Positions 1-64,000 of a stretch of DNA of 64,000 nucleotides are shown piece after piece (position 1 is the first letter of the stretch; every line of letters starts with the position of its first letter). The notes below the pieces were generated by a model. It ran no database searches, was not told the DNA's origin, and saw nothing but the letters and a program-made list of their open reading frames with translations. Source of the stretch: Chalara sp. BL73 (Eukaryota; Ascomycota; Leotiomycetes; Helotiales); assembly GCA_918026815.1 (NCBI GenBank), contig CAKJVC010000192.1, positions 62,001 to 126,000 of the forward strand, written 5' to 3'. The translations under genes and the position numbers were made by a program.

Positions 1-1639
1 TAAACCAACTACAATAAAGTAATACAAACTTCCCAAAGTCCAGTTAAACCACCCTTCCTCTGTCCTTGCTGCCATCTCACCTTCTTGTCCTGTTTTTGTC
101 TTTTTAAGAAGGTTGTTAGGGGTATGTAATCTTGGTGCCTAAGGCATAAACCTCTGGCTCAGGGGATCAGGAGCCCTAGTAAGGTTGACAGTATTAGAGT
201 GGCCGCTGATCAGAACGAATAGCTAGAAATAAGTTATAGGTATAAAGAGAAGACTGTAAATGTTTCTAGTATAATTTCAGCATCACATATTACTCTAAAT
301 TCGTTAACCTTATAGTCAATCAAGCCACTGATATTCCGCTGACTAATCTCGTAGTCTCGACAAAGGTAATGTGAGGGCTCTGCTAGCCTAGCGCTGAAAC
401 GTGTTCTGGCACGAGTATTTTGCGAACTTTTTATGATTGTATCCAAATCGTGGCACTACTGTCACAGGTAAAGACTTTCTCTATTCCAACATTCGTGCAG
501 AGCAATGACATAAATGCAGGACTGAAATTCAGCTCCCGTAAAATATTTCTCTATTATATAGCCTTTACAACTTAGCAATAAGTGATTCACGTTTTGCCTC
601 TGTCCACACGGAGGGTATATATCGTCCAGCATGTGACCTCTTTTAGCTAGATAAGTCTTGAAGTATCCATGTCTTATCTTACGTTGAAAGAAAGAGCTTA
701 GAATCTGCCTCTTTGGTGGACTAAGGTTTTAAAATAGAGCTATAAAAACGACAGATATAGCACTTGGAATTTAACTACAAGCGAAAAGGAACGGTCCACA
801 TATTGTAGAAGGGCAAATGCGCCTCCTAAGCAATGCCCTTAGCTTCCTTGCCTCCCACAGAGGAATTACCATGTGGAAAATGACCACTGATCATGGTTAT
901 TCTAAGACCCAAGTCCTAACTGGCATTGTATATAGCCAAGTAGGGAAAGATGATACGAACGTGTATGGGGCTGGATAGGTGCAACACAACGTACACCTAA
1001 ACTAATCAAAATGCGGGGATATGAAGAGATAAGGACGGACTCTATGAAATGGGTGGCAAAAGCTAAGCATTGAGGCCGAGATTTATAGCCAGGCTGAAAG
1101 CGTTTATTCTGACGCCAAACACTCGCTTAGTTCGTCATTGTGCTTTATTCGGAACTTAAAATACTAGTCCCACTAATATAGGGAAGTCTAGTGTTGATTA
1201 AATATATAGTAAGCTGGAGACCAGAGACTAACTTTCCATGATCGAGCTTCTCTTCAGATGCACTTAGAGTCGAGTTGTTTAATCGAGCTTGAATATGCTA
1301 GATATCAACTGCCACTTAGCTAGCATTTTTATGTAGGTCATCCAGAATTTCGTAATTACTTTTCCTAGGATCAATTCTCGAGTATCCGGGAACTTGTTTG
1401 CTCTAAACAACTTAGCGAGTTCTCTATCGTTTTTGTCGGGGTACGGCTTATAAGTAATTTTCCTGTTACAACATAGATCCTAACACGAATAGCTCAGACT
1501 GGATTGGTGGGTTTGCGGTAGGCATGTCTGGTTGCGCATGATGCGCGCTAGGAAGCACCATATGCTTAGAACCACTAAGCAGGAACCCGCAAAATCGGAC
1601 AGTTTTGTGTTTTCGTCCCAGCCGAGCAGAATATTATGC
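1..1639. other. AT-rich gene-poor region
   Basis: No coding region is supported here. The sequence is AT-rich, dense in stop codons on both strands, and rich in TA steps, as expected for old sequence degraded by RIP-like mutation. Short open stretches match no family I recognise. No tRNA, terminal repeat or tandem array was seen. Confidence 0.5.
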
Positions 1640-2014
1640 GACCCAATGCCCACTTACTTACGTGATGCCGCACAATTGTATGTGCTGGAGCGCCAGTACA
1701 GTCTGCTTAGCCCAACAAACCACCTCCTAAGCTACGGGCAGCTGCTTTTGTTTGCAGACGTCTAAGAGGCGCCTGCGAAGTAGGAACTGAATGCGTTCGA
1801 GAACGGTCATATTTTTGTGTGTATAAAGGGGCTTTGTAGTATAAGGGTGTGACCCCAAGCGTTCGTATATCTGGCGCTTGATAGCAAGTTGTTCCTTACA
1901 GTTTTCAGGTGGGAGAGGAATTTTAATGACGGCCGACTCAGAGACTGCAAATGTGTCGTTTGTGATCCAGAAAAGATCAGTCACTTCCTCTAGAGTAGAT
2001 AGATGTGTGTCCAT
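1640..2014 (-). pseudogene. Relic of a fungal Ser/Thr protein kinase (N-lobe)
   Basis: A 95-codon open stretch (2014 down to 1727) reads like the N-lobe of the small fungal kinase-like proteins. It has a VIKIPLP segment in the place of the beta-3 lysine strand, then RQIYERLGSHPY, which matches the usual ERLGxHPxI helix region. After the stop, another frame still shows a piece like the pre-catalytic-loop helix (LQHIQLCGITHV, near 1655-1690). The HRD, DFG and C-lobe are not recognisable. No intron model restores them. I read this as a decayed copy, not a working kinase. The family call rests on short motifs and is moderate. Confidence 0.4.
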
Positions 2015-4430
2015 TCTGGGCTCGAGAGTTACCTGACCGCCTCTTTGTCGGTATCAAATTCATGGGGACTTGAGAAGGATAAGAAGCCGCAGGACGTAGG
2101 TAGTGAGGATACTAAGTAATAAGCCTTGGGCTAGCTTCGCGAGATTACAATTGCCCTGGCAGGCTTTTACAGTGTAGGCTGCAGTCGTAGCTGATTGAAT
2201 TAGATTGCACTTATTCATTTACCCTAACATCTCGGTTCAGAGTTGGCTGAGCAAGGTTTCCAACGCTAGCCTTGCGGATCAGGCTAGAAATCGGAATATT
2301 CCAGACAGTAGTAAGACTACTGGCTAGCATTTAAGCATATTGCAAATTGCCAATGAATCTTTATTCAGCGCTTACTCCAAATACTCAGGTTTTTCTCAAG
2401 CTCGATTCTTAAAATAGTGCCTTTGTAAGCTTTTTAGCCAGCAAGATTAAAAGATAGTATAATGAAAATCGCATTGTTTTATCCTAGTTATAGCACACAG
2501 GTATGAATTAGAATTAAAAGCTAAGCGGAGATTTTGCGGTGGAAAACGGAGGATATTATGTAGTTGTACGCCTGTTCATTCCTTCCACATCACGTTGAAC
2601 TGCCGTACGAGACTACGAAACTCATGCGACAAATATTAAGCTTCTCTACACATTCCAACATTGTCATTTTCTCATTCATAAAAGCTGACATCTCAATACT
2701 GAAGGACAATTATCCATGCTTTCGTTTCAAGTAACTGAACCGTGTTCTTTCCAAACTGCAAGAATATATTACACATTCGTTTCATATCAATATAATGATA
2801 GCTCCATTCGCTCCTCTTCCAAATTTTGCTGCCTATTACATATGAGGGAGAATCATAGGTACTCCTCCATTTATCACTACCAGACAGAGCTGGTACCAGG
2901 TATATATGAGACAACTTGTAAAGGGACCTTCCTTATCTTTATTAAATGGAATGGGAAGAAGGATAAGGACAATATTTTCGCCGCAAAAGGAAAGAGATGT
3001 TTAAATGGTTTTATTGCTCTTCGCAAGCAAAGTCTGCTCAAGGTATCCGTACCATACTATATGCAAACGAAGTTGTTATATAAAATAACTTATATGATTT
3101 TAGCTCCATCAACTGGAGAAAATCAGAGACTCAAATCCAGAAAGCCATCGCTGAAACGAGATTTCAAATTTCACCACCAGATATTCCTCACCCATATCAC
3201 GCAGCGCCATTCCCGCCTCACCCAAATCGACATGACCGACTAGCGCCGTCTCCTTTATCCACAGCGCATACAATATAATGCCCTCTTCACCGCTAGATGT
3301 TCGCCACCGATATTAAGCTTCGCACCCATGTCTTTCTTTCCTACAAGGCTTCCACTGCGCCGGCTTTCAAAGCTATGAGAACGGCCGCCCAAACAGTTCT
3401 CCCTGCTTGGTGATTGTTATTCATGGGTTTAGATAGGGTATATGGCTAAGGATGGGAATGTTTGGCGGAAACATGGGGTATGCATGGAGACGACGAGGTT
3501 GTATTATTTGAGAAACAGGGAAATCAGAAGGCAAAGTGGAGAGAGGAGATTTGTTGGTGGAAGAGGGGGATGGGGCGTGTTTTGATATTGTTAGGTATTT
3601 GGTTGACTAGGCAATAAATGGAAGTTTTAGCTTTCAGTCTGGTCTTTGGTCATAAAATTTATCCCTCGAAGAAAACCGGAAGAATGGGACAAGTTACCAG
3701 ACTCATCTACTAAGAATTTGATTATATTCATCTTACAACAACAAAGTCAAAATTATAATAATAACCCTATAGATTAACGTTCACCGTAACAGCGTTGAAC
3801 AATTCAGTGCGGCAGCACATTAAAATTTTTCAGACAGTTCACCATTCACACTATTTCATTATAGTAAAATCTCATCATATTCTCCTCAAACCTAAAAAGA
3901 AACACAACATGCAATCGGTCCTCGCCCCTCTATAAAAGCCGGGTCACTTGATCATTTTTGGTTTTCCTTTTGGCTGGATGAACACATCATGATATCTCAT
4001 AGCGCTCATCACATCATCACATCTTTTCGGATTAAAGAACAACTGATAGTTATTTACCAAGCACTCCATTACCGACTCCTTCCTCGGGCTTATGAACTCA
4101 AGGATTTCGCTCCCAGCTGTTCACGGAAATATGCACCTTCACCGGATGATCAAGATATTCTCTGAATGACCTGACGATACCTGATAGTATATCGTTCCTA
4201 ATCTGCTCTCAACAAGAAAGCACAACAATTACGGTAGTTCAGCAATCCCCGCCACAAAGGTCTAACCAACTATTTTACCCCTTTTCCTTCGCCTATTTAA
4301 CCGGTTCTTGGCGCACACCGCACTCTTCTCTAACACCTAGGCTCCGCTACAAAGCTACCCAAAGCATTTTCGCAACAGAGATGCGGTTATGGCTATGCTT
4401 CCGTTGCGTTATGGAAATTTTCAAAGCGGC
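2015..4430. other. Intergenic region
   Basis: No gene is supported. A 175-codon open stretch on the plus strand (2716-3243) has AT-biased content and no recognisable family, so it is not called. From about 3245 the base composition becomes less AT-rich. A TATA-like CTATAAAAG lies near 3930 with no convincing gene after it. Confidence 0.4.
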
Positions 4431-4440
4431 AAAAAGAAAG
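4431..4440 (-). terminator. RNA polymerase III T-run terminator of tRNA-Lys
   Basis: On the minus strand the bases after the tRNA 3' end run into CTTTCTTTTT (4440 to 4431), about 25 nt past the discriminator base. A run of five T is a normal Pol III stop. Its presence argues that the upstream tRNA gene is a real Pol III unit. Confidence 0.65.
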
Positions 4441-4463
4441 ACGATGTAAAGAGTCGGGAATTG

Positions 4464-4596
4464 AGCCCAACGCGGGGGTCTATCAGTTATTAGCCTGCGG
4501 CTCGTGAGAGAAATGCGAGAATTTACTCACCGAACCCGCAGCCTTGAGATTACGCTGCGTAAGAGTCTCACGCTCTACCGATTGAGCTAGCCGGGC
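4464..4596 (-). tRNA. tRNA-Lys(CTT) with two introns: canonical 9 nt plus a GT-AG type 51 nt
   Basis: The minus strand folds as tRNA-Lys. The 7-bp acceptor stem pairs GCCCGGC (4596-4590) with GTTGGGC (4471-4465). The A box is TAGCTCAATCGG. The anticodon arm is TGAGA/CTCTTAA/TCTCA with anticodon CTT at 4563-4561. A 9-nt insert (4559-4551) sits one base after the anticodon, the standard position for the tRNA endonuclease. The T-arm is split after TTCG by 51 nt (4530-4480) that begin GTGAGT, contain GCTAATAAC and end TAG. Removing both inserts restores the T-arm GCGGG-TTCGACC-CCCGC and a 73-nt cloverleaf. The second insert has every mark of a spliceosomal intron and interrupts the B box. What removes it is inference. 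Confidence 0.85.
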
Positions 4597-4945
4597 GGTT
4601 TTTGGTGGTTTGGTGGGGGATTGAATGCTTGAGGAGGGTCTTATTGAGCAAGGGGCGCCAAAAAAATTGTGTAAAAGGGTTTTCTGGGCTAAGGAGTGCT
4701 TGGAGTGGAGACTGGATCTGGTGGGGAATCGAGGGGCTTGAGGGGCTGGAGGGGTACTGAAGAGTTATTTATGACTAGAGCGGCTCCGATTAATGTGGTC
4801 TTTGTGTGCGGGGGTGGATAAGAGATCTTGTGTAGTTAAATAATGGAATAAGTCTATATGCGATTATCTATCATGTTCTTATATGTCGTCCAACTATTAG
4901 TATCTATACAACTCACATCCCAGCTCCCGCTCAGCTCTTCATCCA
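4597..4945. other. Intergenic region
   Basis: Upstream flank of the tRNA-Lys gene and downstream flank of the DUF7702 gene. No coding stretch or repeat is recognised. Confidence 0.4.
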
Positions 4946-5929
4946 TCACCTTCGCGGGCCATGGCGATGTCCCATCTCATTCTCTTTGGGGTTCTGCTCG
5001 GAAACAGCAGACATCACTATCCGTCCAATAATGGTCTTCTTCGCGATCTTCAACAACGTACTGTCATTCCCAGACTGCGGCGCGTACCTCTGCTGATAAG
5101 CATTTGTGGAAGATGGGAAATCCCTGCTATCACTGCTTGGAACTTGTTGGTGTGCTCCCTCCATATCATATCCCTCCTGAGCCTTTACCACCTTCTGCAA
5201 TGTGAGTCCCATCGTCTCATAAATCAGTACAACAATCAGCTCCTCTATCAGCGCAACACAGAGAAGGACCGTAACGCTCCCGTTTGTAATGCTGAAGTGC
5301 TTGTCATGGCTGAACACGCTCATGATCGAGTAGATGAGTCGCACGAAAATAAATGGCAACGAAGAAGCAACAGCAACAAAGATCCGTTTTTCGCCTGCCT
5401 CAGCATGGGATATAGAGAACGAGACTATAATGGTAAATGCCACGATGGCGATGTAGGAGGCGGCGAAAAGTATAGTTCCTGTCTTGCTGAGCGAGGAAAC
5501 TTTGTAAATGCCCGTTTCCTGATAATCACTACCAGCATTTATTCCGCCAACGATACCCAAGATCATTCCTACAAGAACGGCGAGCTCAATAAATTTCAAC
5601 ATCCGTGTATTCAGCAGTGTATGCTTGCTCTTGTTGATACTCTCGAGAAGACGGCTGAGAAGACCGAGAGCGGCAAGTTGAAGAGGCGAAAGGGCGACGT
5701 TCTGGAGAATGGTGTAACCAGTGTAGAGAGAGGCGTTCGTCGGATCGGAGATCGTCGCTAGTTGCAGGCTGGGCCCGATGATGCGGGCCAGGGTGAAGAT
5801 GACGAGGAAATACCAGCCTGCGGACTTTGCGAAGCCGTGCCGAAGCGTAAGAAGGAGAGCAACTGCCAAACATGGGGCGTAGATGATGAGCTCGGCGATT
5901 GAAATCCCGTTCCGGTATGTGAAAGTCAT
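4946..5929 (-). CDS. DUF7702-type seven-helix membrane protein
   Basis: An intronless 327-aa protein. It has seven hydrophobic segments spread over about residues 10-240, followed by a hydrophilic C-terminal tail rich in Ser, Gln and basic residues. The start MTFTYRNGISIAEL and the early ALLLTLRHGF plus WYFLVIFTLARIIGPSLQ segments fit the DUF7702 family of filamentous ascomycetes, which resembles RTA1-like proteins in topology but has no established function. The start codon is the first ATG of the open frame and places helix 1 near the N-terminus, as in relatives. Nothing suggests disruption. A role in lipid or stress response by analogy with RTA1 would be speculation. Confidence 0.85.
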   Translation of the reverse strand: MTFTYRNGISIAELIIYAPCLAVALLLTLRHGFAKSAGWYFLVIFTLARIIGPSLQLATISDPTNASLYTGYTILQNVALSPLQLAALGLLSRLLESINKSKHTLLNTRMLKFIELAVLVGMILGIVGGINAGSDYQETGIYKVSSLSKTGTILFAASYIAIVAFTIIVSFSISHAEAGEKRIFVAVASSLPFIFVRLIYSIMSVFSHDKHFSITNGSVTVLLCVALIEELIVVLIYETMGLTLQKVVKAQEGYDMEGAHQQVPSSDSRDFPSSTNAYQQRYAPQSGNDSTLLKIAKKTIIGRIVMSAVSEQNPKENEMGHRHGPRR

Positions 5930-6988
5930 TTGGAGGATTTGAGAAGCAGAAGATTGAGATGGATAGAAGGTGTTCTGGCAAATCTGAATATCAAAGAAGG
6001 AATTGAAGGGCTTGAATTTTCTTTGCGATTTCTTGGTTTGGATAGAGATGCTATGATGTACAGATGAAGTTGTAGATATGGGGGAAATGAGAACAATATA
6101 TATACCAACCTGGCTCTCGACCTACGACCTAACGCATCTCGTCTGGGATAAAAACCAAGCTTTCGTGGCAAGGCTTGGTCCATACAAGCATTTCTAGGGC
6201 TGTGATTCTCCCCATGCGTTTCCCATGATGGCCATCACAGATATGGCACAGGGGCCATTCCCAGGGGATATCAGCTTTTTTGTCGAATGTTGACCAATGA
6301 AAAAAGACCGCAACCACTGCTTATTCTGGCAGAGACAGGAGCGCGTATATTGAGTGGTGGATGGACCGAGACATGGAGACCCCATAGGATATAATGTAAC
6401 ATGTCCACCTGGGATGAGAAGCTTGAGACCAGGGGTTTGTGGATACCGCTGACTGTGAGGCTGTGATGCTGAGGTCAAAATTTTCTCGCTTGTTCCTGAG
6501 CAACTATGGATACGATCATTAAAACTAATCACGCACCACTCTTTCAGGACTTTCTGTTGTGGGGCCAATTATGATCGTGGTGCTATTAGCGGGTAGAATG
6601 TGCTTATAAAAGGCTTAAACCCACCTCGCATATTTAACTACATCGTTCTAGCCCTATTTGGGTAGCTGGACGCGGTTCCGCAAGGCATAGCCGAACGAAA
6701 CTAATTTCCTTTTTCGGACAGTTTTTACCCCCAACAATGGCACGTTTGATGAAGCTCCTTTTCGGATACTCCGAAATAGTACTACGTAATCAGCATTCTC
6801 AATTTTGGGCGCTGTGAGCTTTGCAAGGGTTGGGAATGCCTCACTGCACAACACTGGCGCCGGGGTGAAGACGAGAAGAAATCCCCAACAATGTTATGAT
6901 TTCATTAATTATCCCCAAAAAAAAATCCATTGATTTTCTCAGCGCTTCTGAAAATGTCGGACCAACTGGTCTGCTGCTGCATGCATCT
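5930..6988. other. Intergenic region between divergently read flanks
   Basis: Holds the promoter side of the DUF7702 gene (minus) and the 3' flank of the DUF1295 gene. Several short minus-strand open stretches between 6130 and 6570 show no family motif and no splice pattern, so no gene is called. Confidence 0.4.
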
Positions 6989-8245
6989 CTAGAACTTCGG
7001 AATGAACACGGGAGTATTCCTCTTCCACTCCTGATAATCCTTTCGATCGCCATACTTCTTATCATACTTCCTCTCACTCAAGGGAATTCCTGAAACCTTG
7101 AATAACAAGAAGGTCACAAAGGCAGGAGAAATAGCACATAAACCCAATCCCAGGAACCTCCCATAGATGGTTCCTGCAACGCCCATACCAACCTGTCCAG
7201 CCTAGGACGCATCAGCATCTTCTCGTCCATTACCAACACGAAACTTACATTTTTAACAAGCACACCAGCAGCGGTAGTCGCAATTCCAGTCCATAAAGTG
7301 CTTTCGCCGAAATAGTTCGGGTGTCGGCTCTTGCTCCATAGCCCACGGGTAAGGAATTCTTCATCATGCTCTTTGCGCTTCCTGGCCTGTACCCATGCAT
7401 TCTTTTGCCGGTCCGCAATAACCTCAAAACTGAGACCACCAACAAAGAGGCTGAGCCCCAGAATATCAGCTAATCCCACAGTGGGCAGTGTTGAAAGGAG
7501 CGTGTGAGGGATGGAGTTGATGGCCAGGACCGGCATGATGCAAAGAGAGATCCATGTTGCTTCTATATTACGATCTCATGGTTAGCTCTGGCCCCAAATC
7601 CCAGATCTCCCTAGATATATCTTCTCTGGTAGCAAGTAGAGGACGGGAATGCTTACGAGCCATCCAAGCACCGAAGAACTTCGGTGGTGATTTCTTGATC
7701 TTATCAAACCTCGAATCCTTCCCATCGCTAATCACCCTCTGAAACAAATAAGACCCCACTATTCCCGTCAACATTTCCTTCTCCCTTCCTAATCAAATCA
7801 AACACAGAATACCTACATCTTACAGCCCAGATCCCCACCGCAGCGCTAAGCACCACCTGTCTCCAATTCAAAGCATTCGGGCCGCCAGTGCCCTTAAACG
7901 CCTCCAAGATCCTATCACCCATCAGCTTTTCAATCCTCTCCCCATCATACGCACCCCTCCCTCTCACAAACAGAGCAAAACATACCCAGGCAGCTTTGGG
8001 ACGCTCTTCCCCGCCACCTCCGCAGCCGCCCTAGCTCTCAACGCAGGCAAGTACAAACTCAGCGCCGTGACGCCCAAGTACGTCAGCGAGCCCGAGACAT
8101 CGTAGAACCGCTCCGACTGCGCGATGATGGAAGGGATGGCGGCCGCGGTTTGGAACGCGAAGATCGCGCCGACGCTGGGGATCAGGGTGCGGAGGAAGGG
8201 GTTCCGCAGGTTTGTTGCGTGCAGGAGGGAGGAGAGGAATGGCAT
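6989..8245 (-). CDS. DUF1295 / steroid 5-alpha-reductase-like membrane protein
   Basis: Five exons: 8245-7986, 7911-7817, 7758-7657, 7562-7249 and 7201-6989. They join in frame to 327 aa. Hallmarks of the DUF1295 family (3-oxo-5-alpha-steroid 4-dehydrogenase C-terminal-like) are SRHPNYFGE in exon 4 and the end segment PLSERKYDKKYGDRKDYQEW, with multiple hydrophobic helices. Intron 2 uses GTAGGT and rebuilds the family string AVRLGSYLFQR. Intron 3 rebuilds QATW. Intron 4 is 47 nt. The start at 8245 was chosen because MPFLSSLLHATN leads into the family N-terminus; an in-frame ATG lies 31 codons upstream. These proteins are thought to be NAD(P)H-dependent membrane reductases, and the substrate is unknown. 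Confidence 0.9.
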
Positions 8246-8816
8246 GCTGGCCTTCAGGCGTGGATTGGATTGAGAAAACGATGGGAGAGGGGAGAGGATT
8301 GGGTGGAGGTTGAGTGTATATGAGCTGTTTGGAGGCACAAGGCGGAATGGTAGCCTTGCGAGTCATGACGACATTTAACGTTAGCGGTTGAGGGATGCTG
8401 CGAACAAGGGTTGACACCGCTTGGCGATTGGCTACATTTCTGAGTATTGCTGTAAAGTCACTGAAGCTCTTGTCCACTCTCAGTTCTCCCCAGGCAAGCA
8501 CTAACTTTGATGTTCCCGGAACCGACAATTTATATTAATGGAGATTTTGCTAATAGCATATATAGACCTGGGTAATGTATTCTCAAAGGCTTTTTGGCAA
8601 TCGTGTCCTTAGCAAGCATAGACATCAAGTTTCATAAACACCAAGACAATTGAATGTCCGAAGAATCAGAGTCCATTCATTAACAGTGGACTATACCGCC
8701 AGCTATGTCTACACGTTACTAATGTCCCAGTCCAAATCATTGCCCAACTAGAATACCTTTTTCCCCATCCCAAAGTCAAACATTCCATACATAAAATTCT
8801 CTCGTGAACATTTCCT
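8246..8816. other. Intergenic region
   Basis: Promoter side of the DUF1295 gene and 3' flank of DCP2. No other coding signal was found. Confidence 0.4.
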
Positions 8817-11745
8817 TCATCGTTGGGTGCCTTTGGCCACGTTGTCAAGATAGCTGAGCAAGAAGCTCTTATCTGCAGGTGACATTGGGGCCTGGCTGCC
8901 ACGGTGCGGCGCTGCTTCTGCTGCAATGCTGCCGATCCTCGAGCGCGCAGCTGACACAGGCTGGATTGGAGCAAAGCCGTCGAGTGTTGAGCTCCTTGAT
9001 GGCGGACTTACAGGTCCCGGTGTAGCTTTGAACATCGAAAGGAGTGCCTGCTTTTGATCTGGTGTCTGAGGAGCAGCAGGCTTGATGAATGACGTTATGG
9101 GAGAAGGTGCTGGTAAGGATGGCTTGCCAAACAATGAAAGAAGCTCTTGTCTTTTACTTTGATCCGCATTGTGAGACATGACATTCTCTGAGGAAGTTCT
9201 CGATAGATGCGGGGGAACTGCTGAACTTCCGAGGAGGGGCCCTGCTTTATGATCACTTGGTTTAATGCTGTCTATCGTGGTTGCCACAGGAGGAGGTTTC
9301 ACAACTCTCGGCACTTTTCCTAGCAATGAAAGAAGAGTTGCGTTTTGGTCAGTTGACCGAGGTATGACAGTTTTCACAGAAGGTGGAGGAACTGGAGGTC
9401 CATCCGCCTCAACAATTTGTGCTTGATGTGCAAATGGTGATGGGCTATTTGACATAGCTGAGACAGGATCAAGCGAATTGAGAGTTCCTGATTGAGTCCT
9501 TTTCAGAATTTGAGGTTGGAAGGGCTTCTCTGGAGATGGCTTGGTGTGCGCTTTGCCAGGTCTAGATACATGCTTCTTCCCATGTCCATTCTGGCCATTT
9601 TGGGGAGATTTATGCACTGGACTATGTCTCACGCGATCAGTCGCCTCAGTAGGCTGTTGAGGACGAGCAAGAATAGCAGTGGCGCGGAAGGGTAAATTTG
9701 CTTCAGGATTCATCGTTGGAATGTCCTTAACTTGGTTTTCAGGCGTCGCTGCTTTAGTCGAGTGTGCAGACGTCAATAAACTCGAAGTGTGAGGTTCCAC
9801 AGCAGATAATTCCACTGCTGAAGGCGTCGATGTAGTGGGCAGCGCTGTAGCTGTAGGTCGACTAATAGTGGCTGTTTGAGGGGTAGGGCTCTTGAACAAA
9901 CCCAACAGAGTTGACTTGTGCGCCTCGCTGATTTGTTTCTTAGGAGCCAAAGTATTGGGCGTTTGTGCCGGGCTATCATTTGCCTTGAACATTGAGAGTA
10001 AGTCTACGGGAGGCTGCGAGAGCTCTGCCGGAAGCTCTTGGGGCGCTGGGAGTGGAGGTTGTTGCACCTGCTTTGAGCCCGGAACATATTTTCCTGAAGG
10101 AAGATCATTCAATATACCATGATCACCATTTGCTGTATCATGACTCTTAAAAGCATCAAGTAGTGCCAAGGAATGCTTAGTGAGCTTTGGATTCGGCTGT
10201 TTTTGAGTTTGAGGTACCAATGGGGCATGAATATTAGGAAACTGGGGATTTGGCACTGCCATTGAGCTATGATAATTTTGTGCGGGTGGATATTGGGAGG
10301 GTTTTGGCATCGTTGGAGTGTGTACAGGTCCACCTGTGAAAAGTGCTCTTTGAACATGTGGTGGCAGAGGTTGAGGGTGCATTAATGGCTGAGACTGATA
10401 TACATGTTGCGGCGGGGTAGGCTGCTGATGATGGCCAAATTGGCTTGGCCGACTGGGTAGTTGGTATGAGAAAACATCAGGCTGCTGCTGAACATTGAAT
10501 GATGGTGGTTGCGGAAGAGATGAGAAGTTAGGAGGTCGTGGGTGAGCATGTTGCGGAGTTCTCGGTGCAGGTGCTTGGGTGTATGTAAGGTCTAGCGGTG
10601 TATGCGGTGGGGCGTGTGTTGAGCCTGACTGGCTTGGATTCGAGTTCGGGCCTTGAAGTAGGGCAAGCAACTCTGAGCCGGAGTCTCTTATAGGAGACCT
10701 TATTGCGTCTACTTGTAGTCCTTGCGTTGGAGGCTGCATTTTGAGCAAATTCTTAAGAGCCGCGGTTGCGCCCTCTAGAGTATCAACTCCTGATGGAGCG
10801 CCATCGGTATTCTCTAGAGCAGAGTCTGCCCCCAGATCTTCCTCGGTGAAAAGTTCATCATGACTTATAGCGCCAGCCGTAAGATAGCCACTACTCGGGG
10901 CTCGCCTAGCGTCCAATTTCTTTTGCTCGATAATCCATTTTCGGAGATCTTTCAAGAAGGGAGCCACCATATAGAATTTGTTTGCGTTTACCGCGGTTTC
11001 GGAACTTTGCTGGCCTTTCTTATTTCGGAACCCTGGCAAGCTAGAAATCCTCCACCATTCTATTTTACTAATCTCCTTTCGTGTTCTGGGTTCAAAATGT
11101 GTCTCCATAGGTACGTCTCTAAAGACGTACAGCTTCATGTCTTGGTCACGTAGAGGAAGAGTAATATGCTTCACTTCGCGATTCGTGGGTACGAGCCCTG
11201 CGGCTTGGATGTCATATCCAGTTTCTTCGTAAACTTCACGGATGGCACAAATCAGGTCATCCTCGTCTTTGTTTATCTTTCCTCGGGGAAAACTCCAATT
11301 AGCATTCTTCTTCCAGCCTTTAACGAGCACCACTGAATCCATAGCATGATTCAATAAAATCGCGCCTCGCACTGGAATTCTCTTCTTGTATACCAGAAAC
11401 TCATCAAATGCTCGCATGTGGTCCCCTTGCGGAAAGGAGGAAAGTAATGGGCAATGGGCAAATATGCGGAGCGAGAAGTTGCGCAGGGACAACGATGGTA
11501 GGGATGGATCAAGAGGTCGAATGAAATCCTCATAGTACCACTGTGCCTCTTCCACCTGAAAGCATATTCTCTCTACAGATGACAGGTCATCACCCGGTAG
11601 GTTTATAATAAATCGGACGCATAGGTCGTCCAGCCCTGCGAATCAAGCATTAGCTATGCACGCCAGCTTGAAGTAGTGTATGCGCATCAACTTCTATCGG
11701 ACTCCGCAGAATGCTAATATGAGACTCACAATCTTCTAAGTGCAT
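8817..11745 (-). CDS. DCP2: mRNA-decapping enzyme subunit 2 (Nudix hydrolase)
   Basis: Catalytic subunit that removes the m7G cap in P-bodies. Two exons: a 16-nt first exon (11745-11730, MHLED plus one base) and 11635-8817, giving 944 aa. The 94-nt intron starts GTGAGT and ends CAG. Its removal rebuilds the conserved start WLDDLCVRFIINLP. The N-terminal regulatory domain contains the VEEAQWYYEDFIRP segment. The Nudix box lies at about residues 124-146 (GKIN...REVYEETGYD). The long C-terminal tail is Pro/Gln-rich and carries repeated leucine-rich helical motifs such as LLALLQ, LLSMFK, LLGLFK, LLSLLGK and LLSLFGK. In other Dcp2 proteins such motifs bind Edc3 or Pat1. Divergent from the DUF4112 gene. 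Confidence 0.95.
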
Positions 11746-12448
11746 TGTCTGCTCTGTCTTGTCGGCTTCGTGTAAGGATCATATCCACGACTCGGAGCCT
11801 GCTTAGTGTTCTAGAGCAGCACACACCAGTCACGCCTGACCAAGTGAGCTGAGGGACGATTATCCGGCTTCTTGTTGTTGATTGTGGCAAAACGGTTTGT
11901 ATCGGGAGTTGTTCTGGATCTACGGTGTTTGTTGAGGTGCGGTAAGGTTTTGGTGTTCGTCCAAAGAGGCTGAGTCGCAATGATCAAGAGGTGGTTGGGT
12001 AGGGAGCCAAGGTATCAGCAAGCCACAGTGTGGCTGGTGAGTAAATGTGGAGACCAATTCGACAGAACAATGACGAAGTCGAAACAGGGGGGAGGCGAAA
12101 GTTAAGCATTAAAATCTTGGAACTGAATAGATAAAGCCTGCATTTCGATTTGGAGATCATCGCATTTAACTTTCGAATAAAGGCGCATTACATTGCCATG
12201 TGCCATTAATTCATCAAAAGACTTCATACCCATTCAATAGCTTCGGCGTCTTTATTTACCAAAATAGAGCAGCGGCTTTTGAAACAGTCAATAGACGACT
12301 GGCGACCAGTCAAACAAGCAAGTATCCAAAACAGCGGCAGTTGAGGCATAAATTTGCAATCAAGCCATATTATATAAGAGAGCTTCGTTCCGCCGACATT
12401 CAGAAGGATAAACCTGCAAGTCTCGCCTTTTCTCCAATCTAATTCATC
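11746..12448. promoter_or_regulatory. Divergent intergenic region DCP2 / DUF4112 gene
   Basis: About 700 bp between two gene starts that point away from each other, so it should hold both promoters and 5' UTRs. No specific factor site is claimed. Confidence 0.4.
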
Positions 12449-13423
12449 ATGGCAGCATTCATTGCGAAGATTATTAGCAAGAAGATTCTCGGAGAGACAT
12501 TGCAAAATAACTTTGGCAAAGAGGTAAGTACGCGGTGATTGAGGCAGATGGCGGATTTCACCTAACCGTTATCCAGGATCCATATTTCGAGACTGTACCA
12601 GCAACGCGTCTGGATGGCAAACCACATAAGTCAAAAACAGTTAAACGTCGCAAGGCATTGCCTGCAGGTCTGTCAGAGCATGATGGGAAGGTCCTTACCA
12701 AGGTCAAGAGAAGAGCCTATCGTTTGGACATGAGTCTCTTCAGCTTTTTCGGTGTTAGATTCGGATGGAGCAGTGTGATTGGAATTATCCCTGCGTAAGT
12801 TGATCAGTTCTTCTTTTCCGTGAGGTCCCTGCTGACCTTTGTCAAGCATCGGAGACGTTATCGATGCATTCATGGCTGTCATGGTTCTTCGCACATGCCA
12901 GCAAATTGAGGGCGGACTTCCGGCTTCTGTCAAATCAAAAATGTTCGTGAACATCATCATCGATTTTGCTGTGGGGCTGGTCCCGTTCGTAGGAGATCTG
13001 GTGGACGCCGTGTTCCGTGCCAACACAAAGAATGCAATCTTGTTGGAGGACTACTTGCGCAAGAAAGGACAGGAGAACCTCAAGGCCCAAGGACGTCCTG
13101 TACCAGCCATCGATCCCAGCGACCCTGTGGAATTCGACAAGCAAGAGAACCCGCCCGCGTATACGACCGCACCACCGTCAAGAAATGGTACACAGAGACA
13201 AGGCGGAACCCACGGCACATCTTCATCTTCACGTCCAGCCCAGCCTGCTCAAGCGGCCCCACAGGAGAGCCGAGGTGGATGGTTCGGATTTGGCAAGAAG
13301 ACTAAGCAACCAGATGTCGAGCGTACTGGTGAGTTACGCAGAGACGAGCGTCTACCAGCCCGGCCTGAGCCTGCGGTGACTCGGGGTCAGTCGACCAGAC
13401 TCCAAAAGAGCAGTCGTTCATAG
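12449..13423 (+). CDS. DUF4112 domain protein
   Basis: Three exons (12449-12523, 12577-12794, 12847-13423) give 289 aa with all splice phases consistent. The DUF4112 core covers about residues 65-150: RAYRLDMSLF, FGWSSVIGIIPAIGDVIDAF and IIIDFAVGLVPFVGDLVDAV. The two PxxGD repeats on hydrophobic segments are the family mark and suggest a membrane-associated hairpin pair. The C-terminal third is disordered, rich in Pro, Gln, Ser and Arg. The first exon (25 codons) is hydrophobic with basic residues (KIISKKIL). The family has no firm function. The introns use GTAAGT donors and CAG/AAG acceptors. Confidence 0.88.
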
Positions 13424-14264
13424 GTTGATGGTTTATGACGGCGCAGGAATTGTTGAATTGAGGCCGGCGACTCACAAGTTATTGGAATAGTTTTGCTTAT
13501 TTAATGTTGAGCATTTGTTGGTAGAGCCGGATTTTAATTTAATGAATAAGATACCCGTTCCATGATGCGCAAATGAAAGACGTGAGGCGATGCTGGATAG
13601 ATCTCTTCAGCGTGCCAGAACTTATGAAACATCACATATCCCCGAATGGGATGATGACCACAGATTTAGCTTAACTGAACTTTTGATTTCAGTTTTTTAT
13701 TCTCAAGAGTGTTCTTTTATTCCTCGCACTCAATGTGCCGCCGAGGGCTCGGACACTCTCGTACAGGTTTGATGGGGTATCACATGACCCGGAAAAGTAA
13801 ACTTGGTAGTATTACATAGATAGATAGAAGGTCCCAACTCCGTAATCCGTAATCCGAAGATGGAGTCTACGGGGATCCTCCAAAAGGCTGCCTTCTGCTC
13901 ATCATTATTAGCAGCAGCCACATATCTCCGTCCAGCCCATATCCATATCTGATTCACATTCTGACTACAAGTATCCACCGCCAAAACGAAGCTTTGCCAT
14001 ATTCACGCGTGTTGCCTTGGAATGTAGACCAGGATTAGATCTGATAAATTGTCTTGGCCCAGTTTACAAGGGGGTTGCATTGGACCAGCCTCTTTTTATT
14101 TCGGGTTGTTCAGGCTTGTTCAGGCTGTTCAGGGGGGTTGGAGGGGGGAATGCGCGTGAAAATTAAAGTGGTTCGCGCTTTAGCGTGTTTTTCAGCGTGA
14201 TCTCGCATAAACTTTTGGTGCCTACTAAAGGCGCGCTCCCCTCCCCAATTCTTCTCTTCCATAT

Positions 14265-14295
<31 letters not shown>

Positions 14296-14374
14296 CACCA
14301 TTTCCAATTCTTCAATTCCTCTTCTTCTTACTCGCGATACCCACCAGTTCTCTACTTCTTCACTCTCAAACAAC
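13424..14374. promoter_or_regulatory. Promoter region of ribonucleotide reductase small subunit
   Basis: Contains an ACGCGT box at 14005-14010, a TTCGCGC element near 14172, three tandem TGTTCAGG-type units at about 14106-14132, and a (CAA)n tract at about 14266-14290 just upstream of the start, likely in the 5' UTR. ACGCGT is the MluI cell-cycle box bound by MBF in yeasts and is classic for ribonucleotide reductase genes. Binding here is inferred. Confidence 0.5.
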
Positions 14375-15780
14375 ATGAATACTCAGGTCACCCCTTCAAA
14401 GACCGTAAGCAATCAATCCCTCGCGTCGACGTCATAACTAACTTTCTTATAGGCTGCGTCTGCCATTGACAACCTCAAGATGAACGACTCCCCAATCAAG
14501 AAGCTCGACTTCGCGGCCGGCAAGGAGAACATGCCAGTCGAAGCTGCCCATGACCCAACAATCCCCAAGCCGATCAAGGGAATACCATTGGCGCCGGTTG
14601 TAGTCGAGAAGCCAGTCGAGAAGGCAGCCGTTGTGAACACAAACCTTAGACCAGAGGAGCGGGATGAGCCATTGCTACAAGAGAACCCCAACCGCTTTGT
14701 GCTGTTTCCAATCAAGTACCATGAGGTGAGTCGCGTTATCCACGCGTTACGCGTAGAGTGCAAATAGTAACATCGTACATAGATCTGGCAGATGTACAAG
14801 AAGGCTGAAGCATCTTTCTGGACCGCCGAGGAGATTGATCTCTCCAAAGATCTTCACGATTGGAACAACAGACTCAATGATGATGAGCGCTACTTCATCT
14901 CCCACGTCCTTGCATTCTTCGCCGCATCCGATGGAATCGTCAATGAGAACTTGATTGAACGGTTCAGCGGAGAAGTCCAGATCCCAGAGGCTCGCTGCTT
15001 CTATGGTTTCCAGACCATGATGGAGAACATCCACTCCGAGACATACTCCCTCTTAATCGACACATACGTGAAGGAGGCCGCACAACGCACACATCTGTTC
15101 AATGCTATTGAGACCAGTAAGTACACGCGTCCGCTGGCCAATTCTACAAACTAACGCGTCCAGTTCCCTGCATCAAGAAAAAGGCCGACTGGGCTGTACG
15201 CTGGATCCAAGACAAGCAATCCACCTTTGCGACGCGTCTCGTGGCTTTTGCAGCCATTGAAGGCATCTTCTTTTCCGGCTCCTTTGCCTCTATTTTCTGG
15301 CTCAAGAAGCGCGGTCTCATGCCCGGCTTGACCTTCTCTAACGAGCTCATCTCCCGCGATGAGGGTATGCACACCGATTTTGCCTGCCTTCTTTTCTCGC
15401 ACTTGAACCACCGCCCATCCAAGCAGGCTGTCCAGGACGTGATTACTGAGGCCGTCGCAATTGAGCAGGAGTTCTTGACCGAAGCCCTTCCTTGCGCATT
15501 GCTTGGTATGAATGCTACGCTCATGAAGCAGTACATTGAATTCGTCGCTGATCGCCTACTCTTGTCACTCGGCAACGAGAAGGTCTACAAGACCGCCAAT
15601 CCATTTGATTTCATGGAGAACATCTCCCTGGCTGGCAAGACAAACTTCTTCGAGAAGCGAGTTGGTGATTACCAGAAAGCTGGTGTTATGGCCGGCACAC
15701 AGAAAAAGGCAGACTCAGAAACTAAGACCGAGACACAGCCAGAAAACGGAGGTGCCTTCAACTTTGACGAGGACTTCTGA
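14375..15780 (+). CDS. RNR2: Ribonucleoside-diphosphate reductase small subunit (R2)
   Basis: Supplies the diiron-tyrosyl radical used to make dNTPs. Four exons (14375-14404, 14453-14725, 14783-15116, 15164-15780) give 417 aa. Family motifs are all present: [20 protein letters not shown], the radical-tyrosine segment RCFYGFQ followed by [16 protein letters not shown] (Glu and His iron ligands), [18 protein letters not shown], and [10 protein letters not shown] with further Glu/His ligands. The acidic C-terminal tail ends in FNFDEDF, the piece that docks on the large subunit. The Asp/Ser-rich N-terminus is of normal length. Four ACGCGT boxes lie inside introns 2 and 3 and one in exon 4. Confidence 0.97.
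14742..15237 (+). promoter_or_regulatory. Cluster of five ACGCGT (MCB-type) boxes inside the RNR2 gene
   Basis: ACGCGT occurs at 14742-14747 and 14749-14754 (intron 2), 15125-15130 and 15154-15159 (intron 3), and 15232-15237 (exon 4). A sixth copy is 365 bp upstream of the ATG. By chance this hexamer is expected about once in several kilobases. The MBF link is from yeast knowledge. Confidence 0.5.
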
Positions 15781-16355
15781 TTTTTCGGTCTTCGGTTTCA
15801 TTTAGTATCTAATCCTGGGATTGGCGTTCTTATTCCCCTCTGTATTATCGGCATAGCACTTGATACTCTTCGTCCCTCACGGGTCTACTGCATAGATGGC
15901 GGCACCTTTTGTTTGTCTGGACATACGTACTATTACATTATCCTCTTTTGTTGTTTCATGGATGGCGTCGAGGTGTTTTCGGGATTGGACATCATGATGA
16001 TGAGTGGATGGGTGGGATGGAATTGGATTATGAAAGAAAGATCTAACATGAGGAGAAGAAATAGAAGTGTACATTGAACTGAACCTTTACTTCATGCGCA
16101 TATGTGATCCTTGATTTTGTTTTTGGTGATGACCTCTCTAATCCTGACAGCGCAAAATCTGGCATAGATCCTGGCATAGGTTCTCCTGCATATGGTCATG
16201 TATTCATCCTTCCTGCAACCTATATGCCAATGTTCTAATGCTTGCAACACAATGCAATGCAAGCGCAAACCAACACCACGCTCAATGCACCTGCAATCCG
16301 CCGAGTCTTCCTATGACTTCCCTCCTATTCCATATCTCAATCAAAAAAAACCACC
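15781..16355. other. Convergent 3' flanks of RNR2 and the SRP9/21 gene
   Basis: Two genes end toward each other here. No additional coding signal is seen. Open stretches on the plus strand that continue into 16.7 kb are antisense shadows of the GC-rich SRP9/21 exon. Confidence 0.45.
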
Positions 16356-16870
16356 TCATTTCTTTCCCTTCTTCTTCTTCCCTTTCCCGCCCCCAGCTCC
16401 TGCCTGCACCTGCGCAGGAACAGGCGTCTGCGTCCCCGTCCCCGCGGGCGTCTGGCTCTCCGCAGCCTGCACGTCAGCGCCGTCCTCTTTCTCCTCCGCG
16501 CCCGCCATGCGCCCCCCCAGCCGCCCCAGGATCTGCACCAGCCGGCTCACCTCCTGCGCCTTGGCCGTCCGGTACTTCAGCGTCGTCCCGCTTCGCGGGT
16601 CGTACGTCTTCAGATCCAGCGTTGCCCGCGGAGGCTCCGGTTTTCCCCGTGCTTCCCCTTCTTTGCTCTCCTCCGCCGACTTGCCGTCTTTGGGTGCGTG
16701 GAGGAGCGTGTATTTGGTTGTTATGCGGGTCTAGCGCGTGTTAGTGGTTGTGGAGGGAGGGGAGGGGAGGCGAGGGGAGGCGAGGGATAGGGACGTACGG
16801 TTGTTGGGCGCGCTTTTATTAGGAGGGCTGATTGGTCGAGCCAGGATTGCGCGGTCGTGAGGTATGGCAT
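16356..16870 (-). CDS. SRP21: Signal recognition particle 9/21 kDa subunit (SRP9 domain)
   Basis: Two exons (16870-16799 and 16730-16356) separated by a 68-nt GTACGT...TAG intron with a CTAAC branch site, encoding 148 aa. The N-terminus MPYLTTAQSWLDQSALLIKA and the later LKTYDPRSGTTLKYRTAKAQ match the SRP9 fold of fungal Srp21, with the usual SRLVQILGRLG helix. The C-terminus is disordered and ends in a Gly/Lys run (GGGKGKKKKGKK), the expected RNA-binding tail. The protein acts in the Alu part of SRP, in elongation arrest during cotranslational targeting. The coding GC content is higher than in neighbouring genes. Confidence 0.88.
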
Positions 16871-17963
16871 TTTGAAGGCTGGTTTCTGCTTTCGCAGATC
16901 TATGGGGTGTATGTAGAATCTTGTGTTGTCTACGGTTTTGTGCGCTAGTGTTATGTGCAGGTGGTGACTCTGGGGATTGGTGGTGGGTATTGTGGAATTG
17001 AGATTCTACAACTAGAACTCAGTGGGTGAGGCGGCTACCTTGGTGCGCAGAGCGTATCTGCTATTCGAAAGGCAGAGGTGTATGTGATAGAAGCTGAGTC
17101 TCGTAGTGGTAGCGGGGGAGATGAAGATGGAAGGCTGAGGCTCTGAGACCATGTTTGGTGGGGTTAAGTTCTCGCTTAGAATTGGTGGGGAAAAGGGGAT
17201 ACTGTTGTGAACCAATCAGAAGATGTACAGTTCTCAATGCTGAAATATCCCGAGCATTTATATTGTGTTATATGACTATGCTTGTTAAATTTGTTTGGAG
17301 GTACAAGCCTTGGTGATCTGTATGATATATGCGGATATAAATTTTAAATTAAATGGTATTTTCTATTTCTGTTCCGATCAAGTTATCAGATTCCAGCGGC
17401 TAAGCAGAATCTTAACGCCAAACAGTAAACTACTGAATAGGTCAAATTGTAGCTCATGGCGTCCTTTCTCTTCTTCAGTTCCTGGAAATTTCTCCGTAAT
17501 TACCTTTATTGCGCCATTGTTACCTAAATGTGCTGTCTACAGAATATAGGGGTAAAATAAACACGAGGCATGGATAATCCAGCCAGTCTGAGTTCCTTCA
17601 AGTAGTAAAAAATTAAGAAGTATTTCTGAGAGCTGATATGAAGGAGACAAAGATCAAGAAAATCTATTTGAATATCCGATGTGGGACACAGCACCATTCT
17701 ATGGATACGGTGGCTCGGGCAGGACAATAAAGTGTTCAGTGGATCAAAGGTCGATGATTGGAAGGAGACCAAGGCATAGTATTATTGACGATGGTTACAT
17801 TCCATTGAATACTATAAAATATTGTTAACAACATTTGTGTAGTTGCAGAGATAGGAACAGACCTTATGAACGAAGAATCGAGGCGGCTGAGACACTTAGC
17901 AACGGAGGACTATGATTACTAGAAGTCAAAAAGTATCCTCCCAAGCAAATCACCAACACTGTC
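16871..17963. other. Intergenic region
   Basis: Promoter side of the SRP9/21 gene and 3' flank of the CON-13-like gene. Short open stretches at 17012-17215 and 17295-17772 show no family signal. No RNA gene was recognised. Confidence 0.4.
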
Positions 17964-19221
17964 CTATGCCTCAAACACAACGCCTCTCTTAGCCGCCTTT
18001 CTCTTCTCTTCCCACTCGGTTTGCCACTTCAATTGCCTCTCAATTGCTTTCCTGCTCTCCGTCACATTCCATCCTCCCTCTACAAATGAACTGACAATCC
18101 GCTCCCCTTCCACTGGAGCCTTACTGACTTTCGGCTGACCCTCCATCGGCCCAGGATTAACAGGCGGCTTTCCGACAGCCTGCCTTCCATTTCCAGTTGC
18201 AGGCCCCATACTCACAACCGTCGACACCGGCCACCTTCGTGAACAGCGTCCTCCTGGAACCATAATGGAGCGTTGGAACGCGTCAATTTGGTTCTTTTGA
18301 TTCTCGAGACAGCGCCAGTTTGCTCCGATGGTATCGAGGCCGCCAGGGGTGACAATTTCATAGACGCTTAAGGCTGTTACGTCTGTGTAGTCTTCGACGA
18401 CATCTGGAGGAGTTAGTTTTGGTTGCGGTTAAGTGGAAGGGGAGTTGACTTGTGTTTGAGTAGGGGCGTGGAACGCAGGTATCTTTGTTGATAGCGCTTC
18501 GGTACTCCGATGTCTCTGACCGAGCACTAATCCCACCGTTGACTCCAGACCTGTAAAAATCGACCGCGTGGCCGATTTCGTGGAGGGTTTGTTGAGGAGT
18601 CGCCTGGCTTTGGGTCACGATGTCTGCTGCATACATGTATGCCCCTTTACCTGCCCTATATGATACATCTTATTCAGCGCCTTATCTTAATTGCAAAAAA
18701 ACCGGTCAAATTTGAAGTATTTTTGAAATGGAATGCCGCATTACTTACACTGAATACGCTTGAAAGTGACGAACCCATTCACGCATTTGTACAGGCATGC
18801 GGCCAAACTGATCAATCATATCAATCTGTCTGCAACAAGAACATCTCAATTAGTTCTCTTTGTAATACAATTGACATAGAAGTACTTACGAGTTGACAGA
18901 ATTGTGATGTCTGCAAAAGACCCATTGGTATTCACAATCGTCATACCACACATTAAAAACTTCCACGTCGTATGGACTATAACCGTTTGATACAGCTTCA
19001 TTATAGCACGATTGAGGGATCCACCCCCATTCCCATTGGTCCCAGTGAGACTGCGTTGGTTTGAGGTTCGCCCAAAACGAGTTGGACAATTTGTTACGGT
19101 ATGGTATGTCTTCAAAAAGAGGTGTCTTGCCTAGCTGCGCATTGGTGAATGAGAAGCAAAGTAGAGCTAGAGCTACAACTGTTACTAGAGGGGAAGAATG
19201 ATCCACCTTGAAGGACAACAT
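17964..19221 (-). CDS. Secreted CON-13-like protein with HExxH motif
   Basis: Four exons (19221-18890, 18829-18749, 18655-18450, 18403-17964) give 352 aa in frame. The N-terminus has a hydrophobic signal peptide (VVALALLCFSFTNAQ). The mature part resembles conidiation-specific protein 13 of Neurospora: PLFEDIPYRNKLSNSFW, YSPYDVEVFNVWYDDC, then DQFGRMPVQMREWVRH. Exon 3 contains TLHEIGHAVDF, a zinc-metallopeptidase-like HExGH. Exon 4 carries YTDVTALSVYEI. The C-terminal 90 residues are basic and hydrophilic. Intron 3 has the weak donor GTCAAC. Peptidase activity of this family is, to my knowledge, not established, so it is named by similarity only. Confidence 0.8.
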
Positions 19222-21158
19222 GCTTGTATATTTTCACCTTGGCTACTCTAAAGAACGGGGCCTCATTTCCTAAAGGAAACTACGAGGACTTTATACCACC
19301 ATCGTTTTGGCGCCACCTCGGATACCTCTGATAGACGGCTACTTGGGAAGTCCACGAGGGTCAAAAATCAATATTGTAAGAGCTTACATGCTTGGAGCCC
19401 AAAGGCAGAGCATTAGTCTGACGAGAGCCGCTTGGCAAAAGGCTAGATATTCAGCTCAGTTACATATGAGAAGCTGGTTATAGAATTCAAATACGAGATT
19501 TCTCGATATTAGGCTCAGTAATTGGCCCGCGAATACTACTTGACTAATAACCTTCCGAAAAAAAAAAATCTTTAATAAGGGTCGGCATAATCGTAACCTA
19601 GCTTACAAAGCTTTCCCATATTATGCTTAAACTGTCATCCTAAATCATGGCACTTATAGAATGAAGCCGCCACAAGTTTATACATTATGGCTCCTCAACC
19701 ATAAACCCTTGATGCAGATGTGACATTACCTTTCCGTTTAGAATAGTTGGTACTGCAACGTCGGCCGCTACTCAATGTAAGCTCCAGAACTTACGCTTGG
19801 TGATAGCTGCTTACGAGAGGATTATCTCACGTGTGGTGTCATAGGGCCGCCAAGATAAAAAGCACCAGACTTTCGTTTATGCTTCATCACATTAAGCGTA
19901 AATGAATGTCTGAATAAGGCGTGTCTATCTGACTAACGAGGCAGAATAGGTTCTCACCTACAACAGCATTAAAGGGAGTAAAAGGTCAAGAGTTTACCAG
20001 GCCAAAATAGGCTACAGCGCTTGACGGACCCACAAAAAGTCGACATACAAACCAAAGAGTAGTCATGCGGCATAATATTGCCTGCAGTTTGTGAACTACA
20101 AATCTATATGCCAGCCTCCAGTGGGGTAATCGCAAAATTCTAAAGCATATGACCTTGATCCCACGGTCTGCGGAGTCCTCTTTTGAACTTGTACAGGCTT
20201 CCTGTCAGCCGTTTACTAGGTCTTGTAATAAGGAGGCAATTGTCACGAAGCCAAATACTTGCACCTATTTTCTTCTCAAAATAGTTTGATTAGCCTATAC
20301 AATCTAATTATGGCAGTAAATATTCATCGCCAACGATTTGCATAGTGTAGAAGGCTGATCCGCTGTCTGGATCGGTACGATTTTGCAGGGTCGGAATACG
20401 ATGCACATTATGTAAGAATCACATAACTCCGTAAGTTACCGCAATGGCACCTATCGGTTTCATACAAGAGTTACAGCTTTAGCAATTGAACTTTATGAGC
20501 AACTCAGAATGCTGCAGCGAGAAAATACGGCGGTCTTGGTTATACCGTCGATCGTTTCGTTCACAGCATTGAAAAGCGCTTTACCCCCCCCCCCACTTCT
20601 CTATTACGACTATCCGCAATTTTGAATTATAGTATGAAGGTTCCATCAAGAAAGTATATGACTCTAAGCTTCGACAGCACGGAGAATAAAAAAACCAGCA
20701 CGCCTGGAGGTCAGTCCTACGAAGGGTGTACATAAAACGCTACGCATTTTGGCGTGAGGATTTAGTGCGCTAACATGACTCTATATTAAAAGTTACGCTA
20801 GTTGCATTATATTATATGCTATGCCGAAAATTACTCGCAGCGTGGCGTTCTTCTAGAAACTTTCATAGCCAGCAACGTAGCGTAGCCTCTCACCCGTCTA
20901 CTATTGCTCGCTGATCGGGCTGCTTTTACTCTGCGTGCGGAAAACAGCGGCCGTAATAATGACCCATATTCTGGCCGTCTAACACAAGTACCATATTTTC
21001 GACCTGTGTTCGGCGGCCCGGCATACTAAAGACTTCGGCTGGGACTTGTGGGGCAGCAGGAAAACTTACGAAAGGGGAAAACCGCTGTCTGGTATAGAAA
21101 ACGTGAAAAGACACAATATTGATACCAGATTGTCTTTATTAGGCGCGTTTCTAATTCA
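19222..21158. other. Gene-poor AT-rich region
   Basis: No gene supported over 1.9 kb. The sequence is stop-rich in all frames with long AT stretches. An 11-base C run is at 20584-20594. It resembles the first 1.6 kb of the window and may be old repeat sequence degraded by RIP-like mutation. No transposon domain could be recognised. Confidence 0.4.
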
Positions 21159-21758
21159 TTACCTAAATCGCCGTATAAGAAAGCATTCTGTCAGTCCGCC
21201 GGGCATCTCGAGTTTCTGCTCGGTCTTGAATCCAAATTTCTGGTAGAAGCTTTCTGCAAACTCGTTTGCTTCAACAAACATGTCCAGCTCCTCTCGATCC
21301 GCAATCTCGCATGCCCTCGCTATCAGCATTGTCCCCAGGCCGCGACCTTGGTGTCCGGCGTCGACACCAAAGTGATCAACACAAAGGTGCGCCCGCCCGA
21401 GCATGAACATCTCGCGATACTTAATCATGGACTTCAACATGGCGTCGAAGGCTTCCCTGTCAATCTGTGGCGCGGGAGGGAAAGAGCTCCATCGTCCAGC
21501 TCCTCTTTCATCGGCTTTGTACTTGCGCAGGCAGAGCAGGCCCAAAACAGTGGTTGAAGACTCTGGGGATGAGATCTTGAGAAGGTAGCAATTAGGGTCG
21601 TCGATATCCAGCGCATATTTCTCTTCCCACCATGGCGCGATGGAGCTGGGGAAGACTTTGCGGTGCCATTCCCTTGTTGGGTGAAAGGCTCGGGCGTGGA
21701 GGGTACCGATTGATGGGAGGTCTCGAGGCTCTACTTTCCACCCTGATGTGTTGGGCAT
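21159..21758 (-). CDS. GNAT family N-acetyltransferase
   Basis: An intronless 199-aa protein. The acetyl-CoA site motif A is clear: HFGVDAGHQGRGLGTMLIAR (about residues 129-148, with the Q/RxxGxG/A signature as QGRGLG), followed by the C-terminal ANEFAESFYQKFGF motif B. It belongs with the fungal GNAT proteins annotated as putative acetyltransferases with a FHPT-like N-terminal segment. The substrate cannot be told. It stands alone between two gene-poor stretches. The start is the first ATG of the frame and gives a normal family length. Confidence 0.88.
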   Translation of the reverse strand: MPNTSGWKVEPRDLPSIGTLHARAFHPTREWHRKVFPSSIAPWWEEKYALDIDDPNCYLLKISSPESSTTVLGLLCLRKYKADERGAGRWSSFPPAPQIDREAFDAMLKSMIKYREMFMLGRAHLCVDHFGVDAGHQGRGLGTMLIARACEIADREELDMFVEANEFAESFYQKFGFKTEQKLEMPGGLTECFLIRRFR

Positions 21759-23886
21759 TGCGGCGTTGGTGTGAGTTTGATAGTTTTCCAGCTGATTTTT
21801 TTGCAGTCTATGAGGGAGGCTCTGTTATGCCTAAGTCACATTTGATTGGCTTAGATTAGTCAGCCAACACAGAGCTTAGTGTTCTATATCGAAGCTATTC
21901 ATTTCCTTAACACGACTATCCAGAAAAAGTCTATAGTATAAAGCCTTTCTATACCTTCTTGCGGTGCCACGAGCGGGTCTATAGCACGATGCAGCTACCA
22001 AAGTCTTCGCTGTGAGATTCGGTCAACGCTTTTCCACAATCTGGATGTGGCGGACAGTATATTTAGAGGATTGATACGATGTAGGTATCTCGTCGAATAG
22101 GTCTTAGCGGTATCATCTGAGCGTGTTGGCATTGGCTGGGCGCTTTCTCGCCATCTTTTCAAAGCATGAAGTTCAGCCAGCGTCTAGTTTCTGCACGGAG
22201 GGACAACTATATATCCGCACAGCCACAGCCCTGACAGCCACAGGCTGGGCAAGGAGAATTTGGCAAACGAAGATAATTAATATGTGGGGGCGTGCGGGAC
22301 GTGTCGCACTAGCCAGGATCGCCAATCGTTTCGATTGGAGGTACTGGCCTTCGTGGCTAAACTTTATACCACCACGTGTGAGAGATTGCCGATGATGTCT
22401 TCCCTGTACTCTATGGGATGGATGTGAAAAGAATCTGCGTCGCCTAAGAGAAATTAGACTGCCAAGCTGTATACGTAAATTGGAGGAAGCTGGCAAAATT
22501 TCTGTTCAAATTGTTATTTTTTTTTATTTAATAAATGCTGTTGTTTAAAAATCGCTAAATTCAGATGTTTTGATTGGCCACAGGTATGCACATCTTATAT
22601 GAAGATATTCTAGTATCCTAATGGGATAATGACGTTCTGATTAATCCTCATGGTATTAGAGTCTGCCAATCACCATGGCCTGATTAAAAATTACCAGTGT
22701 CCAACAGTACTCACAAACTTATGAGACGAGCCAAGACAGAAGAAGAAAATATAGTCAGTATGGACTTAAGAGCACCACTCTCTTGATTCTTGGCTGGTTG
22801 GGCCACCAATGCGGAACGATTGACTTGTGGTTGTATTAACTTCTCAAAAGAATGAGAGCTTCTCACTAAGAAGTGGTGAGCCATGACACGTTACAGATAA
22901 TGTCCATGCCATTGCAGCTGTTGGGCCTAATCGCGGGGCCGTTCGATCTCCCAAAGTCGAGAAGAGCTGTATCTATGCCATAGAGGCCTAAACAATCAAA
23001 TTTGGTGCCTCAGGTGACAGCTCAGGCGCCATATCCCTGTGATGCACCGTAGGGAGAATGGTCGCAAATTGCGTACACATCCCGCAACCTTTTTTTGCCG
23101 CATCAATCAAAGTCTGTGTATCTTTATGGTGATGGAGCTCTGCCGCGGTGTTCTCACGATACCGCCCTAGTGATTATGATGTATAAGGTCTAGACACTTC
23201 TTATATAGTCTATTAAGAGGATGAGTGATAGCATTGAAGAGTGGTAACCGGAAAGCGTCGAACAATTTCCTGTCATGTATAGCAAGTCTGACCACTCCGG
23301 TCTGGTAAGAGCCATCGTCTCCTGATATTCACTAGAAACGTTGCTGCGGGGCTTTGATGTTGTTGAGAATAATGGAATTCACCTTTGGTTTCTTGCTCCA
23401 ACACGGAAATTTGTTGATGATTAAGAATGTTCGTAAATTTTATTCATCGAGGTGGTTGCCTTGGCGCTGCCATGTTCCCGGATATTTGACACCGTGAATA
23501 CCTATCAAAGTGCGAGCAGCGTCTACTACACTATATTTGCAACACAGACAACTCTCCACAAAGCCAAGATATAGCTATAATCCTAACATTGAAATATAAC
23601 CACAAGCGGTTGCAATACAGGGCCTGCAAAGTTGGACCGTAAATGTGCCTCTGTAGTGGACATATCCCCATGAATAAAAGAGCACTAATTAAATTAATGC
23701 AGAATGAAAACAAATTTGAATTAGAAAAATAGACCATCACTCTGCTATCTGTGGCTTACTAAAGCGCCTCTACTAAGGCCTTTCATTATATTTCTACCTG
23801 CTTTTGCATCTACCTCCGAACGCCTATAATACAACCATGGGTATCTGCCACGACCTGAAGCGCAAAAGCGAGAATCCAGCAATTTA
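21759..23886. other. Gene-poor region
   Basis: No coding region is supported over 2.1 kb. A 90-codon plus-strand frame (22123-22395) lacks family motifs. The rest is AT-rich with frequent stops. No tRNA or terminal inverted repeat was recognised. Confidence 0.4.
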
Positions 23887-25146
23887 CTACATAGAGTGCT
23901 GGTCTGGAACCCAAAACACGACCTCCTTATCTCCAGAAGCGAAGAAATTGTATCTTGGATTGAACGCTAAAACCCCCGACTCTCCATTGTACTCCAGTTC
24001 ATAGCTTGGCTTGAGATTATTGCTCTGGGCGCTAGCCAACGTATCCCAAACTAAGATATTCTTTCTCGAACCGCTAATCACATATCGTCCATCGGGCGTG
24101 AAACATGCATCACCGGTGCTCTGCTGAATATAATCTGTAGAATTGGGATCCATGCCCTCAGGGTTATGCTCTCCTGCGGCTAATCGCCTTGAAGCGCCTT
24201 TCTCGTCCCTCCTCAAATGCGCTTTTAAGTCACCACTAAAAGCGTCAATTAGCAGATGGGTGCGGCCGCTGGTGCCAAGCAAGAGATGTTTCCCGTCATT
24301 TGAGAACTCAAGCCTGTTCCAGCTCTTGCTCATGGATTCTGGGGACATTTTAAGGACGTCGAAGGTAGAAAATGGTGGTTTATCATAGTTACGAAAGTCA
24401 TAGAGCAGGATGGCTTGAGCGGTGGGTGATGCGACCGCAAAGACATTTCCAGAAGGGTCCCACGCTGAGAGGAAAGCACCATTGAGGTTCAGCTTGCCAC
24501 AGGCATTTTTGGTAGAGATATCCCAGATCCGTACAGTGTTGTCTTCGCTGCAGGAAAGGAAGTTGTCAGATCCGGGGTGGAGTGCGAGATTGGTCACGTT
24601 TTGCTCGTGACCTTCGAAGTAACGTAGATATGAATTATCATGCGTTGACAAGTATCTGATTGTGTCTGATATTATAAGACTTGAGTTTAGAAACAAATCG
24701 GTGAGATGACCTACGGTTTATTTTTGTGCTAGAGTGAATGATACAGCCAGAAGAATGAGAGAACATTGCATGCGCACAGCCATATTTGTGGCTTATATGT
24801 GACTTGGAATGCTTTCCCTCTTTGACATTATACACCTGCATGGTACTATCATTTTCAGAGGTGAGAAGAAGGGCGCCTTCATCATCAAAATTGAGTGACA
24901 AGATGGACGTCTGAGATGAGGCGAGTTTTGCTGTGCTTGCGGGCTCACGGCGAAAAAGCTAATTTTCAGATGTCAGCGACGCACATTTCTAGATTCGAAA
25001 TGCGAAAATCATACTTTTGTTGGTCGATATATATTGATTACATCTGAGATTTTGGCCGTTGCAGATGGTGCTGGTGCGGCTCCATTGAGACGACTCGAGG
25101 CTCCGCCGTGAAGGGGAGAGTCAACTGCCATCGGCGTTGAAGACAT
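23887..25146 (-). CDS. SWD2: WD40 protein Swd2 (COMPASS and CPF subunit)
   Basis: Three exons (25146-25015, 24958-24715, 24665-23887) give 384 aa. After a disordered 40-residue start, the WD repeats follow the Swd2 pattern: ILSLNFDDEGALLLTSENDS, HKYGCAHAMFSHSSGCIIHS, TIRYLSTHDNSYLRYFEGH, then FLSCSEDNTVRIWD and SRKNILVWD. The TIRYLSxHDNxYLRYFxGH string is diagnostic. Swd2 is shared by the Set1/COMPASS H3K4 methyltransferase and the cleavage and polyadenylation factor. Introns are 56 and 49 nt. At the second junction the codon becomes His where the family usually has Asp, so that splice is probable but not certain. Divergent from the carrier gene. Confidence 0.9.
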
Positions 25147-25602
25147 AGCAGGTGGAGGTCAAAAGAGGCTATGGCAAAATTATATGATGTGCAATGGAAA
25201 TTCTCGCGATTATAAGCCTGCGGTTTCCAGGTCTCGTGATGTCCTGTTCACATGAAGGACCGTCGTTAAATTCTACAGTAAGGATGGTTTTGATAAAGGC
25301 ACCCCTGTTGTTTCATCCGTAGATCTCTGTGTTTTGCGGGTTTTCTCCGGCCTCGGGAGCGGGTCTCGACTCTTGCGCGAAACTTATAAAGTTTTGTCAA
25401 AATAGTAAGACCATTACAAGAGGCGAGCATTCGTAAGCTCTTTTTGTTGTTTCAGAAAGTTGTATAACTTAGACAAGATCCTGCAGCCAGCGATTTCCAC
25501 CCTTATAACCGTCTACAGATTTGAATCGTGATTTTGCACGCAAAAGGTGCCATATTCAAAACTACGCGGGCAATCCCTTAAGTGCGTAGAGGTGGAGAGG
25601 AA
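25147..25602. promoter_or_regulatory. Divergent promoter region SWD2 / OAC1-like gene
   Basis: A 456-bp spacer between two gene starts facing away from each other. No specific site is assigned. Confidence 0.4.
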
Positions 25603-26683
25603 ATGTCGACAACATTAGGGTGAGTCCTGGAGTTCTGAAAGGCGAGACAGAGCTAATTGTGCAACCCAGGGCTTTTGTAGCTGGTGGTATTGCAGCTTGC
25701 GGAGCTGTAACAGCAACACATCCTTTCGAGACTGTGAAGATTCGGTACAAAAAAAGCAGATACGTGTCTGAGACATGCTAATCAGTTTTTCATAGCATGC
25801 AGTTACAAGGCGAGCTTCAGGACAAGGCGCATCAACCAAAAGCATACAGGGGGCCTATCCATGGCGTCTCAGTGATCGTCAGAAATGAAGGCCTGCGAGG
25901 GATCTACCGCGGAATCGGCGCAGCATATATCTACCAAATGATTCTCAATGGTTGCAGATTAGGATTCTATGAACCGATACGGCATACCCTCACCTCTGCC
26001 ATCTATGCAGACAAGAACGTGCAAAGCTTGGGGGTGAATATATTTGCTGGTGCAACTTCTGGCATATTGGGGGCTGCCGCCGGAAGCCCTTTTTTCTTGG
26101 TCAAGACGAGATTACAGAGTTATTCACCATTTGCACCGGTGGGCACACAGCATGAGTACAAGAATGCGGTGGATGGCATGCGAAGGATTTATAAAGGGGA
26201 GGGAATCACTGGGCTTTATAGAGGCGTAGGGGCTGCTATGGTGAGGACGGGTTTCGGAAGCTCTGTTCAACTGCCTACATATTTCTTTGCAAAGAGGCGG
26301 CTTGTCAAGCACCTACACTTGGAGGAAGGACCATTGCTACACCTGGCAAGCAGTACAGCCAGCGGATTTGTGGTTTGTTGTGTGATGCATCCGCCAGGTG
26401 AGTCCACCGGATAGCGCTTTCCGCCAATTTCTAATAGTATGCAGATACGATCATGTCTCGGATGTACAACCAAAACGGAAATCTCTATAAAGGGGTTTTT
26501 GACTGTCTAGGGAAGACAGTGAGGACAGAAGGTGTCTTAGCTATTTATAAGGGATTCCTTCCACATCTAGCGAGAATTTTGCCACATACTATCTTAACCC
26601 TCAGCCTAGCGGAACAGACTAACAAGCTGATGCGAAAGGTTGAGGATCGCATATTGCCCGCTAACATAAAAGCTCAGGTATAG
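25603..26683 (+). CDS. OAC1: Mitochondrial carrier, oxaloacetate (Oac1) type
   Basis: Four exons (25603-25619, 25670-25744, 25796-26397, 26445-26683) give 310 aa. The first exon is only 17 nt. Three carrier repeats are visible with signatures HPFETVKIR, SPFFLVKTR and a third, weaker HPPDTIMSR, plus the YRGIGAAYIYQ and YKGFLPHLARILPH matrix-helix segments. The first repeat (FVAGGIAACGAVTATHPFET, then MQLQGEL) is characteristic of the Oac1 group, which exchanges oxaloacetate, sulfate and isopropylmalate across the inner mitochondrial membrane. Substrate by similarity only. The intron in the last signature splits HPP|D and restores the acidic residue. Confidence 0.88.
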
Positions 26684-26843
26684 ACGTGCCTAGTCGTTTG
26701 ATTGATGACTTAGATCATCGTCTTGTATATATCCGTTATAGTCATGCATAAAGCCAGGCGTCATCCACGAATGAATGGAGGTCATCGTATTGATTAGGCG
26801 CCTTTAAGATAGTTTGAAGTATGGGATACCCACCATATACGGT
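26684..26843. other. Convergent 3' spacer
   Basis: A 160-bp gap between the 3' ends of the OAC1-like gene and NCS2. Nothing else seen. Confidence 0.4.
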
Positions 26844-28024
26844 TCAACCATTGATAGATCTAGAACATCCATAGCATAGAATTCCATAATTCTCATTTCC
26901 CTTTCTAACCCGTGAGTCTGGATTTTGGTCACCTCCCCACCCGAAGATGCCGTCCATCCCTTCGCTCACGGGAAGCCCGCATAGACCACAAGATGAAGTC
27001 TCCTCCCCATTCAGAGGCTTCAATTTGCTAGAGGTGCGAACGACATTCGCCACGATACTGGGATAATTTTCTTCAACCGTTTCAAAGTATTGTATCATAA
27101 GATCATCAATCGTAGTTAACTTAGATGAAGCAGATATGTGAGATGCTGGCTCTTGACTTATGATCAAATCTGTGAGAGAAGGTGAAGCCAAAGAAGAAAA
27201 TACCACGAGTTCCTTCTTAAGAAGGTCTCGCACTGGATAGTTGAACCCAATTCCACATGGAGACATGCCATCCGATATTTGCCATGGCAATGAGAAGCCG
27301 CGGCCTTTAGCAGTCTCCGTGAGGGTCCTTTCGGCGAGACGTGTAGTTGTGTCTCCAAATACTATGCCTTCACAATAATTCTTCTTTGCAATATCCACCA
27401 GGAGTTGCGTAAGCAGCGTCGAGATAATGTCAGCTTTTGAGGTTGCGGAAGGCATGGTGCCTATGAGTTCTTGCAACTGCTCTGTACCAGGTCTCTCGGA
27501 ATCTATGGTTGGAGGCTTCTCCAAGCCTAGAGAACTCCATTCTATGGTATTCAGCAGCAGGGCATCCTCTAGTCCAACACTGGAGTAACTATGCCTGGGG
27601 AACCGTACTTTGTACTTCTCCAACAGATCCGCGGACTCTTTTCTATCTGCAGATTCCAAATATAGGTCAATATGAACTACATGTAGTTCGTAAGATGCTC
27701 GTTTCATTCGGTCGTACTGTGATTTAATCTGCTGGTCCAGGAGATATAGCAAACATGCTGAAGATGTTCCAAAAGACAGAGGAAGAAGTAGCTTTTTCGT
27801 CGCCTTTGATGCTCCTCGAACTTTATATGATTCCATTCGCTTAACAGTTTTAGTAGTGACATAATTGCAGAAACATTTTCTACAAACAGTTAGTTATGAG
27901 TCTTTTCTGGTGGGGCAAAGGCATACTGGCAAACGTGCTCCGAGCGGATTTGTAGATCCGCCTTATTCTCGTTGCACTTCTTGCATATCACATAATCTTC
28001 GTCTGCTATCTCTGGATTCGCCAT
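26844..28024 (-). CDS. NCS2: Cytoplasmic tRNA 2-thiolation protein 2 (Ncs2/Ctu2)
   Basis: Two exons (28024-27927 and 27879-26844) joined through a 47-nt intron (GTATGC...TAG) give 377 aa. The protein works with Ncs6/Ctu1 in the URM1-dependent thiolation of wobble uridine U34 in tRNA-Lys, -Glu and -Gln. The N-terminal zinc motif CKKCN...CQKCF is split by the intron. Then come the LLPLSFGTSSACLLYLLD segment, typical of the ATP-pyrophosphatase-like fold, and the C-terminal CGLCGLP...CYGCS pair. As in the family, the catalytic PP-loop of Ctu1 is not conserved. Length is at the short end for filamentous fungi. Confidence 0.92.
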
Positions 28025-28423
28025 ATTTGTAGTTTTGGTGAATCACAGCAAGAATAAGTGGCGTGCAAATAAAAGTTTGGTTTGTTACAAGAGAGAAGCC
28101 CAAACAGTAGCCTCGCCTTTAGAGCCTTGTCTTTTTTTAAGTGTCCTGTGCGGGCTGTGCGGCCCCCCCTGTTAGCGCTAGAGACACAAAGACGTTGCCA
28201 GACTGGCCGGAGCTTCGTGGCATAGGAGCGTTGGATTTCCAATTCGTAACGTCAACCTCCATTCTCATTTTCTTTTCTCCGTAGCTTGCTCGATCAGGTA
28301 TATCGTTGTCTTTTCGAAATCGCGCATGGTAAAGTCCAGCAAGGTCTGCATCATTACATAGTCGTTCTGAGGTACAAACAAACGAGCTGCTCCCGCCAGT
28401 TCACAAGGCTGCCATCTGTCAGG
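28025..28423. promoter_or_regulatory. Divergent promoter region NCS2 / PTM1-like gene
   Basis: A 400-bp spacer between divergent gene starts. Short open stretches in it are not supported as genes. Confidence 0.4.
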
Positions 28424-30201
28424 ATGAAGAGCTGGATCAATGGACTTCTGCTGCTTGGGTTATCATTCGTGACGGCCCAAGCGTTAGAAGTGAAGCTAGT
28501 TAGTCGAAAGGAGAAACAGCTGAATCGCGGTATCTGACCAGAAGCAGGACCAAACTAACGAAAAACGACAAATATGCGCCGGCATGTACGACCAGAAGAC
28601 TTGGGGCGGGCCAACAGAACCTCATATCCTCATCAAATTTCTCCAGAATACTGCGAGCGGCGATTCCGATCCGATTGCAAGCTTAATAGTCTTCGAGTGG
28701 AAGGACTACGATCTAGTGGGAGTTTTACCAACTGCAGACTCAGTGAAGGTATTTACTACCAGTAGAAAACGAGCTCGAAATTCAGCTACTGATAGGCATA
28801 TAGAAAGAATATATCTGTGATGCGGAGACGATACAGAACAACTGGTGCAATGTCAATCAGACTGGGGAATTCATATTGGCAGAAAATGCAACAGATATAT
28901 CGAAGAACTTGATATATACTAAAGCTGTACATCTCAAGAACCCAGGACTGCCAATAAACTATGGGATCAAGAAGACAGGATACTATTGCGTTGGCTCGAC
29001 TGGATTTACGCCCGATGGTGTAGAGTATACGGCTACGGTGGAGTTTCGGAACGCTTACGGAGAGCTTCCAGCTGCTCAGATTGCAAAGCTACCTTTCTAT
29101 GGTGGTATTACAATTGTCTATGCGGTAATTGGGGCGTTCTGGGCTTTCTTGTATGTTCAGCACCGACATGATATATTGCCTGTGCAAAATTATATTACGG
29201 CGATCATCATATTCTTGATTGTTGAGATGTTGATGACTTGGGGTTTCTATGGTAAGCAAAGCATCTGCTTAAGCAGGGATTAGCAGCTAATATTTTCAGA
29301 TTATCTCAACCGTGCTGGCTCGAACATCGGATCCAAGGCTTTGATGTTTATAGTTGCTATTCTGAACGCAGGGCGCAACTCTTTCTCGTTCTTCCTTTTA
29401 CTTATTGTTTGCATGGGATATGGAGTTGTCAAGCCAACATTGGGCAAGACCATGACCTGGGTTCGTTGGCTAGCTGGTGCCCATTTCGTTTTCGGATTGA
29501 TCTACTCGGTTGCCAGTTTGACAGTTACACCTGAAACTGCCGGTCCTCTCGTTCTTTTCGTCATACTACCATTAGCAGGCACCTTAACCGCGTTTTACGT
29601 CTGGACACTCAACTCCTTGAATATGACCATGAAAGACCTGAACGAGCGTAAGCAAACCGTCAAAGCAGGCATGTACCGTAAACTTTGGTGGGCAATCCTT
29701 ATCTCCATCATGGTAATCTTCGGCTTCTTCTTCTTCAATTCTTTCACCTTCGCGTCAGCTGGTGATCCAGATTTTGTGCCATTCCACTGGCAAACCCGCT
29801 GGTTCATCCTCGATGGATGGCTCAACCTCGTCTACCTCGCTGATGTCATCTTCATCGCTTACCTGTGGCGTCCGACTGCGAATAACAAACGGTTTGCTAT
29901 GAGTGATGAGTTAGCCCAGGATGATGAGGGTTTCGAGATCGCGGATTTTGGCGCCGAGGATGACGATGAAGATGATCCTGAAAACAGCGCCGCGCGTCGT
30001 GGAGATAGAACACAGCCAGGTCAAGAAGGACCACGGTATGATCCTCCATCCCGTGCAAAATCTGCAAGGGAGATCCCAAGGGAAAGCTTAGATGGCGAGA
30101 CAGTTTTCGCAGTTGGTGAGGATGGGGATAGGTGGTCGGATGATGGAAGCGATGATGGGGATGGAAAGAGACTTGTGAGTGGGCAGCCAAGACAGAGCTG
30201 A
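28424..30201 (+). CDS. PTM1: Ptm1/LU7TM-type seven-transmembrane membrane protein
   Basis: Four exons (28424-28498, 28542-28748, 28804-29251, 29300-30201) give 543 aa. It starts with a signal peptide (INGLLLLGLSFVTAQA), then a luminal domain with CAGMYDQKTWGGPTEPHI, FEWKDYDLVGV, the YICDAET segment and INYGIKKTGYYCV. Seven hydrophobic helices follow from about residue 215 (FYGGITIVYAVIGAFWAFLY onward). The cytosolic tail is acidic and disordered. This is the lung-seven-transmembrane/Ptm1 family, placed in Golgi and endosomal membranes in yeast. The first donor is uncertain: GTTAGT at 28499 keeps the conserved LEVKL string, while GTGAAG a few bases earlier would also keep frame. Confidence 0.88.
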
Positions 30202-30747
30202 TAGTTAGAAATATCTCCTTGACTTTGTGCGGTATTTTGCATTGTATGAGTAGAAGAATAGGTCTGGGGTTCTGGGAGCGATACCTCATATTTGTTTATG
30301 TATAAAGGCATTTTTTCCCCCCAAAATTACCAATTTATTGATTCCAAACTTGCTCGAACCAAAATTCTCCTCTAGTTGAAATAAACTCAATCAAAATGAC
30401 ATAGCCCTGATAAAATGCTTTCCTGGTACATGCAGTCACAATATGACTAGAATAGGGGCATATCAAATGCCGCAAATCATCTCCGTTTCAAGTGTTCCAA
30501 GTATTTTTACACTGCTTCCGAAACACTAATCAAATAATATCCCCGTCTGCTAATATTTGGAGATCTAGGTTCATTTCGGAGCCCTTGGTACTTTCCAAAC
30601 GAAGACAGCAGGTTTTCTTACTCAGTAGCCATTTCGCGGAAATCCTCTTGTTTGAAATCAGAGACATTCAAGTGCGATGCTTTCAGAATGTGCCTAATAT
30701 GCACTACAGTATCTCGTATACAAATAGAATTGACTTATTGCTCCTTC
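30202..30747. other. Intergenic region, convergent
   Basis: 3' flank of the PTM1-like gene and of the HET pseudogene. No coding signal. Confidence 0.4.
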
Positions 30748-33012
30748 TCATACAAGGTCTAGAATGACTGGTAGAACGTCCTCAAATAATTTCCCATCGT
30801 TGACTGTTACATAACCCACCTGCCGAAATTTTATTCCCTCTACTCCAACTTTTTTTAATAACAAGCAGTGAAAATAATCATCTACCTTTATTTCGGCATG
30901 AGGACGTCCATCACCACACCAAGTTGTTCCTGGCAACATGAATCCCAAATCCAGCATTCGGCTTTGAAAAGACAGCAACTCTTTAGTGCTTGTGTCGCAA
31001 TTATCCTTAATCACTGGCCTTGTTTCGGGTCCCTTTGTGGTTGGGACTCGTTTCGTTGGACTGAGGAAGAGCGGTAGGGAATAAAAGTCATCCCCAATGT
31101 CAACCGGTTCATCAAATTCTGGGAAACAATAGGATGGGAAGATATGCTCCCCAATAGGGTGGAGCGCCATCACGAATTCCTCCTTTTTCATATGTGCTCT
31201 TAATATCAAGCCCCGAATTCTTCAATAAGTACCCGTAGCTAGAGTGGGAAATTTCTTTGGCTCTAGAGGAAAATCCGAACTCAGAACGTCGAGACAGGTA
31301 TGCTGGGTATGGAGTGGTTCCTTGTCTTCAATGGAGTCGCCAATTAGTAAAGATTCATGCTAGGTGTATTCGATTTCATTGCAATCTATTAATTTTCCTG
31401 GTTTCGATGCCCACAACCGGGAAGGTACAGCAAATGACACATGCTCATTAATAATGGGAGGCTCTTCAGTATTATTGTCTTTAGACTGCACAACCCTCCA
31501 GGCCAAGCCTCGTGCGATGTCAGATATCCATATCCTAGCTAAATACTCATCTTGTAGCACATCACCAATATGTGATGCGAGGTCGCATATTTGCTATTAG
31601 TCTATCAGGCTCCAAGCTGAAACGACGCATGCTGTGTATCCTAAAAATCTTGTACCACCCTGCATACTTTTTCTGGCGGCTATCTCTGTTGCGGTCAAGA
31701 GAGCCACCTGGGCGAGACCAGACATTTGTCAAAGTCGGACTTAGTGTTGTAAGGCGGAATCCTGCTTGGCAAAGTTTCAGATGCATTCTGCGAAGTACAT
31801 ATCCAATACACCCCGCTAGTTGAAAACCTTAGGGTTTGACGGGGCAAATTAGATTCTTGGAAAGTGCAACCACGTGTATCAATTTGTCCATCCGTTTCAC
31901 TGTCCAAGTTGACACAAGATAAGAACGAATATGTGAGAGCCGCCCATCCTCATCTATCCAACTGCAACTGAAGGGATAAGAATAAGTTTTCCGTGGATCT
32001 CGATCGACGAACAAGCCTGCAGCACTGTCTATTCTAGATGCTGCCGATATATTCAGTATGCTTTTCAAATAAATATTAGCCATCTCTGCAGACTGAGCTT
32101 GCTAATCATCAACGCCGCCTTGGATAATACACATTGAATCAATCCAGAGGTACCTGATGCCTAAATGGCGGTAGACAGAGATAGTATCCGTAAAAGTCTT
32201 AGGTAGTATCGAAGCGTGAATACACTTTTTACGCTCCTTGATGTTACTTCTCGTAGTTGCGTGATTCAACAATGGAGCAAATTTAACCCAACAGTAACTT
32301 AGCGTTGCATATGAACCTGTACAACCTCACCCTTGGCAAGGAAATTTCACTGATGATTATTCGAAGACCCAATATCTAAGACGCACAAAGGGAGGGGAGA
32401 TTAGGCTGATATATGGCGGTGGCAATCAGGGTGGTTATTTTGGTACTCGTTAAGCCAGCTAGCTGCTAAATCGAGGTTTGCCAAAGATCCTGTTGTAGAA
32501 TCGTTTTTGGATTTCTTTGTACCAAGTAAAATTTACAAAGTCTTCTAGCAAGCCCCCGTTTTAGTAAGAATTTTTGAGTCTCGGAAAGTGTTAATTACCT
32601 ACCTTTAAATTCTCTCAGTCCAAAATCTGCTGAGTGATCTGTTCCCATAACAACCCGCGGTTCACCCTGATATAACTGCTCTCTTGGCGTCCTGGCTACA
32701 CCAGACCGTAGCATCTCAAGATAAACTGGCTGTTGGTATCTGGTTTCTTCTACGTCTACAGAGCCGCTAGCAGAACTAGCATCCGTCATCCGCTGATTTC
32801 TGCAAAGCCGCTAGGTTCGGGTGGTGAATGTAATACAACACAGCTTCCGACACGAAGTTCTCGTCCTCGGCCTCGTACTCCTCTACATCGCATTCGTCAT
32901 TACATAGCATGATGGTAAATTTCCCACCCGATGTCAATTGTTGCCGTGGTTTTAAATTGATACTTTGACAAACGTGGCACAGCCTGCACGGGAAGAGGGT
33001 ATGAGCAAACAT
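30748..33012 (-). pseudogene. Heterokaryon-incompatibility (HET domain) gene, inactivated
   Basis: Read downward, the pieces follow a HET protein in order: CRLCHVCQSINLKPRQQLTS (about 32.98 kb), EETRYQQPVY, the core YATLSYCW, LPKTFTD...LGIRYLWIDSMCIIQG, MANIYLKSILNISAAS, GLFVDRDP, TFQESNLPRQTLRFSTSGVYW, RRFSLEPDRLIA, DIARGLAWRV and a C-terminal 150 residues ending at 30748. The frame is broken by TAG codons at 32778-32776, 32769-32767 and 32104-32102, and by at least four frame changes that no GT-AG intron explains. The first two stops fit CAG to TAG and the third TGG to TAG, both of which RIP produces. I consider it dead. Confidence 0.85.
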
Positions 33013-33875
33013 GGATAAGAAAATGTGCTAAAAAAGAACGGGCGATGTTGTTGAGCTTCTGTGGGAATGCGAATGCGACGGCTTCTATTAATCTGTAGAT
33101 TACTCCTCGTAACGACGACGAGGGTTTCAGGGCCTAGCTGATTTAACTCCTTACCACCTTTTGAGGTTTCAAAATTGTCGGAGATACTGTTTACCGTACA
33201 GCTTTCAGGCTCCAGGCTTCGTGTCTAGGGAGCGACATCTCATGGTTCGCAATTTAGGTGCCTGAGATGCTGTATATATTAAAGCATCTACTTAGTGAGA
33301 TGTATCACACAACTCTCGCGAAATATATTCCAATTTCAAGCAAGCCGTCATGTGACACATATATCACCATTAGATAATTCTGTCCTCTGTTGCACGGTGA
33401 TTTTTGGCTGCTGAGAACTCACTCATCACGTGAACTTTTGTCGCGTGACATTTTTGTCGGAATATCTACCACATAGCAAAAGGCGTAGTAGCTATTGACT
33501 ACGCTCTTGCTGGTGTGGTTTTGGTATTCGTTGATTCATTCCTCTAAGCTACGGCCTATTGCCAGGTAAATATACAAATAAGCTAGTAAGCAATTTAATA
33601 AAAAGGCTTAAAACTGGAGATATTAAACATATTAACGCTTTAAGGAATTGTATTAGTGATTATAAAGCTATTAACCAAAAAAAAAAAATACCTCCCGAAA
33701 TCGAGTATGTATTATAAATTTTTTAACAGGATCTACAAAGGAGAGCTACCCGTGGAATTTGTACCTGCCGCTACATGAATAGAACATTGTTAAAATTCAA
33801 GTGCTGGTGGGATATTGTGGAAAGGCTCAGGCTGATGCGAATGCGTCGATCCCAAGTCGCATTATGGATTTGCGA
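33013..33875. other. Intergenic region, AT-rich
   Basis: Contains a 56-codon open stretch on the plus strand (33550-33717) with no recognised family and an A-run near 33680. Otherwise AT-rich and stop-rich. It separates the HET pseudogene from the decayed CHAT gene end. Confidence 0.35.
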
Positions 33876-34593
33876 TTACTTGTTGATAGCTTCAATAACC
33901 ATGATGAACAATTCTGGTTGGCAAAACTCACGAACTGCAACATTGGCAATCACATCTCACTAAAGGACAGTTAGCAAACTCTCTGTTTACACTGTAATGC
34001 GACTTACCATAGCCTTTCTGAATGACTAGCATGATTTCTTTGTGCTCGAGATTTTGACTTGCCGAAAAAATATAAGAAGACTGAGGTGGAAGTTTTGGAA
34101 CCGGGAACGGTCCGTCCTATGGCCTGAGCGATCATCCATCAAGGGGCCAAAGCTAAGAATAAGCGACTGTTTTAGCCGGTCCACTGTATCTAAAACTTTT
34201 CCCACCAATTCTTGGAAAGGCCAAGCGGGACTGAGACTGTATATCTATAGTAGACACAAAAATGAGATATGGAGCACGAAATTGAGTGCCGAATTTCTGT
34301 GCTGGCGTGACCAGAACCTCTTCGAGGAAATTGTTCAGATCACGTACTCTACCGAGCTGTTTATCTGATGGTTTCTTCGGAAATAGGGCGTCAGCTTGGT
34401 AGAAAATGATGCCTGGGCGTAGAGAGCAGTCGTTTTTCATATCGACGAGCTTTTGAGGTAGGACTGGAGGTGGAATACCACAGGAGCCCCAGATGTATTC
34501 TCTCGCTTTTGAGAGTTCTCTAACCTCTCGAGAGAGGTCCATGTAGTGGCTACACTCGAATTCGTAAGGCTGCTTGGCAAAGTTGGTGATGCG
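33876..34593 (-). pseudogene. Decayed 3' part of the CHAT-protease gene (NTPase-like region)
   Basis: Past the in-frame TAG at 34596-34594 the same frame continues with RITNFAKQPYEFECSHYMD and EYIWGSCGIPPP, which look like the natural continuation of the protein. Further on, WPFQELVGKVLDTVDRLKQ lies in a different frame, and the last piece VAVREFCQPELFIMVIEAIN ends at 33876. The order is collinear with an uninterrupted ancestor, but the stop and at least one frame change break it. Either the gene now makes a shorter protein, or the whole gene is dying. Confidence 0.55.
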
Positions 34594-36197
34594 CTAGAGA
34601 TCAGTCATGTAACCAAGGTAACTCTCATTGTCAATCTTGCTGGGCCCAAATAGGAGTGTTATGTTGTCTCGCATAAGCTGTAGCTCAAAGACAAGATCTG
34701 GCTTTATTTGCAACGCTAAGAATTTTGAAGTATCGTGTCCAACACTTTTGGAGCTCACGTAACTGGAGGCAGACGAGGCGCTTTTGGTCCCGATGCCTGA
34801 ATGAGAAAATGAGGAAACATTCAGCCATGATCCTGATGATTTTTTCCACTTTGGTCCCTTCCCTTTGGAGGATTTGGCAAGGCCCCCCTCGAGGTGCGCG
34901 TATGTGACTGGAACAAACCAGTCCTGTACTTCGATACGAGGATATAGTTCTACACGAACACGGTAATCTCGAAGATCCTTTCGTGCCTGGCTTGCTGAAT
35001 CCGAAAATGACTCTAGATCTTTAAAGAAACTGCAGTAGAATCTCTCGCAAAGCAATTTTATAGCGGCGCCGGATATATTGTACGACATCGCTAAGATCTT
35101 TAAGGAATTCCCCTTTGAGAAGAGGCGACTTAAATTGCCCTCATTGCCACCGAATGGATTTGCAGATTTGCATGCATTCAAAACTGCGTAAGGCACTTGA
35201 TGGAGGTGAAGTTCATCTGCGATAGCTCTTGCGGGAACGCCGACTAAATTATCCTTCATATCTTCAGGCTTTCTTTTCGAGAAGTCTTCGTGTAAGAAAT
35301 ATAGATAGGACTTGTGAATTTTGCAGTTTTGACTACGAAAAGTAAGCCTATCACCATAGTAGATGGTAGAGAAACGTACTTTACTTCACTAGTGACTCGT
35401 CCATGGACGTCAAAATGCACGATGTCAAAATAACCTTTAGGACGTGCTTTAAGGTGCTTCTTAAATGCGTCGAATGTGCCAGGCCGTACAACTTCCAAGA
35501 CGATACTATGGGGTGATTTGTTGTCTTCAAGTGCACGTTTGATACGCAGAATTGCGCTCATTGTAATCCCAGGATCTATGTCATAGTACTGGCCGTTGTT
35601 CTCTTCAAAGCTCCTGGCGATGACCAACAAGATATTTACGCGGCCTTCTTCTTTCTGGTAGCCTGTTTCTCCAGTTGTTGCAGTAGGACCATTAATCACA
35701 TTGGTTTGTGAAGTGACTCGCCTAACGCTGATCCTTCGGGCATTTACTCTGGGCCACAGGCCCTGGTCTTCTAATTGCTCCCATCGTATCTGATGGATTG
35801 TATTTCTAGTATCTTGCTGTAGAACTGCTTCTCTGATTTCTATGATGACGTTCGCGCGCGTGAAATTCCCAGAGAACTCTTCAATTCCTAGTTGTCTGAA
35901 CAATTCTTTCCCATATTCATTTATCATGGCTTCTGTGCTCTTAGCGATTGCAGAATCGTATCTTCCCTCATTTAGCATTTCGTTGAGATATAGCAAGCAA
36001 GAATCGTGATCCTTTTTCGAGCATGGATCGTTGAAGGTACATTCAATTGGTTCCGGGTTATCATCTACTGTGATTTTAACACTGTATTGTAACCTGCCAT
36101 CTTGGTGAATTTCTGGGCAAGGTACTTGTTGGATCGTGATCTTATGGAAGTCCAATGCTGCAGTCGACTTCGAAGACAACTTTAGGAACTGTGGCAT
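34594..36197 (-). CDS. CHAT-domain (caspase-like) protease
   Basis: Two exons (36197-35385 and 35310-34594) give 509 aa; an upstream in-frame ATG at 36287 would add 30 residues. The CHAT fold is clear. RVNILLVIARSF begins it, then HSIVLEVVRPGTFDAFKKHL, the catalytic His in DIVHFDVHG, and the catalytic Cys in YAVLNACKSA after the intron. LKILAMSYNISGAA, LRDYRVRVEL and VQDWFVPVTY close the domain. The N-terminal 190 residues match the usual region ahead of CHAT in these fungal proteins. After CHAT a DLVFELQLMRDN segment leads into a ruined P-loop (FGPSKIDNES) and a TAG stop. The intron uses GTAAAG and an AAG acceptor. Divergent from the gasdermin-like gene, a known protease/pore-former arrangement. 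Confidence 0.8.
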
Positions 36198-37167
36198 TGC
36201 TGTTATGGCCCATCGGCTCAAAGATTCATTTCGTGATAATTTATGCACTTCACACTTACCCTCAGCGGTGTAAAGAGATCCGTTCAAGCTTCACTTCCGT
36301 GAGCAAGGTGTTAAGATTGCAATGGGGCGCGAGCCTGGCCTTGGAGCTACAACTATTTGCTGAACTAAATCATTGTGCGACGGAGCGATGTTTATGGAGC
36401 GGTTGAACCAGGCTCTACTGTATGAATGGTGCCACTTTCCAGAAAGACATCATCTGGCGGTGGCGCTGGAGGGGAGGAGGCATGCGACAAGGCTGGAAGC
36501 CAAAGACTCTCTGGTATCCTCCGAAAGAGAATATTGTCACATGGAGGCATTGGAACATGCTGCTATGGAGCATCCTGCGTAAATAGAAGGCTGCTTGCAG
36601 TCTTCAGAGGTGCTGATCGTCGGCGATGGCCGTTTAGGGATTGGTGCCTCGAGCGATATTTGCCTCAGACTCGAGAAGCTTCGAGGACTCTATTTGAATG
36701 TTCGAAATCTCTTTGGGTCCGCAGGATGGCATTACGTGACACTGCATTTGAAACCTATCCTCACAAAGCCTCCGGAGCTTTTGGCGTCTGAGAGACAACA
36801 TAGTCTGGATGAACTTTCAACCAAGAAAATGCAAAAACCTAGCATCCTTCAACTGTGTATGCTGCCCGAGCCGCGCGAGTCATGCTCTAGGTATTTGTGC
36901 AGCGTCATACCGCAGTTTGAAGTTGTGAACTTTCATCGAGCATTTTGGAGGAGGCGCTTCGCCGCTCCCCTATAGCTGAGCTGCTGTGCCACCGTGGAAC
37001 GATTGGGCGCCTTTTCCAAAATATTCAAATAATAATGCCATATTCCGAGACCTAGCACCGCGGGAAGTATTCAATCGGAGCCAGCTCACTTTTGGAACTC
37101 GCCCGTACTGTGGTTTAGTTTTCCCAGCCAATTCCACGATCCAAAGGCAAACGTCTGAGGAACCACA
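36198..37167. promoter_or_regulatory. Shared divergent region between CHAT protease and gasdermin-like genes
   Basis: About 970 bp between two start codons that face away from each other, so the pair may be co-expressed. Some minus-strand open pieces (for example PPAPPPDDVFLESG near 36.42 kb) could be a decayed upstream exon or chance. No RNA or repeat was seen. Confidence 0.4.
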
Positions 37168-38088
37168 ATGGCGGCAACGGCACAACCTCTAAAAATTCTT
37201 GATGCCTATTATCTCTTACCTACCGGAGCAAACATTTCTCACGTTAATAAACTGCTCGGGAGGGTGGTTGAAAACCACATCTACCCGCTTCAGAGATACG
37301 AACCAAAAGACAACATTACTCCGCAGAATTTGGTACCAGGACTGATGGGAAACTCGAACGCTATCGAGTCGGTGACCGAAACACCTCAACAGAGCCAAAA
37401 CCGTGAGGCACGAGGGAAGCTGACGGATCTCGTGAAGGCGCATGCGACTGCAATGGAAGGAGAGTCTGCAACAGTTTCAGCATACTTGCTGAAAACATAC
37501 GACATGACACAAATCAAGCCCAATTTCGTGGCCCTCAAGAATAATCCACAATATCTCGCTGCGATAACAGAGCTTTTTGAAGAAACTGGGCGTAAGAGAC
37601 TCCCCATGATAACGAGGGTGTTGGTTTGCGAGGATATGGAAGTTACAACTATCAAAGATTCAAAGAAGGGAGCCGGATTTAATATCGTGATCCCAGGAAC
37701 AGCAGCTGCGACCCAAGGCGCTGTGCCCAAGGGATTACTTGACGCAGAAGCTAGGTTTGAGCACAAAAAGACAAAGACAGTTGAGAAGACTAGGAAGATT
37801 TCTGGGGGGGTTATAGTTGGGTTAGCGTATACGTGGACAGACATGCAACCAGTGCCACAGGAGCGAAAACCCAAACCCAAGTTGATCGAGAAGATCAAAT
37901 CATGGTTTCATAAGAAGCAAGAAAGCCAGAAGTTTGAGATAGTCGTGAGCAATAACCAACAGGGCGGCCCATATATGGAAGCGAAGGCCAGCGCAGAGGA
38001 AGCTGCAACTCAAACAGAAGAAAAAGCCATCGAGGAAAGCAGCAGCGACCAGACAATCAGCGAGAACGAAGAAGGAGCTCAACACTGA
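37168..38088 (+). CDS. Gasdermin-like pore-forming protein
   Basis: An intronless 306-aa protein; the start CACAATGG is in good context. It follows the plan I associate with fungal gasdermins (RCD-1/HET-Q1 group). There is a short first strand with a LGRVVENHIYPLQRYEP motif (about residues 29-45), a helical middle (about 85-150), then alternating strands with ITRVLVCEDMEVTT, a Gly-rich GAGFNIVIPG hairpin and ISGGVIVGLAYTW (to about 228). A basic linker (PKPKLIEKIKSWFHKK) and an acidic low-complexity tail (about 265-306) end the protein and could be an inhibitory or cleaved C-terminus. Neighbourhood supports the call: a caspase-like protease gene lies divergently upstream and an NLR gene 634 bp downstream. 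The assignment is by pattern, not search. Confidence 0.6.
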   Translation: MAATAQPLKILDAYYLLPTGANISHVNKLLGRVVENHIYPLQRYEPKDNITPQNLVPGLMGNSNAIESVTETPQQSQNREARGKLTDLVKAHATAMEGESATVSAYLLKTYDMTQIKPNFVALKNNPQYLAAITELFEETGRKRLPMITRVLVCEDMEVTTIKDSKKGAGFNIVIPGTAAATQGAVPKGLLDAEARFEHKKTKTVEKTRKISGGVIVGLAYTWTDMQPVPQERKPKPKLIEKIKSWFHKKQESQKFEIVVSNNQQGGPYMEAKASAEEAATQTEEKAIEESSSDQTISENEEGAQH

Positions 38089-38722
38089 AATCTCTCAAAT
38101 AATACCAAGGAAGCCCGCAAAATGCCTACTATTCGTTCACTACAGTTACGGGATGGCCACGACGAATGATGGGACTAGATGATTTTGAAATGGATTTTAC
38201 GACTCTCTTTTCACATGTCATACACTTCTTTCTGGATGGGAGCGGTTTTTTGCAAATATTGAGGATATATATTTTCCATCTTTTAGTAGAGTAACCAGCT
38301 AGATACAATACGACGTGATAAGAAAGTTTGACTCGCCGTAAAGAACTAACAGATTCTTTCCTTTGGACACCTCATGACTCAACTCAGGCCACTGAACTTT
38401 GGTGAGGTAGTGGTTCTTAAGACCGAAATTGATTAGAAGATTCCAGAGCGAAGAAAGGCTACACAAATACAACGCATAAGACCAAAGCATGCTCACTCAT
38501 CAACTCGTGGAACTCGGGAACTCTTCTAAGCACAACCAATTTGCCCCTCAATTACATCATGATGCACCGGTGACTTGGGAGTTCATTGTATGACGGAACA
38601 TTCAGCTGGCTACTGCAGCTGACACAAAACAAACACTCTAGCAAATAAGGCTTTGATTCACCCACAACCTTGCCTACTCAGGCGCACTCGCTCACTTATT
38701 ATCGCCTCATCAAGTGCTTGCA
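38089..38722. promoter_or_regulatory. Spacer between gasdermin-like gene and NLR gene
   Basis: 634 bp in which the gasdermin-like transcript should end and the NLR transcript begin. Nothing coding was recognised. Confidence 0.35.
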
Positions 38723-41700
38723 ATGCCAATTTGTCGCATCGACGACAACGACATCAGTTACGACGACGAAATATTTGTCGCTGAGAAAATACTGCAACCC
38801 TATATAAGATCACTCACCGAGCCGTTGCGTTGTGACAGGAAGAACCTAATTTCAAGGATACGAGTTTCTCCCAGTTTTCTAGCTGCTGGTACGCGGCGAC
38901 ATTGGCGCCAGATGGCCATGTGCCATCACGACTCCGCGATTCAAAATTTCAGAGCGAGGGTAGAGGAATTGACATGTTACTCTGTCGCCAACCTTGCTAG
39001 CGATGAGAAGCGACCGTTTATGCCTTTGAAGGCACTCGAAGCTCAGCTTGCAGAGAATCAAAATGCGCGGCTGAACAACATCCTTATAGCGCTCTACCGT
39101 CCCGAACTTCCCCCAACCTATGCTGAAGCTATCCTGAAGAGGTATACTGCCGTCTTTTGCATCCTCCTGGAAATTGGAAAAGGGAATCTCATTCATCGAT
39201 TTACAGAGCACAATACCCTTCACGATTTTTACTTACCATTCAATCCAAGAACTGCTCCGGTTCAGTTCCCGGAGACCACTGGAGACGCCAGTTTTTACCA
39301 ACATTTCTGTCAAGCGCAATGGAAATACTCAGTTCCTGTCTTTCAAGGACTTCTAAGTCATTCTTTCCCACCTGAGCAGATTTTGCCTTTTGTCTCTCGA
39401 GATCTGCTGTGGAAAGGAACCGACTCCAATCTCTGGAAGGTAACCCTCCATGAAGATTATAACCGTCTCCAGACACAGAGAGTCGAATCGGTATGTTCGA
39501 GTCCAGCCATACTCTGTAAATATACTTACACCTTGGGCAGAATCATGTTGCGAATACCAATACTTTTGTTCTTAAATCCTACAACTCAGACTTGCAATCC
39601 GGGGCTGATCTTTTTGATGCCGAGGTGAAGGCTTTCAGACGCTTAGGACCTGACCAAGGTGTATTGGGATTCTGTGGAAATTATGTTCAAGCCAATACTT
39701 CTAATATTATATTGGAGTACGCAGATCAGGGCACTCTAGATCAGTACTTTAAAACCGTCAGTCCACCCAGCGATGGAGAGGACATTATCCGGTTCTGGCG
39801 ACGCCTTTTCGACATTATCAAAGCTTTGGTCGCAATATACAAGGTCACATGGGATGACCCTCTCCATGAACCAAAGATCAGCCAACGGTATACATTTCCT
39901 CTTTCTTTTGCAACTGAATCTAATATACGTAGATGGAATCTTGATGTGAAGCCGTCAACCATCTTAGTCGCTAGTAATAGTGCGCCAACGCCCTATGAAT
40001 GGAAGTTTCAACTTGCAGATTTTAGCTTGCACCAGCTCAGAAGCACGAAGCCCTCCAGCGACATTGACAATTATGGCACTCGCTCTTATGGTATGTATTT
40101 CCCCTTCATTATGCAGTCCTCTAACAACGTGAAGGAGCCCCTGAATATACAGGAAATACTGGCACTGCTCGGCTAGAAAATCCGAAGCAGGGCAACGATA
40201 TCTGGTCCCTAGGGTGTGTTTTCAGTGAAGCTGCCACCTGGATTGCGTGTGGCTACGATGGATTGTTAAATTACCGACTTCAACGCAAAACCGAAATCGA
40301 TGCTGACTGCAGCCCTGCTCCGATAAATAGCTTTCACGATGGTGGTAGCTTACTGAACATTGTACAGGAACACCACCGGAGGCTCTTTGGCATGCTTCGG
40401 CATCAAGACTGCATCACTCAATCTGTTGTGGATCTCATGATTGAGGAAATGCTGGAAATACCAGAAGGCCGCCCAACTGCCGACCAATTGTGGATCAAAT
40501 CCCAACGAATTCTCTCGAGAGCCGAGGATCGGTACGCAGCATTAACAAATAACGCCTCTGAACCGAGCAAGAGCACCATCGAGCGTCTAAGATCAGTCCC
40601 GCGAGGTCCTCCCTCAATTTACGAGACAGCTGCAAACGTGGAAAACGTGGCGTTTTCAAATCGGATCTCAGACCAACAATATACATTCATAGAATCTAGA
40701 AATGCTCACGTTTTGAAAGGCGGCTATGCTATCGAAATTAAGGATCCCCGAAATCGTTTTGAACATCGCCATTTACCTTCAGCCCGTCATACTTCTAGTT
40801 ATCATGGGCCAGATTCAAAATACGTCAACGAACTGTTGTTAACAAATGACAATAGCAAAGCTCCCACAACAGACTTGATTACTAGCAGCACATCGGCGAG
40901 TCTCGGCGCTTCTTTATTGGCGGATTCGGACGCGTACCCCGAGCCTATAACAACGCAGCCAATGCGACCGCTATCGTCATCACTTACTCCGGGACTCATG
41001 ATTTCTAATTCCAGGGATGTCCTCTCTAGTACAGGTATGAAGATTCCAGACCATATACTTGGTACCTAGTATAGTTGCAAGTCTTTTACTAATTCTTCCC
41101 TGTGAAATAGAGCAGGAACATAATACCACTTTTCAACGGCGTAGGGATATCCCTCGAAAGTCCAGATTGGATGCTCACCGAGTTCCAAAAGTCTCTCCTT
41201 CGATATCCGATGCACAGGAATGGAAAGCTCGAAGGAAGAGCAGACGCGGGGCAATTGCTCCCCTATTTAATAAGCAATCACTTCAACAACTAAGCGAACG
41301 AGACCATGTGAGGAAACCCATACTCCTTAGCATCGCCCTTTACTTACTAACATATAAAAGATTTTTATTATCGATGATGCAGCTTCCATGACTTCGCACT
41401 GGCAAGAACTCAGAAAACTTGTGGAAGTTCTTTCTTATATCCTCAAAGAAGTTGATCATGGCGGCGTCAATCTCTCCTTTGCTAATTCCACTCAGCGCCT
41501 CATGGCCAGGTCAGCGACTAAGCTATTGAGATTCCTTGAACAGCAGAATCCCCAAATCTGTTCAAAAATATTACAAACGGATATCAATTCACGCCTTGGT
41601 GACATCCTGATGGAGCATCGGAAGGCAATTCGCGACTGGGCAAGCTCTAGATCAGGCTTTAAATTAGGACTACCCAAGCGTCCTCAGCCTATTACCCTGT

Positions 41701-44700
41701 ATGTTCTCACCGATGGTATGTGGGAAGGAAACAAAAACATAGATCAGTGTTTGGATATACTTGAAAAGGACCTTAATTGCCTTGAAAATGATGATTCGAG
41801 TTCTGGAGTACAGTTTATTACCTTCGGTGATGACCCTATAGGAAGAGAGCACTTGGCTCGGATGGATAATGAGCTTCGCGGGTAGGTTGATTGAAAAAAT
41901 ATCAAATGACTAGCTTCTTCAAGAAAGCACGCTAACTATCGCCCAGAAACAACTTTGACGTCACGCCATCTTCAGGAAATATTTGGAAAATGTTATTTGG
42001 AGTTGGAAGCGATAAAGTTGGCCAGCGAAGATGTCGTTCTTTAATGCGTCTTCCAACATTAAAGAATCCCTTAAGGCGGATGTCAACTGCATTTTCACTC
42101 AAGTCAGCAGGATCAAGGCATGGGGCGGATCGAACTGACACTGTCGTGGTGACTGATCGTCCTAAGCCTAGACGCCAGCTTCCAAGTTATGGGCTATTTG
42201 AATGGACAAGCTCTCCCTCCTCAACCATGGAGTATATTGCATCATTCCTCCCCCGATCTCTCAAAATACTAACTTGACCCATTTTAGTTTCGTTTTTATT
42301 CACGGGCTCGATGGTGATAGAGAAAAGGACTGGATTGTGCGCGGGAGAGGTTCCACGTATTCACACAACTGGCCGAAAGATCTACTGTCGTCTCAATTTC
42401 CACATGCTAGGCTCTTGACTTATGGTTATGATTCTACACCATGGCGCTCGCCAAACCCGCTCAAAGATATAATCAAGATCCAAGCTTGTGTTTTACTTGA
42501 CAACCTTTATCAAATTCGGGTGCGGAATCCGGAGCGACCAGTAATCATGATTGCACAAGGGGCTGGCGTTCTTCTAGTAAAAAGTGCGCTCCTCCAGTCA
42601 CATCTCACGTTCGGTCCGGATTCAACAAAAGAAGAGGCAATCAAGCTGTCTACTACTGGTCTGATTCTGCTGGAGCCTCCGGATATACAGCATACGGACG
42701 AATCAGTTCTAGCTGTATTAGAGTCGCATGGACATGGAAGCGTTAGTAACAATTCTAGAAAATCCATATTCCGAGATGTAACTTGGCTGAAACTTCAACT
42801 GGAATCTTTCCGGAGCATATCTGGCTCTTTCTCTTTCTTCTGCTTTCATAGCCGCAAAGCAGGAGCCCATAAACAACATTTACCCTTCGTAGTAAGTCCT
42901 TCGCAATTTGTACTAGCAGTTTATTGAATACTTCCAGCCTGCAACTGCAACCAGTTCGCCAAACGCTCATACCAAACAAATGTCGCCAAGGATCTCTGAC
43001 CACGCTGGGCAGCTTCTTGAGGAACCAAAACAAATAGATAATGCCTCATATTCTACGTATACAACTCAAGCCAATGAATGCTTCGAAGTTGATCGAATCA
43101 ACGAGTTCCAAGGCGAAGATGATCGAGACTATCAGGCGATCATTAGGGCTTTTGAAGCTCTGTCAAGGGAGGCTGCCGAGAAAAGCAGACGTAATTGGGC
43201 AATCTACGAAATGGAGAGAGGTAAATTTCAGTAACCTAGATTTATATAGAGCTTCTGGTGGCTAATTCATTCAACTTAGCGTATGCGGAGACTCAAGATG
43301 CAGGGTTCAACGACTCGGAGCTCGTTAGAATTCATCCGCCACGAAACGAACACTTTACTGGCCGACATGCCGACTTGGATTCTATACGTGCCGCAATTTT
43401 CAGTGATGCCAAAGGCACGCCACCCAAGGCCTTCTCCTCTACAGTTGAAATATACGGCGTTGGAGGAATTGGGAAAACACAGCTTGCACTTGAATTTATT
43501 CATCGATACAAGTCTAAGTTTTCCATGATCCTTTGGATTGACGCGCAAAGCCGTGCCTCAGTACAAAAGTCTTTTTCCAAAATCGACCGTACTCTGTCAC
43601 GAAATCGGGTTACTAATGTAATGACCACTCAAGGTTCTAGACTCAATATTAGTGGATCCGCAGATTCGACGAGTGGTGTTGATTCTGTGAGAAGTTTGAC
43701 TTTAACACGGAAAGCAGAGCCACAGGGGCTACCGTCTTGCTCCACCGACCTGGTAAAGGCTTGGTTGGCAAAAGAAAATAATGACCGGTGGCTAATGGTC
43801 TTTGATGGCGCAGATGACGAGAAAAAGTCATGGATTCAAGATTTTCTCCCGAACACCAAGAATGGCCATATCTTGATTACGAGCCGCCATCGGGATCTCC
43901 TAAGGTACAGCACTAGAGTACGACTAGGCCCCATGACGGAGGAAGATTCTGTGAAGCTTCTGTTGTCTTCTTGTCCTGATAGTAGGCTGTGGCCCATTTT
44001 ATATTCTCTCCCAAAACTGACAAATGATTAGGCGAAGAAAGGCCGGCATTGGAACTTGTGAAGACGTTGGACTGCATTCCATTAGCTATAGCACAAGCAG
44101 GTAGCTATATCGCGTCAACCAAAATGACCACTGGGGATTATCTCAGCCGGCTCAAAGAAACGAGACCTCAGGATTGGGATGAATATGCAACACGTATGAA
44201 AATGCTCTTCTCAACTTCAGTCGATGAGGTGTTCGAAAGTTCTTACCAAGAAGTCAAAGCCAAGGACCCTGGCGCTCTAGATTTACTCATTCTATGTTCA
44301 TTTCTGGCAGCAGAAAACATTCCAGGTGTTGTTCTTGAGGCTGGTTCAAATCGATCAGGTATTTATTCTGACCTTCAGTGAAATTGCAGAATTAACAAAG
44401 AACAGGACGTCGTGTCGATGACATGGTTGATACCTTGTTTAACAATGGCTTTGGGCATCGCGAAGAGAACCTACAAGGCTTTCGGATGCACAGCTTGGTG
44501 CAGTCATGGATCAGGCAACACCTGAGTCCCGAAAAGCAAGAAGCGCTCGTCAGTAGAGCTCTCACTACCCTTGCCACTGTAGTGGAGTCCAAACGATCCA
44601 GAGACGTGAAAGTTTTGCAAGGTTTAGAAAAGCTGCTTCTGGGGCATATAATTGCATGTCTCTCCCGAGCTGAAAATATCACGCATTGCGATGTCAGCTG

Positions 44701-45679
44701 GTGTGTCTTGGGGAATATTTGCAAACAGCAGAAACGATATATCGAGGCTGTTATACTCTACCAAAACGGCCTCTCGGATCCAGACATCGCCAAGAAAAGA
44801 GATTGTACTCAACGACAACATCTTGGCTATGAGCTTGGATTATTGTACCAGTTACAAGGAAGGCATTATGATGCTGTGGAAAAGTACGAAGAAATCCTGG
44901 AAGAATGCAACCGAGATCCTCCAGGTAAAGATAGCCTCCACCTTCGTGGACAGTTTCTCCTTGACATATACAAGGCCCTGTCATCTGTTCATACACGCAT
45001 TGGGGGACTGGCTCAATCTGAGGAAATTTTGATGGGAGGCGTTTTGAAGCTCGAGAAGCTCTTCGGAACTAACAGCATTCAAACACTGCAGCTGTTGGAT
45101 ACCTCTGCAGCAGAGTTTTACGACCAGGGAGACTACGCACAGGCAGAAGAGCTCTTCAAATGGATCGTCTCGGCTCAAATCCAAACACTAGGCATTGTTC
45201 ATCCAAGGACTATACACGCGCAAGAAAAGCTCGCCAGAGTCTACTTCCAACGAGACAAATTTGAAGATGCAGAAATGCTCTGCCAACAATACCTTTCTGG
45301 TCTCGAAAAATTCCTCGATGCCCAGCACCCCACCATCCTCCAACAAGTCCTCTTCCTCGGCCGTATCCACACCAAGCTGCATAAGTTCTCAGAAGCAGAA
45401 GCGAGTTTCTGCCGTGCAGTCAAAGGGTACGAGGTCCTAGGTCTCCAGCATCCAGAAACTCTTAATGCAAGAGAGGAGCTAGCGATGTGTTTTGAGGCCC
45501 AACAAAAGTTGAAGGAAGCACATGGGGTGTATATGCAGGTTATGTTTGGGCGCGAGGATGGGAAGGATCCGAGGATTAAGGAGACGTTGAGGAGGCTGCT
45601 ACCGCTTATGGAGAGAATGGGGATGAAGGAGGAGGCGAGACAGTTGGTGGTGCAGTGGAGCAATGGGTTTAGGGAGTAG
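38723..45679 (+). CDS. Giant NLR: kinase - vWA - alpha/beta-hydrolase - NB-ARC - TPR
   Basis: Twelve exons join in frame to 2,115 aa: 38723-39490, 39541-39887, 39933-40090, 40153-41034, 41111-41307, 41361-41881, 41947-42231, 42288-42891, 42938-43220, 43280-43981, 44032-44358, 44406-45679. Modules: kinase-like, with beta-3 Lys in FVLKSYN (268), catalytic LDVKP (D376), DFS (401-403) and DIWSLGCV (440); vWA-like, with IIDDAASM (787-794) and VLTDGMW; alpha/beta-hydrolase, with FIHGLDG (about 1057), where the usual GHSLGG elbow is AQGAGV (1142-1147), so the nucleophile Ser is lost; NB-ARC, with P-loop GVGGIGKT (1408-1415), WLMVFDGADD, ILITSRHRDL and CIPLAIAQAG; then TPRs (about 1750-2105). The vWA-hydrolase junction sits on a 56-nt intron with a perfect TACTAAC branch. 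A two-gene reading is possible but less likely. Confidence 0.8.
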
Positions 45680-47488
45680 AGTGTAGCAGGGTCGAGTAGA
45701 CGTTCATGAGTTTACTTTATCGTTTGGGTAACTTCCTTGGTTTTTGTAGATGCAGTGGTTCTCGGGGCAATTGGGGATTCGTAGGTACGACTTTGTTTAC
45801 TTAGAAAGCCAGAATTTTATATCTATGACCGGACGAAGAAAATTAAGGTAACATCATGCAGCATGTGTTAGCAACACCCACCTACCGCATGAAATACATA
45901 AGTACCTTGCGGCAAGGACGTAAAATAAAGTAATAAGATATAATAAATAACCAAATTTCAAATCCTAAATCCCAAATTAGATCGATTTACAACTTGCAAA
46001 TCCATAGAGGCAAATAACAATGGGAAATAATAGGACATCATAAATCGCAATCGGAAATCGATGCATAACAAGCTTGGAGATTTTTTACTTTCTTAATATT
46101 TCTAATCTGAAGATATCACTAACGTAGGTAAGCATGGCGGAGAGGCTGAATAGGCACAGAATTGAGATGATTTAAGGGCAAAATAGACGTTTATTTAACA
46201 ACAAAGAAAATAAAGGAAGGGGTAGAACGGTGATATACGCCTTGGTTAGGCGCTTTGAGAAGGAAGTCAACGGCAATAGAAGCCTGCTCGTTAGTAACAA
46301 GTAGTCCACGTGATTCCAGTTGTTGTTCCGATACAGGTTCTTGGTGGCTCCGTGGACTATATGCACCTTCTCCGACGAAAATTACTTGGCTTTCTTGTAT
46401 TTATGATATCGAAACTACTATTCGGAATCTCCTCTTGTTGGTCAAAGCGCCGGCGCTTGGTTGAGAAGCCAGCGTCGTCGATGATGTCGTTATTTAACGT
46501 CATCGAGGCTGTAAATCGCATGCTAAAGTGTTGTTTGCTTATTTATTCTATGTTTTATCTTTTATAAACAAACAGATCACGAGAAAAGAAACAAGTACCG
46601 CAGGTTTATGTAAATATGTAAAATAGGAATTTTGCTATGCTATCATTATACTTGAGATTAAAAGTCGTGAAAACAGGCCACGAAGATATGTATGCATTAA
46701 CGCAGCATTTAAGATTGGGCTTCTTTGCAAACCTGTCAGCCAGCTTGATTCTGCAGCTGTTAAATAGAAGCGAAGAGTAAAAAATTGTTTGCCTGATCCA
46801 AATCACATGGGCCATGGCCTAGGCAATAATATACCAAATATAAAGCTACCATTATAATCTCAGACGACAATTGAGCTCACCAAAGTCCATTTCCGTCTTT
46901 GGACCTGAGCAGTGACTGCTTTAACTTGAGCTGAGCCTTGAGTCTTGGGCATGCTAATGGGTCAGCTGGATCACGCTCCCTTGAGAGTCGGTTACAATTA
47001 CTATATTATTCATATATAGAATTTTGCAAATCCTACCGCCTGTAATATGACTACCTCTTTGAGCCTGTTAAGATGTCGTGACCGTGTCCCTTCTCGCTCT
47101 CTGTCATACTTATTAAGGGAGCCCGACTTGGGTCCCCTTCTAGTCCGTCCTACGTGACTCGATGGGTTTATTCAGCCGCGGAGGCCTGCTCAAACCCTCG
47201 AACCTCCTCAACTCCCTAAACAGCTCAATTCGTAGACGAATATACGACTTCATTTTTCTAAGAGCTTGTTTAGCTTTCCTCGCTATTTTAGCAGTATTGT
47301 TTGGATATCTACTGGCGTTTTATTATCTGAAACAGGTTAAGTAAGCCGGTAAGCCCCAAGGCTTAACGCTTCCTGCCGTGCAGCCGCAGTGACAACTCAT
47401 CATGAGTTATACAGGCAGATTTAAATCAGCCTAGGCGCAAATTATATGTAGATATGTAGGGTCACAACCTCAGACCGCAAATCTTTTA

Positions 47489-47521
<33 letters not shown>

Positions 47522-47560
47522 TTTTGGGGTCTATGACCTCAGCTTCTACTTCGACAGAGC
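45680..47560. other. Intergenic region, AT-rich, with 21-base A run
   Basis: No gene is called. A minus-strand stretch near 46.35-46.52 kb reads as a possible decayed coding tail. A 60-codon plus-strand frame (47162-47344) has one hydrophobic segment (RACLAFLAILAVLFGYLLAF) but no other support. A homopolymer of 21 A (47501-47521) lies 40 bp upstream of the HET gene start. Confidence 0.35.
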
Positions 47561-49471
47561 ATGTCGCGTTATGAATATAAGCCCCTGGATCCGAGCAGAA
47601 GAGAGTTCCGGCTCCTTCATATCCTGCCAGAAAATGATCCGACGCTAGACCACGCTTCCTCGGCCGCTCCTGTTCGGTGTACTGTAATCCACGCCAGTCT
47701 GGACGATGCGCCAGAGTACAATGCACTTTCGTACACCTGGGGCGATGCTTCCATCACAGTTCCTATTCTCGTCGATGGAATCGAGTTCCGAGCGACGTCG
47801 AATCTCGAAGTGGGGCTTCGCCACCTGAGAAGGAAGGACCAGATGGTGACCCTTTGGGTTGACTTGCTGTGTATTAATCAAACTAACATCCCGGAGAAGA
47901 ACGTCCAGCTAGGGCAGATGCGGGAAATCTATTTACAAGCAAAGTCGGTGATCGCGTGGTTAGGTCCATCGTATGAGAGTTCCGAGCTGGCGATGAAGTG
48001 GATCCAGGACTATGGTGGACGTTCGCATCAGTTGAACATTGGGGGTGTCGGAGGACCACGACTTATTTCCCTTCTCGATGCTCTCGACGGGCTTGATACG
48101 CCAAGTGATGAACTTGTAGATGAGGAAGCGGTGCTCTTCGCTGCTGATCTCAAAGAGCAGCTTTTGCCTGCCAATTTATGGCACGCGGATCTGATCACGG
48201 CACTTCTGAAGCTGTTTAGGCGCGGCTATTGGAGCCGAATCTGGATTGTCCAGGAACTGGTAAGCGCCTCGAATCTGATCTTTGTATGTGGGAGTGATAC
48301 GGCTTCGGACAAATCCCTCTACGCTGCCTTGAGACTGCTGCGGAATTTCACCCAGTATCAGAACCTGAAATGGGATCGCATGGTCCAAGAGACGCATTTT
48401 GTGAAGCCGAGTGACGTTTCTTTAACGGCAATCAAAACAGACCGACCAATAAACATGTTGAAGTTCAGGAAAACTGCTCATCCGGCTCCGCTGATACACC
48501 TCATACGTTCTTTCCGATTCTTCAGCTCCACAGATCCAAGGGACAAAGTATTTGCCTTGCTGGGGATCTCAAGAGATGCGGAGGTGCTCGGTCTCCGTGC
48601 AGATTACAATAAGACGTGCGAACAGGTTTATACTGATACGACGAGAAAATTGATACATGCCGGGTACTTCGATATCTTGGGAATCGTCCATTTCCCTAAG
48701 AATGTACCGAGTCTGCAATCTTGGGTCCCAGATTTGTCTAGGACAGGCTATCGAGCCCCGTTACAGGAGCGATCGCTTGAGCGCAGAGGCCCACCTGGAT
48801 TGACTCGGCTAGAACCAAGGTTCTTTGCATCTGCTACGAAGGAGAAGGTTGTGTTGAGACGCGAGAACACGATGGATCTAAATGTGCCCCTCTCCCTTCA
48901 TGCGGTGCGGGTTGGGAAGATCGAACAAGTAGGAATGCATTGGGAAAACGAGGGAGGTATAGGCAGATGGCTGCATGAGCTGCAAAGACTATCGCAGCTC
49001 AACAATCTCATAAATGATGAGGATGAGGAGGTGGCGAAGCGTCGGGCGTATGCTGTTTGGCGGACAGCGGTTGCTGACCAAGAGATTCGACAAGGGGTTA
49101 GGAAACCGAGACTGGCAGATGAAAAAGTTCACACTGCGTACGAGGCGTTCAAAGAGGTTGATTTGAATCATGTGGGTGAGAAGGCTCTGCAAGATATAGG
49201 TCTAAGTTTTTATTGCGAGTGGTTGCAGTCTGTGTCGAAAGGCAAGCGTCCTCTCCTCGGTGAAGGAGGACATTTAGGGATAGGTCCAAGTGAGAGTGAG
49301 CCTGGAGACATTGTATTTGTGCTGCTCGGATCAGACTTGCCATTTATCATGCGGAAGAAAAACGATACGTCCGGGAGGATGCAGATCATCGGAGAAGCAT
49401 ACCTGGATGGAATTATGGATGGTGAGGTGATGGAGAAGAATCCCGTGATTGAGACGATTGACCTTTGCTAG
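47561..49471 (+). CDS. HET-domain protein (het-6/OR-like)
   Basis: An intact, intronless 636-aa protein. The HET domain has its usual three blocks: EYNALSYTWGD (about residue 50), LWVDLLCINQTN (about 102-113) with NVQLGQMREIYLQAKSVIAW, and RGYWSRIWIVQEL (about 224-236). The DPRDKVFALLGI segment and a C-terminal GDIVFVLLGSDLPFIM block mark it as the longer het-6/OR type. HET proteins trigger cell death on non-self recognition in filamentous ascomycetes; this one has no attached NB domain. It sits 1.9 kb beyond the NLR in the same direction, so it is part of the allorecognition island. The start is the first ATG and gives a normal N-terminus (YKPLDPSRREFRLLHI). Confidence 0.93.
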   Translation: MSRYEYKPLDPSRREFRLLHILPENDPTLDHASSAAPVRCTVIHASLDDAPEYNALSYTWGDASITVPILVDGIEFRATSNLEVGLRHLRRKDQMVTLWVDLLCINQTNIPEKNVQLGQMREIYLQAKSVIAWLGPSYESSELAMKWIQDYGGRSHQLNIGGVGGPRLISLLDALDGLDTPSDELVDEEAVLFAADLKEQLLPANLWHADLITALLKLFRRGYWSRIWIVQELVSASNLIFVCGSDTASDKSLYAALRLLRNFTQYQNLKWDRMVQETHFVKPSDVSLTAIKTDRPINMLKFRKTAHPAPLIHLIRSFRFFSSTDPRDKVFALLGISRDAEVLGLRADYNKTCEQVYTDTTRKLIHAGYFDILGIVHFPKNVPSLQSWVPDLSRTGYRAPLQERSLERRGPPGLTRLEPRFFASATKEKVVLRRENTMDLNVPLSLHAVRVGKIEQVGMHWENEGGIGRWLHELQRLSQLNNLINDEDEEVAKRRAYAVWRTAVADQEIRQGVRKPRLADEKVHTAYEAFKEVDLNHVGEKALQDIGLSFYCEWLQSVSKGKRPLLGEGGHLGIGPSESEPGDIVFVLLGSDLPFIMRKKNDTSGRMQIIGEAYLDGIMDGEVMEKNPVIETIDLC

Positions 49472-50854
49472 GGGTTGTAAGGAGTTGGGGTAGCATATCT
49501 TAAAAGTTTGTTTTGAGGAAATATGATGGTTCAATTGTTTTCTTTGCTCACTTAGCGTTGTCGATGCATGGAGTTACGAAGTTATCCAGTTACTTGATTG
49601 AGCTTGACAACCAACCCCCTGTAAACTCTAAATCGAAATAATGAATGAGAGACTTCCTCCTCCTTTGTTATAATTTATATGAAGAGACTATTCTGTCAAA
49701 AAAGGCATTATGCTTTACCTTCATTTCCGAAAAGCTGGCCTCGCCAATGTAAACAGACGCTCCAGGCCGGTTATCATGTAATATATTGTTTACCGTCATG
49801 ACTTCTCACTAAGAAACCACAAAACAGCGTCAGTATATAATAGGCCGTACAAAAAACACTTATCAATTCTATTTTCATTGATATATATCTCCTTGAATGC
49901 GCTAAACAAGGATTGGTTATGGTCAAACTGAGACTTGGAAAGCCAACAAAAATTTATCCCAACCTCATGTTCGTCCCACGGACAGACAACTAGATCATTC
50001 AGCGCTGCAGGTGCTGAGCAATTTCTTCAGGCATTGTTGTATGCTCTTTCCAAAAATAGCCTTTGTATTCTGGCAAGACAAACAGTTCCCGACTCCCGAG
50101 GGCAAACCCTTCGATCTGGACAAGGTATTGTGCTGCGCAGAGTGGAGTAGCAAGAATTCCGGCAGCGAGGAAACTTATGAGTTACGGGAGGTACTTCGAA
50201 TCGTCATTGCGGAGGATATCGTACAAGCCTGGCCCAACAGATATCATAGCGATGGCGTTTGACGTGCCTTTCTGTCATGTCTGAGAGTACTTGAAATCCA
50301 TACTTTGAGAGCCGACTCCAAAAGCTCTTTGCGCGTCAGGGTCTCCTTGAGGAGGTAAGAGCCTGAAAGGGATACCGTGGTATGGATTTGGGGGTTTTCG
50401 CAGACTAAATTTGGCGAATTGCCCTCAGGTTAGCCTAACACTCTCCCTGTGGTATTGGAAAGCGAAGGCTGCTCGTTACCAATGTGTGCGATCTGAGAAA
50501 TGGTACTGGTGTTGTGTAGAGTGGATTACAAATAGGATGTGAGATGATTTTGCCGGGTTTGACCGCCTTCCAAATAGGGTATGGCGCTGGCCAAGTTTCT
50601 GCTCCCAGAACACCAGTTTCAACCTTCAGGTCAAATCAAAGGCGATATCACCTCACGGCTTCAAGGAGATGCCGAATATTCAGTGGCACGGTGAGAGAGA
50701 TGAGTACCTCCAAAGTTGAACCTAATTCGCTCTCACACCTGGTAAATATATGAAACAGCTTGCTGTCTTCCGTCTCATGATCCCATCTGTAATATCTATC
50801 CCTTTCGACCTCTCGTGAGATAATCGATAACTAACATTGGAGGAAGATTAGAAA
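49472..50854. other. Intergenic region
   Basis: An open stretch at 50011-50262 (FPKIAFVFWQDKQFPTPEGK, then ETYELREVLRIVIAED) has codon-like content but no family I can name and no convincing neighbours. It may be a gene remnant. Otherwise no coding signal. Confidence 0.35.
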
Positions 50855-52397
50855 ATGGCGGTTCTCGACAGGAGTTATAAGGTATGATTCTCAGATAATA
50901 TTCTGTGCGTTTCTGATGTGGGCAGAGAGCCGTCGAGCTCACTAGAGCTCGGGTTCGGGAGCGAAGGTCCAGCGTCCCTGGAAAACCTCCCCCTGGCATA
51001 CAATCTATGCCACGACTGAATGGGGGGCCTCGTTTGACCGGGCTGCCAAGCATTTATGGGATGAGGGAATGGCTGGGTGAACTTGGTCATTCAGTATTTT
51101 TCATCTTTCCGCACCTAGATCATGCTGACTTCAACAGGCTGAGGATATCAATAGACTGAACGTGATTCACGTTGCTGGTACGAAAGGTAAAGGAAGCACA
51201 TGTGCATTCATCGAGTCTTTTCTACGAAGTCACGGTAAGAGGACCGGATTTCCAAGTAAAACAGGACTTTACACTTCACCCCACCTCATTTACCCAGAAG
51301 AGCGAATAAGGATCAACTTCCAGCCTTTATCACGGAACCTCTTCGCGAAGTATTTCTTTGAAGTAGAAGATGTTCTTTCAGAAGGCGAAGGTAGGAGACC
51401 TCGCTACCTTCAGCTATTCTTTATCTTCGCCCTCCATGTATTTATACGGGAAGGCGTTGATGCAGCGATCATCGAGACCCACCACGGCGGAGAATATGAC
51501 TCCACGAACATCGTTAAAAAGCCTATCGTTACCTGCGTCACAACTCTTGGACTCGATCATGTTGAACAACTTGGATCTTCCCTGGAGAGTATAGCCTGGC
51601 ACAAATCTGGCATCTTCAAGTCTGGCGCTCGAGCTGTTGTAGCTCCAGCTGTACCCGAAGCAACATCTATGCTTCAAAATCGCGCAGTGGAAAAGGGTGC
51701 TGCACTAGAATTCGCAGAAAGAGATCCTGCATTACCAGATGGAGCAATCCAGATCAAGCCCGATATTCTGCGCACAAATTGCTCCGTAGCCATCTCAGCG
51801 GCCCGTGCATTTCTCGAGGAAATGTCAGGTGAGAAACCATCTCTCTTGAGCGATACAGATATTATCGAAAGTATCAGACAATGGACTTGGCCGGGGCGTT
51901 TCCAGATCGAGATCGAGGGCCAGAACACCTGGTATCTAGACGGGGCTCATAACGACATCAGCCTCACTGCTGCAGCTGAGTGGTTCCTCTCCCACGCCCA
52001 ATCTTCCGCCTCCCCCAAGATCCTCATTTTTGCTCAAATAAGTCATGTTCGAAAAGGCGGTCCTGTCGTCGAATGCCTAGCTCGGGCTTTGCAAGGAAAA
52101 TTAGACCATGTGATTTTCACCACTTATCGACGAGACGAAGATTTCCCAGAAGGGAGAAGCGAGAAAGAATTTAATATTGACGAGTTGCAGAAGGTATATG
52201 TGGAGGCTTGGAAGCAGATACACCCTACTACTGAGATTCTGGTCGAACGCACAATTGAGAGCGCACTTGAAGCTGCAAGGAGGATTGGGAAGGAGAGTGG
52301 TGATGGTGGGATGCAGACTCTCATTACTGGAAGTCAGCATTTAGTGGGACCTGCCCTAGCGCTTATCAGACCACCACCAACGGAAGAAGTGGTATAG
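50855..52397 (+). CDS. Folylpolyglutamate synthase-like Mur ligase
   Basis: Three exons (50855-50881, 50926-51093, 51138-52397) give 484 aa. Family marks: a substrate-binding N-terminus ending in NRLNVIHVAGTKGKGSTCAF (P-loop GTKGKGST at residues 79-86), TGLYTSPHL, the HHGGEYDSTN segment, GLDHVEQLGSSLESIAWHKS, and WPGRFQIE...WYLDGAHNDIS. These enzymes add glutamates to folates in an ATP-dependent reaction. The usual ExGxGGxYDxTN here reads ETHHGGEYDSTN, and the N-terminus is shorter than in the housekeeping enzyme, so it may be a paralogue with an altered substrate. Both introns are 44 nt; the second uses GTATTT. Confidence 0.85.
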
Positions 52398-55300
52398 CAT
52401 ATACATGAAAATGACGGCCTCCTCCAGAATGCCGGAGGCTAGCGCGTATATACTTACTTAGAATGGCTAAGCCTATTGGCCTATTTGGGCTAAGTTATAT
52501 CTCGACGTGTCACCCTTATTTATTACTATAATTATCTAGATAGATCAGTTCTACAATCAAATTGGTATGCCATATTCTACACCTACTACAGCCTATTTAA
52601 CGAACCATATTAGTAGTTTGACAACTTACTCTCATGTGTAAGTTCCTGTCACCGGCAATGGTGCATCATGTCATTATAATTCATTGCCCCCTCCAACCCG
52701 TGCAAACGGCGCCGATCATCCCATCATAGATTCAATTCTGTTGAAATCACGAAGAAATCTAGCAATTCAAATTTAAATACGGCCTTGTGTAACACCCCCG
52801 GAACTATGACAGAGCCTATTCTAGACACCGAGAATTCATTCCGTCTCCACCGACCTTGCTCACTAAGAGTTGGCATCCTCAACAATACTACCAAGATAGG
52901 ATATACCTCAAAGAAATTTAGGGTTTTAACGAGTTTCAAGCTGCCAGGGGGTGGTGAGCAGAGGTGAGGTAGTGGAGACTGCGCGTGAAGGTGTGTGAGG
53001 TGTAGGATCAGGTGCTCTATGGCTTCGCGAGCACGCAGAATGAGATGACTATTCTGGATAAACAACAGCTGTTATATATTGCGCAGGGTTATATTGCGCA
53101 GAGCCGTACGCAATAGGGAGAGGTGATTCGTGGCAAGGTATGGGGCTCAAGAGGAATCACTTTGCATTACCCTTTTAAGAAAAATATCTTAAGGGAAATT
53201 TCTTAGGAGATCACGGGTTCTATAAAATTTGAGCACGGCTCGTTGTGCACTAGCACCTTGACCCAAGTCCGGTCCACTCACTCTATTTTTAGCATTCGGA
53301 GTACTACAGCTGTGGGCATGTCTGTTTGAAAGAGTATACGTCGAAGTGGTTGCGTTTGAAATATAATACCTTAACATACTACAAGATAGTTTACGTGCCT
53401 CATTCATGCTCCCAGCCAAAGCAGTCCGGACTGTACCATTGGAATTCGGACTGCTTTGGCTTAAAGTACACGAATTTGGCCTAGTAGAACTTATAACAGG
53501 CTCAAATTTAATACTAGAAACCCAAATCCTCGGCTGGCAGTACCAAATTCTAGACTACTCGTGGAATATGTACATACTGCTGTAGCTGCCAGTCGTGTGT
53601 AGATCTTGACTCCGAGGCCCGTTGACTTAATAGTTTCAGAATTATAGGAGGATATACTTTTCTTGTACCCAGATTTCATCGAACATACTTCGCAACTGCC
53701 CTGCACCGACTCCAGGTCTCCTAAATTCACAATTTTGCCCCACTCCAAATACTATAGCATCCTGCACTTTTAAAGTGTTGTACTTATAATTGAATGATTT
53801 AAATGGACAATCTGAAGATACGTATTAATTGCATGAGCCTTCGCCTGTCCCTCGAACTTTGGTTTATCGGTCACATTTATTGTACAATGTAAAAGCCTCA
53901 CGTATATTAGGAGGGCTTCTCAACGGTAGTGAGGTTAGTAGGAATAGCCTTTGTTGCCCAGCCGTTCTAGTTGACCGCAGACGCTAGACTGACCTTCCAT
54001 TCGCGTGATTGCATAGATTATCTAGGAAGTGTTGAAATCTCAGGCTTTCGTAATTGAATAAGTGTATTCCATCGAGGACAAAATCGCCGTTATCTCATTT
54101 ACGGGTGGGCCTCCAGAGCCTACTCATGTGTGCGGCACTAGGCCAAAGTGTCCCTGAAACGAGTCTTTGGCCGGGATCGCAACAGGAAGGAAGCGAAACC
54201 CCGAGTTTGAACGCCCGATTTTGTAGGAAATATTCTAGAATATAGCGAAAGAGATATAGCTTCACATGTTGCCCCTACCGTTTAAGCACTGCCAGGGTTT
54301 GTCTACGCTAGGAGAGGGAAAGCTTTGACAAGTACATTCGAAAAGAACAAAACTATGTAGAAAGAGGTAGGCTGGAGCCCCTCATCAAGGGGGCAGGCTG
54401 GCATTTTGAAGAGGCCGATCTCGCGAAGCAAATTCTTAGAATTGAGGGATCAAAATGCGGCTCCTACTATCTTGGTGTGAAGAGGACCGATTTAGGCGCA
54501 TTATTTTGCAATCAGATCATGGGCACAAAATTAGCTCCTCTGCCCCCGTTGGCCACTAATACAAACGTCCTCAAAGGCAATTATTGGAGCAACGGGCTTT
54601 TGACAAAACACAGCCCAGAAAAGCAAGTAGATGAGGAACCTCCACCTCTCCTTCTTTTCCTCCATCTCCTCCCTTCTCTGCCAGTTTTCTCGTCCGATGT
54701 CCATGGCTCCCGCAATTGAATAAGCTAGGGGAGGAAGTGATTGGCGTTGTCCATTATAAAAGTAACAAAACTGTATACTAGAGCATGGTAGTGATGAAGG
54801 AATCATCGCTGCTATACTATCGATAACCCTTAATACGCTCTGCGGCCATTTCCTCCTTTACCCGCCACTGCTGTATGCCTTGTGGCACCTTACATTTTGG
54901 CAACGATTTGGCAATATTCCGCGCCGGAGGCATTAAGCATTGCTATAGGTTGTTTTTGCTTCGTAAAGAGTTTGCGGAGAGCATTGTAACTTATTGTAGC
55001 AGTACTCAACCACGTAGCTTCGTCATTAATGTGGCCGTTAATCTCGCGCTTGTAACGTTGGTGCGATTATTAGGCTTCTATTTGCTCTTAGGTTCGTTAT
55101 CCGTAAAGAAACTGCTTGGGGTCCTTGACTGAGCAACCTGAGTAGTGCGTGAGCAGAGCGGCGACGCTGACTAACCGTGTTCGAAGCGAATTCGGAAAAA
55201 TGTCGTCTGAGATTACCACTGTAATGGACCTGGTGTGGAGGCATTTTCCCCATGTACAATACACGCTGATATCTGATGTAATATAGATTGATTGAAGACT

Positions 55301-55729
55301 TCTCATTTGTGGATAATTAAACGGAAAACCTATTTCCGTCAAGGACGGCTCTAGCTTTTTAGTCGTAGCTTGGATGGATAGAAAGGGTCTAGCTGAATGA
55401 ACGAGTCAGTCTCCCCCCCACGTTTGCATACAACACGAATGTCCGTCTCCATGGGGAGAGCTGGGTCATCCATCTCCCTGAGTCAATGTACCCCATTCTT
55501 CCCGGCTCTGGAGTTAATCTTGCCAAGGTGCACCGTGCAGTACATGCATGTAGCCCAGTTTTCGCGACGAACCACCATAAACATAGACAACCAATGTGTA
55601 TATAAAAGTCCTCCCGCATGCTCACGGATCTTTCATCTCCATTCATGCACGCTTCACTGGGATCTTCTTTTTACGAAAATTAACATTGTAGAGTATCCAA
55701 GTCCTCGTGGTACTTAGGCGGACGCTGAA
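52398..55729. other. Gene-poor AT-rich region with a perfect inverted repeat
   Basis: No gene is supported over 3.3 kb. Scattered frames of 60-107 codons (for example 54477-54719, 55397-55717) have no family motifs. A 15-bp perfect inverted repeat with an 18-nt spacer lies at 53414-53461. The composition is like the other gene-poor blocks. Confidence 0.4.
53414..53461. repeat. 15-bp inverted repeat (hairpin)
   Basis: AGCCAAAGCAGTCCG (53414-53428) is matched exactly by its reverse complement at 53447-53461, with 18 nt between. The left arm runs into a second palindrome, CAGTCCGGACTG. No clear target-site duplication flanks it. It could be a small inverted-repeat element, a mobile-element end or a hairpin of unknown use. 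Confidence 0.6.
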
Positions 55730-57501
55730 ATGTCTGCCACAAATAATACCGACCAAAAGCATGACCCGGCAGTCCGTAAGGCCGACGTCGATCATGAGAG
55801 CCTTGTTGAGGACATTGTCGATACCAAGTCTGCAGAGGAATTTCAGCAGAGCATTAATCAGCCACATGTCGCAATCTACGCAGAGGCTCTTGCAAGGTAT
55901 CCCAATGATGAGTCCATCGACCAGGCAGATGAGAAAAGGCTCAAGCGTAAGCTTGATAGGCGTATCATCCCATTACTGGGCATTTGCTACTTCTTTTATG
56001 TATGTACTCCCTACTCTCATCTATCACTAGCCAAGTGAGAATCATTAGCTGATGAATATATCGCGATCTGCAGTATGTCGACAAAACCACTCTGTCATAC
56101 GCGGCTATCTTTGGTATCAAAGAAGATCTTCCTTTGCGAGGCACAGAATACTCGTGGCTCTCATCCCTCTTTTATTTTGGGTGGCTCTTCTGGGCCATTC
56201 CATCCAACTTGATCATGCAGAAGTGCCCGCCTGGGTGGTACCTTTCATTTAACATCTTTATGTGGGGAGCATTGTTAATGGCTCAAGCAGCCGCAAACAA
56301 CTTTGCGGCTTTGGCTGCCTTGAGGATTCTGTCAGGAGCGTTTGAGGCCATCGCCGATCCAGCATTTATGCTGATAACGTCAATGTACTACACAAGAGAA
56401 GAGCAACCCTCACGTATCGCGGCGTGGTATGTTTGGAATGGCGTTGGAGTGGCTGGCGGCGGATTGATCGGTAAATCTTGCACAGCGTAAACTTAGCACA
56501 TCGCTAATTCATAATAGGCTATGGCATTGGCAACATCAAAGGAGCTCTCGAGTCTTGGAGATACGAATTCATAGTTGTGGGGGCCTTTTGTTCGTTATGG
56601 GCTATCATTCTATGCGTATTGTTGCCTAACTCTCCCGTAACCTTCTGGGGGTTCTCTCATGATGAGAAGCTCCTAATGATTGCCCGCATAAGAAGAAACC
56701 AGACAGGTATCGAACAACGCCGCATCAACTGGGCACAGATTAAGGAAGCATATCTTGATTACAAGACTTGGCTTTTCACATTGCTTGGCTTCGTGGGCAA
56801 TATCCCCAATGGCGGGATTTCGAACTTTTCGACACTTGTGATTAGAGGTCTTGGTTTCAATACCTTGCATACTGCTCTTCTGGGAATACCCCAAGGAGCT
56901 ATTGTTGTAATATGGATTGGGCTGGGTGCACTCTGCAACAGATATATGCCAGCAAATAGTCGGACTATTATTTGCGCTATGTTCATGCTTCCAACTATCG
57001 CCGGCGCATTCGGCTTTCTGCTGGCTCCTACCGATGCGTACGTTGGACGTCTGATCTGCTTGTAAGTCCAAAGCCTATTTAACACTAGTTGACATTATAT
57101 CGACATGCCGTAGCTACATGACCGGCTCATACCAAGCTTCATTTGTCCTGAGCTTGTCCCTGATTACTTCTAACACAGGTGGACAATCTAAGAAAATGAT
57201 TGTCTCAGGGATGATATGGTTTGGAGCCTGCATAGGTAACATTGCTTCCCCATTCTTTTATCGAAATGAGCAGGCTCCAAAGTATCCACTCGGCATTGGT
57301 TCGTTACTAGTTGCCAATTTTATCGAGCTTGGTCTGTTTTTTGTTCTGCGCTTCGCTTTTATGTGGGAAAACAAGCGCAAGGAAAGACAGCGAGTAGAGA
57401 TGAGGGCAGACAGGGGACTGGATGAGGATGTTAACCTCAATGCTACAGCTTTTACTGATATGACGGATAAGGAGAACCCAAACTTTGAATATGTCTACTA
57501 A
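55730..57501 (+). CDS. MFS transporter, Dal5/allantoate permease (ACS) family
   Basis: Four exons (55730-55999, 56074-56470, 56518-57061, 57114-57501) give 532 aa. A 75-residue acidic cytosolic start leads to helix 1 (IIPLLGICYFFYYVDKTTLS), which contains the family YxDKxxLxxA motif. GTEYSWLSSLFYFGWLFWAI, RILSGAFEAIADPAFMLI and GYGIGNIKGALESWRYEF follow. The second half has six more hydrophobic helices. The C-terminus is hydrophilic. The Dal5-like anion:cation symporters of fungi take up allantoate, nicotinate, pantothenate and similar acids; the substrate here is unknown. It could serve as a transporter of the adjoining metabolite genes. Introns are 74, 47 and 52 nt. Confidence 0.9.
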
Positions 57502-58505
57502 TTAATACAGGGTGTTTGGGTTGAAATACAGAGCATTATTGTTATATATCTAAGTGTATTTACATACATGCTCCTATCTTTGATATACTTACAATTGTAA
57601 CAATTGCGTTTTCGATATACAAGTTTTACTTACAAAGTAAAACAGCTTCTTAGCAAGAGATTTATCGCCAGGATAAACTTTTATCCTTTATAAGAGAATA
57701 GAGCTTTAGGACAGCATCAGCATAGGGCGCCTTTAAGACGTTTATACCGAAGGCACTAAAGTTAATTTGGCGCCACCCACAAGTCTTAGCGGGTTGCTAA
57801 AGCACTAAGTAGCATAACAGCACAGCAAAAATACTTCAGCTGGGAGAGGGGAGTGTATATTAAGATCGAATCTAAAGAACTACAAATGAGAAAGTTAAGT
57901 CTTTTATATTCTCCTACCTTACTCCTCACCAAGCCTAATCCAACCAAGCTTCAAGCGGCCGCTTAGCTTTAACCAAACATTGATTACCCCAGCTTTTCCC
58001 GCCTGTATGTGAAGTGTTGTCACATAAATACATGTTTACTGTTTTCTAAATGATAACATGGCCCTTTTCTTAACTTAATATCTTCAGATCAGAATATTCA
58101 ACCCATTAATTATTTCCAAACTTGAATACACATTTTCATACTAATATTCATTTAACTTTTGATGGTGTTTAAGCCTGTGTTTAATTTTGTACATGTTTCT
58201 CTTAATTTAGTATAGATAAGACCTATTAACCTGGTTATACAGAACAGCTGCCGCCGGATAGTAGTGGAGTTAACTCTGGTCTGATTACCGAAGTGGTGAA
58301 TGACCTTGGTAGCATTATACACCATCTCAGCCAAACTTACATGGCAGATATTGGGTTGTCAACCTCTCAAGTTATCCTTGGCATCGCTACCATTTTGACA
58401 TTGGAAAGATGCATGAAGACCCCATATCCAAACAAAACCTACTTCACTTGAAAACTCAATAATCGTAAATACAATTTCGCGCCTTCTTTACCCCCCTCTC
58501 TCGTT
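57502..58505. other. Intergenic AT-rich region
   Basis: Convergent 3' flanks of the MFS transporter and the O-methyltransferase gene. AT-rich, no coding signal. Confidence 0.4.
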
Positions 58506-60033
58506 CTACACTCGTCCCACTGTCATAATCGCCTCACATCCCGCCCACCCATTATACGCCCTTACGTTCTCAATCCTCAACCCCACCCCCTGAAGCATAT
58601 TCTCCCACTGCTCGCACGTGCGCTCCTGCGCTGCGAAGCACGCCAGCATCTCAAGGTCCGCGTGCGTTGCTTGCCGCGGCACACCCTCGTTCGGGAGCAC
58701 TAGCTCGTCAATCAAAATCTTGGAAGAGACGGAGGAAGAGGAGCAGGCTAGGGCGTCCCGGAGGCGAGCAAGAATAGCTTGGCACCGCTCATCGGGATAG
58801 TCGTGTAGCACAGCACGGAGGTAGTAGAAATACGCGCCTAAATAGCCACTAATGCGTTAACTTAGAAATCTTGCTTTACATTAAGTTTGGGGAGGTTTGG
58901 CGGGATGAGATATATAGAGGGTTTCGTAAAACGGCATATATAGAAGAAGCAAAAGAGGAAGAGTGAACCCTCGAACCTTTAATAGGCTGTTCCTCAAAAA
59001 ATCATGCACCATTCCCTCAACGCCCTCATGCTCTACTAACCCCTGAATCGGATGCTCTAGATCCTGAACGATCGTTCTCCCCTGCAGATCCGGATACCGC
59101 TGCCGAAGCGCCAGGGTCTGATGGCCGATTCCGCCACCGACATCAACAAATACTACCTCGTCTGCGCCACAGCCAGCTGCCTCGTCTAAGAAGGGGTACA
59201 CGGAGAGCCAGGCAGTGAGATGTGCGCTGCGGGTGCTCATGTATATATCAAAGGCGGTGAGGGAGGAGGCAGGAAGTTGCGGGAAGTAGGAGGATGCAGA
59301 GAGTGGGGTATGGTAAGCGAGCTGGAAGGGGGAGTGAGTTAAGGATGTAGGGCTGGCGAAGTTGGTGGTGCGGAGGAAGGCCGGCGTTGCTTGGTAGGCA
59401 GGGCAGACCGTATCAAAACTATTTTATTGTTGTTTTTAGGATGGATATCAAAGTTGGGAGAAGTAGTAGGGAATAAGTGGAGGGGATGGGGGAAGAAGTT
59501 GGGAAGTAGGACGGCATATTAACCTGTGGATTATAGTTGCTTCTCTGCCCGGATCAGCGAGCGTTTTTGTAGTGCCGTTTGCTGTGAAGGTGCCCTTCGC
59601 TGTTTCTGTGATCATTTTAATAGACGCTAGGTATCGCGGGCAGCGAGCTGAAACGAGTCAGCGAATCTCGATTCTAGAATTCGAGAAAGCTTGGGATTAT
59701 ATGCCAATCAACGACGCATCCCCACCATCTACATCTTTGGCGATGGTCTGGACGTTAAGCGGTTTCTCGCTCGCGGGCAGGTGACTGAATAGTTTCAGGT
59801 CAATACCAGTACGCACGGCGGAGATGCGAAGGTGCTAGAATCTCAGTTCAGTCGATACAAAATGGCAAGGCGAGCTGGTATAGTGTACTAACGTAAGACA
59901 TAATACGGGCTAACGTATCTTTTGGGGCCTCAACATTGTAAGATAGATCTGTAAGGACATCTGCTATATTCCTACGGTCAGCCTCATCAGTCTTCTCAGC
60001 AAGCTGCTTTATTTGTTCCACAATCGATTCCAT
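58506..60033 (-). pseudogene. O-methyltransferase (SAM-dependent, COMT type), probably broken
   Basis: Pieces in order: N-terminal dimerisation helices ESIVEQIKQLAEKTDEADRR (60033-59893), HLRISAVRTGIDLKLFSHL (59834-59705), YLASIKMITETAKGTFTANG (59647-59524), and the SAM-binding VFVDVGGGIGHQTLALRQRY (59418-58977). The last exon starts near 58837 with YFYYLRAVLHDYPDERC, carrying the catalytic-His region. Intron 2 can only be removed with a GC donor (GCATAT). Between exons 4 and 5 no GT donor keeps the frame: exon 4 ends in phase 0 while exon 5 needs phase 1. With the obvious splice the protein would terminate soon after and lose the catalytic end. A single missing base at the junction would explain it. 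A sequencing or assembly error is the alternative. Confidence 0.65.
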
Positions 60034-60528
60034 TACGTCTAGAAAATTGATTGATAAATACGTAGAAGGAATTTGTTATCTTCGGACTTCGGATCAGGAA
60101 TACCTAGGCTGAAGAGCGATGAAGAGAATGCTTCGAATTTAGGACGAAAGGCCGACATGTTGTGCGATATATAAGTTACGTATAAATGTATGTATATATA
60201 TGGCGTTCCTCCCTGCCATGTTCGTAATTTGCGCCAGTGCGAGTTGCTACACATGTAGGTGCCTCGATTCTTATCTAGCCCAGGCAGATTCGGTAGGGTG
60301 CCTGACAGGTATGTTGGATATGCGAGTAGACCGATTTGGGAAAACTGAGAATACAACGTACCACCCATCTTATCAATTGGCAGTTGAGAGTTCTCGCACA
60401 CCACAATTTGGGATCTTATTCATTAAAGGGACGAGACTAAAGATTGAGCTTCAATATACACTAGAACCCATGCTGTGTTTCCCAATGTAACCCTTTCTCG
60501 ATATGCTCCCATGCATGACCGGATATCT
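60034..60528. other. Intergenic region
   Basis: Upstream flank of the O-methyltransferase gene and 3' flank of the glutathione transferase gene, both on the minus strand. No other coding signal. Confidence 0.4.
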
Positions 60529-61706
60529 TTATGCATCTAACGGCATAATTGGAACTGCTGGTCCCCATGGGATAAGCTTCAGCCTCATCGCAGATATCGC
60601 ATATCCTTCCATGAACTACGACGTATCAGCCTTCCCTGCATGATTTAATGCCTAAATCAAACATCAAGATTTAACTCACTATTTCAAAATGCGTCGTGCT
60701 CTTGAACGCCCCTTTGGCTTCCTCGTCGACTTCGTAGTAGAGCTGCCTCAACCATCTGTGTATATTTAGATAGTCGTAGCGAATCTGCTTCCAGTTGCAG
60801 TTGAATATCGTATAGTATGCCATGTCAAAGCGGACTGTTGTTGGGAAGAGTCTGTAAGATCTGTTAAAAATCCAATCACAAAATTCATCACCCGCAGCCA
60901 TAAATACAAATGAGCTTACCTGATATCCGATTCCGTGATGTGGTCCCCAAACAAATACTTGCTTCGGCTCAGTCTCTCCTCTAGTTCAGCAAGGACCCCA
61001 AATAAGCGCCTCATGGCTTCATCGTAGTCCTCCTGCGACTGTGCCATGCCGCACTTATACGTGCCCCAATTGAAATCCATCTCCACCTGATTGCTCAACT
61101 TCTCGATTTCCTTTTTAAGATTCTCTGGGCACAGGCCTCCGTCAGGCTTGTTCGCCTCTCTAAGCTCCGGTTCCAAAAACTGATCAAAAGCCGAAAAGAG
61201 CATGCGGATAATCTCCACGCTGTCATTATTGACAATAGTTTTCTTCTTGCGGTCCCAGATCAAGGGGACGGAGTACCCGCCTTTGTATCTGGGGGATGCA
61301 TGCTCGTACAGCTCTTTGAAGTTCTTGAAGCCCTCGATGGGATCGACGGCGTCTGAGCCGCTAGTGCCGTCATATGCCCAGCTATTGGATTCATCTCGGT
61401 GGATCGAGACTATACTTAGTGCAACGAGTGGCTGGAGATGCTTAAGTCGGTAGACTATATTGGTTCGGTGGGCCCAAGGGCAGCCAAGATGCAAATAGAG
61501 AGCCTTGGGGGGTTGGTTAGCAGAGATCTAAGAATAGATTGAAGTTGTGAATGAGCTGGTAGTTTATAACATACATAACGGTCTGGCTCGGCGGGGAACT
61601 CTGATGCGGGGTCAGGAGCGATGATAGAGCGGAATTGGGACGGCGGAGGGGTGAAGTCTTTGGATATTTTAGGAGCAGCTCCTGAGGCTGGTGCTTTTGA
61701 TGTCAT
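60529..61706 (-). CDS. ECM4/Gto-type glutathione transferase (glutathionyl-hydroquinone reductase)
   Basis: Four exons (61706-61575, 61503-60920, 60851-60680, 60615-60529) give 324 aa. The N-terminal thioredoxin-like part has LHLGCPWAHR with the catalytic Cys at residue 52, followed by VPLIWDRKKKTIVNNDSVEI. The C-terminal helical domain has WGTYKCGMAQSQEDYDEA, SKYLFGDHITESDIRLF and IHRWLRQLYYEV. The end GPAVPIMPLDA is typical of one ECM4 subgroup. This Xi/omega class reduces glutathionyl-quinones with a Cys nucleophile. The first intron ends in AAG. The last exon is short and rests on a TAG acceptor with a CTGAT branch, so the final 28 residues are less certain. May act on quinone-type products of the adjacent NRPS-like gene. 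Confidence 0.87.
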
Positions 61707-63622
61707 GATGTGGTACTTGTAAAGAGTGGAATTTTGGATAAATCAAGCGATCTTTAGATGAGCATGAATGTCCTTTTAAAAGAGAGGAAAATGAATATGT
61801 TGTTGAGCCGCCGTTGCATGTTGTCAGCAGTTGGCTAACTTTACACGTGATGAAGCCTAAATAAGGTCCGCTTGGTACAAACAGTTCATTAATAATCCCC
61901 ACACGCCTGTGATTAAGCAATAAATTCACGTTACGCATCTGCTACATCCACAAAAATACTCACACTAACGGATGGATGGAAGCATTATTGTTGTTACCGC
62001 TGGGTCTTTGAAATGAAAACGATTAACAAGCGTCATCTTACTGGCATGCTGCTGTACACTCAAGGATGCAGTGACGATAAGCCAGGGAGTTGAATGAACC
62101 GTGCTTGGAGTCAATAAATGCGAGGTCCCTGAGTCGCGGTTACTTACAATGCTGGGCACACTCGCTCGGAGCGATCCGCAGGAGAAAGAAGGCACAGTCG
62201 GGAGATAGCTACCCTCGCATTGCTCGTTACTTGCCTTGGGGTATTGATTGTGTTTCTTCCTGGTACGATGTTGCTTTATGCGAGGCAAAGGGATATCAGA
62301 GGCACAGCGCCTTTTCTCGCTCTAAACTTGGTAACCTTGGTCCGGAAAAAAAGCTCGGGGTGTTGAATTCACCATTGGGCTAGCTGCCCTGCAGATGGCC
62401 ACTGCTTCATCAATCTCTCGGCAGGCCGACTATTGCGATGGTACTGCACCGTTTCTCATGCAGGAAGTTTTTGTTCAAATCCGATTCAAGGAAACGAAGA
62501 TCTTACAAATGAGGGAATTATGACCGCGTTACATATAATATATGGCTGCGCCGCCGGGCTTATCGTTTTCCATTGCCAAACTATGTATATTCATCCACTG
62601 CAGGCACCATTTAAGAAAAGTCAAGTAAGGAATACAAGTGCGTGAAGCGCAGGTATTATTGAGAGTATACCCCCCCCCCCCCCCCCCTTTGACCTCGACC
62701 GCTTTGGTGATCTGGTCCCCAGGCTCGAAACCGACCGATGTAACGGTAGTAGATTGGATATCTGCACGTCACCGGCTGGACTAGGGCCGGCACATCGCCC
62801 AGCCATTTATTATAAAGTATAGTACGGTGCAGTATGCGGCCTGTGCAGCATGTCTCTGTATTCCACAGCCTTGTATTGTGCTCTATGATATCCTACCCTT
62901 CTTTCCCCTCATGCACGGGGCTGAGGAGCATCCTGTCACCTATGCCTATCCGCCGCATTCCTCTTTTAACCCCGTCACACTAACACTACCATCCTTACTC
63001 GCAACTTATTCTTCGTCTTAGCCATAAGCATGGTCGTAACCTTCTGTCGTGACACAGAACGTTGTTTTGATGGGGTTTAAAACAGGTTGGCTCAGGATTG
63101 GATTGAGTGGAGGGATTCGGAGTTAACATTTGTAAACCTGGAATCCAGCGAACTAATCCCGCAAGCTGATCGATATCTATGGGATGATTGCCTTGATGGT
63201 CTAGTCTCTCCATTCTTTTTCACATAACTTGAAATTATCTGATGTCCTGGTTTCTGAAACGGCAACACTCTGATTTCTATCTTGATTTACCTAGCTAGAA
63301 CTTAGAACAAAGAAGTCTGATTTACTTTCACTATTGAACTAAGAAACCTTGGTTTATCTAATGAGAACAGAACGATTGTTATTTAGATAATCTAGAACGA
63401 GGTCAAACCTATTTCGTACAGCTTGTCATCTGTGTTAGTCATGTGACACAATTGATCCTTAACATTCCCAACCACGATAATATTCATGTTATTCATTTAA
63501 AACAAGAGCTCAGGTAATGTAGTAATAGATTCTAAGATAGAGCATAGGCTAGCCGGAAAGTCATAGCCCCCAAATCACGAGAAAAATAAAGTCAAGTCCA
63601 GGGAGAAGCTAACAACCCAAAA
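61707..63622. other. Intergenic region with 18-base C run
   Basis: Upstream of the glutathione transferase gene and downstream of the NRPS-like gene. No gene supported. A homopolymer of 18 C lies at 62670-62687. Open stretches near 62090-62383 have no family signal. Confidence 0.4.
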
Positions 63623-64000
63623 TCACAGACCTTTTGCCTGTAAAACCCTCCTCAACGTCTTTTGAAATCCGAAAACATGCTCCTTCCCCAGCATCGTATA
63701 ATGCTCACCACCAACCTCATGAAACCCCACCTCGCCTCGGACGAAATCCTTCCACTTGCTTAGATGCTCAGCAAGCCATTGTTCCCTCGAGGCAGCCACC
63801 ACCGCTAATGGCGTGCAGTAGAACACCTCCATCCCCGCCACCGAGCCCGATGGCTCATAATCCACCGCCATGCTCTGCAGCGCGTAAGCCAAATTGGCCC
63901 AACTGACCAGCGCCAGCGGCGTTAGCGCGAGCTCCGCTAACCGGGCCGGGTCCGCGCTCGTAAGAACATGCGCGAGTACCTCCTCCCTCAGCGCGGTATG
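63623..64000 (-). CDS. NRPS-like enzyme, C-terminal thioesterase domain (partial)
   Basis: The open frame continues beyond the window edge, so only the last 125 residues are visible. They match the thioesterase end of fungal A-T-TE (NRPS-like) synthetases such as those making quinone or furanone dimers from aryl pyruvates. Visible blocks: ALTPLALVSWANLAYALQSM, GMEVFYCTPLAVVAASREQW, and GEVGFHEVGGEHYTMLGKEH, where the His of GEHYTML is the probable catalytic His. The stop is at 63623. Adenylation and carrier domains should lie further along the minus strand outside the window. A polyketide-synthase thioesterase is the main alternative. With the nearby O-methyltransferase, glutathione transferase and MFS transporter it suggests a metabolite cluster. 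Confidence 0.75.
   Translation of the reverse strand, partial: HTALREEVLAHVLTSADPARLAELALTPLALVSWANLAYALQSMAVDYEPSGSVAGMEVFYCTPLAVVAASREQWLAEHLSKWKDFVRGEVGFHEVGGEHYTMLGKEHVFGFQKTLRRVLQAKGL

Follow-up and report, generated by a model that had tools for sequence, protein, structure and literature searches.

The closest described systems to the locus analysed here are the U6 snRNA genes of fungi, in which a short GT-AG intron with its branch site lies within a Pol III-transcribed small-RNA gene. A paper of 2017 states that, among small structured RNAs, frequent interruption by an intron has so far been known for U3 and U6 alone (PMC5832005). The nuclear rRNA introns of lichen fungi are a further parallel, being spliceosomal, mRNA-type introns in a structural RNA that is not made by Pol II, though the host in that case is a Pol I transcript and not a tRNA; in the available portion of another source, yeast is described as removing a spliceosomal intron from its own rRNA, a Pol I transcript (PMC8527467). 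Among tRNA genes, introns outside the anticodon loop, the T arm included, occur in archaea, Cyanidioschyzon and nucleomorphs; their removal is attributed to the tRNA endonuclease, typically with a bulge-helix-bulge motif, and two papers make this attribution for the T-arm introns of archaea and nucleomorphs (PMC4090602, PMC3978253). A review of 2026, in the part available, classes tRNA splicing as spliceosome-independent (PMC13149111), and no report of a nuclear tRNA gene with a spliceosomal intron appeared among the matches listed in titles and abstracts of open-licence papers, a body of literature outside which most subscription papers fall.

The tRNA-Lys(CTT) gene described here lies in a stretch of 64,000 nt, the window, and carries two inserts. 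Like the U6 genes it has a short insert with mRNA-type signals, but here the interrupted RNA is a tRNA, its A and B boxes are internal, the insert breaks the B box, and the product must form a cloverleaf. The smaller insert sits after base 37, at the canonical place of eukaryotic tRNA introns (37/38), whereas the larger one, in the T-loop, does not. Its anatomy, its recurrence in the genome and its splice signals point, with a probability of about 0.78, to a working gene in which a short spliceosomal intron of the U2 type would divide the T-loop (57/58) and whose Pol III-made transcript would be spliced and charged.

The window copy (C169) occupies 133 nt on the minus strand, is read from 4596 down to 4464, begins GCCCGGCTAGCTCAATCGG and ends with T73 at 4464. 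Exon 1a (4560..4596, minus) comprises tRNA positions 1-37, with the A box, and its 37 bases are the same in copies C169, C122, C62 and C141. Directly after A37 follows the 9-nt anticodon-loop intron CGCAGCGTA (4551..4559, minus), which could form a helix (TTACG/CGTAA) with the anticodon arm and is missing from the other four Lys(CTT) loci of the genome. Exon 1b (4531..4550, minus; positions 38-57) supplies the 3' side of the anticodon stem, the variable loop, the 5' side of the T-stem and TTCG; its base 47 is C here and T in the other Lys(CTT) copies. The T-loop insert of 51 nt (4480..4530, minus) lies between G57 and A58, a junction one base earlier being equally possible. It opens with a GTGAGT resembling a 5' splice site (4525..4530), holds a branch-site-like GCTAAT (4489..4494) whose putative branch A, at 4490, is ten bases before the insert's end, and closes with a 3' splice-site-like TAG (4480..4482), all on the minus strand. 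Exon 2 (4464..4479, minus; positions 58-73) is identical in C169, C122, C62 and C141 and lacks one C in copy C57. The anatomy given in the preliminary description, a cloverleaf completed only by removing inserts of 9 and 51 nt, the first one base past the anticodon CTT and the second with GTGAGT, a branch-like site and TAG, was confirmed throughout. ARAGORN reports no tRNA in the window nor in the native C169 gene; when the T-loop insert alone is taken out, its result is a tRNA-Thr(cgt) whose intron is misplaced, and only when both inserts are taken out is it tRNA-Lys(ctt). The Rfam tRNA model scores C169 at 24.7 bits, under the gathering score of 29.

Searches of the assembly (58,659,784 bases, 58.7 Mb, in 199 contigs) with the spliced tRNA and the locus as queries recovered five Lys(CTT) loci, namely the window copy C169, C122, C62, C57 and C141. 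Four of the five carry a homologous T-loop insert of 50-51 nt at the identical site, those of C122, C62 and C57 being 50 nt long in genes that have no anticodon intron, while C141 is uninterrupted. GTGAGT, GCTAAT with its A ten bases from the end, and a final YAG are kept in all four inserts (TAG in C169, C62 and C57; CAG in C122). An anticodon-arm pattern matched exactly only C57, C62, C122 and C141 in the genome, C169 going unmatched because its own anticodon intron interrupts the arm; at two mismatches ten matches were added, against three in a reversed control. The 3' part of the insert, searched with up to three mismatches, occurs four times in the genome, each time in a Lys(CTT) locus (control, 0); a dispersed repeat or introner was therefore rejected. 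A genome-wide pattern for T-loop introns gave six matches and its reversed (backwards) control seven, so that this search counts only through the four matches that fall in tRNA-Lys genes; the other two, on C66 and C194, did not look tRNA-like by eye and no further case is claimed from them. One exact pattern each, run against viral contigs and against GTDB contigs, brought up no interrupted copy; one uninterrupted tRNA lies on a viral contig.

Over 7.1 kb C57 and C62 are 99.6% identical; C57 has an insert equal to that of C62 but has lost one C after it, in the T-arm, and seven trailer bases. As a near-duplicate with lost bases it is not counted as independent or as surely functional; the 7.1-kb duplicate is perhaps the other haplotype. 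Whether ordinary Lys(CTT) genes lie elsewhere and whether homologous inserts lack GT-AG ends had both been raised in the preliminary description. Within this genome one uninterrupted gene stands against four interrupted ones, the damaged near-duplicate C57 among them, and all four inserts keep GTGAGT, GCTAAT and YAG while their other sites drift.

Each of the signals agrees with what is expected of a spliceosomal intron, with a start that fits GTRAGT, a branch site that fits RCTRAY close to the 3' end, and a terminal YAG. For comparison, three protein-gene introns of the window could be placed via homologous proteins. They measure 47, 44 and 44 nt and start with GTATG or GTATT, and from branch A to end the distances are 10, 9 and 9 bases; the resemblance already remarked between the insert and the introns of protein genes is seen in branch spacing (ten bases against 9-10). 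In size the inserts, at 50-51 nt, are close to but longer than these introns, a comparison confined to three examples with homology support. Just 19 of 2,000,000 random window 50- to 54-mers have a GTRRG start, a YAG end and a CTRAY with its A 6-25 bases from the end, a rate that is only a rough guide because the test was set after the inserts had been seen and because the three protein introns themselves fail GTRRG. Stronger evidence than this random-match rate comes from the three other loci in which the insert recurs at an identical site.

The proteins of the window also bear on its origin. Its CTU2 protein has its best-named match in Bisporella sp. PMI_857 (97%), as has its DUF7702 protein (91% over 69%), and for its folylpolyglutamate synthase unnamed proteins at 88-93% come first, the best of the named ones being from Hyaloscypha variabilis (83%). 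Judging from these matches the fungus, near Bisporella, is a member of the Helotiales, an order to which both Bisporella and Hyaloscypha belong. Elsewhere in the window, at 43240-49471, ORFs with NB-ARC, TPR and HET domains stand in a row, an arrangement like that of fungal incompatibility clusters.

Introns in the T arm are already known from archaea (56/57, 59/60) and nucleomorph tRNAs, as far as the consulted part of one paper goes (PMC4090602), and many nucleomorph introns lack a defined bulge-helix-bulge according to the accessible text of another (PMC3978253). Since a true anticodon intron lies in the same C169 pre-tRNA, the T-loop insert might be a non-canonical tRNA intron of the sort found in archaea, red algae and nucleomorphs, cut out by the tRNA splicing endonuclease, its GT-AG ends being a coincidence or a relic. 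We consider this very unlikely. When a bulge-helix-bulge was taken as a 4-bp helix flanked by 3-nt bulges that contain both junctions, at most two of the four central pairs could form at either possible junction in C169, C122 and C62 (C57, with the insert of C62, was left out), and removal by this route was rejected for these copies and, on the same count of at most two of four pairs, for an insert in a Lys(TTT) gene described below. Moreover, the bases kept in all four T-loop inserts include the 5' splice site, the branch site and the AG, for which an endonuclease has no need. Pairing between insert and T-stem was likewise looked for, and complementarity was no better than in shuffled inserts in C169, C62 or C122. 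A 6-bp helix with one double change was dropped, its length being reached in 1648 of 2000 shuffles for C169 and 1720 of 2000 for C62; in C122 the best run is a different match of 7 bp, reached in 934 of 2000.

The pattern of divergence among copies points to selection on the mature tRNA of the interrupted genes. Between C122 and C62, 11 of 50 insert sites differ and none of the 73 tRNA sites (Fisher p = 2.4e-5); for C169 and C122 the figures are 10/51 and 1/73 (p = 5.8e-4), and for C169 and C62 12/51 and 1/73 (p = 8.8e-5). These pairs are not independent, and C57 as a near-duplicate and C141, having no insert, were left out. Hence the inserts drift while the tRNA parts and splice signals are kept, as expected if the mature tRNA is under selection in interrupted genes. 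Gene conversion among copies could also keep the tRNA parts alike, but would need to spare the insert. A different account, which we regard as unlikely, is that an intron-like piece entered a tRNA-Lys gene and that non-functional copies of it spread, with C141 doing all the work. The bases lost from C57 would fit such dead copies, as would the blindness of ARAGORN to all four interrupted Lys(CTT) genes, a complete miss that matters for gene finding as well; the Rfam model catches three of them at a low 31.5-35.5 bits and leaves C169 under its cut-off. The decayed tRNA parts of a pseudogene are nevertheless not seen in C122, C62 and C169 (0-1 changes in 73), the decay of C57 amounting to a one-base loss. 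The tRNA of C122 and C62 is unchanged while their inserts differ with the splice signals spared, the tRNA of C169 folds fully with a single base change, and C169, C122 and C62 all have bodies free of T4 with a T5 run downstream.

The surroundings of the copies are consistent with Pol III units. In 10 kb compared for each, the similarity of C62, C122 and C141 starts at -12 in every pair and runs on for 32-63 bases after the tRNA, an extent that would correspond roughly to a transcription unit; C169 shares with the other copies only the tRNA plus TCAATTCCC. The 12-nt leader is nearly identical in C62, C122 and C141 (L009-L011), and the three have an identical trailer, about 33 nt long, whose end is close to the palindrome-like GAGCAGTTGCTC. 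As regards loss or gain in C141, an exact loss of the intron via spliced RNA is an attractive candidate because leader and trailer are common to C141, C122 and C62, but the inserts are about equally distant from one another in an unrooted comparison. In the terminator test, which took in C169, C122, C62 and C141 and left out C57, each copy has a T4+ run after the gene and none inside. No such run occurs in the gene or insert of C169, C122 and C62, where TTTTT follows 29-38 nt past the tRNA, and C141 has TTTTTT at 39 nt. In the window copy the likely terminator is the TTTTT at 4431..4435 (minus), the first T4+ run downstream of the tRNA.

Since mRNA-type signals normally occur in Pol II transcripts, the intron might instead belong to a longer Pol II transcript that merely contains the tRNA sequence, with no tRNA made there. 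To this we give hardly any credence. In the 10 kb compared for each, the similarity of C62, C122, C141 and C169 does not reach further out than about -12 on one side and 63 bases after the tRNA on the other, a T5 run follows the unit, and removal of the insert gives an exact tRNA.

The internal B box is the element of the promoter that the insert destroys, the interrupted GGTTCGGTGAG scoring -2.1 bits on a matrix built from 17 tRNAs of this genome, C141 included, in which the Glu and Phe tRNAs were entered with the anticodon introns taken out. From -100 to +400 the best site is the same in each of the four interrupted Lys(CTT) genes, GGCTCAATTCC (4457..4467, minus, in the window copy), which spans the 3' end of the tRNA and scores 9.3 bits, a value reached by 0.00011 of the window's 11-mers. 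It falls below all 17 B boxes of the matrix (11.4-16.9 bits, scored on the training set itself) and is present in uninterrupted C141 too, so that it is not tied to the intron. As a candidate substitute, GGCTCAATTCC may perhaps replace the broken B box. Such a displacement would have a parallel in fission yeast U6, where a B box lies inside the intron.

Under the reading of a working gene with a spliceosomal intron, we infer that Pol III transcribes the locus, that the downstream B box is used and that the product is spliced and charged. One pre-tRNA would be made by Pol III, starting just upstream of the tRNA and ending at the T5 run; with the internal B box broken by the intron, TFIIIC would probably bind GGCTCAATTCC. 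The spliceosome would excise the 51-nt insert as a lariat without requiring a cap, which the splicing of U6 introns is not known to need either, and the tRNA endonuclease would cut the 9-nt anticodon intron out of the same precursor. We put at about even the chance of a wider proposition, which is that a nuclear tRNA is matured by the spliceosome, that the window copy needs both the spliceosome for its T-loop and the tRNA endonuclease and ligase for its anticodon loop, that Pol III is now recruited through a B box on the tRNA's 3' edge, and that most Lys(CTT) genes depend on the spliceosome. The uninterrupted C141 could alone supply tRNA-Lys(CTT).

Other Pol III genes of this genome were inspected for comparable inserts. 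The mRNA-type intron of fungal U6, the closest precedent given in the preliminary description, is seen in the genome itself, where three of six U6 loci have GT-AG mRNA-type introns at a common position: L024 (C121), L026 (C82) and L027 (C179), with CTAAC or CTAAT before GAAACGATACAG, their boundaries being set by eye. The loci L022, L023 and L025 have no GT...AG insert. A U2 match lies near each of L022, L025 and L026; two of these, L022 and L025, resemble U6 but have diverged, and the intron is absent from both. Lys(TTT) has two loci, one intact on C49 and one interrupted on C121 (L034 = G000:C121:417400-417900, about 149-278), where a 54-nt insert of the form GTAAGA...TCTAAC...CAG follows base 9 and bases 9-74 equal the intact copy unchanged. 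This insert is unlike the T-loop inserts by eye and would thus be an independent case; the C121 copy may be silent because the insert, which comes after the 5' end and ahead of the A box, holds TTTTT, a likely Pol III stop. The 5S rRNA model matched 15 places at E up to 10, of which the ten above the cut-off are each 120-122 bases long and so give no sign of introns.

The demand for this tRNA can be set against its gene supply. In six stretches of the window, three of them bare ORFs, AAG accounts for 90 of 3047 codons, or 29.5 per thousand; the codons that the tRNAs Val(AAC), Ile(AAT) and Ala(AGC) decode reach 28.9, 44.3 and 36.4 per thousand there. In the Rfam listing these three tRNAs have four genes each and uninterrupted Lys(CTT) has one, so that AAG demand fits, weakly, the use of the interrupted genes; the argument is weak because the listing is a lower bound. 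That listing has 63 places, of which 11 lie on the mitochondrial contig and 10 on plastid-like contigs, 35 are full-length nuclear tRNAs, all read with ARAGORN and a few with anticodon introns, 4 are interrupted Lys genes and 3 are weak. It is incomplete, at least two Phe-type genes that it missed having been found by probes; besides these, probes for the other missing acceptors found only an Asp-like stretch at C112, which says little because the probe was copied, in whole or in part, from C112. A tRNA-Gln(CTG) (L036, C126:201000-201350) has an oddly long stretch between its anticodon arm and T arm. The loci L037, L038 and L039 (C192, C188 and C189) show the orders trnQ-trnS-trnR and trnE-trnY-trnD, which we take to be those of a plastid; plant or algal DNA hence seems present in the assembly. 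The contig C115 is apparently mitochondrial and doubled.

The splicing of tRNA and that of mRNA are treated as separate pathways, and a tRNA gene that depends on the spliceosome would, if the reading is right, join the two. The known mRNA-type introns of non-coding RNA would then extend to a Pol III tRNA gene family, and spliceosomal introns would prove able to enter a class of genes whose promoters lie inside the gene. For this fungus, the supply of a major lysine tRNA would hang on pre-mRNA splicing.
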